Shown here piece after piece: positions 1-64,000 of a DNA stretch of 64,000 bases. The DNA lies in the NCBI RefSeq assembly GCF_003205495.1, contig NZ_QJRX01000002.1:248001-312000 (forward strand). Direction: 5' to 3'. The notes under the pieces were generated by a model. The model ran no database searches. It was not told where the DNA came from and was given only the letters and a program-made list of their open reading frames with translations. Position 1 is the first letter of the stretch, and every line of letters starts with the position of its first letter. The DNA is from Aquipseudomonas alcaligenes. GTDB lineage: Bacteria > Pseudomonadota > Gammaproteobacteria > Pseudomonadales > Pseudomonadaceae. The translations under genes were made by a program, and so were the position numbers.

Positions 1-461
<461 letters not shown>

Positions 462-514
462 TTAGGCTAGAATGCACGGCCTCTAAGCACACCCCTTCCC
501 AGAGGCTGTTCACG

Positions 515-3500
515 ATGTTGATCCTGCGCGGCGCGCCCGCTCTTTCCGCCTTCCGCCACGGCAAACTGCTTTCGCAACTGACCGCCAAGGTCCCCGCCGT
601 GACCGGGCTGTACGCCGAGTTCGCGCACTTCGCCGAAGTGACCGGCGTGCTCGATGCCTCCGAAGAGCAGGTGCTGGCCCGGCTGCTGAAGTACGGTCCG
701 AGCGTGCCGGTGCAGGAGCCCGCCGGCCAGCTGTTCCTGGTCATTCCGCGTTTTGGCACCATCTCGCCCTGGTCGAGCAAGGCCACCGACATCGCCCGCA
801 ACTGCGGCCTGGCCAAGATCGAGCGCCTGGAGCGCGGCATCGCCTACTACGTCAGCGGCGAGCTGAGCGACGCCGACCGCCAGACCGTCGCCGCCGTGCT
901 GCACGACCGCATGACCCAGCTTGTGCTGGGCGCCCTGGAAGAGGCCGCCGGCCTGTTCAGCCATGCCGAGCCCAAGCCGCTGACCGCGGTGGACGTGCTC
1001 GGCGGCGGCCGCGCCGCCCTGGAGCAGGCCAACGTCGAGCTGGGCCTGGCCCTGGCCGAGGACGAGATCGATTATCTGGTGAAGAGCTTCGTCGAGCTGG
1101 GCCGCAACCCGCACGACGTCGAGCTGATGATGTTCGCCCAGGCCAACTCCGAGCACTGCCGTCACAAGATCTTCAATGCCAGCTGGGACATCGATGGCCA
1201 GAGCCAGGACAAGTCGCTGTTCGGCATGATCAAGAACACCTACGAGATGCACCGCGAGGGCGTGCTGTCCGCCTACAAGGACAATGCCTCGGTGATCGAG
1301 GGCTTCACCGCCGGGCGCTTCTTCCCCAACCCGGCCACCCGCGAGTACGGCGCGACCCAGGAGCCGGTGCACATCCTGATGAAGGTGGAAACCCACAACC
1401 ACCCGACCGCCATCGCTCCCTTCCCCGGCGCTTCCACCGGCTCCGGCGGCGAGATCCGCGACGAAGGCGCCACCGGTCGCGGCGCCAAGCCCAAGGCCGG
1501 CCTGACCGGCTTCACCGTGTCCAACCTGAACATCCCCGGTTTCGAGCAGCCCTGGGAGAAGCCCTACGGCAAGCCCGAGCGCATCGTCACCGCGCTGGAC
1601 ATCATGATCGAGGGCCCGCTCGGCGGTGCCGCGTTCAACAACGAATTCGGCCGTCCGGCGCTGAACGGCTACTTCCGCACCTTCGAGCAGGCCGTGCAGA
1701 GCCCGCGTGGCGAGGAAGTACGCGGCTACCACAAGCCGATCATGCTGGCCGGCGGCCTCGGCAACATCCGCGAAGAGCATGTGCAGAAGGGCGAGATCTC
1801 GGTCGGCGCCAAGCTGATCGTGCTCGGTGGCCCGGCCATGCTGATCGGCCTGGGCGGCGGCGCCGCCTCCTCCATGGCCACCGGCGCCAGCTCCGCCGAC
1901 CTGGACTTCGCCTCGGTGCAGCGCGACAACCCGGAAATGGAGCGGCGCTGCCAGGAAGTCATCGACCGCTGCTGGCAGCTGGGTGCCGACAACCCGATCA
2001 AGTTCATCCACGACGTCGGCGCCGGCGGTATCTCCAACGCCCTGCCGGAGCTGATCAACGACGGCGGCCGTGGCGGTCGCTTCGAGCTGCGCGCGGTGCC
2101 CAACGACGAGCCTGGCATGGCGCCGCTGGAAATCTGGTGCAACGAGTCGCAGGAGCGCTACGTGATGAGCGTGGACGCCGCCGACTTCGAGCGCTTCAAG
2201 GCCATCTGCGAGCGCGAGCGCTGCCCCTTCGCCGTGGTCGGCGAGGCCATCGCCGAGCCGCACCTGACCGTCACCGACAGCCACTTCGGCAACAAGCCGG
2301 TGGACATGCCGCTCAACGTGCTGCTCGGCAAGCCGCCGCGCATGCACCGCAGTGTGCAGCGCGAGGCGGAGCAGGGCGATGACTTCGATGCCGCCGCCGT
2401 GAGCATCGACGAGGCGGTGAGCCGCGTGCTGCGCCACCCGGCCGTGGCCAGCAAGAGCTTCCTGATCACCATCGGCGACCGCACCATCACCGGCCTGGTG
2501 GCCCGCGACCAGATGGTCGGCCCCTGGCAGGTTCCGGTGGCCGACTGCGCGGTGACCGCCACCAGCTTCGACGTCTATACCGGCGAGGCCATGGCCATGG
2601 GCGAGCGCACCCCGCTGGCCCTGCTGGATGCGCCTGCGTCGGGCCGCATGGCGGTCGGCGAGACCATCACCAACCTGGCCGCTGCGCGCATCGAGAAGAT
2701 TTCCGATATCAAACTGTCCGCCAACTGGATGGCCGCCGCCGGCCACCCGGGCGAGGATGCCCGCCTGTACGACACTGTCAAGGCGGTGGGCATGGAGCTG
2801 TGCCCGGCGCTGGGCATCACCATCCCGGTGGGCAAGGACTCCATGTCCATGAAGACCCGCTGGCAGGACAACGGCCAGGACAAGAGCGTCACTTCGCCGC
2901 TGTCGCTGGTGATCTCCGGCTTCGCCCCGGTACAGGACGTGCGTCAGAGCCTGACCCCGCAGCTGCGCCTGGACAAGGGCGAGACCGACCTGATCCTGAT
3001 CGACCTCGGCCGCGGGCAGAACCGCATGGGCGGCTCGATCCTGGCGCAGACCTTCGCCCAGCTCGGCCAGGCCGTGCCGGACGTCGACGACGCCGAGGAC
3101 CTCAAGGCTTTCTTCGCGGTGATCCAGGGCCTCAACGCCGATGGCCACATCCTGGCCTACCACGACCGCTCCGATGGCGGCCTGCTGACCACCACCCTGG
3201 AAATGGCCTTCGCCGGCCACTGCGGCCTCAACCTGTTCCTCGATGCCCTGGCCGATTCCGCCAGCGAGCTGCCGGCCGTGCTGTTCAACGAGGAGCTGGG
3301 CGCGGTGATCCAGGTGCGCCAGGACGCCACCCCGGAAATCCTCGCCCAGTTCAGTGCCGCCGGCCTCGGTGACTGCGTGGCGGTGATCGGCCAGCCGGTC
3401 AACGGTAGCGACGTGGCCATCAGTTTCAACGGCGAGCCGGTGTTCGGTGCCCAGCGCAGCCTGCTGCAGCGCCAGTGGGCCGAGACCAGCTACCAGATCC

Positions 3501-4411
3501 AGCGCCTTCGCGACAACGCCGAGTGCGCCGACCAGGAATTCGACCTGATCCTCGACGAGGACAACCCGGGCCTGTCGACCAAGCTGAGCTTCGATGTCAA
3601 CCAGGACATCGCCGCGCCCTACATCAAGAAGGGCCTGCGTCCGCAGGTGGCGATCCTCCGCGAGCAGGGCGTCAACGGCCAGGTGGAGATGGCCGCGGCC
3701 TTCGACCGCGCAGGGTTCTCCGCAATTGACGTGCACATGAGCGACATCCTCGCCGGCCGCGTCAGCCTGGACGAGTTCAAGGGCCTGGTGGCCTGCGGCG
3801 GCTTCTCCTACGGCGACGTGCTCGGCGCCGGCGAGGGCTGGGCCAAGTCGATCCTGTTCAACGCCCGCGCCCGTGACGGCTTCCAGGCCTTCTTCGAGCG
3901 CAAGGACAGCTTCGCCCTCGGCGTGTGCAACGGTTGCCAGATGATGAGCAACCTGCACGAGCTGATTCCCGGTACCGAGTTCTGGCCGCACTTCGTGCGC
4001 AACCGCTCGGAGCAGTTCGAGGCGCGCGTGGCCATGGTCCAGGTGCAGGAGTCGGCGTCGATCTTCCTACAGGGCATGGCCGGTTCGCGCATGCCGATCG
4101 CCATCGCCCATGGCGAAGGCCATGCCGAGTTCGAGAGCGAGGAAGCGCTGCTGGAGGCCGACCTGTCCGGCACCGTGGCGCTGCGCTTCATCGACAACCA
4201 CGGCAAGGTCACCGAGAGCTACCCGGCCAACCCGAACGGCTCGCCGCGTGGCATCACCGGTCTGTGCAGCCGCGACGGCCGTGTGACCATCATGATGCCG
4301 CACCCTGAGCGGGTATTCCGCGCCGTGCAGAACTCCTGGCGCCCGGACGAGTGGCAGGAGGACGGCGGCTGGATGCGCATGTTCCGCAACGCGCGCGTCT
4401 GGGTCGACTAA
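515..4411 (+). CDS. purL: Phosphoribosylformylglycinamidine synthase (FGAM synthetase)
   Basis: ATP- and glutamine-dependent conversion of FGAR to FGAM, step four of purine synthesis, in the cytoplasm. The 1298-residue length is that of the large single-chain gammaproteobacterial enzyme: N-terminal PurS-like part, linker, tandem AIRS-type synthetase halves (for example the [17 protein letters not shown] region), and a C-terminal class I glutamine amidotransferase. The amidotransferase triad is visible as Cys1138 in GVCNGCQ and His1263/Glu1265 in PHPER. The frame is open upstream, but ATG 515 ([11 protein letters not shown]) matches the family N-terminus. A TAGAAT -10-like hexamer lies at 468-473, with no convincing -35. 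Confidence 0.98.
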
Positions 4412-4424
4412 CACCGGCCGTTGC

Positions 4425-4470
4425 CCCTCTCCCAGCCATGGGGGAGGGTGCCCGACAGGGCGGGAGAGGG
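4425..4470. repeat. CCCTCTCCC...GGGAGAGGG inverted repeat element
   Basis: A 9-bp perfect inverted repeat (4425-4433 and 4462-4470) separated by a G-rich spacer. It sits directly after the purL stop and ends two bases before the GTG of the CDGSH gene. The same arms occur at 60820-60843 between ureB and ureC, so this is probably a dispersed intergenic repeat. Its right arm provides the only purine-rich sequence in front of the next start codon. Confidence 0.6.
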
Positions 4471-4471
4471 T

Positions 4472-4741
4472 GTGCCAGACCCGCAAGATCCCAAGCTTCC
4501 CGAAGTCCGCCAGGTCAACCCTGGCGAGACCCATCTGCTGTGCCGCTGCGGGCGCTCGCCCGTGCTTCCCGACTGCCCTCTCGGTTGCGACCAGGCCCTG
4601 TGCCTCGAACCCGTGCGCCAACAGTTGCTCCTGCTGTGCCGCTGCGGGCTGTCGCGGCGCCTGCCCTATTGCGACGGCAGTCACAGCCCGCCAACCGAGG
4701 GGCTGGCGGCGCGCTGGCGACGTTTCGCCAAGGGTGATTAA
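4472..4741 (+). CDS. CDGSH iron-sulfur domain protein
   Basis: A small protein (89 residues from GTG 4472). Its C-terminal half carries the complete CDGSH signature CxC-x2-S-x3-P-x-C-D-G-S-H (in CRCGLSRRLPYCDGSH), the three-Cys/one-His ligand set for a 2Fe-2S cluster. The first half holds a degenerate second copy (CRCGRSPVLPDC) with no DGSH, so only one cluster site looks intact. The start is not certain: no ATG lies nearby, and GTG 4472 was chosen because a purine-rich GGGAGAGGG precedes it. Function unknown; electron transfer or redox sensing is the usual guess for the family. Confidence 0.8.
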   Translation: MPDPQDPKLPEVRQVNPGETHLLCRCGRSPVLPDCPLGCDQALCLEPVRQQLLLLCRCGLSRRLPYCDGSHSPPTEGLAARWRRFAKGD

Positions 4742-4915
4742 CTCGCTTCGGCTTATGCACAAAGGCTCTATTGAGCCAATGGACGATTTGCCGGCGACGC
4801 ACTCCAATGCAGAGTTGCGAACTAGGCCACGTGCCACCGCTGAGGCAGAATGCCATTATCGCTGTGACAGTGCGGCCCTTGGGTCGCTGTATTCGTCGAT
4901 GCTGGGAGGGGCTGG

Positions 4916-5233
4916 ATGTACAAGTTCTGTTTCTACGTGCCGGAAGGCCATCTCGAGGAGGTGAAGACCGCGGTCTTCGCCGCCGGGGCCGGGCGCATCG
5001 GTCAGTACGACAGCTGCTGCTGGCAGGTACTGGGCAAGGGCCAGTTCCGACCCTTGCAGGGCAGCGAACCCTTCATCGGCCAGCCTGGGCGGGTGGAAGA
5101 GGTGGCGGAGTGGAAGGTCGAGCTGGTGGTGGCCGACGAGCTGATCCACGACGTGGTCAAGGCGATGAAGAAAGCCCATCCCTACCAGACGCCGGCCTTC
5201 GATGTGTGGCGGCTGTCCGACCTGCAATTCTGA
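4916..5233 (+). CDS. YqfO/NIF3-type PII-like domain protein
   Basis: A 105-residue protein starting MYKFCFYVPEGHLEEVK and ending near HPYQTPAFDVWRL. It resembles the PII/CutA-like insert domain found inside NIF3-family proteins (YqfO), here free-standing with no flanking NIF3 metal-binding domains. It lies downstream of purL, as I recall in P. aeruginosa. A GGGAGGGG Shine-Dalgarno precedes the ATG. The molecular role is not known. The 174 bases before it show no gene or clear signal. Confidence 0.85.
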   Translation: MYKFCFYVPEGHLEEVKTAVFAAGAGRIGQYDSCCWQVLGKGQFRPLQGSEPFIGQPGRVEEVAEWKVELVVADELIHDVVKAMKKAHPYQTPAFDVWRLSDLQF

Positions 5234-5244
5234 TAGTCCTCAAT

Positions 5245-5278
5245 AAAAGAAGCCCCGGCATGCCGGGGCTTCTTCGTT
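5245..5278. terminator. Bidirectional intrinsic terminator
   Basis: A perfect 12-bp stem, GAAGCCCCGGCA paired with TGCCGGGGCTTC (5249-5272), is followed by a T-rich run and preceded by an A-rich run. It lies between the convergent YqfO-like gene and esterase gene and can serve both. Confidence 0.85.
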
Positions 5279-5290
5279 TGCGCCTGACGC

Positions 5291-6310
5291 TTACTGCAGG
5301 TGCTGCTTGAGCTCGGCGCCGGCCTGGCGCAGGGCGGCCTGCACGGCCGGGATGTGCGCCAGCGGGTTGAGCAGGCCGTAGTCGTGGATCATGCCGTTGT
5401 AGCGCACCGCAGTGACGGTGACGCCGGCGGCATCCAGCTTGCGTGCGTAGGCCTCGCCCTCGTCCCGCAGCACGTCGAACTCGGCGGTCTGGATCAGGGT
5501 CGGCGGCAGGCCCTTGAGCTGCTCGCTGGTGGCCCGCAGCGGCGAGGCGAAGCGTTCGGCGCGTTGCTTGGGATCGGTGGTGTAGCTGTCCCAGAACCAC
5601 TTCATCATATTGCGGGTGAGGAAGTGTCCCTCGGCGAACTGGTTGTACGAGGCGTTATCGAAGCTGGCGTCGGTCACCGGCCACAGCAGCAGCTGGAAGC
5701 GCAGTTTCGGCGTGCCGGCTTCTTTCGCCTTGAGCGCGACCACTGCGGCCATATTGCCGCCGACACTGTTGCCAGCCACGGCCAGGCGCGAGCTGTCCAC
5801 ATCGATGTCCTTGCCGTGATCGCCGACCCACTGGGTGGCGGCGAAGGCCTGGTCGATGGCGGTCGGATACTTGGCTTCCGGCGACGGCGTGTAGCCGACG
5901 TAGACGGCCACGGCGCCGGAGTTCACCACCAGGTCGCGGATCAGGCGGGCGTGGGTCGGGTAGTCGCCGAGCACCCAGCCGCCGCCGTGGAAGAACATGA
6001 ACACCGGCAGCTCGCCCTTCGCACCTTCGGGGCGGACGATGGTCAGCGGGATCGACTGGCCGGAAGCTTCGATGGTCTTCTCGCTGACGGTCACGCCGGA
6101 CAGATCGACCTTGACCGAGGCCTGGGCGCCGACCAGCACGGCGCGGGCATCCTGCGGGCTGAGGGTTTCCAGCGGCTGGCCGCCGCCGGCTTCCAGGGCC
6201 TGGAGGAAGGCCTGGGTGTTGTGTTCCACGCCGGGGCTGCCGGCGGCGAAGGCGTTACCGATGGCGGCTGCGAGAACAGCGCCGGAAAGCAGTTTGCTGA
6301 CGTTTTTCAT
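5291..6310 (-). CDS. Exported alpha/beta hydrolase of the hormone-sensitive-lipase family
   Basis: A 339-residue carboxylesterase-like enzyme. A Sec signal (residues 1 to about 22, ending NAFAA) precedes the mature enzyme, so it is probably periplasmic or secreted. The oxyanion-hole motif HGGGW is at 108-112. The nucleophile elbow is GNSVGG (Ser182), whereas family IV esterases usually have GDSAGG. The acid and base are probably Asp279 (in AEFDVLRDEG) and His309 (in GMIHDYG). ATG 6310 begins a typical signal peptide; the open frame continues upstream without one. The natural ester substrate cannot be told. It is followed by the shared terminator at 5245-5278. Confidence 0.9.
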   Translation of the reverse strand: MKNVSKLLSGAVLAAAIGNAFAAGSPGVEHNTQAFLQALEAGGGQPLETLSPQDARAVLVGAQASVKVDLSGVTVSEKTIEASGQSIPLTIVRPEGAKGELPVFMFFHGGGWVLGDYPTHARLIRDLVVNSGAVAVYVGYTPSPEAKYPTAIDQAFAATQWVGDHGKDIDVDSSRLAVAGNSVGGNMAAVVALKAKEAGTPKLRFQLLLWPVTDASFDNASYNQFAEGHFLTRNMMKWFWDSYTTDPKQRAERFASPLRATSEQLKGLPPTLIQTAEFDVLRDEGEAYARKLDAAGVTVTAVRYNGMIHDYGLLNPLAHIPAVQAALRQAGAELKQHLQ

Positions 6311-6375
6311 GATTCTGTTCCTCGTAGCTTGGGTTATCGCGGCGGGCACTGCCGTGCAGGCCCGCCCGGTTCGGT

Positions 6376-6804
6376 TCAGACGGCGACGTTCAGGCGCACG
6401 TCGATGTTGCCGCGGGTGGCGTTGGAGTAAGGGCAGACCTGGTGAGCGGCGGCGACCAGCTCTTCGGCGACGGCGCGGTCGATGCCCGGCAGGCTGATGT
6501 TCAGCTCCACTTCAAGGCCGAAGCCGCCGGGGATCTGGCCGATGCCGACCTTGCCGGTGATCGAGGCGTCGGCCGGGAAGGCCTGCTTCTTCTGGCTGGC
6601 GACGAACTTCAGGGCACCGATGAAGCAGGCCGAGTAGCCGGCGGCGAACAGCTGCTCGGGGTTGGTGGCTTCGCCGCCGGCGCCGCCCAGTTCGCGCGGA
6701 GTGGTCAGCTTGACGTCGAGGAAGCCGTCGGAAGAAACGGCGCGGCCGTCGCGGCCGCCGGTGGCGGTGGCAGTGGCGGTGTAGAGGGCTTTGATGGTTT
6801 GCAT
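6376..6804 (-). CDS. ohr: Organic hydroperoxide resistance protein
   Basis: A thiol peroxidase that reduces organic and fatty-acid hydroperoxides with lipoyl reductants. The protein is 142 residues, with the two catalytic cysteines of Ohr at Cys60 ([10 protein letters not shown]) and Cys124 ([11 protein letters not shown]), and the conserved Arg18 and Glu50 that polarise the peroxidatic Cys. These positions agree with P. aeruginosa Ohr as I remember it. It lies 178 bp downstream of ohrR on the same strand and has its own promoter (6866-6894). The start [10 protein letters not shown] is the family start. Confidence 0.97.
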
Positions 6805-6835
6805 GGCGATGTCTCCGTTTGTTTGCTGTCTAAAG

Positions 6836-6894
6836 TTTTGCGCGCTAAGTAAGTGCGTGATACAGAATCTAGTGCGATTTAATTTTGCGTGCAA
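6836..6894 (-). promoter_or_regulatory. ohr promoter with candidate OhrR operator
   Basis: Read on the minus strand, TTGCAC (complement of 6889-6894), a 17-bp spacer and TAGATT (complement of 6866-6871) form a good sigma-70 promoter. The palindrome TTGCGTGCAA (6885-6894) lies on the -35. A second TTTTGCGC block at 6836-6843 lies downstream of the predicted start. The 9-mer AATTTTGCG (6881-6889) recurs in the ohrR promoter at 7492-7500, as expected for a shared repressor site. The assignment to OhrR is inference. Confidence 0.65.
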
Positions 6895-6982
6895 GATAAT
6901 TTTTAGATGAATTCAGCCTAGAACTGCGGCGATTTGGGTATAAGCGAGGCGGCATGCCGCCCGCGGTGGGCGGCAGCGGGGG

Positions 6983-7432
6983 TCAGACCGACTTCTGCAG
7001 CTGGTCGCGCAGGGCGACTATCTGCTCCTTGAGGGCGCCGATCTGCTCCAGGGTCATGCCGCTGGCTTCGAGTATGCAGGCGGGGAAGCGCTCGGCCTCC
7101 TGCTGCAGGTTGCGGCCCTTGTCGGTCAGGCGCAGCTCCACCACGCGCTCGTCGGCGCTGCTGCGGGTGCGGGTGATCAGACCTTCGGCTTCCAGGCGCT
7201 TGAGCAGGGGGGTGAGGGAGCCGGGATCGGTGAGCAGGCGCGCGCTGATCTCGCCCACGGTGATGCCGTCGCCTTCCCACAGCACCAGCATGGCCAGGTA
7301 CTGCGGGTAGGTCAGGCCGATGCCCTGCAGCATGGGCTTGTAGGCCTTGGTCATCAGCAGGGAGGTGGAGTGCAGGGCGAAGCACAGCTGGTTGTCCAGC
7401 TGCAGGGCAGCACAGGATTGCGGCTGTTTCAT
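6983..7432 (-). CDS. ohrR: Organic-hydroperoxide-sensing MarR-family repressor
   Basis: 149 residues with a MarR winged-helix fold: GEISARLLTDPGSLTPLLKRL is the recognition-helix region (about 60-80) and SADERVVEL the wing. The peroxide-sensing Cys is Cys17 (DNQLCFALHS). A second cysteine, Cys119 (FPACILEA), corresponds to the resolving Cys of two-Cys OhrR proteins such as the Xanthomonas one, so oxidation probably forms an intersubunit disulfide. ATG 7432 follows a GGGGACC-type leader; the longer open frame upstream has no family similarity. It presumably represses itself and ohr. Confidence 0.93.
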   Translation of the reverse strand: MKQPQSCAALQLDNQLCFALHSTSLLMTKAYKPMLQGIGLTYPQYLAMLVLWEGDGITVGEISARLLTDPGSLTPLLKRLEAEGLITRTRSSADERVVELRLTDKGRNLQQEAERFPACILEASGMTLEQIGALKEQIVALRDQLQKSV

Positions 7433-7463
7433 GATGGGGACCTCTGCTCGATATCTGCACAAC

Positions 7464-7501
7464 AATTTATCGCGCAAATTAACGTTGAGCAAATTTTGCG
7501 C
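7464..7501 (-). promoter_or_regulatory. ohrR promoter with candidate autoregulatory operator
   Basis: On the minus strand, TTGCTC (complement of 7487-7492), a 17-bp spacer and TAAATT (complement of 7464-7469) make a sigma-70-type promoter. The 11-bp palindrome GCAAATTTTGC (7489-7499) covers the -35, and GCGCAAATT (7472-7480) lies in the spacer as its inverted partner. The 9-mer AATTTTGCG is shared with the ohr promoter. The rest of the 285-bp gap up to 7717 shows nothing further. Confidence 0.6.
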
Positions 7502-7717
7502 AGCGGAAATGATTAAGGCACCTTGCGGCGCCTCGTTCAAGCCGGATTCAGGGGCAGGATCTTGCGAGCTAGAGCCAGGCCAGGCGTTAAGGGCCGAAGG
7601 CGCGGAGTTTACACAGAGTAGATGAGCGGACCCGCTGCGCTTGGCCCTGCGGGCGTTCAGTGGCAGGCACTTTCCGGGCCTTTTCCCAATCACGCCTGAT
7701 TACCGTGCAGCAAAACG

Positions 7718-8221
7718 TCAGGGGCGGATCTCGATCAGCGTGCCGTCTTGCACCAGGTCCCACACCTCGCGCATGTCGGCGTTGCGCATGGCGATACAGC
7801 CTTCGGTCCAGTCCAGGGTGCTGAAGAACCACTCGGGGTACTCATCGTCCAGCGGGGTGCCGTGGATCATGATCATGCCGCCGGCGGGCACGCCCTGCTT
7901 GCGCGCATTGGCGGCATCGCGGGCGTTGGGGTAGGAGATGTGCATGGACAGGTTGAATTTCTCGCTGGTCTTGCGCCAGTCGATCCAGTAGAAACCTTCC
8001 GGAGTGCGCAGGTCGCCTTCACGCACCTTGGCGCCGGTGGGCTGCTTGCCGAGGGAGATGCGGTAGGACTTGAGGACCTCGCCGCGCCCCATCAGGTGCA
8101 GCTTGCGCTCGGATTTGACCACCAGCACCTTGTCCACGGCCTTGCCGCGGAGCGTCGGCGCGGTCGAGGCCTGGGCGAGGCCGATGAGGGTGCAGCAGAA
8201 TAGGGCGAGCAGCCAGCGCAT
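7718..8221 (-). CDS. L,D-transpeptidase family protein (YkuD domain)
   Basis: A 167-residue exported protein with a signal peptide at residues 1 to about 19 and a YkuD catalytic domain filling the rest. The signature HGTP (His120) and the nucleophile in TEGCIAMRN (Cys142) are intact. Enzymes of this family make 3-3 peptidoglycan cross-links or attach peptidoglycan to proteins using L,D-transpeptidation in the periplasm. It has no LysM domain, unlike the larger Ldt proteins, so it belongs to the small ErfK-like Pseudomonas type. It stands alone on the minus strand. Confidence 0.9.
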   Translation of the reverse strand: MRWLLALFCCTLIGLAQASTAPTLRGKAVDKVLVVKSERKLHLMGRGEVLKSYRISLGKQPTGAKVREGDLRTPEGFYWIDWRKTSEKFNLSMHISYPNARDAANARKQGVPAGGMIMIHGTPLDDEYPEWFFSTLDWTEGCIAMRNADMREVWDLVQDGTLIEIRP

Positions 8222-8367
8222 TGCGATGTTCCGAGGTGTTTCTGTGTTGGCCCTGATACTTCAGGTTGTTATAGCGCGAGAGTCTGCCTATGCCGAGGGG
8301 TATGTTCAATCCTCGCCAGCCGGACGGAGCGCCGCTCGGGCTTATTTCGACTCCCCAGGAGGCCTGT

Positions 8368-9321
8368 ATGTCGCAACCCAAGCTGCTGCGTGAGCTGACC
8401 CTGGCGCCCGCCGAGCATCCGCACGGTCGCACCCACCTCAGTGCCGCCAGTGCCCTGGTGCGGGTCGCCGAGCACCTCTACGTGGTGGCCGACGACGAGC
8501 TGCAGCTGGGGGTGTTCGGCGTCGACAGCGGGCACGGCCGCCTGCAGCCTCTGTTCGATGGCGAGCTGCCACTGGACCAGGCTGCGCGCAAGGTGGTCAA
8601 GCCGGACCTGGAGACCCTGGCCCTGCTGCCGGCCATTCCCGGCCATGCGCAGGGCGCGCTGCTGGCGCTGGGCTCGGGTTCGACCCCGCGGCGCCAGCGT
8701 GGCGTGCTGCTGGGCCTGGAGGAGGGCGCGCGGCCACGACAGATCGACCTGGCCCCCCTGTACCTGCCGCTGCGCAGGCATTTCACCGATCTGAACATCG
8801 AGGGCGGCTTCCTCCTCGGCGAGGAATTCCTCCTGCTGCAGCGCGGCAACCAGGGCGGCTCGCCGAATGCGGCGCTGCGCTACGCCTGGGCGCCGCTGCG
8901 CGACTGGCTGCTGGGCATGGGGCCGCTGCCACAGCCGCCGGGCATCCAGGTGCTCGACCTCGGCGAGCTGGGCGGCGTGGCGCTGGGATTCACCGACGGT
9001 GCGGCGCTGGGCGAGGGGCGCTGGCTGTTCAGTGCGGCGGCGGAGAACACCTCCGACAGTTACAACGACGGTGCCTGCCTGGGTTCGCTGATCGGCCTGG
9101 TGGAGGCCGATGGTCGGCTGCAGCGTCTGGCCGAGCTGGAGGGGCGCTGGAAGGTCGAGGGGATCGCCCTGGCGGCCGATGGCAGCCTGCTGATGGTCAC
9201 CGATGCCGACGATCCGGCGCTGGCCGCCAGCCTGCTCGAACTGCGCCTCACGGCGACAGCAGCAGAGCCAGTTCGTCGGCCAGCTCCGCCCAGTCCGAAT
9301 CCTCCTCCAGCGCTTCGCTGA
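8368..9321 (+). CDS. Uncharacterised protein, probable beta-propeller (DUF6929-like)
   Basis: 317 residues from ATG 8368, chosen for the AGGAGG Shine-Dalgarno just upstream. Repeated short beta motifs (LYVVADDELQLGVF, LLVLEEG-type strands, NIEGGFLLGEEFLLLQRGN, KVEGIALAADGSLLMVTDADDP) resemble esterase-like or phytase-like propeller proteins. There is no clear signal peptide and no catalytic motif I can name. The last 25 or so residues are Pro/Ala/Arg-rich and are read from DNA that also encodes the end of the DUF2789 gene on the other strand (74-bp convergent overlap), so the natural C-terminus probably lies near 9250. Confidence 0.75.
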   Translation: MSQPKLLRELTLAPAEHPHGRTHLSAASALVRVAEHLYVVADDELQLGVFGVDSGHGRLQPLFDGELPLDQAARKVVKPDLETLALLPAIPGHAQGALLALGSGSTPRRQRGVLLGLEEGARPRQIDLAPLYLPLRRHFTDLNIEGGFLLGEEFLLLQRGNQGGSPNAALRYAWAPLRDWLLGMGPLPQPPGIQVLDLGELGGVALGFTDGAALGEGRWLFSAAAENTSDSYNDGACLGSLIGLVEADGRLQRLAELEGRWKVEGIALAADGSLLMVTDADDPALAASLLELRLTATAAEPVRRPAPPSPNPPPALR

Positions 9322-9478
9322 GAAACTGTGCCTGGGCCCTGTTCCAGAAGGGGGCCCTGGCCAGGGCCTGGCCTTCGGCCAGACGGTGCTCGCGCAGGAA
9401 GGCTTCGATCTCGGCCTTGCCGGCCGGCAGGCCGAGCTGCTTGAACAGGCCGCTGAGACTGTGTTCGCTGGTATCCAT
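9248..9478 (-). CDS. DUF2789 family protein
   Basis: A 76-residue acidic, helical protein with the DUF2789 pattern: an N-terminal HSLSGLFKQLGLP, a central APFWNRAQAQFL and a C-terminal EDSDWAELADELALLL. The start codon is preceded by AGGAGG read on the minus strand. Function unknown; such proteins are common single-copy genes in Pseudomonas. It is convergent with, and overlaps, the propeller-protein gene. Confidence 0.85.
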   Translation of the reverse strand: MDTSEHSLSGLFKQLGLPAGKAEIEAFLREHRLAEGQALARAPFWNRAQAQFLSEALEEDSDWAELADELALLLSP

Positions 9479-9523
9479 GGTTCCTCCTGCTGGCCGGTCA
9501 AGGGTGCAGGAAGACTATAGACC

Positions 9524-10072
9524 TCATCGGCTGTGCGGGCGCAGTGGCGCGATGCCCTCGTTGCGGATCGGATAGCGCTGCTCGCGGCGGTCGGCGAAGT
9601 AGCACCTGAGGGTACGCCCGACGGTGGGGAAGGCCAGTTCCTGCCACGGCACCTCGTGCTCGTGGAACAGCTGTACCTCCAGGCTCTCCTCGCCGGCGCG
9701 GAAGTCCAGGTCGATCAGTTCGGCGCGGAAGAACACGTACAGCTGGCTGATGTGCGGCAGGTCGAACAGGGTGTAGAGGTGCAGGTCGCGCACCCGTGCG
9801 CAGGCTTCCTCGTCGGTCTCGCGCATGGCCGCCTCGGCCATGGTCTCGCCGTTCTCCATGAAGCCGGCCGGCAGCGTCCAGAAGCCACGCCGTGGCTCGA
9901 TGGCGCGGCGGCACAGCAGCACCTGTTCGCCCCACACCGGCAGGCAGCCGGCGACGATGCGCGGGTTCTGGTAGTGGACGGTCTGGCACTGCGGGCAGAC
10001 GAAGCGCAGGCGAGTGTCGCCCTGGGGAATGCGCTGCTCCACCGGACCACCGCACTGACTGCAGAATTTCAT
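9524..10072 (-). CDS. Nudix hydrolase with N-terminal zinc ribbon
   Basis: 182 residues. The N-terminus MKFCSQCGGPVEQ...FVCPQCQTVHYQNP is a four-Cys zinc ribbon, followed by a Nudix domain. The Nudix box reads G-x5-E-x7-RE-x2-EE (GFMENGETMAEAAMRETDEE), with Ala-Cys-Ala after the acidic pair in place of the usual -x-Gly. Zinc ribbon plus Nudix is also seen in NudC-like NADH pyrophosphatases, but this protein lacks the NudC N-terminal domain and the SQPWPFPxS signature. The nucleotide substrate is unknown. It is divergent from the second Nudix gene. Confidence 0.9.
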   Translation of the reverse strand: MKFCSQCGGPVEQRIPQGDTRLRFVCPQCQTVHYQNPRIVAGCLPVWGEQVLLCRRAIEPRRGFWTLPAGFMENGETMAEAAMRETDEEACARVRDLHLYTLFDLPHISQLYVFFRAELIDLDFRAGEESLEVQLFHEHEVPWQELAFPTVGRTLRCYFADRREQRYPIRNEGIAPLRPHSR

Positions 10073-10218
10073 GCCGCTCTCTCCTGATTCGTTGCCCATG
10101 TTGGCGCCGCAGGGCGAGCTCGGCAAGCCGGTCGATGCAGGGTGGGTATTGGGCGGGCCGCGCCTTCGTGCCATGATGCCGGGCAGAAGAAAAGAACCCT
10201 GAAGAACCGAGAATCATC

Positions 10219-10827
10219 ATGCTCGACGAGCTCCTGCAGCGCGTGCGTGGCCACAGTCCACGCATCCTGGAGACCGACCGGCAGCACCCGCAGGCGGCCG
10301 TGCTGGTGCCGCTGACCCGCAGTGACGACCCGGAGCTGGTGCTGACCCTGCGCGCCAGCGGCCTGTCCACCCACGGTGGCGAAGTGGCCTTCCCCGGCGG
10401 CCGCCGTGATGCCACCGACCCCGACCTGGCCTTCACCGCCCTGCGCGAGGCGGAGGAGGAGGTGGGCCTGCCGCCCGGCCTGGTGGAGATCGTCGGTCCG
10501 CTCAGCCCGCTGGTGTCGCGCTTCGGCATCCATGTCACGCCCTATGTCGGCGTGGTGCCGGACTACGTCGAGTACCGCGCCAACGACGACGAGATCGCCT
10601 CGGTGTTCTCGGTGCCGCTGCGCTTTTTCCTGGAGACCCCGCGCGAGGTCACCCATCGCATCGACTACGAGGGGCGCAGCTGGTACGTGCCCTGTTATCA
10701 CTACGACAACTACAAGATCTGGGGCCTGACGGCGGTGATGATCGTCGAACTGGTCAATGTCGCCTTCGGCGCCGGCATCGACCTGGCGCAGCCGCCGCAA
10801 CCGTCGGTCCGGGTCATCAAGGTCTGA
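10219..10827 (+). CDS. Nudix hydrolase, CoA pyrophosphatase type (NudL-like)
   Basis: 202 residues. The region [18 protein letters not shown] followed by [12 protein letters not shown] is the combined UPF0035 signature and Nudix box of coenzyme A pyrophosphatases, which split CoA into 3',5'-ADP and 4'-phosphopantetheine. ATG 10219 is the first start after the short divergent promoter region. It is 11 bp ahead of the carbonic-anhydrase-like gene and is probably cotranscribed with it. Confidence 0.92.
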
Positions 10828-10838
10828 GAGGATTCACC

Positions 10839-11363
10839 ATGAAGTACCGCCTGGGTGACGCACGCGTCGAGGCCCATTCCGAGAGCTGGATCGCGCCGAC
10901 TGCGGCGGTGATCGGCAAGGTGCGCCTGGACAAGGGCGCCAGCGTCTGGTTCGGCGCCGTGTTGCGCGGCGACAACGAGCTGATCCATATCGGCGAGAAC
11001 AGCAACGTGCAGGACGGCACGGTGATGCACACCGACATGGGTTTCCCGCTGACCCTCGGCAAGGGCGTCACCGTCGGCCACAACGTGATGATGCACGGCT
11101 GCACGGTGGACGATTACAGCCTGATCGGCATCAACGCGGTGATCCTCAACGGCGCCAAGATCGGCAAATACTGCATCATCGGCGCCAACAGCCTGATCCC
11201 TGAAGGCAAGGTGATCCCCGACGGCAGCCTGGTGATGGGTAGCCCGGGCAAGGTGGTGCGCGAGCTCACCGAGCAGCAGCGCAAGATGCTCGAAGGCAGC
11301 GCCGCCCATTACGTGCACAATGCCCAGCGCTATGCGCGCGACCTGGCCGAGGACGAAGCGTGA
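10839..11363 (+). CDS. Gamma-carbonic anhydrase family protein
   Basis: 174 residues of left-handed beta-helix hexapeptide repeats ([LIV]-G-x4 pattern from about residue 15 to 140). The metal-site histidines of the gamma class are present in VMHTDMGF and GHNVMMHGC. The protein resembles YrdA and the Pseudomonas gamma-CA. Catalytic activity varies in this group, so a zinc- or iron-dependent CO2 hydratase is likely but not proven. The gene overlaps the DUF1289 start by 4 bp (GTGA). Confidence 0.93.
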
Positions 11364-11566
11364 GCGACGAACGCCCGGTCAAGTCGCCCTGCGTCAGCGT
11401 CTGCGCGCTGGACGAGCAGGACATCTGCATCGGCTGCCAGCGCACGGCGGCCGAGATCACCCTGTGGGGGCGCATGAGCAACGACGAGCGGCGCGACGTG
11501 CTGCAACGCTGCGTCGAGCGCACCCGCGCCGCCGGGCAGTTCCTGCAACAGCCCGCGCGCCCCTGA
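11360..11566 (+). CDS. DUF1289 family protein
   Basis: A 68-residue Cys-rich protein, [10 protein letters not shown]...CIGCQRT, followed by [13 protein letters not shown]. The four cysteines suggest a small metal or Fe-S site, though this is inference. It starts at a GTG that shares GTGA with the stop of the preceding gamma-CA gene, so translation is coupled. A short gap then leads to purT. Confidence 0.88.
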
Positions 11567-11598
11567 GTTCCCTTTCTCCCTTTTCCGAGGACATCCGC

Positions 11599-12780
11599 AT
11601 GCCCCGTATCGGCACCCCCTTGTCGCCCACCGCGACCCGCGTCCTGCTCTGTGGCTCCGGCGAGCTGGGCAAGGAAGTGGTGATCGAGCTGCAGCGCCTG
11701 GGCTGCGAAGTGATCGCCGTCGACCGCTACGCCAATGCCCCGGCCATGCAGGTGGCGCACCGCAGTCATGTGCTCAGCATGCTCGACGGTGCGGCCCTGC
11801 GCGCGGTGATCGAGGCCGAGCAGCCGCACTACATCGTCCCGGAGATCGAGGCCATCGCCACCGACACCCTGGTCGAGCTGGAAGCCGAGGGCTTCACCGT
11901 GGTGCCTACCGCACGCGCCGCCAAGCTGACCATGAACCGCGAGGGCATCCGCCGCCTGGCCGCCGAGGAGCTGGGCCTGCCGACTTCGCCTTACCACTTC
12001 GCCGACACCTTCGAGGCCTATGTCGAGGCGGTGAAAGCGGTCGGCTACCCCTGTGTGGTCAAGCCGATCATGAGCTCCTCCGGCAAGGGCCAGAGCGTGC
12101 TGAAGAGTGACGCCGATCTGCGTTCTGCCTGGGACTACGCCCAGGAAGGCGGGCGAGCCGGCAAGGGTAGAGTGATAGTGGAAGGCTTTATCGATTTCGA
12201 CTACGAGATCACCCTGCTCACCGTGCGCCACGTCGGCGGCACCTCGTTCTGCGCGCCGGTCGGCCATCGCCAGGTCAGGGGCGACTACCACGAGTCCTGG
12301 CAGCCGCAGGCGATGAGCGCCAAGGCCTTGGCCGAGTCCGAGCGGGTGGCCCTCGCCGTCACCGAGGCCCTCGGTGGCCGTGGCCTGTTCGGCGTGGAGC
12401 TGTTCATCAAGGGCGACCAGGTGTGGTTCAGCGAGGTCTCGCCACGTCCGCACGACACCGGTTTGGTCACCCTGATCTCCCAGGACCTCTCCGAGTTCGC
12501 CCTGCACGCGCGAGCCATTCTCGGCCTGCCGATCCCGGCGATCCGCCAGTTCGGCCCCTCGGCCTCCTCGGTGATCCTGGTGGAAGGCACCTCGCAGCAG
12601 GTGGCCTTCGCTAACCTCGGTACCGCCCTGGCCGAGCCGGACACCGCGCTGCGTCTGTTCGGCAAGCCGGAGGTGGACGGCCAGCGGCGCATGGGCGTGA
12701 CCCTGGCCCGCGACGAAAGCATCGAGGCGGCGCGGGCCAAGGCGGTGCGCGCGTCCGAGGCGGTCAAGGTCGAGCTGTGA
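11599..12780 (+). CDS. purT: Formate-dependent phosphoribosylglycinamide formyltransferase (GAR transformylase 2)
   Basis: Produces formyl-GAR from GAR, formate and ATP: the folate-independent route to step three of purine synthesis, one step before PurL in this same window. 393 residues with an ATP-grasp fold: an N-terminal nucleotide-binding strand ([14 protein letters not shown]), [12 protein letters not shown] in the ATP lid, and [12 protein letters not shown] near the metal site. ATG 11599 gives the usual N-terminus MPRIGTPL. Its stop overlaps the next gene's GTG. Confidence 0.97.
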
Positions 12781-13508
12781 GCCGCCTGCGCGCCGGACTG
12801 TGGTGGGGCCTGGCGCTCGCCTCATTGCCGCTGGCCTTGCCGCTGGCGCTGCACACCCGGCGCACCGCGTTGCGCCTGCCGCCCGCCGCCGGGGCGCAGA
12901 GCGGCCTGGCGGGCACGGGGCTGGGCGGTGCGCCGCTGCGCCTGCTGCTGATCGGCGAATCCACGGTCGCCGGCGTCGGCGTCGAGGCCCAGGAGGCGGC
13001 GCTGGCCGGCCAGCTGGCCCAGGCCCTGGCGACGCGCCTGCAGCGCCCTGTGGCCTGGCGCGCCTGCGGCGAGAACGGCATCACCGCCGGTGAAGCCTGC
13101 ACGCGTCTGCTGCCGCTGGCGTTGCGCGAGCCGGCGGACCTGGTGCTGCTGGTGTTCGGCGTCAACGACACCACCCACCTGAGTTCGCTGGCGCGTTGGG
13201 AAGACTCGCTGCGTGCGCTCAGTCGGGCTTTGAGTGCGCAGGGGGAGCGGGTGGTGTTCACCGGCGTGCCGCCGATCCAGCACTTCAGCGCCTTGCCCTG
13301 GCTGCTGCGGCGTCTGCTGGGGCTGCGTGCGGCCTTGCTGGATGCCGAGTTGCGCCGCATCAGTGCGCAGGAAGGCGCGCAGTATGCGCGGCTGGAGCTG
13401 GAGTTCGCCGAGGAGTACCTGGCGCGCGACGGCTATCACCCGTCGGCGCTGGGCTACCGGGTGTGGGGCGAGGGCCTGGCCGAGCGGCTCAGGCCGTCGC
13501 TCGATTGA
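12777..13508 (+). CDS. SGNH/GDSL-family hydrolase, membrane-anchored or exported
   Basis: 243 residues from a GTG overlapping the purT stop (GTGA). An N-terminal hydrophobic segment (about residues 8-27) is a signal or anchor. The SGNH blocks are visible: block [10 protein letters not shown] (Ser in GES), block III FGVNDTT (Gly/Asn) and block [10 protein letters not shown] (Asp/His). These enzymes de-esterify lipids or acetylated carbohydrates; the substrate is not evident. The C-terminus overlaps the convergent CorC-type gene by 20 bp. Confidence 0.88.
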
Positions 13509-14763
13509 GCCGGCCCTGCCAGATGCGCACGCTCTTCACCCGGTTGTCGCCGGATTCGAGGATTTCCAGGCGGTAGGGGCCGATCTTCAGGCACACCGGG
13601 CTGTCCGGAATGCTCTCCAGGGCCTCGGTGACCAGGCCGTTGAGGGTCTTCGGGCCCTCGCTGGGCAGGTGCCAGCCGAGCAGCTTGTTCAGCTCACGGA
13701 TGCTGGCGCTGCCGTCGATGATCTGGCTGCCATCGTCCTGAGGCTGGATATCGGCGTGCTGCTGCTGATCCTGGCCGCTGAGGTCGCCGACGATTTCTTC
13801 CAGCACGTCCTCCAGGGTGATCAGCCCCTGGATGTCGCCGTACTCGTCCACCACCAGGCCGAGGCGGCGCTTTTCCTTCTGGAAATTCAGCAGCTGAGTG
13901 GCCAGCGGGGTGTTTTCCGGCACGAAATAGGCCGGCTGACAGACCTGCAGCAGCAGCTCGTGGGTCATCTGGTCATGGGCCAGGCGGCGCGCCAGCTGGC
14001 GCATGTGCACCATGCCCTCGATCTGGTTGATGTCCTGGCGGTACACCGGCAGGCGGGTGTGGCGGGTGTTCTGCAGCAGCTCGACGATGCGCTCGATCGG
14101 TTGTTCCAGGTCGATGCCGATGATCTCGTTGCGCGGGATCATGATGTCGTTGACCGACACGGTTTCCAGGTCGAGCACGCCGAGCAGCATGTTCTGCCGG
14201 CTCTCCGGCAGGGCATGGGCGGACTCGCGCACCACACTGCGCAGTTCCTCGGTGGTCAGGCTGTCGCTGCTGCGGCTGCTGGGGTCGATGCCGAACAGGC
14301 GCAGCAGCAGGTTGCTGATGGCGTTGAGCGCCACCACCAGCGGATAGAACAGCTTGAGCAGCACCTGCAGTGGCAGGCTGGCGGGGTAGGCGATGGCTTC
14401 CGGGCGCAGCGCGGCCAGGGTCTTGGGCGTGATCTCGCCGAAGATCAGCAGGATGATGGTCAGCGCCACGGTGGCGATGGCGATGCCGGCCTCGCCCCAG
14501 ATCTGCATGGCCAGCACGGTGGCGATGGCCGAGGCGAGGATGTTGACGAAGTTGTTGCCGATCAGAATGGTACCGAGCAGGCGGTCCGGGCGGCTCAGCA
14601 GGGCGCTGGCGCGTTTGGCGCCGCGGTGCCCCTCGCGTGCCTTGTGCCGCAGGCGGTAGCGGTTGAGGCTGATGATGCCGGTCTCGGAGCTGGAGAAGAA
14701 CGCCGAGCAGACGATCAGGAAGGCGAGCAGGCCCAGCAGGAAGCCAGGGTGGAGTTCGGCCAC
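13489..14763 (-). CDS. CNNM/HlyC-CorC family membrane protein with CBS domains
   Basis: 424 residues: a DUF21 (CNNM) transmembrane region (about 1-190, including FSSSETGIISLNRYRLRHKA and the FGEITPKTLA motif), two CBS domains (about 200-320, with VDEYGDIQGLITLEDVLEEIVGD), and a C-terminal CorC/HlyC domain. Family members take part in Mg2+/Co2+ homeostasis in the inner membrane. The gene is 10 bp downstream of the CcsA-like gene and probably cotranscribed with it. Confidence 0.93.
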   Translation of the reverse strand: MAELHPGFLLGLLAFLIVCSAFFSSSETGIISLNRYRLRHKAREGHRGAKRASALLSRPDRLLGTILIGNNFVNILASAIATVLAMQIWGEAGIAIATVALTIILLIFGEITPKTLAALRPEAIAYPASLPLQVLLKLFYPLVVALNAISNLLLRLFGIDPSSRSSDSLTTEELRSVVRESAHALPESRQNMLLGVLDLETVSVNDIMIPRNEIIGIDLEQPIERIVELLQNTRHTRLPVYRQDINQIEGMVHMRQLARRLAHDQMTHELLLQVCQPAYFVPENTPLATQLLNFQKEKRRLGLVVDEYGDIQGLITLEDVLEEIVGDLSGQDQQQHADIQPQDDGSQIIDGSASIRELNKLLGWHLPSEGPKTLNGLVTEALESIPDSPVCLKIGPYRLEILESGDNRVKSVRIWQGRLNRATA

Positions 14764-14773
14764 GGTGATCGCC

Positions 14774-15574
14774 TCAGATGTGCAGGATGAATTCGCGGAC
14801 CAGCTTGCTGCCGAAGTAGGCCAGCATCAGCAGGCAGAAGCCGGCCAGGGTCCAGCGAATCGCCTTGTGCCCGCGCCAGCCCAGCTGGTGGCGGCCCCAC
14901 AGCAGCACGGCGAACACCACCCAGGCCACGCACGACAGCACGGTCTTGTGCACCAGGTGCTGGGCGAACAGGTCCTCGAAGAACAGCCAGCCGGACAGCA
15001 GCGACAGCGACAGTGTCACCCAGCCGGCCCAGAGGAAGCCGAACAGCAGGCTCTCCATGGTCTGCAGCGGCGGGAAGTTGCGGATCAGCCCCGACGGGTG
15101 CTTGTGCTTGAGCTGATAGTCCTGCAGCGACAGCAGCAGGGCCTGGAACATGGCGATGGTCAGCAGGCCGTAGGCCAGGATCGACAGCAGTATATGGGCA
15201 AGGATGCCGGCCTCCTCGTCGATCGGCTGGCTGGTGCCAACCGGGGCGAACTGGGCCAGCAGGGCGGTCAGGGCGCCCAGCGGGAACAGCAGGAGCAACA
15301 GGTTCTCCACCGGGATGCGCGTGGTGCCCAGCAGGATCAGGGCGATCACCGCGCAGGCGATCAGGCTGGCGGCGTTGAAGAAGTCCAGGTTGAGGCCGCT
15401 GCCCGGCAGCAGCTGCAGGTGCAGGGCCAGGGCGTGGGCGATCAGGGCGAGCGCGCCGAGCAGGCCCAGCAGGCGCTTGTCCGGCACCTGGCGATGGGCG
15501 AGACGCAATCCCTGGTAGAGGGTGGCGCCGGCGTACAGGCCGGCGGCGGCGAGGCTGGGCAGCAGAGGGTGCAT
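14774..15574 (-). CDS. CcsA-like inner membrane protein (cytochrome c assembly protein domain)
   Basis: 266 residues with about eight predicted membrane helices. It carries the CcsA/CcmC/HemX-type core (DEEAGILAHILLSILAYGLLT around residue 120, and a late FLWAGWVTLSLSLLSGWLF). This YpjD-like protein commonly sits beside ffh in gammaproteobacteria. A heme-handling or cytochrome-maturation role is usually proposed but not shown. ATG 15574 was chosen because it begins the first membrane helix. It is divergent from ffh. Confidence 0.88.
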   Translation of the reverse strand: MHPLLPSLAAAGLYAGATLYQGLRLAHRQVPDKRLLGLLGALALIAHALALHLQLLPGSGLNLDFFNAASLIACAVIALILLGTTRIPVENLLLLLFPLGALTALLAQFAPVGTSQPIDEEAGILAHILLSILAYGLLTIAMFQALLLSLQDYQLKHKHPSGLIRNFPPLQTMESLLFGFLWAGWVTLSLSLLSGWLFFEDLFAQHLVHKTVLSCVAWVVFAVLLWGRHQLGWRGHKAIRWTLAGFCLLMLAYFGSKLVREFILHI

Positions 15575-15716
15575 AAATCCTTGTAACGCAGGGCCCGAAA
15601 GGCCGTGAGTGTGGCACACAAGAAGCGTTCCACGAAAGACCGCCGGCGGTGTCGGCGGCACCTGCTCTTGGTTATACTCCGCGGCCTGCTGCAAGCCCCC
15701 GTTCAAAGGATCGCGC

Positions 15717-17090
<1,374 letters not shown>

Positions 17091-17123
17091 TGTCCGCCGC
17101 CGATGGGCGGCGGAAAAAGAGAT

Positions 17124-17151
17124 TTGCAAACGGCCGGATAATCCTTAGAAT
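17124..17151 (+). promoter_or_regulatory. Sigma-70 promoter of the rpsP-rimM-trmD-rplS operon
   Basis: TTGCAA (17124-17129), a 16-bp spacer and TAGAAT (17146-17151), about 70 bp before rpsP. It closely matches the sigma-70 consensus and is well placed for a ribosomal-protein operon. Confidence 0.75.
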
Positions 17152-17223
17152 ATGCGGCCTTTCGGGCCTTGGCCCCTCAAAGTGTGTGCCTCAAGTTAGC
17201 ACCGATTACAGGAACGAAGTTCA

Positions 17224-17475
17224 ATGGTAACCATCCGTCTTGCTCGTGGCGGCTCCAAGAAGCGCCCCTTCTACCACCTGACCGTGACCAACAGCCGCAA
17301 TGCGCGCGATGGTCGCTTCGTCGAGCGTATCGGCTTCTTCAATCCGGTCGCTACCGGTGCCGAAGTGAAGCTGTCCGTCGACCAGGAGCGCGCTGCCTAC
17401 TGGCTGAGCCAGGGCGCCCAGCCGTCTGAGCGCGTTGCTCAGCTGCTGAAGGAAGCTGCCAAGGCCGCAGCCTAA
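17224..17475 (+). CDS. rpsP: 30S ribosomal protein S16
   Basis: 83 residues with the S16 N-terminus [19 protein letters not shown] and [17 protein letters not shown]. It assembles early into the 30S body. It is the first gene of a four-gene operon with rimM 5 bp downstream. The start codon follows AGGAACGA-type spacing. Confidence 0.98.
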
Positions 17476-17480
17476 GCGAT

Positions 17481-18017
17481 ATGAACGCAACGCCGACCGC
17501 CGACGAGGACCTGGTCGTTCTCGGCAAGATTACTTCGGTGCACGGCGTGCGTGGTGAGGTGAAGATCTATTCCTTCACCGATCCGATTGACAACCTGCTC
17601 GACTATCCCACCTGGACGCTCAAGCGTGATGGTGAAGTCAAGCAGGTGGAGCTGGTCAGCGGCCGCCTCCAGGGTAAAGTCCTGGTGGCCAAGTTCAAGG
17701 GGCTCGATGACCGCGAGGTGGCACGCACCTACGCGGGCTTCGACATTTGTGTGCCCCGCGAGCAGCTACCCGACCTCGAGGACGGCGAGTTCTACTGGCA
17801 TCAGCTGGAAGGACTGAAGGTGATCGACCTGCAAGGGCAACTGCTCGGGCGCATCGACCACCTGCTGGAAACCGGCGCCAATGATGTGATGGTGGTCAAG
17901 CCCTGTGCGGGCAGTCTGGATGACCGCGAGCGTCTGCTCCCCTATACCGAGCAGTGCGTGCAGCAGGTCGACCTGGCCGCCGGCGAGATGCGGGTGGACT
18001 GGGACGCGGATTTCTGA
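17481..18017 (+). CDS. rimM: Ribosome maturation factor RimM
   Basis: 178 residues. RimM binds S19 in the 30S head and helps 16S rRNA processing. An N-terminal RimM domain ([24 protein letters not shown]) is followed by a C-terminal PRC-barrel ([28 protein letters not shown]). It is translated within the rpsP operon, 10 bp upstream of trmD. Confidence 0.97.
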
Positions 18018-18027
18018 GCCTCGGCCC

Positions 18028-18771
18028 ATGCGCGTTGAAGTCATCAGCATCTTCCCGGAGATGTTCGCCGCCATCAGTCAGTACGGCATTACCAGTCGTG
18101 CGGTGAAGCAGGGGCTGCTGCAGTTGAACTGCCGGCAGCTGCGTGACTACACCGACGACCGTCACCAGACGGTGGACGACCGCCCCTTCGGCGGCGGTCC
18201 GGGGATGGTGATGAAGATCGAGCCCCTGGAGAAAGCCCTGGCCGCGGCCAAGGTGGATGCCGGTGGAGCGGCGAAGGTCATCTACCTGTCGCCGCAAGGC
18301 CGCCAGCTGAACCAGCAGGGCGTGCGTGAACTGGCTAGCGAGCAGGCGCTGATTCTTATCGCCGGCCGCTACGAAGGCATCGACGAGCGTTTCATCGAGA
18401 CGCACGTCGATGAGGAATGGTCGATCGGCGATTACGTCCTCTCCGGCGGTGAGCTTCCGGCGATGGTGCTGATCGATGCTGTTACGCGGCTGCTCCCGGG
18501 TGCGCTCGGGCATGCAGATTCCGCCGAGGAGGACTCGTTCAGCGACGGCCTCCTCGATTGCCCGCACTACACCCGACCCGAGGTGTACGAAGGCAAGCGT
18601 GTTCCTGATGTGTTGCTCAGTGGCAACCACGAACACATCCGGCGCTGGCGTCTGCAGCAAGCCCTCGGGCGGACCTGGGAACGTCGAGCCGATCTTCTGG
18701 ATAGCCGCTCGCTTTCTGGAGAAGAGAAGAAGCTGCTGGAGGAATACATCCGCCAGCGGGACGATAGTTAA
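18028..18771 (+). CDS. trmD: tRNA (guanine-37-N1)-methyltransferase
   Basis: Methylates G37 next to the anticodon using SAM, preventing +1 frameshifting. 247 residues of SPOUT fold: [13 protein letters not shown], the catalytic-Asp region ([13 protein letters not shown]) and the knot that binds SAM ([30 protein letters not shown]). ATG 18028 is the conserved start; the frame is open further upstream inside rimM but unrelated. Confidence 0.98.
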
Positions 18772-18810
18772 GGTATCGATGGCAGACCGCGTCTGTCTTA
18801 GGAGCACAGC

Positions 18811-19161
18811 ATGACCAACAAGATTATCCAGATGCTCGAAGCCGAGCAGATGAACAAAGAAATCCCGGCTTTCGCCCCGGGTGACACCATCATCGTTCAG
18901 GTGAAGGTGAAGGAAGGCGACCGTTCCCGTCTGCAGGCCTTCGAAGGCGTGGTGATCGGCAAGCGCAACCGTGGCCTGAACAGCGCCTTCACCGTGCGCA
19001 AGATCTCCAACGGCGTGGGCGTGGAGCGTACCTTCCAGACCTACTCCCCGCTGATCGACAGCGTCAGCGTCAAGCGCCGCGGCGACGTGCGCAAGGCCAA
19101 GCTGTACTACCTCCGCGACCTGTCCGGCAAGGCAGCGCGCATCAAGGAAAAACTGTCCTGA
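18811..19161 (+). CDS. rplS: 50S ribosomal protein L19
   Basis: 116 residues with the typical [20 protein letters not shown] and [23 protein letters not shown]. It lies at the 30S-50S interface. It is the last gene of the operon and is followed at once by a strong terminator. Confidence 0.98.
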
Positions 19162-19181
19162 TCGGACGGTCTTCCGACCTG

Positions 19182-19210
19182 AAAAAAGCAGCCTCCGGGC
19201 TGCTTTTTTC
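19182..19210 (+). terminator. Intrinsic terminator of the rpsP operon
   Basis: AAAAAAGCAGCC, loop TCCG, GGCTGCTTTTTT: a 12-bp stem running into six T residues, 20 bp after the rplS stop. Confidence 0.92.
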
Positions 19211-19311
19211 GTTTCTGGGCCCGTCGACCGGTGGGTCCGCAGTTCTGCCGAGCCATGACAAGTACAACAGCGCAGCACAGGCAGCCACATTTTCAGCAGA
19301 GCAGTAGTGGC

Positions 19312-19722
19312 ATGACCCCGAGAGAGCAAGAAATCCAGCGCCGTATCGAGCTGTCGGAAACCCGTGTGACCAAGGCGGTTTTTCCACCCTCGACCAACCA
19401 CCACAACACCCTGTTCGGCGGCACTGCGCTGGCCTGGATGGACGAAGTGTCCTTCATCGCCGCCACGCGCTTCTGCCGCCTGCCGCTGGTGACCGTGTCC
19501 AGCGACCGCATCGACTTCAAGCATGCGATCCCCGCCGGCTCTATCGTCGAGCTGGTCGGCCGGGTGATCAAGGTCGGCAACACCAGCCTCAAGGTCGAGG
19601 TGGAGGTGTATGTCGAGGGGATGTACTGCGGTGGTCGCGAGAAGGCCATCAGCGGGGTGTTCAGCTTCGTCGCCATTGGCGAGGACAAGAAGCCGGTGGC
19701 GGTGTTGCCGGGCTTCGCCTGA
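19312..19722 (+). CDS. Acyl-CoA thioesterase, hot-dog fold (YciA/BFIT-like)
   Basis: 136 residues from ATG 19312. The hot-dog signature NHHNTLFGGTALAWMDE contains the catalytic Asn/Asp region of acyl-CoA hydrolases, followed by HAIPAGSIVELVGRV. An in-frame ATG at 19255 would add 19 low-complexity residues that do not resemble the family, so the shorter start is preferred, although neither has a strong Shine-Dalgarno. It hydrolyses acyl-CoA to acid and CoA; chain-length preference is unknown. Confidence 0.88.
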   Translation: MTPREQEIQRRIELSETRVTKAVFPPSTNHHNTLFGGTALAWMDEVSFIAATRFCRLPLVTVSSDRIDFKHAIPAGSIVELVGRVIKVGNTSLKVEVEVYVEGMYCGGREKAISGVFSFVAIGEDKKPVAVLPGFA

Positions 19723-19792
19723 GCTCCGCGGTGGCGCTTCCGGGGCAGCCCCGCTTGTGGAAAACTGGGTCGCCTTTTTTGCGAGAACGCCC

Positions 19793-20689
19793 ATGCCCGT
19801 GCTGGATCACCCGCTGATCGACCGTTTCCTCGATGCCCTGTGGCTGGAGAAGGGGCTGTCGCCTCATACGCGGGCGGCCTATCGCAGCGACCTCGGGCAT
19901 TTCCATGCCTGGTTGCAGGAACGCGGCATCGAGCTTGCCAGCGCCGGGCGTGAGGCCATTCTCGATCACCTGGCCTGGCGCCTCGAGCAGGGCTACCAGG
20001 CCCGCTCCACCGCGCGCCTGCTGTCCGGGTTGCGTGGTTTCTATCGGCACCTGCTGCGCGACGGCCTGATCGTCGAGGACCCGACCCTGCAGGTCGAGTT
20101 GCCGCAGATCGGCCGGCCGCTGCCCAAGTCGCTGTCCGAGGCGGACGTGGAGGCGCTGCTGGCCGCGCCGGAGCTGGACGATCCCATCGGCCTGCGCGAC
20201 CGCGCCATGCTCGAGGTGCTCTACGCCTGCGGCCTGCGGGTGACCGAGCTGGTGTCGCTGACCCTGGAGCAGATCAACCTGCGCCAGGGTGTGCTGCGGG
20301 TGTTCGGCAAGGGCAGCAAGGAGCGCCTGGTGCCGCTGGGCGAGGAGGCCATCGCCTGGGTCGAGCGCTACCTGCGCGAGGCGCGGCCCTTCCTGCTCGA
20401 CGGCAAGCCCAGCGACGTGCTGTTTCCCAGTCTGCGCGGCGAGCAGATGACCCGCCAGACCTTCTGGCATCGCATCAAGCACCAGGCCCGGATGGCCAGC
20501 ATCGCCAAGCCGCTGTCGCCGCATACCCTGCGTCACGCCTTCGCCACCCACCTGCTCAACCACGGCGCCGACCTGCGCGTGGTGCAGATGCTGCTGGGGC
20601 ACAGCGATCTTTCCACCACGCAGATCTACACCCATATCGCGCGCGCCCGCCTGCAGGAGCTGCATGCGCGCCACCACCCCCGCGGCTAA
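19793..20689 (+). CDS. xerD: Site-specific tyrosine recombinase XerD
   Basis: Resolves chromosome dimers at dif with XerC and FtsK. 298 residues, the exact length of E. coli XerD. The complete catalytic set is present at expected positions: Arg149, Lys173, His244, Arg247, His270 and nucleophile Tyr279 (TTQIYTHIA). The N-terminal SAM-like DNA-binding domain spans 1 to about 105. It is chromosomal housekeeping, not a mobile-element integrase: neighbours are core genes and there are no flanking repeats. Confidence 0.97.
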   Translation: MPVLDHPLIDRFLDALWLEKGLSPHTRAAYRSDLGHFHAWLQERGIELASAGREAILDHLAWRLEQGYQARSTARLLSGLRGFYRHLLRDGLIVEDPTLQVELPQIGRPLPKSLSEADVEALLAAPELDDPIGLRDRAMLEVLYACGLRVTELVSLTLEQINLRQGVLRVFGKGSKERLVPLGEEAIAWVERYLREARPFLLDGKPSDVLFPSLRGEQMTRQTFWHRIKHQARMASIAKPLSPHTLRHAFATHLLNHGADLRVVQMLLGHSDLSTTQIYTHIARARLQELHARHHPRG

Positions 20690-20794
20690 CCGTTACGTCT
20701 GCAGTCCATCCGCCCGTGGCGCCCACCCGGCGTCTGCGGTCGGCGGCGCGGACCCGCTGTGGTAGGCTTGGGCCACTGTTCATAGGAGTGCCTC

Positions 20795-21523
20795 ATGTCC
20801 GTTTTTCGTGTTCTGAGCGGTACCGTTCTCAGTCTCTCGGTTGCCGTCGCCCTGGCCGCCGATCCCGACCAGGCCATTCGCGCCAGCCTGACCAAGCTGC
20901 AGCCCGACATGCCCATCGAGGCCATCGCCGAGAGCCCGATGAGCGGCCTGTATCAGGTGCACCTGAAGGGCGGCCGCCTGCTTTACACCAGCGCCGATGG
21001 CCAGTTCGTACTGCAGGGCAACCTCTACCAGGTCAAGGGCGCCGAAGCCGTCAACCTGACCCGTCAATCCGAAAGCAAGGGTGTGGCCAAGGCCATCAAC
21101 TCCATTCCCGCCAGCGAGATGGTGGTGTTCTCGCCCAAGGAACCGGCCAAGGCACACATCACGGTGTTCACCGACACCGACTGCGGCTACTGCCAGAAGC
21201 TGCACAGCGAAGTGCCCGAGCTCAATCGTCGGGGTATCGAGGTGCGCTACGTGGCCTTCCCGCGCCAGGGCGTCGGCAGCCATGGCTACAACACCCTGGT
21301 CAGCGTCTGGTGCGCCAAGGATCGCCAGGACGCCATGAACAAGGCCAAGGCCCGTCAGGAACTGCCGGCGGCCAGCTGCGCCAATCCGGTGACCAAACAG
21401 TACGAGCTGGGCCAGATGATCGGTGTCAATGGCACCCCGGCCATCGTGCTCGGCAACGGCGAGCTGATTCCGGGCTACCAGCCGGCGCCGCAACTGGCCG
21501 AGATCGCCCTCAAGGCCAAGTGA
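20795..21523 (+). CDS. dsbC: Thiol:disulfide interchange protein DsbC
   Basis: A periplasmic disulfide isomerase, 242 residues. A signal peptide (1 to about 21, ALAA) is followed by an N-terminal dimerisation domain and a thioredoxin domain with the CGYC active site (Cys130-Cys133), then the cis-Pro loop (GVNGTPAIVL). It lies downstream of xerD, as in P. aeruginosa. ATG 20795 follows a TAGGAG Shine-Dalgarno. Confidence 0.96.
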   Translation: MSVFRVLSGTVLSLSVAVALAADPDQAIRASLTKLQPDMPIEAIAESPMSGLYQVHLKGGRLLYTSADGQFVLQGNLYQVKGAEAVNLTRQSESKGVAKAINSIPASEMVVFSPKEPAKAHITVFTDTDCGYCQKLHSEVPELNRRGIEVRYVAFPRQGVGSHGYNTLVSVWCAKDRQDAMNKAKARQELPAASCANPVTKQYELGQMIGVNGTPAIVLGNGELIPGYQPAPQLAEIALKAK

Positions 21524-21584
21524 TCCGGCCGTCGCGCCGATTGACCTGGAGGGCTGGCGCTTCGTAAAGTGCGGCTCTTTTGTG

Positions 21585-21610
21585 CGGCCGGGGCATGCCC
21601 CGGCCGTTTC
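21585..21610 (+). terminator. Candidate terminator between dsbC and hom
   Basis: A perfect palindrome of two 11-base arms, CGGCCGGGGCA and TGCCCCGGCCG (21585-21606), followed by only TTTC. The stem is strong but the T-tract short, so termination may be partial. The sequence resembles the loopless hairpin at 5249-5272. Confidence 0.55.
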
Positions 21611-21635
21611 GTGCAGTGCAGATGGGGAAAACAAC

Positions 21636-22940
21636 GTGAAACCGGTGAAAGTGGGCATCTGTGGGCTGGGCACCGTCGGTGGCGGTACCTTCAACGTACT
21701 CAAACGCAACGCCGAGGAGATTGCCCGCCGTGCCGGGCGTGGAATCGAAGTCGCACAGATTGCCGCCCGTCGCCCCAACCCGAAGTGTGAAACCGGCGCT
21801 ACCCCCATCACCGCCGACATCTTCGACGTGGCGAACAACCCGGAAATCGACGTGGTCATCGAGCTGATCGGCGGCTACACCCTGGCACACGAGCTGGTGC
21901 TCAAGGCCATCGAGAACGGCAAGCACGTGGTCACCGCCAACAAGGCGCTGATCGCCGTGCATGGCAACGAGATCTTCGCCAAGGCGCGCGAGAAGGGCGT
22001 CATCGTCGCCTTCGAAGCCGCCGTGGCCGGCGGCATCCCGGTGATCAAGGCGATCCGCGAGGGGCTGGCCGGCAACCGCATCAACTGGCTGGCCGGCATC
22101 ATCAATGGCACCGGCAACTTCATCCTCACCGAGATGCGCGAAAAAGGCCGTGCCTTTGCCGATGTACTCAAGGAAGCCCAGGCCCTGGGCTATGCCGAGG
22201 CCGACCCGACCTTCGACGTCGAGGGCATCGACGCCGCGCACAAGCTGACCATCCTCGCCTCCATTGCCTTCGGTATCCCGCTGCAATTCGACAAGGCCTA
22301 CACCGAGGGCATCAGCCAGCTGACCAGCGCCGACGTCAACTACGCCGAGGCTCTGGGCTACCGCATCAAGCATCTCGGCGTGGCCCGTCGCACCGAGGCC
22401 GGTATCGAGCTGCGCGTGCATCCGACCCTGATCCCGGCCGATCGCCTGATCGCCAACGTCAACGGTGTGATGAACGCGGTGATGGTCAATGGCGATGCCG
22501 CCGGCAGCACCCTGTTCTATGGCGCCGGTGCCGGCATGGAGCCGACCGCTTCCTCCGTGGTCGCCGACCTGGTCGACGTGGTGCGGGCGATGACCGCCGA
22601 CCCGACCAACCGCGTGCCGCACCTGGCCTTCCAGCCGGATTCGCTGTCCGACCACCCGATCCTGCCGATCGGCGAGTGCGAGAGCGCCTACTACCTGCGC
22701 ATCCAGGCCAAGGACCACCCGGGCGTGCTGGCCCAGGTGGCGAGCATCCTGTCCGAGCGCGGCATCAACATCGAATCGATCATGCAGAAAGAGGCCGAAG
22801 AGCACGACGGTCTGGTGCCGATGATCCTGGTCACCCACCGCGTCAAGGAAGCCCGCATCGACGACGCCATCGCCGCCCTCGAAGGGCTGGCCGATGTGGT
22901 CGGCAAAGTGGTGCGCATCCGCGTCGAGCAACTGGTCTGA
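21636..22940 (+). CDS. hom: Homoserine dehydrogenase
   Basis: Reduces aspartate semialdehyde to homoserine with NAD(P)H, the branch to threonine and methionine. 434 residues: a Rossmann N-terminus (VGICGLGTVGGGTFNVL), a catalytic domain (GIINGTGNFILTEM, EADPTFDVEGIDAAHK), and a C-terminal ACT domain (YYLRIQAKDHPGVLAQVASIL) for feedback by threonine. Start is GTG 21636 (family N-terminus MKPVKVGI). thrC follows after 12 bp. Confidence 0.97.
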   Translation: MKPVKVGICGLGTVGGGTFNVLKRNAEEIARRAGRGIEVAQIAARRPNPKCETGATPITADIFDVANNPEIDVVIELIGGYTLAHELVLKAIENGKHVVTANKALIAVHGNEIFAKAREKGVIVAFEAAVAGGIPVIKAIREGLAGNRINWLAGIINGTGNFILTEMREKGRAFADVLKEAQALGYAEADPTFDVEGIDAAHKLTILASIAFGIPLQFDKAYTEGISQLTSADVNYAEALGYRIKHLGVARRTEAGIELRVHPTLIPADRLIANVNGVMNAVMVNGDAAGSTLFYGAGAGMEPTASSVVADLVDVVRAMTADPTNRVPHLAFQPDSLSDHPILPIGECESAYYLRIQAKDHPGVLAQVASILSERGINIESIMQKEAEEHDGLVPMILVTHRVKEARIDDAIAALEGLADVVGKVVRIRVEQLV

Positions 22941-22952
22941 GGTAGAAGAGTC

Positions 22953-24362
22953 ATGCGTTATATCAGCACCCGCGGCCAGGCCCCGGCCCTCAATTTCGAA
23001 GACGTCCTGCTCGCCGGCCTGGCCAGCGACGGCGGCCTCTATGTGCCGGAAAACCTGCCGCGCTTCACCCAGGAGGAGATCGCTTCCTGGGCTGGCCTGC
23101 CGTACCACGAGCTGGCCTTCCGCGTGATGCGCCCGTTCGTCGCCGGCAGCATCGCCGACGCCGACTTCAAGAAGATCCTCGAAGAGACCTACGGCGTGTT
23201 CGCCCACAACGCCGTGGCGCCGCTGCGCCAGCTCAACGGCAACGAATGGGTGCTGGAGCTGTTCCACGGCCCGACCCTGGCCTTCAAGGACTTCGCCCTG
23301 CAGCTGCTCGGCCGCCTGCTCGACCACGTGCTGAGCAAGCGCGGCGAGCGCGTGGTGATCATGGGCGCTACCTCCGGTGATACCGGCTCGGCCGCCATCG
23401 AGGGCTGCAAGGCCTGCGAGCACGTCGACATCTTCATCATGCACCCGCACAACCGCGTGTCCGAGGTGCAGCGCCGGCAGATGACCACCATCCTCGGCGA
23501 GAACATCCACAACATCGCCATCGAAGGCAACTTCGACGACTGCCAGGAGATGGTCAAGGCCAGCTTCGCCGACCAGGGCTTCCTCAAGGGCACCCGCCTG
23601 GTGGCGGTCAACTCGATCAACTGGGCGCGGATCATGGCCCAGATCGTCTACTACTTCCACGCGGCCCTGCAGCTGGGCGGTCCGCTGCGCTCGGTGGCCT
23701 TCTCGGTGCCGACCGGCAACTTCGGCGACATCTTCGCCGGCTACCTGGCGCGCAACATGGGCCTGCCGATCAGTCAGCTGATCGTCGCCACCAACCGCAA
23801 CGACATCCTGCACCGCTTCATGAGCGGCAACCAGTACGTCAAGGACACCCTGCATCCGACCCTGTCGCCGTCGATGGACATCATGGTGTCCTCCAACTTC
23901 GAGCGCCTGCTGTTCGACCTGCACGGCCGCAATGGCGCCGCCATCGCCAGCCTGATGGACACCTTCAAGCAGGGCGGCGGCTTCAGCGTCGAGCAGGATC
24001 GCTGGACCGAGGCGCGCAAGCTGTTCGACTCGCTGGCGGTGAATGACGAGCAGACCTGCGAGACCATCGCCGAGGTGTATGCCGAGTGCGGCGAGCTGCT
24101 CGACCCGCACACCGCCATCGGAGTGCGCGCCGCGCGCGAATGCCGCCGCAGCCTGTCCATCCCCATGGTGACCCTGGGCACCGCGCATCCGGTCAAGTTC
24201 CCGGAAGCGGTGGAGAAGGCCGGCATCGACGCGGTGCCGGCGCTGCCGCCGCACCTGGCCGACCTGTTCCAGCGCGAGGAGCGTTGCACCGTGCTGGCCA
24301 ACGACCTGAAGACCGTGCAGCAGTTCGTCGCCGCCCACGGCAATCGCGGCAAGCCGCTCTAA
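22953..24362 (+). CDS. thrC: Threonine synthase
   Basis: A PLP enzyme converting O-phosphohomoserine to threonine. 469 residues of the long class-2 type: MRYISTRGQAPALNFEDVLLAGLASDGGLYVPE, then the PLP-lysine motif GPTLAFKDFALQ and the phosphate-binding GATSGDTGSAA. It forms a two-gene operon with hom and ends at a strong terminator. Confidence 0.98.
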   Translation: MRYISTRGQAPALNFEDVLLAGLASDGGLYVPENLPRFTQEEIASWAGLPYHELAFRVMRPFVAGSIADADFKKILEETYGVFAHNAVAPLRQLNGNEWVLELFHGPTLAFKDFALQLLGRLLDHVLSKRGERVVIMGATSGDTGSAAIEGCKACEHVDIFIMHPHNRVSEVQRRQMTTILGENIHNIAIEGNFDDCQEMVKASFADQGFLKGTRLVAVNSINWARIMAQIVYYFHAALQLGGPLRSVAFSVPTGNFGDIFAGYLARNMGLPISQLIVATNRNDILHRFMSGNQYVKDTLHPTLSPSMDIMVSSNFERLLFDLHGRNGAAIASLMDTFKQGGGFSVEQDRWTEARKLFDSLAVNDEQTCETIAEVYAECGELLDPHTAIGVRAARECRRSLSIPMVTLGTAHPVKFPEAVEKAGIDAVPALPPHLADLFQREERCTVLANDLKTVQQFVAAHGNRGKPL

Positions 24363-24378
24363 GCGGCCCGGCTGTGCA

Positions 24379-24410
24379 GAAAAGCCCCGCCCAGTGCGGG
24401 GCTTTTCGTT
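24379..24410 (+). terminator. Intrinsic terminator of hom-thrC
   Basis: GAAAAGCCCCGC, loop CCAGT, GCGGGGCTTTTC followed by GTTT: a 12-bp stem 16 bp after the thrC stop. Confidence 0.88.
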
Positions 24411-24500
24411 TCTGGCGGGCGCTGTAGTAGCCAGCTGTTACCCTGAATGAGGCGAGGCGGCGCAGACTGGCGCCACATTCACCCAGAGGAGGCCATTGCC

Positions 24501-25067
24501 ATGGCGGCGAAGAAGATCCTGATGCTGGTCGGCGACTACGCCGAAGACTACGAGACCATGGTGCCGTTCCAGGCCCTGCAGATGGTCGGCCACAGCGTGC
24601 ACGCGGTGTGCCCCGGCAAGAGCGCCGGGCAGACCGTGCGTACCGCGATTCACGACTTCGAGGGCGACCAGACCTACAGCGAGAAGCCGGGGCACAACTT
24701 CGCGCTGAACTTCGACTTCGCCAAGGTGCGCGCCGAGGACTACGACGGCCTGCTGATCCCCGGTGGCCGCGCCCCCGAGTACCTGCGCCTGAACGCCGAG
24801 GTGATCGCCCTGGTGCAGGCCTTCGCCAAGGCCGCCAAGCCGATCGCCGCGGTCTGTCACGGCGCCCAGCTGCTGGCCGCCGCCGACGTGCTCAAGGGCC
24901 GCGGCTGCAGCGCCTACCCGGCCTGCGCGCCGGAAGTACGCCTGGCCGGTGGCGAGTATGTGGAAGTGCCGATGGATGGCGTGCACGTCGACGGCAACCT
25001 GGTCACCGCTCCGGCCTGGCCGGCGCATCCGGCCTGGCTGGCGGCGTTCCTGAAAGTACTGGGCTGA
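24501..25067 (+). CDS. DJ-1/PfpI family protein
   Basis: 188 residues. [26 protein letters not shown] is the first beta-alpha unit of the class I glutamine amidotransferase-like fold. The nucleophile elbow Cys is in [10 protein letters not shown], with an acidic partner in the DYAEDYE region. Such proteins act as proteases, glyoxalases or chaperones, and which applies here cannot be told. An AGAGGAGG Shine-Dalgarno supports ATG 24501. The RHH gene follows after 17 bp. Confidence 0.9.
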
Positions 25068-25084
25068 GCGAGGAGGGCGGTGCG

Positions 25085-25387
25085 ATGTGCGAACTCTATG
25101 TGAAGGCCGATCCTATCCTCTACGAGTCGCGCTCGCGCTCCCTACGCATCCGCGGGGTGGTCACCACCCTGCGCCTGGAGAACCAGTTCTGGGACATCCT
25201 GCGCGAGATCGCCGAGGTCGACGGCATGACCACCAACCAGCTGATCACCAAGCTGTATGAGGAGGTCATGGACTACCGCGGCGAAGTGGTCAACTTCGCT
25301 TCCTTCCTGCGCGTCAGCTGCACGCGCTTCCTGGCGCAGCGCCCGCAGCGCAGCGCCGAGGTGCTCAGTCTGGTGCAGTCGCGCTAG
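25085..25387 (+). CDS. Ribbon-helix-helix domain protein
   Basis: 100 residues. SRSLRIRGVVTTLRLENQFW is the beta-ribbon strand (TTLRLE), followed by two helices (FWDILREIAEVDG, TTNQLITKLYEEVMD) typical of the RHH_4 family. It is probably a DNA-binding regulator whose targets are unknown. The Shine-Dalgarno GAGGAGGG just upstream fixes the start. Probably cotranscribed with the DJ-1 gene. Confidence 0.88.
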   Translation: MCELYVKADPILYESRSRSLRIRGVVTTLRLENQFWDILREIAEVDGMTTNQLITKLYEEVMDYRGEVVNFASFLRVSCTRFLAQRPQRSAEVLSLVQSR

Positions 25388-25399
25388 GCTGGCGCGCAC

Positions 25400-25430
25400 A
25401 AAAAAGCCCGCATCGAGCGGGCTTTTTCTT
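25400..25430. terminator. Bidirectional intrinsic terminator
   Basis: AAAAAGCCCGC, loop ATCGA, GCGGGCTTTTT (25401-25427): an 11-bp stem with A and T tracts on both sides, between the RHH gene (plus) and rhlB (minus). Confidence 0.9.
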
Positions 25431-25440
25431 GGGCTGCCGA

Positions 25441-26850
25441 TCAGTGCTTGCGCGGCACCGGCTTGAGCAGTTCTTCCGGCGGCATCTCGCAGGTGATCTT
25501 GCGCCCGAGCAGTTCCTCGATCGGTGGCAGGGCGAAGGCGTCGTCCTCGCCGGCGAAGCTGATCGAGGTACCGCTGGCACCGGCGCGACCGGTGCGGCCG
25601 ATGCGGTGCACGTAGTCGTCCGGCACTTCCGGCAGGGTGAAGTTGATCACGTGGCTGATGGCATCGACGTGGATGCCGCGGCCGGCCACGTCGGTGGCCA
25701 CCAGCACGCGGATCTTGCCCTCGCGGAAGCCTTCCAGGGTCTTGATCCGCTTGTGCTGCGGCACGTCGCCGGACATCTGTGCGGCGCTGACACCATCGCG
25801 CACCAGCTTCTCCTCGATGCGCCGTACCTCGTCGCGGCGGTTGGCGAACACCATCACCCGCTGCCAGTCGTTCTGCGTCACCAGGTTGTACAGCAGCTTG
25901 TACTTGTCCTTGCTGGATACGGCGTAGACGTGCTGCTCGACGGTGTCGCTGGCGACGTTCTCCGGCTCGATCTCGACGATCGCCGGGTTGACCGTCCACT
26001 GGCGGGCCAGGTTCATCACATCTTCGGTGAAGGTGGCGGAGAACAGCAGGGTCTGGCGCTCGCCCTTCATCGGGGTCTGGCGGATGATCTGGCGTACCTG
26101 CGGGATGAAGCCCATGTCGAGCATGCGGTCGGCCTCGTCCAGCACCATCACCTCGACCATGTCCAGGTGCACTTCGCCGCGCTGGTTGAAGTCCAGCAGG
26201 CGGCCCGGGGTGGCCACCAGGATGTCGCAGTAGCGCGACTCCAGCTGCTTGAGCTGCTTGTCGAAGTCCATGCCGCCGACGAAGCTCATCACGTTGAGGC
26301 CGGTGTACTTGGTCAGGGCCTGGGCGTCCTTGGCGATCTGCACCACCAGCTCGCGGGTTGGCGCGATGATCAGTGCGCGCGGCTCGCCCATGTAGCGTTC
26401 CTTGGGCGGCGGGGTCTGCAGCAGCTGGGTGATGGTCGAGATGAGGAAGGCGGCGGTCTTGCCGGTGCCGGTCTGGGCGCGGCCGATGGCGTCCTTGCCC
26501 TTGAGGGTGTGGCCGAGGACCTGGGCCTGGATCGGGGTGCAGTAGGGAAAGCCCAGGTCGTGGATGGCGTGCATCAGCTCGGGGGCCAGCTTGAAGTCGT
26601 GGAAGCGGGTCTTGCCTTCGGCGGGTTCGACCACGAAGTCTTCCAGCTTCCAGGTATCCACCGGTTTGGCCGGGCGCTCCTGGCGCGGCTTGTCGTTGCG
26701 TGCCTTCTTCTCGCGCGGCTTGGTCGCCGGCTTGGGCTGTTCGGCGCGGGGTTCGCGGGCGGCAGCCGGCTGGCTGGCGGGGGTGGAGCTGGTTGGGGTG
26801 GGCTGCTCGGCATCGCCCTTGCTGAAGATTTTCTTGAGTGCTTTGAGCAC
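25441..26850 (-). CDS. rhlB: DEAD-box ATP-dependent RNA helicase RhlB
   Basis: 469 residues. A low-complexity basic Pro/Ala-rich N-terminus (about 10-65) precedes the helicase core: Q motif ([10 protein letters not shown]), motif I AQTGTGKT, Ia [14 protein letters not shown] ([12 protein letters not shown]), [17 protein letters not shown] and [12 protein letters not shown]. RhlB works with RNase E and PNPase in mRNA decay in gammaproteobacteria. The naming rests on overall sequence and the adjacent carboxylesterase/aap synteny with P. aeruginosa. Several paralogous DEAD-box proteins exist, so the symbol is slightly less certain than the family. Confidence 0.9.
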
Positions 26851-26942
26851 GGGCCGGTCTCGTATTGGTTAAGGAATGAACGCCGGCCAGTGTAATGCAA
26901 GAAGCCCGCGCGGCGAAGAGCCGGGCGGGCTGCGCGCGGGGC

Positions 26943-28112
26943 TCAGTCGGGCAGGCTGGCCAGCAGCAGGTCGCGCACGTTGCCGCCCATGATGGCGGCG
27001 ATCTCGGCCTCGCTGAAGCCGGCCTTCTGCAGGCCCTCGGTGATCTGCGCCAGGCCGGTGCTGTCGAAGGGCGTGTGCACCGTGCCATTGAAGTCCGAGC
27101 CCAGCGCCACGTGGGCCACGCCGACCTTGTCCGCCGTGTAGCGGATGGCGCGGACGATGGCGTCGACCGAGGTCGCGCAGACCGCGGCGTCCCAGTAGCC
27201 GATGCCGATCACCCCGCCGCTGGCGGCGATGCGCTTGAGGTGTTCGTCGCTGAGGTTGCGCGGCCCCGGGCAGGTGCCGGCCACGCCGGTGTGGGAGACC
27301 AGCAGCGGGCGCCTGGCGACGGCCAGGACTTCATCGATCAGCGCCTTGGATGCGTGGGCCAGGTCGATCAGCATGCGCTTCTCCTCCAGGCGCGCGACGA
27401 CCTGGCGGCCCAGCGGGGTCAGCCCGCCTTTCTCCAGGCCATGGGCCGAGCCGCCGACCTCGTTGTCGAAGAAGTGGGTCAGGCCGGCGATGCGAAAACC
27501 GGCGTCGTACAGGCGGTCGAGGTTTTCCAGTTGGCCCTCGATGGGGTGCAGGCCCTCGGTGGCGAGCAGGGCGGCGACCCGCTGCGGGTCCTGCTGCCAG
27601 GCCTGCAGGAAGGCCTGCAGGTCGCCACGGCTGCGTACCAGCACCAGTTGCCCCGCGCTGCCGGCGGCGGCCTGCTCCAGCTTGCCGGCCTGGTACAGGG
27701 CGCGTTGCAGCAGGCTGTCCCAGGTCGCCCGCGGCCAGCGCTGGGCCATGGCCAACAGGGTGATGTTGTCGGTATCGCTGGGGTTGCTCTGGTAGTTGAT
27801 GCCGCGCGGGGTCTTGGTCACGGTGGAGAACACCTGCAGGCCGACGTGGCCCTCGAGCAGGCGCGGCAGGTCGGAGTGGCCGTAGTCGTGGCGCTGCAGC
27901 AGGTCGCGTTGCCAGAGCAGGGCGTCGTCGTGCAGGTCGGCGACGAACAGGCGCCGATGCAGTTCCTCGGCCTTGTCGCTGGAGGGGTAGGGGGCGGGGT
28001 TGGCCACGCTGTTCATCTGGCGGTCGAGCAGGCCGGGCAGGGCGAAGAAGACGCCGGCGCCGACGGGGGCGAGGAGCAGCAGGGCGAGCAGCAGCTTGCG
28101 CATGAGGGGCAT
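26943..28112 (-). CDS. Membrane dipeptidase (renal dipeptidase family M19)
   Basis: 389 residues from ATG 28112 (MPLMRKLLLALLLLAP); ATG 28103 is an equally plausible start. A signal anchor at about 5-25 places the enzyme in the periplasm. The zinc dipeptidase core shows the first ligands as HDDALLW (family HxD), the bridging Glu in LATEGLHPI, and later His residues in LTHFFDN, LAHAS and SHTG. It hydrolyses dipeptides and, in some homologues, beta-lactam-like or D-amino-acid dipeptides. It stands alone. Confidence 0.9.
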   Translation of the reverse strand: MPLMRKLLLALLLLAPVGAGVFFALPGLLDRQMNSVANPAPYPSSDKAEELHRRLFVADLHDDALLWQRDLLQRHDYGHSDLPRLLEGHVGLQVFSTVTKTPRGINYQSNPSDTDNITLLAMAQRWPRATWDSLLQRALYQAGKLEQAAAGSAGQLVLVRSRGDLQAFLQAWQQDPQRVAALLATEGLHPIEGQLENLDRLYDAGFRIAGLTHFFDNEVGGSAHGLEKGGLTPLGRQVVARLEEKRMLIDLAHASKALIDEVLAVARRPLLVSHTGVAGTCPGPRNLSDEHLKRIAASGGVIGIGYWDAAVCATSVDAIVRAIRYTADKVGVAHVALGSDFNGTVHTPFDSTGLAQITEGLQKAGFSEAEIAAIMGGNVRDLLLASLPD

Positions 28113-28199
28113 CCATTCATTGTTGTTATGCCGCGACTCTAACAAGCCGATGCAGTGCAGGGCGATGAGGCGGCCGATTCGCCGGGGGATTTGGCCGGG

Positions 28200-29138
28200 T
28201 CAGCCGAACAGGCAGTTGCGCCCCTGCTGCTTGGCCTTGTACAGCGCCGCATCGGCCCGCGCGATCAGGCCTTCCAGACCATCCTTGGGCTGCATCTGGG
28301 CCATGCCGATGGACACGGTGAGGCCGGGCAGGACGCCCACCGGCGAGTAGAACGAGGTGACCTGCTCCAGGCTCAGGCGCAGGCGCTCGCCGATGGTGCG
28401 GGCCTCCTCGGCGTTGAGTTCCGGCAGGAGGATGACGAATTCCTCGCCGCCATAGCGCACCATGCTGTCCTTGGGCCGCAGCTGGTTGCGCAGGGTGTGC
28501 GCCACCAGGCACAGGGCATAGTCGCCGGCCAGATGGCCGTGCTGGTCGTTGTAGGCCTTGAAGTGATCGACGTCGAGCATGAGCATGCACAGCGGCTGGC
28601 CATTGAAGGCGCAGCGAGTGCTTTCGCGCTCGTACACGTGCTCCAGCCAGCGCCGATTGAAACAGCCGGTGAGGGTGTCGAGGTTGGCGCTCTGCTCGCT
28701 GTCGAGGATGATCCGATTGCCCTGGCGTACCCGGTCGCAGAGCAGCTCCAGCAGGTTCTGCATCAGCTCCGGCGACTGCTCGAACAGCTTGACCAGCGAC
28801 TCGCGGTGCAGACGCAGTATCAGCGAGGGGCGGGTGGCCACCACATAGGCGGAGGGGCGGTCGTTGTCGATGAAGCTGATCTCGCCGGCGCAGTCGCCCG
28901 GTGACAGGGTGCTCACCGCCTGGTTGTCGAGGGAGCCGAGGTAGACCTTAAGCTCGCCTTCCAACAGGACGTAGAGGTGCTGGTTGCGGTTGAACGGTGA
29001 CAGGAGAATCTCGCCGGCTTCCAGTTCGCAAGCACGAAATTCCCCGAGCAGCTTTTGCAGGCTGCTGGCGGCGACGTTCTGGAACAGTCGCGATTGACGG
29101 ATCTGCTGCAGATCCTGCGGCCAGTGGGCGTTTTTCAT
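28200..29138 (-). CDS. Diguanylate cyclase with N-terminal cyclic-nucleotide-binding domain
   Basis: 312 residues. Residues about 18-125 form a cNMP/Crp-type sensor (EGELKVYLG, GDCAGEISFIDNDRPSAYV), and 150-312 a GGDEF domain. The catalytic loop is GGEEF at 230-234, so c-di-GMP synthesis is expected. RPKD at 221-224, five residues before GGEEF, is an intact RxxD inhibitory site for product feedback. There is no membrane segment. Whether the sensor binds cAMP or cGMP is not known: the PBC loop lacks the usual arginine pattern (GEISFIDNDRPSA). The promoter region contains a perfect palindrome (29222-29241). Confidence 0.94.
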   Translation of the reverse strand: MKNAHWPQDLQQIRQSRLFQNVAASSLQKLLGEFRACELEAGEILLSPFNRNQHLYVLLEGELKVYLGSLDNQAVSTLSPGDCAGEISFIDNDRPSAYVVATRPSLILRLHRESLVKLFEQSPELMQNLLELLCDRVRQGNRIILDSEQSANLDTLTGCFNRRWLEHVYERESTRCAFNGQPLCMLMLDVDHFKAYNDQHGHLAGDYALCLVAHTLRNQLRPKDSMVRYGGEEFVILLPELNAEEARTIGERLRLSLEQVTSFYSPVGVLPGLTVSIGMAQMQPKDGLEGLIARADAALYKAKQQGRNCLFG

Positions 29139-29221
29139 CGGTGCAATGAATAACCTGTCCGGCTGCGTCTGTTTGCTGGCATCGCTAACACTCCCTGTCG
29201 TGGGGCGAGCACCATTTCTGA

Positions 29222-29241
29222 CCTTATTCCCAGGAATAAGG
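29222..29241. promoter_or_regulatory. Perfect palindrome upstream of the diguanylate cyclase gene
   Basis: CCTTATTCC-CA-GGAATAAGG: 9-bp arms with a 2-bp centre, 84-103 bp upstream of the start at 29138. On the minus strand, TTGCCT, 16 bp, AATAAG lies over it as a possible promoter, so a bound protein could block transcription. The regulator is unknown. Confidence 0.5.
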
Positions 29242-29287
29242 CCTAGGCAATCCTTGACCCCGGCCTGCCCGACCAGCGGTCAAAGGT

Positions 29288-29319
29288 GGCGAATGACGCC
29301 GCCCGAAGCGTCATTCGCC
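29288..29319. repeat. 12-bp perfect inverted repeat (hairpin)
   Basis: GGCGAATGACGC, loop CGCCCGAA, GCGTCATTCGCC. It lies after the carboxylesterase stop (minus strand). There is no T-tract on either side, so it is not a standard terminator. It could stabilise or process the 3' end of the esterase mRNA, or be a repeat-family member. Confidence 0.55.
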
Positions 29320-29380
29320 TGACTGGGCAGGCTTCACTTGGCGCGCCCGTTGCGCAGGGTGACGATGCCTTGACGCAGGC

Positions 29381-30432
<1,052 letters not shown>

Positions 30433-31461
30433 ATGAAGATGGTGAAATCCACCCTGGCGGTATTGACCACGGCTGCGGTGCTCGGCGTGAGCGGCTTCGC
30501 TCAGGCCGGCGCGACCCTGGATGCGGTGCAGAAGAAAGGCTTCGTGCAGTGCGGTATCAGCGACGGCTTGCCCGGTTTCTCCTACGCCGATGCCAAGGGC
30601 AACTACATGGGCATCGACGTGGATGTCTGCCGTGCCGTGGCCGCTGCCGTGTTCGGCGACGCCTCCAAGGTCAAGTACAGCCCGCTGACCGCCAAGGAGC
30701 GCTTCACCGCGCTGCAATCCGGCGAAGTCGACATGCTGTCGCGCAACACCACCTGGACCAGCTCGCGCGACGCGGCCATGGGCCTGAACTTCACCGGCGT
30801 GACCTACTACGACGGTCAGGGCTTCCTGGTGAACAAGAAGCTCGGCGTTTCCAGCGCCAAGGAGCTGGACGGCGCTACCGTGTGCATCCAGGCCGGTACC
30901 ACCACCGAGCTGAACCTGGCCGACTACTTCCGCGCCAATGGCCTGAAGTACACCCCCATCACCTACGACACCTCCGACGAGAGCGCCAAGTCGCTGGAGT
31001 CCGGCCGTTGCGACGTGCTGACCTCCGACCAGTCGCAACTGTATGCCCAGCGCATCAAGCTGGCTGCGCCGGACGACTATGTGGTGCTGCCGGAAGTGAT
31101 CTCCAAGGAGCCGCTCGGCCCGGCCGTGCGCCAGGGTGACGAGGAGTGGTTCGACATCGTGCGCTGGAGCCTGTACGCCCAGCTCAACGCCGAGGAACTG
31201 GGCGTGACTTCCGCCAACGTGGAAGAAATGGCCAAGTCCACCAAGAACCCCGACATCGCCCGCCTGCTGGGCGCCGAGGGTGACTTCGGCAAGGATCTGA
31301 AACTGCCGAAGGACTGGGCCGTGCAGATCATCAAGCAAGTCGGCAACTACGGTGAAATCTTCGATCGCAACGTCGGTGCCGGCAGCGAGCTGAAGATCGA
31401 ACGTGGTCTCAATGCCCTGTGGAACAAGGGTGGTCTGCAGTACGCGCCGCCGGTGCGTTGA
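30433..31461 (+). CDS. aapJ: General L-amino-acid ABC transporter, periplasmic binding protein
   Basis: 342 residues with a signal peptide (1 to about 25, ending SGFAQAG) and a type 3 solute-binding fold: TLDAVQKKGFVQCGISDGLPGFSYAD, MGIDVDVCRAVAAAVFGD and the NTTWTSSRDAAMGLNFTG segment typical of AapJ/BztA. It delivers L-amino acids to AapQM. It is first in an operon with both permeases and the ATPase; an intergenic hairpin follows it. Confidence 0.94.
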   Translation: MKMVKSTLAVLTTAAVLGVSGFAQAGATLDAVQKKGFVQCGISDGLPGFSYADAKGNYMGIDVDVCRAVAAAVFGDASKVKYSPLTAKERFTALQSGEVDMLSRNTTWTSSRDAAMGLNFTGVTYYDGQGFLVNKKLGVSSAKELDGATVCIQAGTTTELNLADYFRANGLKYTPITYDTSDESAKSLESGRCDVLTSDQSQLYAQRIKLAAPDDYVVLPEVISKEPLGPAVRQGDEEWFDIVRWSLYAQLNAEELGVTSANVEEMAKSTKNPDIARLLGAEGDFGKDLKLPKDWAVQIIKQVGNYGEIFDRNVGAGSELKIERGLNALWNKGGLQYAPPVR

Positions 31462-31514
31462 CCGCCATGCCGTCGCCCCCAGTCGCGGGGCGATGGTGTT
31501 CCTGATTCCATGAA

Positions 31515-31542
31515 CTCCGCGCCGCCGATTCGGGGCGCGGAG
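31515..31542 (+). other. Intercistronic hairpin between aapJ and aapQ
   Basis: CTCCGCGCC, loop, GGCGCGGAG (31515-31523 and 31534-31542) in the 98-bp gap. There is no T-tract, so it is probably an mRNA-stabilising or processing hairpin. Such hairpins commonly keep binding-protein mRNA in excess over permease mRNA in ABC operons. Confidence 0.5.
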
Positions 31543-31559
31543 CTTCCATGAGGGCCGTT

Positions 31560-32744
31560 ATGCAAAATCCCCCCATTCCCTCGCGCCCGCGCTCATCGGT
31601 CTGGACCGATCCGCAGGTGCGCGCCTGGCTGTTCCAGATCATCGCCGTGGTCGCCGTGGTGGCCGTCGGCTGGTACCTGTTCCACAACACCCAGAGCAAC
31701 CTGGCCCAGCGCGGCATCCTGTCCGGCTTCGGCTTCCTCGACAACAGCGCCGGCTTCGGCATCTCCCAGCACCTGATCGACTACACCGAGAGCGACACCT
31801 ACGGGCGCGTCTTCGTCATCGGTCTGCTCAACACCCTGCTGGTGTCGGCGATCGGCATCGTGCTGGCGACCATCCTCGGTTTCATCCTCGGCGTGGCGCG
31901 GCTGTCGCCCAACTGGTTGATCAGCAAGCTGGCCACCGTCTATATCGAGACCTTCCGCAACATCCCGCCGCTGCTGCAGATCTTCTTCTGGTACTTCGCG
32001 GTGTTCCTGCCGCTGCCCGGTCCGCGGCAGAGCCTGAGCATCAACGACACCTTCTTCCTCAGCAACCGCGGCCTGAACATGCCGTCGCCGGCCATCGCCG
32101 AGGGCTTCTGGCCCTTCCTTATCGCCCTGGTCGTGGCGCTGGTGGCGATCTTCTTCCTCGCCCGCTGGGCGCGGCAGCGTTTCGAGGCATCCGGGCAGAC
32201 CTTCCCGACCCTGATCAGCAGCCTGGTGCTGCTGTTCGGCCTGCCGGCGCTGGCCATGCTGGTGTTCGGCGATCCCTTCCACTGGACGCTGCCCGAACTC
32301 AAGGGCTTCAACTTCACCGGCGGCTGGGTGCTGATCCCCGAGTTGATGGCGTTGACCCTGGCGCTGACCATCTACACCGCCGCCTTCATCGCCGAGAACG
32401 TACGCTCCGGCATCCAGGCGGTCAGTCATGGCCAGACCGAGGCGGCGCGCTCGCTGGGCCTGCCGGCCGGCAAGACCCTGCGTCTGGTGATCATTCCGCA
32501 GGCCCTGCGGGTGATCATCCCGCCGCTGACCAGCCAGTACCTGAACATCACCAAGAACTCGTCGCTGGCGGCCGGTATCGGCTACCCGGACATGGTCTCG
32601 CTGTTCGCCGGTACCACCCTCAACCAGACCGGTCAGGCCATCGAGGTCATCGCCATCACCATGAGCGTGTACCTGGCCATCAGCATCAGCATTTCCATCC
32701 TGATGAACTGGTACAACAAGCGCATCGCGCTGATCGAGCGGTAA
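31560..32744 (+). CDS. aapQ: General L-amino-acid ABC transporter, permease AapQ
   Basis: 394 residues of inner-membrane permease, with an N-terminal membrane helix, a periplasmic loop, then the HisM/AapQ type translocation region. The EAA-type coupling loop is EAARSLGLPAGKTLRLVIIPQA, followed by TSQYLNITKNSSLAAGIG. ATG 31560 (after GAGGG) is preferred by family N-terminus; ATG 31548, four codons earlier, also has a fair Shine-Dalgarno. Confidence 0.93.
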   Translation: MQNPPIPSRPRSSVWTDPQVRAWLFQIIAVVAVVAVGWYLFHNTQSNLAQRGILSGFGFLDNSAGFGISQHLIDYTESDTYGRVFVIGLLNTLLVSAIGIVLATILGFILGVARLSPNWLISKLATVYIETFRNIPPLLQIFFWYFAVFLPLPGPRQSLSINDTFFLSNRGLNMPSPAIAEGFWPFLIALVVALVAIFFLARWARQRFEASGQTFPTLISSLVLLFGLPALAMLVFGDPFHWTLPELKGFNFTGGWVLIPELMALTLALTIYTAAFIAENVRSGIQAVSHGQTEAARSLGLPAGKTLRLVIIPQALRVIIPPLTSQYLNITKNSSLAAGIGYPDMVSLFAGTTLNQTGQAIEVIAITMSVYLAISISISILMNWYNKRIALIER

Positions 32745-32754
32745 GGAGAAGCGC

Positions 32755-33852
32755 ATGGAAGTCCATCAATTCCGTCCCAGTCTGCCGCCGCCGCGCATGA
32801 GCGTGGGCGTGATCGGCTGGCTGCGGGCCAACCTGTTTTCCAACTGGTTCAACACCCTGCTGACCCTGCTGGCCATCTACCTGGTCTGGCTCATAGTGCC
32901 GCCGCTGTTGCAGTGGGCGCTGTTCCAGGCCGACTGGAGCGGCACCAGCCGCGCCGACTGTAGCGGCGAGGGCGCCTGCTGGGTGTTCATCCGCGAGCGC
33001 TTCGACCAGTTCATGTACGGCTTCTACCCGGAAGAACTGCGCTGGCGCGTGGACCTGACCGTGTGGCTGGTGGTGATCGGCTCGGCGCCGCTGTTCGTCC
33101 CCATGATGCCGCGCAAGGCCCTGTATGGCTTGGCGTTCCTGGTCATCTACCCGCCGCTGGCCTTCTGGCTGCTGCACGGCGGCTTCTTCGGCCTGACCGA
33201 GGTGGAGACCAGCCAGTGGGGCGGCCTGATGCTGACTCTGGTGATCGCCGCCGTCGGCATTGCCGGTGCGCTGCCGCTGGGCATCCTGCTGGCCCTTGGA
33301 CGCCGCTCGAACATGCCGGCGATCCGGGTGATCTGCGTCACCTTCATCGAGTTCTGGCGCGGCGTGCCGCTGATCACCGTGCTGTTCATGTCCTCGGTGA
33401 TGCTGCCGCTGTTCCTGCCCGAGGGGCTGTCCTTCGACAAGCTGCTGCGTGCGCTGATCGGGGTGATCCTGTTCCAGTCCGCCTACATCGCCGAGGTGGT
33501 GCGCGGCGGCCTGCAGGCCATCCCCAAGGGCCAGTACGAGGCGGCCGCGGCCATGGGCCTGGGCTACTGGCGGATGATGGGCCTGGTGATCCTGCCGCAG
33601 GCGCTCAAGCTGGTGATCCCGGGCATCGTCAACACCTTCATCGCCCTGTTCAAGGACACCAGCCTGGTGATCATCATCGGCCTGTTCGACCTGCTCAACA
33701 GCATCAAGCAGGCGACCACCGATCCGGCCTGGCTGGGCATGGCCACCGAGGGCTACGTGTTCGCTGCCCTGGTGTTCTGGATTTTCTGTTTCGGCATGTC
33801 CCGCTACTCCATGCGCCTGGAGCGCAAGCTGGACACCGGCCACAAGCGTTAG
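32755..33852 (+). CDS. aapM: General L-amino-acid ABC transporter, permease AapM
   Basis: 365 residues, several membrane helices. The N-terminal half carries the long periplasmic insertion seen in AapM; the C-terminal half has the EAA loop [25 protein letters not shown]. It pairs with AapQ to form the transport channel. It is 10 bp after aapQ and 10 bp before aapP. Confidence 0.94.
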
Positions 33853-33862
33853 GAGTCAGACC

Positions 33863-34624
<762 letters not shown>

Positions 34625-34642
34625 GGCGCAGCCGCAACGAAC

Positions 34643-34670
34643 AAGGGAGCCGCAGGGCTCCCTTTTTTGT
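34643..34670 (+). terminator. Intrinsic terminator of the aap operon
   Basis: AAGGGAGCC, loop GCAG, GGCTCCCTT continuing into a T-run: a 9-bp stem ending the operon before the convergent YkgJ gene. Confidence 0.9.
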
Positions 34671-34682
34671 CGGTGGACGACT

Positions 34683-34988
34683 TCAGCGGTAGATGGTGGA
34701 CATCCCCCGGCGCTCGTCCTGGCACTCGGCCGAGCCCATCTCGAACTCGCGGCAGATCAGCGGGCGCACCTCGTAGATGGTGCAGCGCATGTTGTCGCGA
34801 TCCAGCGCCGCGCACCAGCCGTCGTCCAGGCGGCGCATCACCTCGCCGCCCCAGGCGTCGGTGGCGATGAAGCGCTCTGGCACGCCGGTGTCGCTGATCA
34901 GCATGACTTCCAGTTGGCAGCAGCAGGCCGCGCAGTTGCTGCAGCTGAGGTCGCTGGCGGGAAGTTGCAGATGGGGAATGCTGTTCAT
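34683..34988 (-). CDS. YkgJ family cysteine-cluster protein
   Basis: 101 residues with an eight-Cys pattern: CSNCAACCC near residue 16, then GWCAALD, MRCTIYEVRPLICREF and SAECQ. The YkgJ/CxxCxxCC family is thought to bind zinc or an Fe-S cluster. Function unknown. ATG 34988 begins the conserved part. Confidence 0.87.
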   Translation of the reverse strand: MNSIPHLQLPASDLSCSNCAACCCQLEVMLISDTGVPERFIATDAWGGEVMRRLDDGWCAALDRDNMRCTIYEVRPLICREFEMGSAECQDERRGMSTIYR

Positions 34989-35046
34989 GGCCGCGCAGTC
35001 TACGGCAGGGCGTCCCCGCGCGCTTGCCCGGCCGACCGCTGCCCTG

Positions 35047-35514
35047 TCACAGCACCACCCGGCTGGCGCCGTTGACCGTGGTGATACGCACCCGGTCGCC
35101 GAGGCGCAACGGCTGGGCCGGGTCGACCTCCTGCACATAGGCGCGCAGGCTGCCGTCGTCCTCGCGCACGGTGATCTCCACGCCCTGGCGGCGGGTCAGG
35201 CCTTCCTCCGCCGCGGCCCCGGCCATGCCGCCGGCGACGCCGCCGAGCACGGTGGCGATGGTGCTGCCGCGTCCGCCACCGATGCCGCTGCCGGCGATAC
35301 CGCCGACCGCGGCACCGGCCAGCGCGCCGATCGGCGTGCGGGTGCCCTCGATCTGCACCGGGCGCAGGGACTCGACGGTGCCCAGGCGCACCGTCTGCAC
35401 GGCGCGGGCATCGTCCCGCGAGTAGCTGGAGCCATTGAGGTTGGAGGCACAGCCGCCCAGCAGCAGGGCGGCGCTCAGGGTGGCAGTCAGCAGCAGGGTC
35501 GGGAAGCGTTGCAT
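35047..35514 (-). CDS. Glycine-zipper 2TM lipoprotein (SlyB-like)
   Basis: 155 residues. A signal peptide ending in lipobox LLGGC (Cys at about 22) predicts an outer-membrane lipoprotein. A glycine zipper (IGALAGAAVGGIAGSGIGGG and VLGGVAGGMAGAAAEE, about 62-103) follows, then a small beta domain (VRITTVNGASRVVL). Similar proteins are envelope-stress lipoproteins of the SlyB/PcpC group. It is separated by 108 bp from the upstream DUF2878 gene and is probably an independent unit. Confidence 0.9.
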   Translation of the reverse strand: MQRFPTLLLTATLSAALLLGGCASNLNGSSYSRDDARAVQTVRLGTVESLRPVQIEGTRTPIGALAGAAVGGIAGSGIGGGRGSTIATVLGGVAGGMAGAAAEEGLTRRQGVEITVREDDGSLRAYVQEVDPAQPLRLGDRVRITTVNGASRVVL

Positions 35515-35622
35515 GGCTAGGTCCTCGTGGACATCTTCAAGATGGCTACAGGTTACGAGGAGGTCGCTGAACGCCGGCTGAACCCTGGCTGAACGAGAGC
35601 TGAACGAGTGTGCTGCCGCTGT

Positions 35623-36150
35623 TCAGCCGAACTGCGCGGCGCGCGCCCGGTACATCCCGGCAAAGCCATGTACCACCACCATCACCCCGGCCCAGATCGC
35701 CGCGAGCAGCAGCAGGGTCGGCCACAGCCCCAGCGGCAGGCCGACGCCGGCCAGCTTGGCGCCGCCCAGGTAGGACAGCGGCCCGGCGATGGCCCCGAGC
35801 AGGCTGCCCAGCCACCAGGGGCGGGCGCTCCAGGCCAGGCTGTGGTTGAGGCTGGTGGCGAACAGCGCCCACAGCAGGGCCAGCCAGGGCGGCAGCAGGC
35901 GGCTGTCGCCGGCGAAGTCGAACACGCCGAGGTTGAGCAGGAAGGTATCCAGCGCACTGCCGAACAGCGCTACGCTGGCCACCAGGCGGCCTTCGGCGCG
36001 CCAGCTGGCGACCCAGACGAAGTGTGCGGCCAGGCAGGCCAGGGCCAGGGCCAGCAGCCAGGGGTGGGTGGCGCCGAACACACAGGCGAACCAGCCGGCC
36101 TGGAACAGCAGGGCATTGAGGATCAGCGAGCGGGGCGCGGTCAGCTGCAT
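35623..36150 (-). CDS. DUF2878 inner-membrane protein
   Basis: 175 residues with about five or six hydrophobic helices (NALLFQAGWFACVFGA, LLALALACLAAHFVWVASW and so on), a conserved DUF2878 layout. It is the last gene of the photolyase/CFA operon, 58 bp after the CFA-like gene. In other proteobacteria DUF2878 genes also travel with DUF1365 and CFA genes, which suggests a membrane step in the same lipid pathway; the step itself is unknown. Confidence 0.85.
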   Translation of the reverse strand: MQLTAPRSLILNALLFQAGWFACVFGATHPWLLALALACLAAHFVWVASWRAEGRLVASVALFGSALDTFLLNLGVFDFAGDSRLLPPWLALLWALFATSLNHSLAWSARPWWLGSLLGAIAGPLSYLGGAKLAGVGLPLGLWPTLLLLAAIWAGVMVVVHGFAGMYRARAAQFG

Positions 36151-36208
36151 GGCGTTCTCGAATGGTTGGAGACGGCGAGGATAGCCCGATCCCCGCCAGG
36201 GGCGGGCC

Positions 36209-37483
36209 TCAGGCGCCGAAATTTCCCAGCAGCGGCGCCGGGCGCGAGCCTTCCTTGGCCAGCAGCAACTGGGCGGTGCCGATGGTGCGTTCGAGGAAGC
36301 CGCCCTCGCAGTAGCACAGGTAGAACTCCCACAGCCGATAGAAGTAGTCGTCGTAGCCGAGCTGCTCCAGGCGGTGGCGGGCGCGGCGCAGGTTGTCGTG
36401 CCACAGGCGCAGGGTGCGCGCGTAGTGCAGGCCAAAGTCCTCCATGTGGTGCAGGTTGAGGTCGGTGTCGCGGCTGACGATCTCCAGCATCTTGTTCACC
36501 GAGGGCAGGGCGCCGCCGGGGAAGATGTAGCGCTGGATGAAGTCCACCGACTTGCGCGCCTGCTCGTAGCGCTGGTCGCGGATGGTGATGGCCTGCAGCA
36601 GCATCAGCCCGTCGTCCTTGAGCAGGCGCGCGCACTGCTTGAAGTAGGTGGGCAGGAAGCGATGGCCGACCGCCTCGATCATCTCGATCGACACCAGCTT
36701 GTCGTACTGGCCCTGCAGGTCGCGGTAATCCTCCAGCAGCAGGGTGATGCGCTCCTGCAGGCCCAGCTGCTCGATGCGCTGGCGGGTGTAGTCGTACTGT
36801 TCGCGCGACAGGGTGGTGGTGGTCACCCGGCAGCCGTAGTGGCTGGCCGCATAGATGGCCATACTGCCCCAGCCGGTGCCGATCTCCAGCAGGTGGTCGT
36901 CGGCCTGGAGGTCGAGCTTCTGGCAGATGCGTTCTAGCTTGTTCAGCTGGGCCTGTTCCAGGCTGTCCTGCTCGCTGCCGAACATGGCCGCCGAGTACAT
37001 CATGGTGGGGTCGAGGAACTGCTCGAACAGCGCGTTGCCGAGGTCGTAGTGGGCGGCGATGTTCTTGCGCGAGCCCTTGCGGGTGTTGCGGTTGAGCCAG
37101 TGCAGGCCCTGCAGCAGCGGCCGGCCGAGCCTGGCCAGGCCGCGCTCCATGCCGTCCAGCACGTCGAGGTTGCTGACGAACACGCGGATCACCGCGGTCA
37201 GGTCCGGGGTGGTCCAGTAACCGTGGATGTAGGCCTCGCCGGCGCCGATCGAGCCGTTGCCGGCGACCATGGCCCAGACGGCGGCGTCCTGCACGTGGAT
37301 TTCCGCGTGCAGCGGTGCGCCGGCCTGGCCGAAGGTCTGCCGTTCGCCGTCCTCGACGATTGCCAGCTGGCCGTGGCGCAGCTGGCCGAGTTGGCGCAGC
37401 ACGGCGCGCTTGAGCAGGCCGGCGCCGACGCCATTGCCGGCGCGCACGCTGGTTTTCGCGGAAGTAAGGTCAGGACTCTTCAT
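36209..37483 (-). CDS. CFA-synthase-like SAM-dependent fatty-acid methyltransferase
   Basis: 424 residues. A CFA-type N-terminal domain leads to the SAM site: HYDLGN at 145-150, YSAAMF, and the methyltransferase motif LEIGTGWGS at 199-207. A late FYLCYCEGGF segment corresponds to the catalytic-Cys region of cyclopropane synthases. Enzymes of this family methylate or cyclopropanate double bonds of membrane phospholipid acyl chains. In this operon setting (DUF1365, amine oxidase, SDR) the relatives include the 11-methyl/furan fatty-acid enzymes of Rhodobacter, so the product may not be a simple cyclopropane. It overlaps the DUF1365 gene by 14 bp. Confidence 0.92.
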   Translation of the reverse strand: MKSPDLTSAKTSVRAGNGVGAGLLKRAVLRQLGQLRHGQLAIVEDGERQTFGQAGAPLHAEIHVQDAAVWAMVAGNGSIGAGEAYIHGYWTTPDLTAVIRVFVSNLDVLDGMERGLARLGRPLLQGLHWLNRNTRKGSRKNIAAHYDLGNALFEQFLDPTMMYSAAMFGSEQDSLEQAQLNKLERICQKLDLQADDHLLEIGTGWGSMAIYAASHYGCRVTTTTLSREQYDYTRQRIEQLGLQERITLLLEDYRDLQGQYDKLVSIEMIEAVGHRFLPTYFKQCARLLKDDGLMLLQAITIRDQRYEQARKSVDFIQRYIFPGGALPSVNKMLEIVSRDTDLNLHHMEDFGLHYARTLRLWHDNLRRARHRLEQLGYDDYFYRLWEFYLCYCEGGFLERTIGTAQLLLAKEGSRPAPLLGNFGA

Positions 37484-38261
37484 GGCGGGGCTCCAGATGG
37501 GCGGTGCGGTATTCACCGTCCGCGGCACGATGGGAAAAGATCGGGGTGCGTTTGAGCAGCAGGCGCAGGGCCTGCCAGTAGATGCCGAGCAGGGTCTTGG
37601 CGGTCATCCAGGGGAAGGCCAGCAGGTGGCGGTGCAGGCTGGCGCGGCTGAGCGGGGTGCGGCTCAGGCCGAGGCCGGCTTCGAACAGCTTGTCCGCGCC
37701 CTGCCAGTCCTCCATGTGGATGTGCAGGCGTTCGCCGGGGGGCGAGTAGCGCATGCGGTATTCCAGTTCGCGCGGCAGGAAGGGCGAGACATGGAAGCTC
37801 TTGGCCACACGGTGGCGCGACTCGCCCTCGGCGTTGGCCGGCAGCACGTAGTGGTAGCGCTCGCGCCAGGGCGTGTTGCTGACCTCGCAGAGGATCGCCT
37901 GCAGGCGCTCCTGCTCGTCGAAGCAGTAGAAGAAGCTGGCCGGGTTGAAGGCCAGGCCCCAGCTGCGCGGCTGGCTCAGCAGGCAGATGCGCCCGCGCGG
38001 CGCCTGGCCCAGGGCCTCGCCGACGCGCTGGCGCACGGCGTCGGCCAGGCGCATGCCGCGGCCGGTGAGCTGCGGCAGGAAATCGCTCTCGCGGAAGGCG
38101 AAGGGCGCCCAGCGCGAGCGCCCGGCCAGCGGCGACAGGGCGAGTACGGCATCCTGCTCGGCCAGGTCGAGGTAGAGCATGCCCATGCGGTAGCGGAAGG
38201 CATGGCCGCGCGGCAGATGCCGGCGGTGCCCGACCCAGCCCTGGTACAGGGCGCTGTTCAC
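37470..38261 (-). CDS. DUF1365 family protein
   Basis: 263 residues from a GTG at 38261 that shares 4 bp (GTGA) with the stop of the FAD-oxidase gene, so translation is coupled. Family landmarks include YQGWVGHRRHLPRGHAFRY at the start, then SWGLAFNPASFFYCFD and KSFHVSPFLP. No catalytic mechanism is known. It consistently occurs with an FAD amine oxidase-like protein and a CFA-type methyltransferase, implying a joint lipid-modification pathway. Confidence 0.9.
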   Translation of the reverse strand: MNSALYQGWVGHRRHLPRGHAFRYRMGMLYLDLAEQDAVLALSPLAGRSRWAPFAFRESDFLPQLTGRGMRLADAVRQRVGEALGQAPRGRICLLSQPRSWGLAFNPASFFYCFDEQERLQAILCEVSNTPWRERYHYVLPANAEGESRHRVAKSFHVSPFLPRELEYRMRYSPPGERLHIHMEDWQGADKLFEAGLGLSRTPLSRASLHRHLLAFPWMTAKTLLGIYWQALRLLLKRTPIFSHRAADGEYRTAHLEPRHEES

Positions 38262-39505
38262 AGTTCTTCCCCGAAGGCGCGGGCCACGCGCAGCGCGCTG
38301 GTCACGCCGTCCTCGTGGAAGCCGTTGGCCCAGTAGGCGCCGCAGTAGTAGGTGTGCTGCACGCCGCACAGCTCTTCCCAGCGCGCCTGCGCGGCGATGC
38401 CGGCCAGGCTGTACTGCGGGTGGGCGTAGCGGTAGCGGCCGAGAATCTTGGACGGGTCGATGGCCGCGGTCTGGTTGAGGCTGACGCAGAAGGTGGTGTC
38501 GCTGCGGATGCCCTGCAGGATGTTCATGTTGTAGGTCACCGCCGCCGGCTGGTCGACCGGACCGCCGAGGCGGTAGTTCCAGCTGGCCCAGGCCAGGCGG
38601 CGCTGCGGCAGCAGGCGTGTGTCGGTGTGCAGCACCACGTCGTTGTCGGCATAGCGCAGGGCGCCGAGGATCTGCTGCTCGGCCTCGCTGGGCTGCGCCA
38701 GCAGGGCCAGGGCCTGGTCGCTGTGGCAGGCGAAGATCACCTTGTCGAAGCGCTCGACGCCGGCCGGGCTGTGCAGCAGCACGCCGGCGTCGTCGCGCTC
38801 CACGCGCTGCACCGGGCAGTTCAGGCGGATGCGTTCGGCGAAGCTGGCGGTCAGCGGCGCCACGTAGCTGCGCGAACCGCCGCAGATCACCCGCCATTGC
38901 GGGCGATCGCTGACCGACAGCAGGCCGTGGTTCTTGAAGAAGCGCACGAAGAACTGCAGGGGAAAGGCCAGCATGTCGGCCAGCGACATGGACCAGATCG
39001 CCGCGCCCATCGGCACTATGTAGTGATCGATGAAGCGCTGGCCGTAGCCGCGCGAGTCCAGGTAGGCGCCGAGGGTCATGTCGGCCGGGATGTGCTGTTC
39101 GGCGAGGTCGAACAGCGCCTCGCGGTTGAAGCGCAGGATGTCGCGCAGCATGCCCCAGAAGGCCGGGCGCAGCAGGTTGCTGCGCTGGGCGAAGAGGCTG
39201 TTGAGGTTGTTGCCGTTGTACTCGCTGCCGCTGATCGGGTCGTGCACCGAGAAGCTCATCTCGGTGGGCTGCGAGGCCACGCCGAGCTGGTCCAGCAGGC
39301 GGATGAAGTTGGGGTAGGTCCAGTCGTTGAACACGATGAAGCCGGTGTCGATGGCAAAACGCTGGCCTTGCACCTCGACATCCACCGTGTGGGTGTGACC
39401 GCCGATCCAGTCGCCGGCCTCGAACAGGCTGATCTCGTGCTTGCGGTTGAGCAGGTAGGCGCTGGTCAGGCCGGCGATGCCGCTGCCGACGATGGCGATT
39501 TTCAT
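38258..39505 (-). CDS. FAD/NAD(P)-dependent amine oxidase-like oxidoreductase
   Basis: 415 residues. The FAD-binding Rossmann motif VGSGIAGLTSAYLL is at 6-19 with FEAGDWIGGHTHT (about 31-43). There is a flavin-domain C-terminus (YWANGFHEDGVTSALRVA). It belongs to the amine-oxidase/phytoene-desaturase superfamily but to the subgroup found in CFA-containing operons, so fatty-acyl desaturation or oxidation is more likely than amine oxidation (inference). It overlaps both neighbours by 4 bp. Confidence 0.92.
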   Translation of the reverse strand: MKIAIVGSGIAGLTSAYLLNRKHEISLFEAGDWIGGHTHTVDVEVQGQRFAIDTGFIVFNDWTYPNFIRLLDQLGVASQPTEMSFSVHDPISGSEYNGNNLNSLFAQRSNLLRPAFWGMLRDILRFNREALFDLAEQHIPADMTLGAYLDSRGYGQRFIDHYIVPMGAAIWSMSLADMLAFPLQFFVRFFKNHGLLSVSDRPQWRVICGGSRSYVAPLTASFAERIRLNCPVQRVERDDAGVLLHSPAGVERFDKVIFACHSDQALALLAQPSEAEQQILGALRYADNDVVLHTDTRLLPQRRLAWASWNYRLGGPVDQPAAVTYNMNILQGIRSDTTFCVSLNQTAAIDPSKILGRYRYAHPQYSLAGIAAQARWEELCGVQHTYYCGAYWANGFHEDGVTSALRVARAFGEEL

Positions 39506-40260
39506 GAGTGCGATTCCGTGCGGGAGAGTCGTTTGCCGATGGCCAGCTGCAGGCCCTTGGGCAGGTGCGCGAGCAGCAGCAGGATGGCGATGAAGGGGCC
39601 GGGGAAGGCGATTTCGTAAGGCCGCCGCTGCAGTTTCGTGGCGATGTGCCGCGCGGCCTTCTCCACTGGCCAGCGCATGGGCATGGGGAAGTCGTTCTTC
39701 TGTGTCAGCGGGGTGTCGACGAAGCCGGGGCTGACCAGGGTGACGGCGATGCCTTCGGCGGCCAGGTCGACGCGCAGCGCCTCGAACAGGTAGCGCATGG
39801 CGGCCTTGGACGCGCCATAGGCTTCGGCGCGCGGCAGCGGCAGGAAGGTCACCGAGCTGGACACCGCCACCAGGTGCGGGTGCTCGCCGCGGCGCAGCAG
39901 CGGCAGGGCGGCTTCCACGCAAAGGGCGGCGGAGAACAGGTTGGCGCGCATCACCCGCTCGACCATGGCCGCCTCGAAGGCGCTGACCTCCACGTACTCG
40001 CAGGTGCCGGCGTTGAGGATGGCCTGGTCCAGCGCGCCCCAGTGCTCGCTGATGCGCCGGCCAATGGCACGCACCTGCTCGGGGTCGGTCAGGTCGCCGG
40101 GCGCCTGCAGCACCTGGCCGGGATAGCGCTCGGCCAGGACCTGCAGGGCACTGGCATTGCGCGCGCTGAGGGCCAGGCGATGCCCCTGTTGCAGCAGGAC
40201 TTCGGCCAGGGCGGCGCCGATGCCACTGCTGGCGCCGGTCAACCAGATGCGTCTGCTCAT
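39502..40260 (-). CDS. Short-chain dehydrogenase/reductase
   Basis: 252 residues of classical SDR: cofactor motif TGASSGIG near residues 8-15, NAG (ILNAGTCEY), catalytic Ser in VAVSSSVTF, and YGASK for the Tyr/Lys pair. A C-terminal hydrophobic stretch (IAILLLLAHLPKG) could associate with the membrane. It is coupled to both neighbours by ATGA overlaps. The substrate is unknown; its operon suggests a lipid or oxidised-lipid carbonyl. Confidence 0.92.
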   Translation of the reverse strand: MSRRIWLTGASSGIGAALAEVLLQQGHRLALSARNASALQVLAERYPGQVLQAPGDLTDPEQVRAIGRRISEHWGALDQAILNAGTCEYVEVSAFEAAMVERVMRANLFSAALCVEAALPLLRRGEHPHLVAVSSSVTFLPLPRAEAYGASKAAMRYLFEALRVDLAAEGIAVTLVSPGFVDTPLTQKNDFPMPMRWPVEKAARHIATKLQRRPYEIAFPGPFIAILLLLAHLPKGLQLAIGKRLSRTESHS

Positions 40261-40679
40261 GCCAACCTCCTTTTCAGCCAGGCGATGACGCCGCCCATCA
40301 GCGGCAGGTGTTCGTAGAGCATGGCACCGGCGTCGAAATAGTCGCGGTGCTGGTAGACCTTGTCCCACCACAGCAGGTGCGAGCAGCCGTCCACGCTGAT
40401 GCGCGCGCCGCCACGCAGGCGCGGGTGGCGGAAGTGCATGGTCCAGCGCAGGTAGCCTTCGCCGTCGACGACCTGGTCGAAGCCGTGGAAGTCGAACTCG
40501 AGGCGGCCGACATTGGCATACAGCTCGGCGAAGTAGCGCTGCAGCGCCGGCAGTCCGCGCACCTCGTGCAGCGGGTCGCGGAACAGCACGTCGTCGCTGT
40601 ACAGCTGGCCCAGGCGCTGCAGGTTGCTGGCGTCGAGCGCGGCGAACTCGGTGGCGAAGCGGCGCAGGAACTCAGACAT
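40257..40679 (-). CDS. NTF2/SnoaL-like protein
   Basis: 140 residues with the cone-shaped NTF2 fold pattern: an N-terminal helix (FLRRFATEFAALD), YSDDVLFRDPLHEVRG, LRWTMHFRHPRL and DGCSHLLWWDKVYQHRDYFD. Family members are small isomerases or binding proteins, and the role here is unknown. The gene overlaps the SDR by 4 bp and the photolyase by 8 bp, so it is fixed within the operon. Confidence 0.85.
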   Translation of the reverse strand: MSEFLRRFATEFAALDASNLQRLGQLYSDDVLFRDPLHEVRGLPALQRYFAELYANVGRLEFDFHGFDQVVDGEGYLRWTMHFRHPRLRGGARISVDGCSHLLWWDKVYQHRDYFDAGAMLYEHLPLMGGVIAWLKRRLA

Positions 40680-42114
40680 CGGCCACCTCCAGCGCCGGCA
40701 GGTTCTTGAAGGCCTGCAGGGCGCGCTCGCGCGAGCGCGCCAGGTCGACGATCGGGCGCGGGTAGTCGGCGACGCCGAACAAGCCGCCCATTGCCGACGG
40801 ATCATGGATGTCGCGCTTGTTCAGCCCGGCCAGCTCCGGCACCCAGGTGCGGATGAAACGGCCATCCGGGTCGAATTTCTGCGACTGGCTGATTGGGTTG
40901 AAGATGCGGAAGTAGGGCGCCGCGTCGGTGCCGGTGGAGGCGCTCCACTGCCAGCCGCCGTTGTTGGCGGCCAGGTCGCCGTCGATCAGATGCTGCATGA
41001 AGAAGCGTTCGCCCAGGCGCCAGTCGAGCAGCAGGTTCTTGGTGAAGAACATCGCCACCACCATGCGCAGGCGGTTGTGCATCCAGCCGGTGGCCAGCAG
41101 CTGGCGCATGGCGGCATCGACGATGGGAATGCCGGTGCGGCCCTGCTGCCAGGCTTCCAGGTCCCCGGGCGCATCGCGCCATGGCACGGCCTCGGTCTCC
41201 GGGCGGAAGGCGCGGTGCCGCGATACCCGTGGGTAGCCGACCAGGATGTGCTTGTAGAACTCGCGCCAGAGCAGTTCGTTGATCCAGCTGACGACGCCCG
41301 GGTTGCCGCTGTCGAACTCGCCCTGGTTGCTGCGCAGGGCGGCATGCAGGCACTGGCGCGGCGAGATCACGCCGGCGGCGAGGTAGGGTGACAGCTGGCT
41401 GGTGCCGTCGATGGCGGGGAAGTCGCGCTGCTCCTGGTACCAGGCCATGCGCTGCTCGGCGAAGTCGGCCAGGCGCCGCAGCGCAGCATCTTCGCCGGCT
41501 GGCCAGAACTCGCGCAGGGCCGGCGTAGGCGTGGCGAAGCCGTCCACTGCCGGCGGCAGCGGATCACCGGCAATCGCCAGGGGCGCCTGCGCCTGCGGCA
41601 CCGCCACCAGGGCCGGCAGGGCGCTGTGCAGCAGGCGGTAACAGGCCTTGCGGAACTGGCTGTAGACCTGGAAATAGTTGCCGGCCTGGGTCAGCACGCT
41701 GCCGGGGCGGAAGAACAGCTGGTCGAGGCACGCCCGGAAGGCCACGCCCAGGGGCTGCAGCGCCCTGGCCACGGCCTGGTCGCGGCGGCTCTCGTGGATG
41801 CCGTATTCCTCGTTGACCCAGACGGTGCCGACATCGTGGTTGCGGCACAGGGCGGCGAGCACCTCGGGGGCGTCGCGCCAGTGTGGTGCCTGGCGCACCA
41901 GCAGCGGCACGTTGAGGCGGGCCAGTTGCTGCTGCAGCTCGGCCAGGTTGCGCAGCCAGAAGTCCACCTTGGCCGGTGCATCATCATGCTCGCGCCACTG
42001 TTCGGGGCTGATCAGGTAGACGGCCAGGGTCGGGCCGGCGGCCATGGCGGCGGCGAGCGCGCTGTTGTCCTGTACGCGCAGGTCGCTGCGCAGCCAGATC
42101 AATTGATGTTTCAC
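40672..42114 (-). CDS. phrB: Deoxyribodipyrimidine photolyase
   Basis: Repairs cyclobutane pyrimidine dimers using blue light. 480 residues of the CPD class I type. An N-terminal antenna-binding domain (LIWLRSDLRVQDNSALAAA) is followed by a C-terminal FAD domain with GTSQLSPYLAAGVISPRQ, WINELLWREFYKH, TGWMHNRLRMVVAMF and NNGGWQWSASTGTDAAPYFRIFNP. Start is GTG 42114, sharing GTGA with the stop of the MerR gene. Cotranscription with a LitR-like regulator suggests light-responsive expression. Confidence 0.96.
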   Translation of the reverse strand: MKHQLIWLRSDLRVQDNSALAAAMAAGPTLAVYLISPEQWREHDDAPAKVDFWLRNLAELQQQLARLNVPLLVRQAPHWRDAPEVLAALCRNHDVGTVWVNEEYGIHESRRDQAVARALQPLGVAFRACLDQLFFRPGSVLTQAGNYFQVYSQFRKACYRLLHSALPALVAVPQAQAPLAIAGDPLPPAVDGFATPTPALREFWPAGEDAALRRLADFAEQRMAWYQEQRDFPAIDGTSQLSPYLAAGVISPRQCLHAALRSNQGEFDSGNPGVVSWINELLWREFYKHILVGYPRVSRHRAFRPETEAVPWRDAPGDLEAWQQGRTGIPIVDAAMRQLLATGWMHNRLRMVVAMFFTKNLLLDWRLGERFFMQHLIDGDLAANNGGWQWSASTGTDAAPYFRIFNPISQSQKFDPDGRFIRTWVPELAGLNKRDIHDPSAMGGLFGVADYPRPIVDLARSRERALQAFKNLPALEVADV

Positions 42115-43028
42115 AACAACTCCTGCTGCTTCAGCAGCTGTTCCGCGCTCAGCGGGTCGTCGGCCAGGTGCAGGCCGGGCAGTGTGCGCACCTCGTCGGC
42201 ATGGATGCGCGCCGCCGGGCCGGCCAGCAGCAGCGGCGCCGGGAAATGACTGTTGAGGCGCGGCAGCTCGCGTTGCAGCAGCTGCGCGTCGAGGCTGTGG
42301 CTGGAGTACAGCAGCAGGGCACGCGGGGCGATGCGTTCGCAGGCCAGGGCCAGCTCGCCCAGCGGCATGGGCCAGTCGAACACCTCCACCGGGCAGCCGG
42401 CGCTGCTGGCCAGCCAGGCGCACAGCCACAGCTCGGGCTCCAGCGGCAGGCTGGAGAGGTTGACCAGCAGCAGCGGCGCACCGCCCTGCTGGCGATTGCT
42501 GTGGTAGAGGCGGGCGCCGAGCTTGCTGCGCAGCCAGGAATGGAAGAACACCCGCTCCAGCTGGGCGCCGAACGGTGCGCCCTGCCAGCGCTGCTGCAGG
42601 TCGGCCAGCAGCGGCAGCAGCAGTTGCTGGCACAGGGTGCGCGGCGGGTAGAGGGCCAGGGCGCGGTTGAACTGTTCGTCCAGCGCGCGCTCGGCCTGCT
42701 GCTCGATGCTCTGCAGCAGCTCCTGGCGCAGGGCGTCCCAGGGGCTGGCGCCGCTGTGTGGCGCCAGCGGGCGCTGTTCCAGCAGCTCCTTGACCTGGCC
42801 GACCGCGACGCCGCGCGCCAGCCAGGTGAGGATGGCCTGGATGCGCACCACGTGATCCTGCGAGTACAGGCGGTGGCCCTTGGGTGTGCGGTGCGGCACG
42901 ATCAGCCCGTAGCGGCGCTCCCAGGCGCGCAGGGTGACCGGGTTGACCCCGGTGCTGCGCGCCACTTCGCGGATCGGCAGGTAGCCCTGGGCGAGGGCGG
43001 CCTGGTAGTCGTCGCCGGCCGTGCTCAT
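42111..43028 (-). CDS. MerR-family regulator of the LitR/CarH type lacking B12-binding motifs
   Basis: 305 residues. An N-terminal MerR winged helix (about 16-85: PIREVARSTGVNPVTLRAWERRYGL, TPKGHRLYS) is followed by a LitR/CarH-like C-terminal region. Two signatures of true cobalamin photoreceptors are not seen: the Trp...Glu-His pair of the helical bundle (here ...LERVFFHSW) and DxHxxG of the Rossmann part. It therefore looks like a class II LitR protein, which in P. putida is thought to act with a separate LOV photoreceptor. It probably represses its own operon through the TGTACA pairs at 43997-44069. Confidence 0.88.
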   Translation of the reverse strand: MSTAGDDYQAALAQGYLPIREVARSTGVNPVTLRAWERRYGLIVPHRTPKGHRLYSQDHVVRIQAILTWLARGVAVGQVKELLEQRPLAPHSGASPWDALRQELLQSIEQQAERALDEQFNRALALYPPRTLCQQLLLPLLADLQQRWQGAPFGAQLERVFFHSWLRSKLGARLYHSNRQQGGAPLLLVNLSSLPLEPELWLCAWLASSAGCPVEVFDWPMPLGELALACERIAPRALLLYSSHSLDAQLLQRELPRLNSHFPAPLLLAGPAARIHADEVRTLPGLHLADDPLSAEQLLKQQELL

Positions 43029-43975
43029 AGGGCGTTGCGCAGGCTGAGGTTTTCTGGGTGCGGCTGCAGGTAGGCCTGGCGCGCCACGTAGCGGTCCGGA
43101 TGACGGCGGAAATGGTGCTTGAGCAGGGTCAGCGGTACCACTAGGGGAATGATGCCGCTGCGGTACTGGGTGATCAGCTGCTGCATCTCTTCCTTCTCCT
43201 CGCTGCTCAGGGCCTGCTTGAGGTAGCCGGAGAGGTGCTGCAGCACGTTGCTGTGGGTGCCGCGAGTGGCGCACTTCTTCAGCGCCGCCATCAGCTGGCT
43301 GAAGTAGCGCGGGCCGAACTCCTGCGGGTCGTGCCTGCCCAGGTCGGCGAGCAGGCGGCCGAGGGCCTTGTACTGCAGCGGATTATTGGCCATCAGCTGG
43401 TACTTGTAGCGGGCGTGGAAGTCGAGGATCGCCTTGCGCGTCAGGCCGGCGTGCAGCAGGCGCTGCCACTCGGCGTAGGCGAACACGCGGGTGAGGAAGT
43501 TCTCGCGCAGCACCGGGTCGTTGAGCCGACCGTCTTCTTCCACCGGCAGGTCCGGGCGCAGGCGGGTGAAGGCGGCGGCGAAGATGCCGCTGGCGCCGCC
43601 GTCGGCCGGGTAGCCGTTGTCCTGGTAGACCTTGACCCGCTCCATGCCGCAGGAAGGCGACTTGTGCATGAAGATGTAGCCGCTGATGTCGTCCAGCTCG
43701 CCGGCCATGCGCGTTCCGTAGTCGTGCAGGGCCTGGGTCACGTCGCGCTCGCGGTTGACCGTGCCGAGGGCGCGCGGCGCCTGCGGGTCGCCGACCAGGC
43801 GGATGGGCTCGCGCGGGGTGCCCAGGCCGATGGCTACTTCCGGGCACAGCGGGACGAAGTCGAAATGCTCGGCCAGCACCCGGCTGCACAGGCGCGATTC
43901 CTTGTGGCCGCCGTTGTAGCGTACCTCGGCCCCCAGCAGGCAGGCGCTGATGCCCAGCTTGAGCTTGCTCGTCAT
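43025..43975 (-). CDS. DUF523 plus DUF1722 protein (YbgA-type)
   Basis: 316 residues: an N-terminal DUF523 domain (LGISACLLGAEVRYNGGHK, CPEVAIGLGTPREPIRL, KSPSCGMERVKVY) and a C-terminal DUF1722 domain (FLTRVFAYAEWQRL, FHARYKYQLMANNP). The conserved Cys residues of the DUF523 part suggest metal binding. YbgA homologues are often next to photolyase genes. It is the first gene of the operon and overlaps the MerR gene by 4 bp. Confidence 0.92.
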   Translation of the reverse strand: MTSKLKLGISACLLGAEVRYNGGHKESRLCSRVLAEHFDFVPLCPEVAIGLGTPREPIRLVGDPQAPRALGTVNRERDVTQALHDYGTRMAGELDDISGYIFMHKSPSCGMERVKVYQDNGYPADGGASGIFAAAFTRLRPDLPVEEDGRLNDPVLRENFLTRVFAYAEWQRLLHAGLTRKAILDFHARYKYQLMANNPLQYKALGRLLADLGRHDPQEFGPRYFSQLMAALKKCATRGTHSNVLQHLSGYLKQALSSEEKEEMQQLITQYRSGIIPLVVPLTLLKHHFRRHPDRYVARQAYLQPHPENLSLRNAL

Positions 43976-43996
43976 GGCTCCTCCCGTTCGTAAACT

Positions 43997-44069
43997 TGTA
44001 CAGGTTTTGCTGTTTGTACAGATATTCCTATCTTAGGAATTAACTTGTACAAGTCAAATTATTTGTACA
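43997..44069 (-). promoter_or_regulatory. Operon promoter overlaid by two TGTACA-N12-TGTACA operators
   Basis: Read on the minus strand, TTGACT (complement of 44052-44057), 16 bp, TAAGAT (complement of 44030-44035) is a strong sigma-70 promoter. Four perfect TGTACA hexamers lie at 43997-44002, 44015-44020, 44046-44051 and 44064-44069, forming two pairs each spaced by exactly 12 bp. One pair flanks the -35; the other lies just downstream of the start site. A further palindrome, ATTCCTA-TCT-TAGGAAT (44024-44040), covers the -10. The layout indicates repression, most simply by the LitR-like protein encoded in the operon. Confidence 0.85.
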
Positions 44070-44141
44070 GTTTTCGTATCGAGGTGTTTCGCCAGGCGTG
44101 CAGGGGCCGCCGCCCTGCTGGCGGTGCCTGGACGGCGGGGG

Positions 44142-44438
44142 TCAGGGGTAGTCGAGCAGCAGGCGGATCTGCGGCAGATGGGCGGCGACCCAGGCGCGGT
44201 CGATCGGTCCCCAGTCGGCGATGCGGTAATGGCCGGCGTTGTTGCGCTCGCCGTCGTGCTGCACGAAGTCGCAGCGGATATCCAGCTCGGCCAGCGCCGC
44301 CAGGGTGTCCTGGGCGGTGCGCCGTGGCATGCCGGTGGCGGCCATCAGCGCCGGCACGCTGGTGGCCGTGCCGCTGTCGATCAGCCAGGCGACGTAGAGG
44401 CGGCGGTAGAAGCTGGTGCGGGTCTTGCTGACTTCCAT
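44142..44438 (-). CDS. Winged helix-turn-helix domain protein
   Basis: 98 residues from ATG 44438. TSVPALMAATGMPRRTAQDTLAALAELDI is a clear helix-turn-helix, followed by a wing (CDFVQHDGERNNAGHYRI). A small predicted DNA-binding protein of unknown target, found beside valS in Pseudomonas. It is downstream of valS on the same strand with a hairpin between. Confidence 0.85.
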   Translation of the reverse strand: MEVSKTRTSFYRRLYVAWLIDSGTATSVPALMAATGMPRRTAQDTLAALAELDIRCDFVQHDGERNNAGHYRIADWGPIDRAWVAAHLPQIRLLLDYP

Positions 44439-44457
44439 GCGGGCTCCTGCAGACAGC

Positions 44458-44483
44458 ACAAGGCCCGCGATGGCGGGCCTTGT
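44458..44483 (-). terminator. Hairpin after valS (weak terminator candidate)
   Basis: ACAAGGCCCGC, loop GATG, GCGGGCCTTGT: a perfect 11-bp stem 7 bp downstream of the valS stop. It lacks a long T-tract on the minus strand, so read-through into the winged-helix gene is likely. Confidence 0.5.
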
Positions 44484-44489
44484 CGGGGG

Positions 44490-47321
44490 TTACAGCTTGG
44501 CGATCTTCTCGCGCTGCTCGACCAGCTTGGCCAGTGCCTGTTCGGCCTCTGCCAGCTTGGCGCGCTCCTTGTCGAGCACCTCGGCTGGGGCCTTGGCGAC
44601 GAAGCCCTCGTTGGCCAGCTTGCCGCCGACCCGCTGGACTTCGCCCTGCAGGCGCTGGATTTCCTTGTCCAGGCGCGCCAGTTCGGCGTCCTTGTCGATC
44701 AGGCCGGCCATCGGCACCAGCACCTGCATCTCGCCGACCAGGGCGGTGGCGGACATCGGCGCTTCCTCGGAGGCTTCCAGCACGCGCACCGACTCCAGCT
44801 TGGCCAGCTTGCTCAGCAGCGGCTCGAAGTCGGCCAGGCGGCGCAGGTCTTCGGCGCCCGCGTTCTGCACGATGATGTCGATGCGCTTGGCCATGGAGAT
44901 CTTCATCTCGCCACGGATCTGCCGCACGCCGAGCATCAGCTGCTTGACCCACTCGATGTCGCCTTCGGCGGCCGCGTCGATGCGGCTCTCGTTGGCCACC
45001 GGCCAGGCCTGCAGCATGATGGTGGCGCCGTCCTTGCCGGCCTGGGCCTTGATCCGCTGCCAGATTTCTTCGGTGATGAAGGGCATGAAGGGGTGGGCCA
45101 GGCGCAGGATCACTTCCAGCACACGCACCAGGGTGCGGCGGGTGCCGCGCTGGCGCTCGATCGGCGCGTTCTCGTCCCACAGCACCGGCTTGACCAGCTC
45201 CAGGTACCAGGCGCAGTACTCGTCCCAGATGAGCTCGTACAAGGCTTGTGCCGCCATGTCGAAACGGAAGGCATCGAGGTGGCGGGTCACGTCCTGCTCG
45301 CAGCGCTGCAGGGCGGAGATGATCCAGCGGTCCACCGGCGACAGGTCGACCGGCTCGTCGTTGACACCGGTGTCCTGGCCATCGGTGTTCTCGATAACGA
45401 AGTTGGCGGCATTCCACAGCTTGTTGCAGAAGTTGCGGTAGCCCTCGACGCGGCCCATGTCGAACTTGATGTCGCGGCCGGTGGAGGCCAGCGCCAGGTT
45501 GGTGAAGCGCAGGGCGTCGGTGCCGTAAGCGGCGATGCCCTCGGGGAACTCGGCGCGGGTCTGCTTGGCGATCTTCTCGGCCAGCTTGGGCTGCATCATG
45601 CCGCTGGTGCGCTTGGCCACCAGGGCTTCGAGGTCGATGCCGTCGACGATGTCCAGCGGGTCGAGCACGTTGCCCTTGGACTTGGACATCTTTTGGCCCT
45701 GGCCGTCACGCACCAGGCCGTGCACGTACACGGTCTTGAACGGGATCTGCCCGGTCAGGTGGGTGGACAGCATGATCATCCGGGCGACCCAGAAGAAGAT
45801 GATGTCGAAGCCGGTGACCAGTACGTCGGTCGGGTGGAAGGTCTTGAGGAAATCGGTCTGCTGTGGCCAGCCGAGGGTGGAGAAGGTCCACAGGCCGGAG
45901 CTGAACCAGGTGTCCAGCACGTCTTCGTCCTGGCGCAGGGCGATGTCACCGAGGTTGTGCTTGGCGCGCACTTCCGCCTCGTCGCGGCCGACATAGACGT
46001 TGCCGGCCTCGTCGTACCAGGCCGGGATGCGGTGGCCCCACCAGAGCTGGCGGCTGATGCACCAGTCCTGGATGTCGCGCATCCAGCTGAAGTACATGTT
46101 CTCGTACTGCTTGGGCACGAACTGGATCTCGCCGCTCTCGACCACGGCGATGGCTTTTTCCGCCAGCGGCTTGGTGGAGACGTACCACTGGTCGGTCAGC
46201 CACGGCTCGATCACGGTGCCGGAACGGTCGCCCTTCGGCACTTTCAGGGCGTGGTCTTCGATCTTCTCCAGCAGGCCGGCGGCTTCGAAGGCAGCAACGA
46301 TCTGCTTGCGCGCGACGAAGCGGTCGAGGCCGGCGTATTCGGCCGGCAGGCTGCCGTCGATCTCGGCATTGACGCTGCCGTCGATGTTGAACACCTGGGC
46401 CTTGGCGAGCACCTGGGCGTCCTTGTCGAAGATGTTGATCAGCGGCAGGTTGTGGCGCTTGCCGACTTCATAGTCGTTGAAGTCGTGGGCCGGGGTGATC
46501 TTCACGCAGCCGGTGCCGAACTCGGGGTCGCAGTAGTCGTCGGCGATGATCGGGATGCGCCGGCCCACCAGCGGCAGTTCGATGTAGCTGCCGATCAGCG
46601 CCTTGTAGCGCTCGTCTTCCGGGTGCACGGCCACGGCGGAGTCGCCGAGCATGGTTTCCGGGCGGGTGGTGGCGACGATCAGGTAGTCCAGGCCCTCGGC
46701 GGTTTTCTTGCCGTCGGCCAGCGGGTAGCGCAGGTTCCACAGGTGGCCCTTCTCGTCGTGGTTTTCCACTTCGAGGTCGGAGATGGCGGTGTGGAACTTG
46801 GTGTCCCAGTTGACCAGGCGCTTGCCGCGGTAGATCAGGCCGTCCTGGTGCAGGCGCACGAAGGCTTCCTTCACCGCTTCGGAGAGGCCCTCGTCCATGG
46901 TGAAGCGCTCGCGCGACCAGTCCACCGAGCTGCCCAGGCGACGGATCTGCCGGGTGATGGTGCCGCCGGACTGTTCCTTCCACTCCCAGACCTTCTCCAG
47001 GAACTTCTCGCGGCCCAGGTCGTGGCGACCGATGCCATCGGCGGCCAGCTGGCGCTCGACCACCATCTGGGTGGCGATGCCCGCGTGGTCGGTGCCCGGC
47101 TGCCACAGGGTGTTGCGGCCCTGCATGCGGCGGAAGCGGATCAGGCAGTCCATGATCGAGTTGTTGAAGCCGTGGCCCATGTGCAGGCTGCCGGTGACGT
47201 TCGGCGGCGGGATCATGATGGTGTAGGGCTCGCCGGAACCTTGCGGGGCGAAATAGTTGTTCTGCTCCCAGGTCTGGTACCAGGAAGTTTCGATGGCGTG
47301 GGGCTGGTAGGTCTTGTCCAT
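44490..47321 (-). CDS. valS: Valyl-tRNA synthetase
   Basis: Charges tRNA-Val and edits misactivated threonine. 943 residues of class I synthetase: HMGH at 47-50 (HIGH motif, in [13 protein letters not shown]), the CP1 editing domain (about 190-350), KMSKS (in [10 protein letters not shown], about 550), an anticodon-binding domain, and a C-terminal coiled coil ([20 protein letters not shown]). The open frame extends 21 codons upstream, but ATG 47321 ([11 protein letters not shown]) is the family start. Confidence 0.98.
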
Positions 47322-47470
47322 GAGTCGGCGGGACCGTATTGGCAACTGAGCGGGAAAGCCGCCGAGTATAACGGCTGGCGCCACCCGCGGGCCACTGGCC
47401 GCCGGTTGGCGTGGCCCGGCGCTAGCCGCGGGGCCTCAGTTCGCCTGCCGGGCTGGCGAGTGTGGGCAAC

Positions 47471-47929
47471 TCAGGGCTTGGGCTGCTTGAGCAGGCGGTC
47501 CAGGCGGGCATCCAGGCGGCGCTTGAGCTCGGCCTCGATCTGCGGCACGAAGTCGTCGATCACGTCCTGCAGGATCAGCTGGGCGGCGGCACGCAGCTCG
47601 GCGTCCAGGCGGTTCTGCAGCAGCTGGCTCTGCACCACGCGAGCGGTCACCTGCGGCGCCACGCTGGCGGCCTGGGGCGCGGCGGGTGCCGCCACGGCCG
47701 GCTGCACCGGGTAGGACAGCGGCACGCTGGTTACCGGCGCGGCGGTGGCGGGAGCGGTGGTCGGCCCGGGGCCGGGCTCGATGATTTCCGAGAGCAGGGG
47801 GATCTGCAGGTCGTCGTCGAGGGTTTCGGTCAGCAGGGGCGGCTCCAGCTGCTCCTTCTCCAGCAGCTGGCGGATGGCCTCGAGGTCGTCCAGCAGATGG
47901 GCGGGTTTGGGCGGTTGGGAGCTGTCCAT
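47471..47929 (-). CDS. Uncharacterised protein between valS and holC
   Basis: 152 residues. An acidic helical N-terminus (LLDDLEAIRQLLEKEQ) is followed by a Pro/Ala-rich linker (about 52-95) and a C-terminal amphipathic, probably coiled-coil helix (LILQDVIDDFVPQIEAELKRRLDARLDRLLKQ). A protein of similar position and design is found in P. aeruginosa and is sometimes labelled as related to DNA polymerase III chi, which I cannot support from the sequence. Function unknown. Confidence 0.82.
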   Translation of the reverse strand: MDSSQPPKPAHLLDDLEAIRQLLEKEQLEPPLLTETLDDDLQIPLLSEIIEPGPGPTTAPATAAPVTSVPLSYPVQPAVAAPAAPQAASVAPQVTARVVQSQLLQNRLDAELRAAAQLILQDVIDDFVPQIEAELKRRLDARLDRLLKQPKP

Positions 47930-48008
47930 GGGCGTCGCGGGAGGGGGAGGTGGCCGAGGAGGCCGATTCTACGCTGTGCGGCGGGCTATTTCGAGAATGC
48001 GCTGCATT

Positions 48009-48425
48009 TCACAGCTCGACCCGCTGCGGCTCGTGGCCGAGCTGGCGGTACTGGCGGAAGTTCTCGCGGCACTGGGCCAGCAGCGCCGGCTCCTGGTTGA
48101 CGATCTCGATCACCCGGGTGAAACGGGCCAGGTGCGGCGACAGCTGCGGGTGCAGGTTGAGCAGCACGCCGCCTGCCTGTGCCGGCTCCTGGTCCAGGCC
48201 GATCACCACCGGCGCCTGCGCGTCTTGCTCGTGCAGGTTGTGGGGGATGAAGGATTCCGGGCGGAAGCTCCACAGCAGGCGGTCCAGTTCCTCGCACTGC
48301 GCCTGGTCGGCGCCGCGCAGGAACACCGGCAGGCCGGCCTTCCAGGCCTTGGCGGCCAGCTGGCAGGCCGCGCGCAGGCGGCCTTCCGGCGTGGCGGAGG
48401 AGAGCACGTAGAACTCGACGCGCAT
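48009..48425 (-). CDS. holC: DNA polymerase III chi subunit
   Basis: 138 residues. Chi bridges the clamp loader (through psi) and SSB. The sequence MRVEFYVLSSATPEGRLRAACQLAAKAW and LWSFRPESFIPHNL matches HolC. It lies 8 bp downstream of pepA, the usual gammaproteobacterial arrangement, so the two are cotranscribed. Confidence 0.95.
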   Translation of the reverse strand: MRVEFYVLSSATPEGRLRAACQLAAKAWKAGLPVFLRGADQAQCEELDRLLWSFRPESFIPHNLHEQDAQAPVVIGLDQEPAQAGGVLLNLHPQLSPHLARFTRVIEIVNQEPALLAQCRENFRQYRQLGHEPQRVEL

Positions 48426-48433
48426 GGGCCGGG

Positions 48434-49969
<1,536 letters not shown>

Positions 49970-50063
49970 CTATTTTTTCGAGGTCCGCCGTGGCGGGCCG
50001 TGCAACCGAGTGCGGCTAGTGTGAGCGTTGCCGCCTGAGCCTGACAACCCTGGAGCGTCCGGT

Positions 50064-51206
50064 TTGATCGTCTTCCGTTACCTTTCCCGTGAGGTGCTGG
50101 TCACCCTCGGCGCGGTGAGTGCCGTGCTGCTGGTGATCATCATGAGCGGGCGTTTCATCAAGTACCTTGCCCAGGCCGCACAGGGAGTGCTGGACCCGGG
50201 CGTGCTGTTCCTGATCATGGGCTACCGGATTCCCGGTTTCCTCCAGCTGATCCTGCCGCTGGGCCTGTTCCTTGGCATCCTGCTGGCCTACGGCCGGCTC
50301 TATCTGGACAGCGAGATGACCGTGCTGTCCGCCACCGGCATGAGCAACCGCCGCCTGCTCGGCTACAGCATGGCGCCGGCCGCCGTGGTCGCCGCTCTGG
50401 TGGCCTGGCTGAGCCTGGGCCTGGCGCCGCAGGGCGTGGCCGAGGTGGCGCGCATCCTCCAGCAGCAGGATGCCCTGACCGAATTCGACACCCTGGTTCC
50501 CGGCCGCTTCCAGGCCATGAAGGATGGCTCGCGGGTGACCTACACCGAGGGCCTGTCCGACGACCGCGCCCAGCTGGCCGGGGTGTTCATCACCGAGAAG
50601 CGTGCCGACCAAGGTCGCGCCGACCAGGGCAAGAGCCGCGCCGGCGGCATCACCCTGCTGGTGGCTGAGCAGGGCCGTCAGGTGATCCAGGAAGATGGCA
50701 GCCGCTACCTGATCCTGGAGAACGGCTACCGCTACGACGGCAACCCCGGCCGCGCCGACTACCGGGCGATCAAGTACGACACCTATGGCGTGCTTCTGCC
50801 CAAGCCGGAAGTCAGTGGCGAGATCGGCGAGCGCGAGGCGATTCCGACCCGCGAGCTGCTCGGCAGCGACGAGCCGCGCCACCAGGCCGAGCTGCAGTGG
50901 CGCCTGTCCATCCCGCTGCTGGTGTTCGTCGTCACCCTGCTGGCGGTGCCGCTGGCCCGCGTCAATCCGCGCCAGGGCCGCTTCCTCAAGCTGCTGCCGG
51001 CGATCCTCCTGTACATGGCCTACCTGGCGCTGCTGATCGGTGCCCGTGGCCAGCTGGACAAGGGCAAGATTCCCCTGGAGCTGGGCCTGTGGTGGGTCCA
51101 CGCGCTGTTCCTGCTGATCGGCCTCGGCCTGGTTGGCTGGCAGCCCCTGCAACTCAAGCTGGCCAGTCGCCGCGCAGCCAAGGAGATGGCCCATGGGCAG
51201 GCTTGA
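50064..51206 (+). CDS. lptF: LPS export ABC transporter permease LptF
   Basis: 380 residues of inner-membrane permease of the LptB2FGC complex that extracts LPS. It has an N-terminal helix pair (VFRYLSREVLVTLGAVSAVLLVIIM), a periplasmic beta-jellyroll (about 125-265), and C-terminal helices (LSIPLLVFVVTLLAVPLARVNPRQGR). The start is TTG 50064, translating as MIVFRYLSREVLV, the family N-terminus, after GGAGCG; another TTG at 50028 gives an unrelated extension. It overlaps lptG by 14 bp. Confidence 0.95.
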   Translation: MIVFRYLSREVLVTLGAVSAVLLVIIMSGRFIKYLAQAAQGVLDPGVLFLIMGYRIPGFLQLILPLGLFLGILLAYGRLYLDSEMTVLSATGMSNRRLLGYSMAPAAVVAALVAWLSLGLAPQGVAEVARILQQQDALTEFDTLVPGRFQAMKDGSRVTYTEGLSDDRAQLAGVFITEKRADQGRADQGKSRAGGITLLVAEQGRQVIQEDGSRYLILENGYRYDGNPGRADYRAIKYDTYGVLLPKPEVSGEIGEREAIPTRELLGSDEPRHQAELQWRLSIPLLVFVVTLLAVPLARVNPRQGRFLKLLPAILLYMAYLALLIGARGQLDKGKIPLELGLWWVHALFLLIGLGLVGWQPLQLKLASRRAAKEMAHGQA

Positions 51207-52254
51207 TCGTTACATCGGCAGCAGTGTGTTCTTCGCCATCCTGGCGGTGCTCGGCATCATCGTCGGGCTGGCCCTGCTGTTCGCCTTCATCGACGAACTG
51301 GGCGACGTCGGCGACAACTACGGCACCCTGGAAGCACTGGTCTACGTACTGCTGACCCTGCCGCGGCGTGCCTACGAGATGCTGCCGATGGCGGCGCTGA
51401 TCGGCTGCCTGATCGGCCTCGGCAGCCTGGCCAGCAGCAGCGAGCTGACCATCATGCGCGCCGCCGGCGTGTCGGTCGGGCGCATCGTCTGGGCGGTGAT
51501 GAAGCCCATGCTGGTGCTGATGCTGGTCGGCCTGCTGGTCGGTGAATACCTGGCGCCCTGGAGCGAGAGCCAGGCCCAGGCCCATCGCTCGCTGGCCCAG
51601 GGTGGCGGCGAGGCGCAGAGCTCCAAGCGCGGCCTGTGGCATCGCCAGGGCCAGGAGTACGTGCACATCAACGCCGTGCAGCCGGGTGGCAAGCTGCTCG
51701 GCGTGACCCGCTACCAGTTCGATGGCGAGCGCAAGCTGCTGTCCGCCAGCTTCGCCCGCCGTGCCCAGTACCAGGGCGACCACTGGCTGCTGGAAGAGGT
51801 GCAGACCACCCACTTCCGCGAGCGCAGCACCGAAGTGCTCAAGGCTGCCAGCGAACGCTGGGACGTCGAGCTCAAGCCCGAGCTGCTCGGCACCGTGGTG
51901 CTGGAGCCCGATGCCCTGTCGATCAGCGGGCTGTGGCGCTACATCCACTATCTCGGCGAGCAGGGCCTGAACAACGGCAACTACTGGCTGGCGTTCTGGA
52001 CCAAGGTGCTGCAGCCGCTGGTGACCGCGGCGCTGGTGCTGATGGCGATTTCCTTCATCTTCGGCCCGCTGCGTTCGGTGACCCTCGGCCAGCGTGTGTT
52101 CACCGGCGTGCTGGTGGGCTTCGTGTTCCGCATCGCCCAGGACCTGCTGGGGCCGTCCAGTCTGGTGTTCGGCTTCGCGCCGCTGCTGGCGGTGGCGGTG
52201 CCGGCGGCGATCTGCGCCCTGGCCGGGGTGGTGCTGCTCAGGCGCGCGGCCTGA
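51193..52254 (+). CDS. lptG: LPS export ABC transporter permease LptG
   Basis: 353 residues. MGRLDRYIGSSVFFAILAVLGIIVGL opens the first membrane helix; the gate region and periplasmic domain (RGLWHRQGQEYVHINAVQPGG) match LptG. It forms the LPS export channel with LptF, and the 14-bp overlap suggests coupled translation. A strong terminator follows. Confidence 0.96.
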   Translation: MGRLDRYIGSSVFFAILAVLGIIVGLALLFAFIDELGDVGDNYGTLEALVYVLLTLPRRAYEMLPMAALIGCLIGLGSLASSSELTIMRAAGVSVGRIVWAVMKPMLVLMLVGLLVGEYLAPWSESQAQAHRSLAQGGGEAQSSKRGLWHRQGQEYVHINAVQPGGKLLGVTRYQFDGERKLLSASFARRAQYQGDHWLLEEVQTTHFRERSTEVLKAASERWDVELKPELLGTVVLEPDALSISGLWRYIHYLGEQGLNNGNYWLAFWTKVLQPLVTAALVLMAISFIFGPLRSVTLGQRVFTGVLVGFVFRIAQDLLGPSSLVFGFAPLLAVAVPAAICALAGVVLLRRAA

Positions 52255-52268
52255 CCCCCGCAGGCAGG

Positions 52269-52300
52269 AAAAGGCCGGGCATTGCCCGGCCTTTTTGTTT
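52269..52300. terminator. Bidirectional intrinsic terminator
   Basis: AAAAGGCCGGGC, loop ATT, GCCCGGCCTTTTT: a 12-bp stem with A and T tracts, between lptG (plus) and the Hsp70-like gene (minus). Confidence 0.92.
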
Positions 52301-52305
52301 GCGCC

Positions 52306-53571
52306 TCAGCCGTAGCGCCGGCGCGCCTCGATGGCCAGGCCGCTGCCGATGCTGCCGAAGCTGTTGCCCTCGGTGGCGCGGGCGTTGGGCAGCAGGGCGG
52401 CGACGCTCTGGCGCAGGGCCGGCACGGCGCTGGAGCCGCCGGTGAAGAAGATGGTATCGACTGCGGCATGATCCACGCCGGCGCTTCTGAGCAGCTCGTC
52501 GACCCCGGTGCGGATGCGTTGCAGCAGGCCGTCGATGGCCTGGTCGAACAGCGGCCGGTCGAGCATGGCGACCAGGCCATCCTCGACACGTGCCAGGTCG
52601 ATCAGGTGCTCGTCCCGCTCGGTCAGGCTGATCTTCGCGTCCTCCACCTGCATGGCCAGCCAGTGGCCGGCGCGCTGTTCGGTGAGGCGCAGCAGGCGAT
52701 CGACACCGGTCGGGTCGACGATGTCGTAGCGCATGTTCTTCAGCGCCAGCTGGGCCTTCTGCGCATACACCGCATTGATGGTGTGCCAGGTGGCCAGGTT
52801 GAGGTGGTGGCTGGTCGGCATCAGCGCGTCGCTCTTCATCCGGCTGCCATAGCCGAACAGCGGCATCACCCCGTCCAGGCTCAGCTGCTTGTCGAAGTCG
52901 GTGCCGCCGATATGCACGCCGCCGGTGGCCAGGATGTCGTCCTGGCGCTCGCTCAGCTCGCGGCGCTGCGGCGCCAGGCGCACCAGGGAGAAGTCCGAGG
53001 TACCACCGCCGATGTCGACGATCAGCACCAGTTCCTCGCGGGTGATGCTGCGTTCGTAGTCGAAGGCCGCGGCGATCGGCTCGAACTGGAAGGACACCTC
53101 CTTGAAGCCGAGCTTGTGCGCCACCGCCTGCAGGGTGTTGGCGGCCTCGGCGTCGGCGAGCGGGTCGTCGTCGACGAAGAACACCGGGCGGCCCAGCACC
53201 ACCTGCTCGAACTCGCGGCCGGCCTGGGCCTCGGCGCGCTTCTTCAGTTCGCCGATGAAGAAGCCGAGCAGGTCGCGAAACGGCAGGGCGCTGCCCAGCA
53301 CGGTGGTCTCGCTCTTCAGCAGCTTGGAGCCGAGCAGGCTCTTCAGCGAGCGCATCAGGCGCCCCTCGTAGCCATCGAGGTATTCGGCCAGGGCCCGGCG
53401 GCCGTAGACCGGGCGGCGCTCCTCGGTGTTGAAGAAGATCACCGAGGGCAGGGTGATCTTGCCGTCCTCCAGCTCCAGCAGCGGCTCCAGGTCCGGCCGC
53501 CACCAGCCGACGGTGGAGTTGGAGGTGCCGAAGTCGATGCCCAGGGCGTTGGCGGGGAGCGGATGGTTCAT
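52306..53571 (-). CDS. Hsp70-family protein (YegD-like)
   Basis: 421 residues. An actin-like ATPase with phosphate 1 (IDFGTSNSTVGWW), phosphate 2 (LIVDIGGGTSDFSLVRL) and adenosine (FFTGGSSAVPALRQ) motifs. It lacks the C-terminal substrate-binding and lid domains of DnaK, like YegD, so it is a nucleotide-binding chaperone relative of unknown client. ATG 53571 (MNHPLPANALG) is chosen because the ATPase begins directly after it. Confidence 0.9.
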   Translation of the reverse strand: MNHPLPANALGIDFGTSNSTVGWWRPDLEPLLELEDGKITLPSVIFFNTEERRPVYGRRALAEYLDGYEGRLMRSLKSLLGSKLLKSETTVLGSALPFRDLLGFFIGELKKRAEAQAGREFEQVVLGRPVFFVDDDPLADAEAANTLQAVAHKLGFKEVSFQFEPIAAAFDYERSITREELVLIVDIGGGTSDFSLVRLAPQRRELSERQDDILATGGVHIGGTDFDKQLSLDGVMPLFGYGSRMKSDALMPTSHHLNLATWHTINAVYAQKAQLALKNMRYDIVDPTGVDRLLRLTEQRAGHWLAMQVEDAKISLTERDEHLIDLARVEDGLVAMLDRPLFDQAIDGLLQRIRTGVDELLRSAGVDHAAVDTIFFTGGSSAVPALRQSVAALLPNARATEGNSFGSIGSGLAIEARRRYG

Positions 53572-53730
53572 GGCGCGGCGGTTCCGGAAAAAACGGCCGC
53601 GCATTCTATGCGAGTACCCGGGCGCGTGCGCGGGCAATCGTCGGCTGGAGTGATGGCCAAGTGCTAGGCTCAGAATGGGCGGCCTAAGTGGTAGTCAGAC
53701 GGGCCTGCCATGTCGACCGGGAGTCATCTG

Positions 53731-54657
53731 ATGCGTTTGCCCCTTTCGTCCTGTCTGGGCTTTGCCTTGCTCTGCTCGCTGGGCGTCGCGGCCCGTGCCG
53801 ATTGCGTCAGCCTGGTGTCCGGCGCCGGTGGCGCGGCCTTCTGGCACGGTGTCGAGCAGGGCGCCCGGCAGGCAGCCCAGGAGACCGGGCTGCAGCTGTA
53901 TTTTCGCGGGCCGAGCAAGGAAACCGATCCCCAGGCGCAATTGCGCATCGTCGAACGCATGCTCGCGCACGGCTGTCGCGCGCTGATAGTCGCGCCCAGC
54001 GGCGCGGCTGTCGCCGAACGCATGCGCCAGCTGAAGGACCAGGGCATCGCCGTGCTTTATATCGATCGTGACCTGGGCGGTGACGAGGTGATAGGCGCCG
54101 TGGTGACCGACAACCACCAGGCCGGTCTGCTGGCCGCTCGGCAGATGGCGCGGCTGCTGCGGGGGCGCAGTCGGGTCGGCGTGCTGCGTCCCGACTCCCA
54201 GGCCAGTTCGGTGGCCGAGCGCAGCGCCGGTTTCATTCAGGGGGCGCGCGAGGCCGGCCTGGACGTGGCGCTGGAGGCACGCCTGCCGGTGCACGACTAC
54301 ATGCCCAGCGCGGCCGATCTGCAAGTGCTGGAGACCCTGGACGGCCTCTTCACGGTCAACGAGCGCACCACCCAGAGTGCCCTGGCGGTACTGCGCCGCG
54401 CCGGGCGCAGCGGGCAGTTGGTGCATATAGGTTTCGATGCCGACCCTCTGCTGGTCGAGGCCCTGCGCCGTGGTGAGCTGGCCGCCCTGCTGCTGCAGCA
54501 GCCCTGGGAAATGGGCTATCGCAGCGTGTGGGCGGCCCACCAGTATTTGCGTGGCGCCAGGCCCGGCCCGCGCCACGAGCCGCTGGCGGCGCTCTACGTG
54601 GATGCTCAGCGTCTGGACGACCCCGCCATTCGCCACCTGCTGCCCCTGGCGGACTAG
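53731..54657 (+). CDS. Periplasmic sugar-binding-type (type 1) solute-binding protein
   Basis: 308 residues from ATG 53731 (after GGGAG), which starts a signal peptide ending near AARA; ATG 53710 would add seven residues before the signal. The mature part follows the ribose-binding-like pattern: FWHGVEQGARQAAQETG, GCRALIVAPSG, VLYIDRDLGG, AVVTDNHQAGLLAARQM and VGVLRPDSQASSVAERSAGF. There are no permease or ATPase genes nearby, so it may serve a sensor or a distant transporter. Confidence 0.85.
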   Translation: MRLPLSSCLGFALLCSLGVAARADCVSLVSGAGGAAFWHGVEQGARQAAQETGLQLYFRGPSKETDPQAQLRIVERMLAHGCRALIVAPSGAAVAERMRQLKDQGIAVLYIDRDLGGDEVIGAVVTDNHQAGLLAARQMARLLRGRSRVGVLRPDSQASSVAERSAGFIQGAREAGLDVALEARLPVHDYMPSAADLQVLETLDGLFTVNERTTQSALAVLRRAGRSGQLVHIGFDADPLLVEALRRGELAALLLQQPWEMGYRSVWAAHQYLRGARPGPRHEPLAALYVDAQRLDDPAIRHLLPLAD

Positions 54658-54740
54658 CCGGCCAAGCCGACGAACAGCGCTCCCGCTGGCGGCGCGCGAG
54701 CGCTGCTGGACTAGGCTGAAGCCATGGGAGGGCGGTGCGG

Positions 54741-55481
54741 ATGCGTGCATCGGTGCGGGTCTGGATATTCTGCTGCGTTCTGTGGCCGCTGCTGGCGGTG
54801 GCCGAGCTGCGCCTGCTGACCGAGCAGGCCCCGCCCACCAGCTTCCTGCGCGATGGCCAGCCCGACGGCTACTCGGTGGAAGTGGTGCGCGAACTGCTCC
54901 GGCGCACCGGCAGCCAGGCCAGTATCGAGCTGCTGCCCTGGACCCGCGCCTACTCCCTGGCCAAGAGCGAGGCCGATACCGGCCTGTTCGCGGTGGTGCG
55001 CACCACCGAGCGCGAGGCGCTGTTCCAGTGGGTCGGGCCGATCCTGCAGGGGGCGACGCGCTTCTACTCGCTGAAGAGCAGCAACTTGCGCATCGACAGC
55101 CTGGAGGACGCGGCCCGCGCCGGCACCCTGGCCCTGCCCAAACAGTGGTACAGCTACGAGACCCTGCAGCGCATGGGCTTCACCAACCTGTACGGCGTGC
55201 CCAGCTCCCGGCAGATGGTGACCATGCTCAAGCACGGCCGGGTCAAGCTGATCGCCACCTAGGACCTGACCCTGCGCGAGGAGCTGGCCACTGGCGGGCT
55301 GACCCCGGAAGAGGTGCAGGGGCACCTGGCCTTCATGCAATCCGACTACTACATCGCCTTCTCGCCGCAGACCGCGCCAGCGTTGGTCGAGCGCTGGCGG
55401 CGCGAGCTCGATGGCATGCGCCGCGACGGCAGCCTGGAGGCCATCCTGCGCCGCTGGTTACCCTCGGCCAGGTTGCATTGA
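54741..55481 (+). pseudogene. Family 3 solute-binding protein interrupted by an amber codon
   Basis: ATG 54741 opens a signal peptide (to about AVAE) and a type 3 solute-binding protein (LTEQAPPTSFLRDGQPDGYSVEVV, LPWTRAYSLAKSEADTGLF). At codon 174 (55260-55262) the frame meets TAG, but it continues in the same frame for 72 more residues (DLTLREELATGGLTPEE ... AFMQSDYYIAFSPQ ... LRRWLPSARLH) to a TGA at 55481. The 246-codon full frame has the normal family length, and paralogues have an acidic residue at this place, so one GAG-to-TAG change explains it. The product is probably truncated by a third. Confidence 0.85.
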
Positions 55482-55566
55482 GCGGCAGGGACAGCGAGGT
55501 GCGCGGGTGAAAATGTTGCGGCGCCATCCGTCGCTGAAAGCGGAGTGCAAGGCGGATGGGTGTATA

Positions 55567-55606
55567 TGTAGTTTTACTACATGACGAGTTTTGTAGTTTT
55601 GCTACA
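55567..55606 (+). promoter_or_regulatory. Two 15-bp palindromic operators upstream of the oxaloacetate decarboxylase gene
   Basis: TGTAGTTTTACTACA (55567-55581, perfect 6-bp arms) and TGTAGTTTTGCTACA (55592-55606, one mismatch) lie 25 bp apart centre to centre, in phase to within about half a helical turn. ATGACG-N18-CATAAT (55581-55610) is a possible promoter through the second site. A third copy lies inside the gene at 55799-55813. Confidence 0.75.
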
Positions 55607-55649
55607 TAATTCGCCGGGATAACCGAGAACGACCTGCAGAATGCCTTCC

Positions 55650-56513
55650 ATGCCAATAGCCTCACACCATGATCTCCGCGCCCAGTTCCGTGCGCTTCTG
55701 GCCTCGGATGCCTGCTACCACACGGCATCGGTGTTCGACCCGATGTCCGCCCGGATTGCCGCCGACCTCGGATTCGAGGTCGGTATCCTGGGCGGTTCTG
55801 TAGCTTCACTACAAGTTCTGGCCGCGCCGGACTTCGCCCTGATCAGCCTCAGCGAGTTCGTCGAGCAGGCCACCCGCATCGGCCGGGTGGCACGCCTGCC
55901 GGTGATCGCCGACGCCGACCACGGCTACGGCAACGCGCTCAACGTGATGCGCACGGTGGTCGAGCTGGAGCGCGCCGGCATCGCCGCGCTGACCCTCGAG
56001 GACACCTTGCTGCCGGCCCAGTTCGGTCGCAAGTCCACCGACCTGATCGGCATCGACGAAGGCGTCGGCAAGATCCGCGCGGCACTGGAAGCGCGGGTCG
56101 ACCCGGACCTGGCGATCATCGCCCGTACCCACGCCGGGGTACTCGAGGTCGACGAGGTGATCCGCCGTACCGTCGCCTATCAGGAGGCCGGCGCTGACGC
56201 GATCTGCATGGTCGGGGTGGGCGACTTCGAGCACCTGGAGGCGATCGCGCAGCACCTCAGCGTGCCGCTGATGCTGGTCAGCTATGGCAACCCCTCGCTG
56301 CGCGACGACGCACGCCTGGCCAGCCTCGGCGTGCGCATCGTGGTGGACGGCCACGCCGCCTACTTCGCCGCGATCAAGGCCACCTACGACTGCCTGCGCG
56401 AGCAGCGCGGCATCCCCGCCAGCGATCACAACGCCACCGAGCTGACGCACAAGTACACCCAGCCCGAGGACTACATCGTCTGGGCCCGCGAGTACATGAA
56501 CGTCAAGGAGTAG
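55650..56513 (+). CDS. Oxaloacetate decarboxylase of the isocitrate lyase/PEP mutase superfamily
   Basis: 287 residues from ATG 55650 ([17 protein letters not shown]), closely resembling P. aeruginosa PA4872, a Mg2+-dependent oxaloacetate decarboxylase. The superfamily barrel shows [24 protein letters not shown], the metal loop [25 protein letters not shown], and IIARTHAG. An upstream in-frame ATG at 55641 adds three residues. Codons around 55796-55816 are unusually A/T-rich and coincide with a palindrome. Confidence 0.92.
55799..55813 (+). promoter_or_regulatory. Intragenic third copy of the TGTAG...CTACA operator
   Basis: TGTAGCTTCACTACA, with the same arms as the upstream pair except one base, lies about 150 bp inside the coding sequence. 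The codons over and beside it (TCT GTA GCT TCA CTA CAA GTT) are rare in this genome's GC-rich genes, showing the DNA sequence is constrained beyond its protein meaning. Confidence 0.7.
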
Positions 56514-57240
56514 CGATCTCCTGCTCGATCAGGCGCTGCAGCGAGCCGTCCCGGCGCATGTCCTTCAGGGCCTGGTCGAAGCGCTGCAGCAGCGCGCCCT
56601 GGCCGGCCTGCTTGGCGAATACCAGGTAGGTGGGGTTGATGCTCAGCGGCCGCGGCAGGGCGACCAGTTGCTCCAGCCCCGGCAGGGCCAGCAGGCGCTG
56701 GCCGGCCAGCTCGATGGCGATCACCGCGTCCAGCCGGCCGGAGGCCAGCTTGCGCAGGTTGGCTTCGTCCGCGCTGCCTTCCTGGGTCTCGATCTGCCCG
56801 GTGCGTGCGGCCTGATCGAACTCCTCCGTGTAGCTCCAGCCGCGAATCACCCCGACGCGCTTACCGTGCAGGTCCGCGATGCCGCGGAAGTCGAAGGCTC
56901 GCTCGCGTTGCACGTAGAGCAGCAGGCGCTCCTCGAAGATCGGCGCGGAGTAGTCGAACACCCTGAGCCGCTCGGCGTTCTTGTAGATGCCGCCAATGCC
57001 CAGTTCACCGGCGGCGCCCCTGAGCAGGGCGCGCTTCCAGGGCATGGCCTGGATCGCCAGCGGTTCGCCGAGGCGGGCGAACACCGCCTGCAGCAGGAGC
57101 GGGTAGAGCCCCCGGGGCTGGCCATCCTGCTGGTACATGAAGGGGGGATTGGCGTTGTCGATGGCGATCAGCGTCTGCGCCCTGGCGGACAGGACGCTGC
57201 AACTGAGCAGGAGAATCGCCAGCAGGCGTAGGCAAGGCAT
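56503..57240 (-). CDS. Exported family 3 solute-binding protein (orphan)
   Basis: 245 residues with a signal peptide (1 to about 21, ending SARAQ) and a complete SBP_bac_3 domain: [42 protein letters not shown] and [16 protein letters not shown]. No permease or ATPase is adjacent. The open frame continues upstream, but ATG 57240 starts the signal. It overlaps the convergent decarboxylase gene by 11 bp. Ligand unknown. Confidence 0.88.
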
Positions 57241-57344
57241 CGATGGGCTTCCGCGGCTGTTGCCGCAAGCATAGCCAGCGGTGCTTGCATTGCCGACAGG
57301 CTGGGCGCATATCTGGAAGCGAGAGCTCATTGCCGGAGGTACCC

Positions 57345-57611
57345 ATGGCCGGAGGCTGGACCAACGACGGCGCGGTGCAGGAACAGATCGACAGCAGCAT
57401 CGAGGACGCCATCGCTCGCGCGCGCAGCCAGCTGCCGCGTGGCGAGAGCCTGAGCCACTGCGCGGAATGCGATGCCCCCATCCCCGAGGCGCGCCGCCAG
57501 GCGGTGCCTGGCGTGCGCCTGTGCGTGAACTGCCAGACGGCCCACGACCAGGAGCAGGCGGCGTTCAGCGGCTACAACCGGCGTGGCAGCAAGGACAGCC
57601 AGCTGCGCTGA
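57345..57611 (+). CDS. DksA/TraR-type zinc finger protein
   Basis: 88 residues. An N-terminal helix (VQEQIDSSIEDAIARARSQLPRG) is followed by the C4 zinc finger HCAECDAPIPEARRQAVPGVRLCVNCQ typical of TraR and YbiI-like proteins. It lacks the long DksA coiled coil with its acidic tip, so it is a short TraR-like member. A CCGGAGG Shine-Dalgarno lies just before ATG 57345. Confidence 0.88.
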   Translation: MAGGWTNDGAVQEQIDSSIEDAIARARSQLPRGESLSHCAECDAPIPEARRQAVPGVRLCVNCQTAHDQEQAAFSGYNRRGSKDSQLR

Positions 57612-58079
57612 TCAGGGGCTGAGCGAGTAGCCGCGGGCGCTCATGCAGTTGATATAGACCTGGCTGGAGCCGCTCTGCGCGGCCTGCTCGCTGCGCCTGT
57701 CCGCGCGCCGCTCGCGGCGCTGGCGCGAACCGCCGACCACCACGCCGGCGGCGGCTGCCTCGCGCGCCTGGTTCTGCCGGTATTGCTGCTTCACATCGTC
57801 GTCGATGCGGTCGTAGACCTCGTCGTGGCGCTGGCCGCGCACCTCGGCGGCGGCCGCCCCCGCCGCTGCACCCACCGCGGCGCCGCGCAGGCGCTCGCCA
57901 CCGCGGGACGAGTCCGACGACGAGGAGGTGCTGCCGGCGGCCTGGCTCTGGCAGGCGGCGATATCGTTCTGGATCTGCTGCTGGGTCTGGCCGTTGAGCG
58001 GGATCAGCGTCTCGGCGCCGGCCATGGTGGTTGCCAGCAAGGAGCAGGCGAGCAGGGTGAGGTGGGGTGACCTGGACAT
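57612..58079 (-). CDS. Exported glycine-zipper-like protein
   Basis: 155 residues. A signal peptide (1 to about 22, AGA) precedes a Gln-rich stretch (NGQTQQQIQNDIAACQSQA), a Ser run, an Ala/Gly zipper (LRGAAVGAAAGAAAAEVRG), a basic Arg-rich region and a C-terminal Cys (INCMSARGYSLSP). It is probably a periplasmic or outer-membrane protein of the YMGG/glycine-zipper group. Function unknown. It is convergent with the zinc-finger gene with no space between stops. Confidence 0.82.
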   Translation of the reverse strand: MSRSPHLTLLACSLLATTMAGAETLIPLNGQTQQQIQNDIAACQSQAAGSTSSSSDSSRGGERLRGAAVGAAAGAAAAEVRGQRHDEVYDRIDDDVKQQYRQNQAREAAAAGVVVGGSRQRRERRADRRSEQAAQSGSSQVYINCMSARGYSLSP

Positions 58080-58176
58080 GGCGATCTCCTTGAGCGCAAC
58101 GGTTCAATCACTCTAGTTGCGGATGCGGGCATCGGCGGCGCAGCGGACGGCTGGTGCTGGTCGCGATTGACGTGCT

Positions 58177-58204
58177 TTGGCAGAATTGTTAGCCACCTTA
58201 TTAT
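58177..58204 (+). promoter_or_regulatory. Promoter of the EamA transporter gene
   Basis: TTGGCA (58177-58182), a 16-bp spacer, TATTAT (58199-58204). The predicted start site is about 58211, only some nine bases before the TTG start codon, and no Shine-Dalgarno is visible. Confidence 0.5.
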
Positions 58205-58219
58205 TAGGCTGTTCTCAAC

Positions 58220-59064
58220 TTGCACGAGCATTCCCGCCCCGGCCTGGGTATCGCGCTGATCCTCGCGGCCGGCCTGCTGCTGTCCAGCCAGGATGCCCTG
58301 GCCAAGACCCTGACCCTTTCCTATCCGCTGTTGCTGGTGGTGTGCCTGCGCTACTTGGCGCAGAGCCTGCTCATGCTGCTGGTGTTCGCCCCGCGTATGG
58401 GCCTGGACCTGGTGCGTACCCGCCGCCCGCTGCTGCAGCTGGCGCGGGGGCTGAGCCTGGTGGGCGTAACCCTGCTGTTCTACGGTGGCCTGCGCTATAT
58501 CCCGCTGGGCGAAGCGACGGCGGTGATCTTCCTGGCGCCGCTGGTGGTGGTGGCGCTCTCGGTGCTGTGGCTGAAGGAGCGGGTCAGCCGCGGCGTGTGG
58601 CTGGCGGTGGGCGGCGGCCTGCTCGGCGTGCTGCTGATCGTGCGTCCCGGCGGCGAGCTGTTCACGCCGGCCAGCCTGTTGCCGCTGGGAGCGGCGTTCT
58701 GCTTCGGCCTGTACCAGCTGCTGACCCGCCGGCTCAGCGCGAGCGATCACCCGGCCACCAGCAATTTCATCACTGCGCTGGTCGGCACCCTGGGAGCCGG
58801 CCTGTTGTTGCCCTGGACCTGGCAGCTGCCGCAGTGGCACGACCTGCTGCTGATGGCCGCGCTCGGGGCGCTGGCGATGAGTGGCCACATGCTGCTCACG
58901 CATGCCTACCGCTACGGCAGCGCCGCCAGCCTGGCCCCTTTCACCTATGGACAGATCCTGATCGCCACCCTGATCGGCGCCCTGGTGTTCGACCACCTGC
59001 CGGATGCCTGGGCCGTGCTCGGCATGGCGGTGATCATGCTCAGCGGCGCCGCGCTGGTCTGGAG

Positions 59065-59080
<16 letters not shown>
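58220..59080 (+). CDS. EamA/DMT-family transporter
   Basis: 286 residues with ten predicted membrane helices in two EamA repeats (about 8-135 and 150-280). It belongs to the drug/metabolite transporter superfamily; the substrate is unknown. The start is uncertain: TTG 58220 ([13 protein letters not shown]) is the only start-like codon before the first helix and has no Shine-Dalgarno. The C-terminus overlaps ureC (convergent) by 16 bp. Confidence 0.88.
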
Positions 59081-60765
<1,685 letters not shown>

Positions 60766-60819
60766 CACATGTTCCTTGTCGGTTGTCCGCTCTCGTGCAG
60801 CACAGGTGCTCGAACAGTT

Positions 60820-60908
60820 CCCTCTCCCATTGATGGGAGAGGGCCAGGGAGAGGGGCTTGGTCTGCTCGCCCTCTCCCCCGGCCCCTCTCCCGCAAGCAG
60901 GAGAGGGG
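60820..60908. repeat. Tandem CCCTCTCCC/GGGAGAGGG hairpin repeats between ureB and ureC
   Basis: CCCTCTCCCAT-TG-ATGGGAGAGGG (60820-60843) has perfect 11-bp arms. Further GGGAGAGGG/GCCCTCTCCC pieces follow, and a second hairpin with arms CCCCTCTCC and GGAGAGGGG (60883-60891, 60900-60908) ends just past the ureB stop. The arm sequence equals that at 4425-4470, so this is a dispersed repeat family. In this place it could terminate, process or stabilise the urease mRNA. Confidence 0.7.
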
Positions 60909-60913
60909 AGGTA

Positions 60914-61219
60914 TTACAGGTCGCCCATCACGCGGCCGGCGAAGCCGAACACCCGGCGTGCGCCGGCCAGTTCCACCAGCTCGACCTCGCGGCTCTGCCC
61001 CGGCTCGAAGCGCACCGCGGTGCCGGCCGGAATATTCAGGCGCATGCCCCGCGCGCTGGCGCGGTCGAAGGCGAGGGCGTCGTTGGTCTCGAAGAAGTGG
61101 TAGTGCGAGCCGACCTGGATCGGCCGGTCGCCGCTGTTGGCCACGCTTAGCCTGAGGGTGCGACGGCCGGCGTTGAGTTCGATCTCGCCGTCCTGGATTT
61201 GGTATTCGCCGGGGATCAT
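60914..61219 (-). CDS. ureB: Urease beta subunit
   Basis: 101 residues, [19 protein letters not shown] then [14 protein letters not shown] and [14 protein letters not shown], all characteristic. A structural subunit of the (alpha-beta-gamma)3 enzyme. It overlaps the upstream acetyltransferase gene by 4 bp (ATGA). Confidence 0.97.
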
Positions 61220-61728
61220 GGTGCGCTGCGCTCCGGGGTAAGGATCAGTTGCATGAAGGTCAGGTCCAGCCAACGCCCGAACTTGCGACCCACCTGGGGC
61301 ATCTGCCCGGTGATGGCGAAGCCGAGGCGCTGGTGCAGGCCGATCGAGGCGGCGTTTCCACTCTCGATGGCGGCAACCATCACGTGCTTGTCGCAGGCCT
61401 TGGCGCGCTCGATCAACGCGGCCAGCAGCAGCGGGCCGAGGCCTTTGCCGCGCTGGTCGGCGCGGATGTATACCGAATGCTCGACCGTGTGGCAGAAGCC
61501 GTCGAACGGGCGCCAATCGCCGAACGAGGCGTAGCCGACCACCTCGCCTGTCGGGCTCTCGGCTACCAGGATCGGGTAGCCCTGCTGGGCGCGGGCGGCG
61601 AACCAGGCCTGGCGGTTGGCCAGGTCGACCACGTTGTCCATCCAGATCGCGGTGGTGTTTAGCACCGCGTCGTTGAAGATGTCGCGCAGGGCCGGCAGGT
61701 CGGTTTCGGTGGCGTCGCGAATAATCAT
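61216..61728 (-). CDS. GNAT N-acetyltransferase (phosphinothricin/methionine-sulfone type)
   Basis: 170 residues. The acetyl-CoA loop is in [26 protein letters not shown] (R-G-x-G pattern), and [26 protein letters not shown] is the C-terminal family motif. It resembles P. aeruginosa PA4866 (called MddA or Pat), which acetylates methionine sulfoximine, methionine sulfone and similar glutamate analogues. It is embedded between ureA and ureB, in the same position as in P. aeruginosa, and is translationally coupled to ureB. Confidence 0.92.
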
Positions 61729-61741
61729 CTTGGTTCCTCGT

Positions 61742-61792
61742 GTAGGGCGGGTGAAACCCGCGAACGGGGCGCGCGGGTTGCACCCGCCCTAC
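61742..61792. repeat. REP-like nested inverted repeat between ureA and the acetyltransferase gene
   Basis: Outer arms GTAGGGCGGGTG and CACCCGCCCTAC (61742-61753, 61781-61792; 12 bp, perfect) enclose inner arms AACCCGCG and CGCGGGTT (61755-61762, 61772-61779). The two-level palindrome is typical of extragenic repeat elements spread through Pseudomonas genomes. It fills almost the whole 69-bp gap. Confidence 0.75.
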
Positions 61793-61797
61793 GGTAT

Positions 61798-62100
61798 CTA
61801 CGCAATCGGCTGGTGGACGGTTACAAGCTTGGTGCCGTCGGGGAAGGTGGCTTCGATCTGGATCTCCGGAATCATCTCCGGCACGCCTTCCATCACCTGC
61901 TCGCGGCTCAGCAGGGTGGTGCCGTAGTGCATCAGCTCGGCCACCGTGCGGCCGTCGCGGGCGCCTTCCAGCAGGGCGGCGGAGATCAGCGCCATGGCCT
62001 CCGGGTAGTTGAGCTTGAGGCCGCGGGCCAGGCGCCGCTCGGCCACCAGGCCGGCGGTGAAGATCAGCAGCTTGTCCTTCTCGCGGGGCGAAAGATCCAT
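61798..62100 (-). CDS. ureA: Urease gamma subunit
   Basis: 100 residues: [23 protein letters not shown], then [10 protein letters not shown] and the C-terminal [20 protein letters not shown] typical of UreA. Third structural subunit of urease. Its start overlaps the ureD stop by one base. Confidence 0.98.
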
Positions 62101-62936
62101 CAGGTACTCCAGATTCGCGGGGGCACGGCCGCGCGGCCGAGCAGGGCAGGGCGCAACAGGCGCCAGAGTTCGATCAGCCAGGCGCGCGCGTGCAGCGCCT
62201 CGCCGGCCAGGCAGCGGGCCACCAGCAGGCCCGGCAATTGGGTCAGGTCGCCGCGTACCGGACCGCCCAGTTCGCGGCAGCGCTCCAGCAGCTCGGCATC
62301 GATCTCGCCGCTGGCCAGCAGGGTGGCGAACACCGGGTGGCCGTCCAGGCCGATGGGTGAGTCGAGCAGGCCGTCGCCACCGACCACGCGCTGGCGCTCA
62401 TGCCACAGCCGCTGGCCATCGCGACGGATATCCAGCGCGGCCTGAAAATGCCCGGCTTCGAAGCGCTCGCCGGCGGCGGGGCGGCCGAGGGCGACCATGT
62501 CCCAGTAGAACAGGCGGGCGTCGCCTTCCAGCTCGATGCGGGTGCTCAGCTCGGCCTGGGCGCCGGCGTAGACGATGGTTTCCTGCGGCAGCCATTCCAG
62601 GGTGGCTCCGGATCGCACGCGCAGCGTCACGCACTGGCGCGCGCTGCCAGCGGCGCGGTACCACTTGGCCGCGCCGGGGCTGGTGAGCTGGGTCCAGGCC
62701 CGCTCGCCGACGTCCACGGCGATATCCAGGCTGTCGCCGCCGGCAATGCCGCCGGGCGGGTGCACGATGATGTGCTGGCACACCTCGGGGCCTTCGGCGT
62801 GCAGGTGTTTCTGCACCCGCAGCGGGCCCAGATGGCGGCGCAGCACCGGGCGCGTCCAGTCCTGCTGGCGGGCGTAGGCCAATTCCAGTTCGGCGTGCCA
62901 GGCGGGGGTGAACAGGGCAGGTTGGGCAACCGTCAT
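62100..62936 (-). CDS. ureD: Urease accessory protein UreD (UreH)
   Basis: 278 residues. UreD scaffolds UreF and UreG on apo-urease for nickel insertion. Motifs include [38 protein letters not shown] and WLPQETIVY. It is the first urease gene here; ureE, ureF and ureG are not in the window. ATG 62936 starts [19 protein letters not shown]. Confidence 0.95.
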
Positions 62937-62991
62937 TCAGGGGCATCCAGCCGAATTGGGTGAGGCGGCAGTGTAGCGTGGCGGCATGGGC

Positions 62992-64000
62992 TCAGGCCGT
63001 GCTCATCTGCAGCCATTGCCGCGGGCTGGCGTCGAACCAGCGGCGGAAGGCGCGGGAGAAGGCGCTGGTCTCGGAGTAGCCGAGCAGCGGCGCCAGCTCG
63101 CTGACCGGCAGTCGCCGGCGCAGGTAGTGCAGGGCCAGCTCGCGGCGCACCTGGTCGATCAGCGCGGAAAAACTCAGGTTCTGTTCGCGCAGGCGCCGTT
63201 GCAGGGCGGCCGGGGTCAGGCCGAGGCCGGCGGCGACCCGTTCCAGCGAGGGTTCGCCCAGCGGCAGGGCGTCGCGTACCAGGCCGCGGGCCTGGTCGAC
63301 CAGGCACTGGGGCGATTGCTGGCCGCCAAGGCGGACGATGGCGTCCTGCACCAGCATCAGCAGCACCGGGTCGCGCTCGGGCATCAGCTTGCCGGCAATG
63401 TCGCGCTTGGGAATCAGCAGGGCATTGCACGGCTGGTCGAACAGCACGGGGGCGTCGAATACCGTCTGGTGCTCGCGCCAGCCCTCCGGCCTGGCATGTT
63501 CGAACAGCACGGCGCGCGGTGCCCAGTCCGGCCCCAGCGCATGACGCACCAGGTTCAGGGCCATGCCCATGGTCAGCTCGGCATCCTGGCGGCGATCGAG
63601 GATGGCCGGGTGATGCACCTGGTAGTCGAAGCGGTAGCACTCGCCGATGTCCACCAGGCGGATCAGGGTGTCGTGCTGGTGGTAGGGAAAGGCGCGGGCG
63701 AAATTCTGCAGGGCCTGCTCCAGGCTGTGCGAACAGAGCCCGACATAGCCGAGCAGGCCGAGGGCGCGCGGCAGGAACTGCTGGCCGTAGCGCAGACCGA
63801 AGTTGTCGCAGCCGGACTGGCTGGCCGCCTCCTCCAGCACCTTGCAGTAGTTGTTCAGGCTGAGGCTGAGGGTCGGGTGCAGCAGCAGGTCCGGGTCGAT
63901 GCCGGCGATGCCGAACACCCGGTCCACATCGCCGCCCTGCTGGGCGATGAACGCGTCCAGGCCGCAGGCAGCCGCCGACAGCACGCCGAGGTTGCTCGGC
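62992..64000 (-). CDS. AraC-family transcriptional regulator (partial at its N-terminus)
   Basis: At least 335 residues are visible; the frame stays open to the right edge (upstream residues PSNLG), so the true start may lie outside the window. The N-terminal part (about 1-185, with LSLSLNNYCKVLEEAA and FGLRYGQQFLPRALGLLGYV) matches the arabinose-binding-like sensor of the OruR/ArgR group. The C-terminal two-helix-turn-helix domain is clear (SLERVAAGLGLTPAALQRRL and LLGYSETSAFSRAFRRW). It is 55 bp downstream-facing from ureD on the same strand; a role in urease control is possible but unproven. Confidence 0.9.
   Translation of the reverse strand, partial: PSNLGVLSAAACGLDAFIAQQGGDVDRVFGIAGIDPDLLLHPTLSLSLNNYCKVLEEAASQSGCDNFGLRYGQQFLPRALGLLGYVGLCSHSLEQALQNFARAFPYHQHDTLIRLVDIGECYRFDYQVHHPAILDRRQDAELTMGMALNLVRHALGPDWAPRAVLFEHARPEGWREHQTVFDAPVLFDQPCNALLIPKRDIAGKLMPERDPVLLMLVQDAIVRLGGQQSPQCLVDQARGLVRDALPLGEPSLERVAAGLGLTPAALQRRLREQNLSFSALIDQVRRELALHYLRRRLPVSELAPLLGYSETSAFSRAFRRWFDASPRQWLQMSTA

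Follow-up and report, generated by a model that had tools for sequence, protein, structure and literature searches.

The tandem operators upstream of a minus-strand operon in the window (the whole 64 kb stretch of Aquipseudomonas alcaligenes DNA that was analysed) very probably belong to a light-inducible promoter. This promoter would control an operon that contains rudS, litR, phrB and a gene for a CMAS-family methyltransferase, and it would be the counterpart of P6650, a promoter of Pseudomonas mendocina NBRC 14162 (PMC9758184). The architecture and the mechanism are already in print for the P. mendocina counterpart and are essentially known (PMC9758184). The present analysis assigns the strain to the LOV-LitR blue-light circuit already in print, corrects the identity of the likelier repressor, and provides a short list of further candidate operators. 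The sites, the promoter geometry, the operon content, the conservation, and the genes for the protein partners are described here from the genomes. Binding, repression, and release by light were demonstrated by others in P. mendocina (PMC9758184), and by analogy the same behavior is expected in the window's strain.

Four TGTACA hexamers are found at window positions 43997, 44015, 44046, and 44064, and these make up four of the nine TGTACA hexamers in the 64 kb. They form two pairs with spacers of exactly 12 bp, assigned to the minus strand. Site 1 (44046..44069) contains the -35 hexamer and Site 2 (43997..44020) lies in the 5' leader, and each is placed like the site of the same name in P6650. 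An earlier sequence-only reading of this DNA had reported the two exact N12 pairs, and its coordinates agree with those found here. Nothing equal arises in shuffled DNA. Exact pairs were absent from 100 shuffles of the window and from 20,000 shuffles of the local 166 bp, and a local shuffle never contained more than two hexamers, versus the four observed. With up to two mismatches allowed there are four pairs in the window, a number reached in none of 100 shuffles (mean 0.34, largest 3). Both sites are perfect matches to the class II LitR consensus T(G/A)TACA-N12-TGTA(C/T)A, as found in P6650. This consensus was defined with P. putida PplR1 (per PMC9758184), and it is shared with the PplR1-PplR3/PpSB-LOV system of P. 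putida KT2440 (Sumi et al. 2020, via PMC9758184). The sequence-only reading had given it as the site of class II LitR proteins of P. putida; it fits, and the counterpart pairs both fall within one PmlR2 footprint on P6650 (PMC9758184). The comparison supports the view that the two sites are operators of the class II LitR type at a sigma-70 promoter. The sequence-only reading had also suggested cooperative binding from the presence of two operators; this may apply, but the published footprint is a single broad region (PMC9758184).

The tandem site is conserved upstream of rudS in most of the related loci. A rudS-type gene is found in 114 of 119 genomes of the genus. The loci compared were the best 80 of 129 named ones plus 29 from other genomes of the genus (30 were fetched, one of which was the window's own). 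A tandem site was counted when its spacers were 12 or 13 and at least 19 of the 24 hexamer positions matched. Such a site precedes the orthologous rudS gene in 97 of the 109 related loci, versus 1 of 1090 shuffles, and at this threshold the arrangement is absent in the other 12. Spacers of 12 together with a score of at least 21/24 are found in 66 of 81 promoters (the window and the best 80 of 129), while the highest score in 405 shuffles was 17; the same combination is present in 26 of 30 loci from the other genomes, own locus included. These locus counts are not independent, since both sets were chosen by similarity and have species in common. Six of the 97 tandem promoters were exact repeats and were dropped, leaving 91 distinct promoters. 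Both spacers are 12 in 84 of these, and the offset between the sites is 50 bp in 68, 51 in 12, 49 in 10, and 45 in one. A consensus tandem site is present somewhere in 200 of 298 sampled genomes of the genus, and the control columns with the reversed pattern are zero. In the closest relative examined, G118 (locus L088), the RudS protein is 86% identical. Site 1 there has an N13 spacer, and its second hexamer is not preceded by TTGACT; Site 2 is retained, as is a -10 hexamer that reads TATGAT. Perfect spacing is not indispensable, given the N13 spacer of G118 and the 12 loci that lack the tandem arrangement.

The promoter between and under the operators has the geometry of P6650 but an uncommon -10 hexamer. 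It reads TTGACT-N16-TAAGAT on the minus strand (44057-44030), and matches 9 of 12 consensus positions; a search of 42000-46000 gave no other sigma-70-like site (shuffle mean 0.2). The -35 hexamer TTGACT (minus strand, 44057-44052) is found in 82 of the 91 distinct related promoters. The -10 hexamer is TAAGAT (minus strand, 44035-44030). P6650 has TTGACT-N16-TATGAT before its first gene (PMC9758184), so that the -35 hexamer and the spacer are shared and the -10 hexamer differs. When the first TANNNT between the operators is taken, TATGAT occurs in 75 of the 91 and TAAGAT in two. The sequence-only reading had described a strong promoter with these hexamers; the promoter exists, on the minus strand, but the word strong overstates it, the usual -10 being TATGAT. 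The start point of P6650 was mapped 48 bp before the ATG (PMC9758184). The ATG of the next minus-strand gene in the window is at 43975, and the analogous distance would put +1 at 44023 on the minus strand, 7 nt downstream of the -10 hexamer. With this predicted start point Site 1 extends from -46 to -23 and Site 2 from +4 to +27. Site 1 thus lies on the -35 and Site 2 between the start point and the ATG, as do the two TGTACA-N12-TGTACA sites of P6650 (PMC9758184).

A palindrome over the -10 hexamer is probably due to chance. The sequence-only reading had suggested that ATTCCTA-TCT-TAGGAAT (44024..44040) may belong to a second regulator. In favor of this, it is a perfect 7+3+7 inverted repeat with its center 1 bp off the midpoint of both operators. 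However, when those 25 bp are shuffled, an arm of at least 7 arises in 222 of 5000 cases. The palindrome occurs in none of the 91 distinct related promoters with the tandem site, and in all of them the best inverted-repeat arm between the operators is 5 or shorter. An operator for a second regulator is highly improbable on these grounds, and the proposal was rejected.

The function of this type of promoter has been established in P. mendocina. There PmlR2, a class II LitR, represses in the dark, and light-activated PmSB-LOV releases the repression (PMC9758184). The PmlR2 footprint on P6650 is one broad region, from +32 to -45 and from +37 to -54 on the two strands, and binding to Site 2 is lost when both of its hexamers are replaced (PMC9758184). 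Run-off transcription from P6650 is repressed by PmlR2, and the repression is relieved by illuminated PmSB-LOV (PMC9758184). The gel shift, in which the LitR-LOV complex is still on the DNA in the light, conflicts with the BIAcore result, and the authors favor the latter (PMC9758184). The nine genes from PME6650 to PME6610 act as one light-induced polycistron, with induction of phrB and ufaM by about 25-33 fold (PMC9758184). The light-induced genes of P. putida KT2440 include those for PplR1, PhrB, UfaM, FolE, and CryB (via PMC9758184).

The operon downstream of the promoter in the window is also a run of nine genes, all on the minus strand. The first gene (43025..43975) was identified as RudS-type by domain search, since its product has a 2-thiouracil desulfurase (TudS) domain fused to DUF1722. 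It is followed by a class II LitR/CarH-type MerR regulator at the place of pmlR1 (42111..43028) and by phrB, encoding a deoxyribodipyrimidine photolyase (40672..42114; 540 bits, cut-off 506); neighbors among these three genes overlap by four bases each. The remaining genes encode a SnoaL_2-domain protein (40257..40679), a short-chain dehydrogenase (39502..40260), an FAD-dependent oxidoreductase of the amine oxidase type by Pfam (38258..39505), a DUF1365 protein (37470..38261), a CMAS-family methyltransferase at the place of ufaM, the furan fatty acid synthase gene (36209..37483), and a DUF2878 protein, the last of the run (35623..36150). In the P. mendocina cluster PmlR1, PhrB, the dehydrogenase, the FAD oxidoreductase, and UfaM are found at matching places (PMC9758184), a likeness of gene content and position. 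4-Thiouridine is removed from tRNA by RudS enzymes, as defined in PMC11417400, and these have been noted to occur in operons that respond to light and also contain PhrB and LitR (PMC11417400). By its domain content the first gene probably encodes a light-controlled tRNA 4-thiouridine eraser of the RudS type. PME6650 may be the rudS counterpart; this match is one of position, because PMC9758184 calls PME6650 only hypothetical. The operon probably also encodes furan fatty acid enzymes. Near-UV light crosslinks 4-thiouridine in tRNA, and therefore RudS and photolyase under one blue-light promoter would make a sensible protective programme, one that can be tested. Control of RudS and photolyase by one promoter has already been suggested as a form of protection (PMC11417400).

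The LitR protein of the operon belongs to class II and does not appear to sense B12. The 43028-42111 product has a MerR HTH and a B12-binding_2 match at the Pfam cut-off (23 bits), and with Pfam at E 0.001 no B12-binding domain beyond B12-binding_2 was found. It shares with the class I CarH/LitR proteins of Thermus and Myxococcus the MerR HTH and a remnant of the four-helix B12-binding_2 domain, and it aligns with CarH chains over residues 13-243 (E about 5e-18). As with class I proteins, repression that is relieved by light would be expected. These similarities would fit an adenosyl-B12 photoreceptor like CarH that needs no LOV protein. The cobalamin-binding residues are not kept, however: R and L stand at the positions aligned with H142 and H177 of CarH. 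A B12-binding domain with an axial His, which would mark a class I protein, was not found in the local product, and its score against the CarH equivalog is 77.6 against a cut-off of 400. B12 sensing by this protein was rejected, and it is the least probable of the readings considered. In class II systems, unlike class I CarH, light is sensed by a separate LOV protein (PMC9758184). Class II LitR is called B12-dependent in PMC11417400, while PMC9758184 argues the opposite; the sequence of the local protein agrees with the latter.

A second LitR gene and a gene for a short LOV protein are found on another contig, C10. The second LitR (C10:158494-159327) is PmlR2-like and is 34% identical to the local protein over 295 residues, with a closely similar HTH. 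Its gene is beside folM and folE, as is pmlR2 in P. mendocina (PMC9758184). Its Pfam matches are to MerR families only, with no B12-binding_2 at E 0.001, whereas B12-binding_2 is reported for PmlR2 (PMC9758184). A third MerR match, at C15:248026, is weak (32% over 91 residues). The LOV protein has 152 residues, the motif QDCRFLQ with Cys53, a PAS_9 match, and no effector domain; its top matches among solved structures are sensory box proteins (3sw1, E 3.5e-60). Motif searches of the NCRFLQ type for a LOV protein gave no match in the genome, because the motif is QDCRFLQ, and the protein was found by the PAS_9 family search. There are 58 PAS_9 matches, among them at least one LOV protein with QDCRFLQ. 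This separate light sensor is an addition to the account given in the sequence-only reading. About 12 kb separate the LOV gene from the one for the PmlR2-like protein, while in P. mendocina the two genes are adjacent (PMC9758184). Compared with the three pplR and two LOV genes of P. putida (PMC9758184), two LitR genes, the one weak third MerR match, and at least one LOV gene are found here.

These two genes on C10 mean that the local LitR need not be the repressor. The sequence-only reading had taken the 43028-42111 product as the candidate binding protein; it is indeed a class II LitR, by position the PmlR1-type paralog, but the C10 protein is the likelier binder, since PmlR2 is the one shown to act on P6650 (PMC9758184). 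The local product could still repress alone, in an autoregulatory loop with the C10 paralog inactive at this promoter. The litR gene sits within the operon that it would control, and its HTH resembles that of the paralog. The consensus is that of PplR1, to which PmlR1 is the nearest P. mendocina protein (45% identity, versus 34% for PmlR2; PMC9758184), and the local protein is a possible binder for this reason. On the other hand, it was PmlR2 that gave the footprint on the P. mendocina promoter. Transcription of pmlR2 and of the LOV gene is constitutive there, that of pmlR1 rises 6-10 fold in the light, and in P. putida the three pplR genes act together (PMC9758184). A repressor made mainly in the light is by itself a poor account of repression in the dark. 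Repression by the local product alone is unlikely; it would be one version of the same switch, and its odds overlap those of the favored explanation. By analogy with P. mendocina, the C10 protein is the likelier dark repressor in this strain and the local protein a possible partner; judged by sequence, either paralog could bind.

The circuit proposed for the strain follows the P. mendocina model. Site 1 and Site 2 would be occupied in darkness by a class II LitR (the C10 PmlR2-like protein, the local PmlR1-like protein, or both). RNA polymerase would be blocked, as Site 1 covers the -35 and Site 2 lies just past the predicted start point. Blue light would produce a Cys53-FMN adduct in the short LOV protein, and in its light state the LOV protein would bind LitR and take it off the DNA. 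Release of LitR would turn on the operon, with removal of 4-thiouridine from tRNA, photolyase activity, and production of the probable furan fatty acid enzymes.

Further candidate operators are found elsewhere in the genome, some with spacers other than 12. A genome scan for the same spaced pair, proposed in the sequence-only reading, was run: TRTACA-N12-TGTAYA was matched three times in the 4.01 Mb genome, twice by the sites described here, and TGTACA-N11-13-TGTAYA occurs at six (one for the reversed pattern). A TGTACA-N11-TGTACA pair at C9:7473-7495 (L119 1974-1996) precedes a DUF6482 gene and a CryB-like photolyase-related gene. The probable counterpart of this pair of genes in P. mendocina is PME7070-cryB, a light-induced unit. 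An N13 pair at C10:157579 is upstream of folM, and TGTACA-N12-GGTATA is also present 47 bp before the listed folM start; the same form was reported 95 bp before P. mendocina folM (PMC9758184). The cryB and folM sites fit a light switch because light induces both cryB and the fol genes of P. mendocina, with only about a 2.5-fold effect on folM (PMC9758184). Two more TGTACA-N11-TGTACA pairs are on C10. The one at C10:35662-35684 (L118 2163-2185) is between an FAD oxidoreductase gene and an epimerase-ferrochelatase gene pair, and the one at C10:159484-159506 (L084 14985-15007) immediately precedes an acyl-CoA dehydrogenase gene, which is the neighbor of the PmlR2-like gene on its downstream side. 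In many relatives (for example G012 and G017) only a few kb separate the FAD oxidoreductase gene of C10:35662 from rudS; in the present genome they are found on separate contigs.

Conservation of these additional sites among relatives, examined at the FAD oxidoreductase and cryB genes, is partial and speaks to some extent against a wider regulon. Loci from 30 of 40 genomes, own included, were compared at the FAD oxidoreductase gene; 6 of these have a full pair within 500 bp, with one N11 and five N12 spacers, and 20 of the 24 loci without a full pair keep TGTACA at -52 to -55. The loci with the most similar proteins (L139, 91%; L140, 89%) have none. A cryB gene was found in 15 of 40 genomes, and a full pair is present within 700 bp in 6 of the 15 loci (own included; two N11, four N12); L124, whose protein is the most similar (81%), has no full pair. 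A wider regulon is only a lead, since the extra sites are kept in part of the loci and not in the relatives closest by protein. It is possible, if somewhat doubtful, that one LOV/class II LitR circuit reads N11, N12, and N13 operators and controls five units: the rudS-phrB operon, DUF6482-cryB, folM-folE with the FolB/FolX-type gene that follows them, the divergent FAD-oxidoreductase/epimerase-ferrochelatase pair, and the acyl-CoA dehydrogenase gene. Such a circuit would go beyond the N12 spacing in print, and the blue-light switch would then take in genes for heme and fatty acids.

Two other leads from the genome scans were set aside. A scan allowing two mismatches gave 138 places, versus 62 for the reversed control, and was too noisy to define a regulon. 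TATACA-N12-TGTATA at C15:49070-49093 (L085 2071-2094) is probably a chance match, as neither half is a perfect TGTACA; inspected by eye, its neighbors look like a gene for an AraC-type regulator and one for a chemotaxis receptor. A further double operator in tandem was seen at a second place in three other genomes (L120 1968-2042, L121 2036-2110, and L122 2030-2104). It precedes a SnoaL_2 gene followed by a short-chain dehydrogenase gene, with a PAS/LOV-type gene next to it in two of these genomes.
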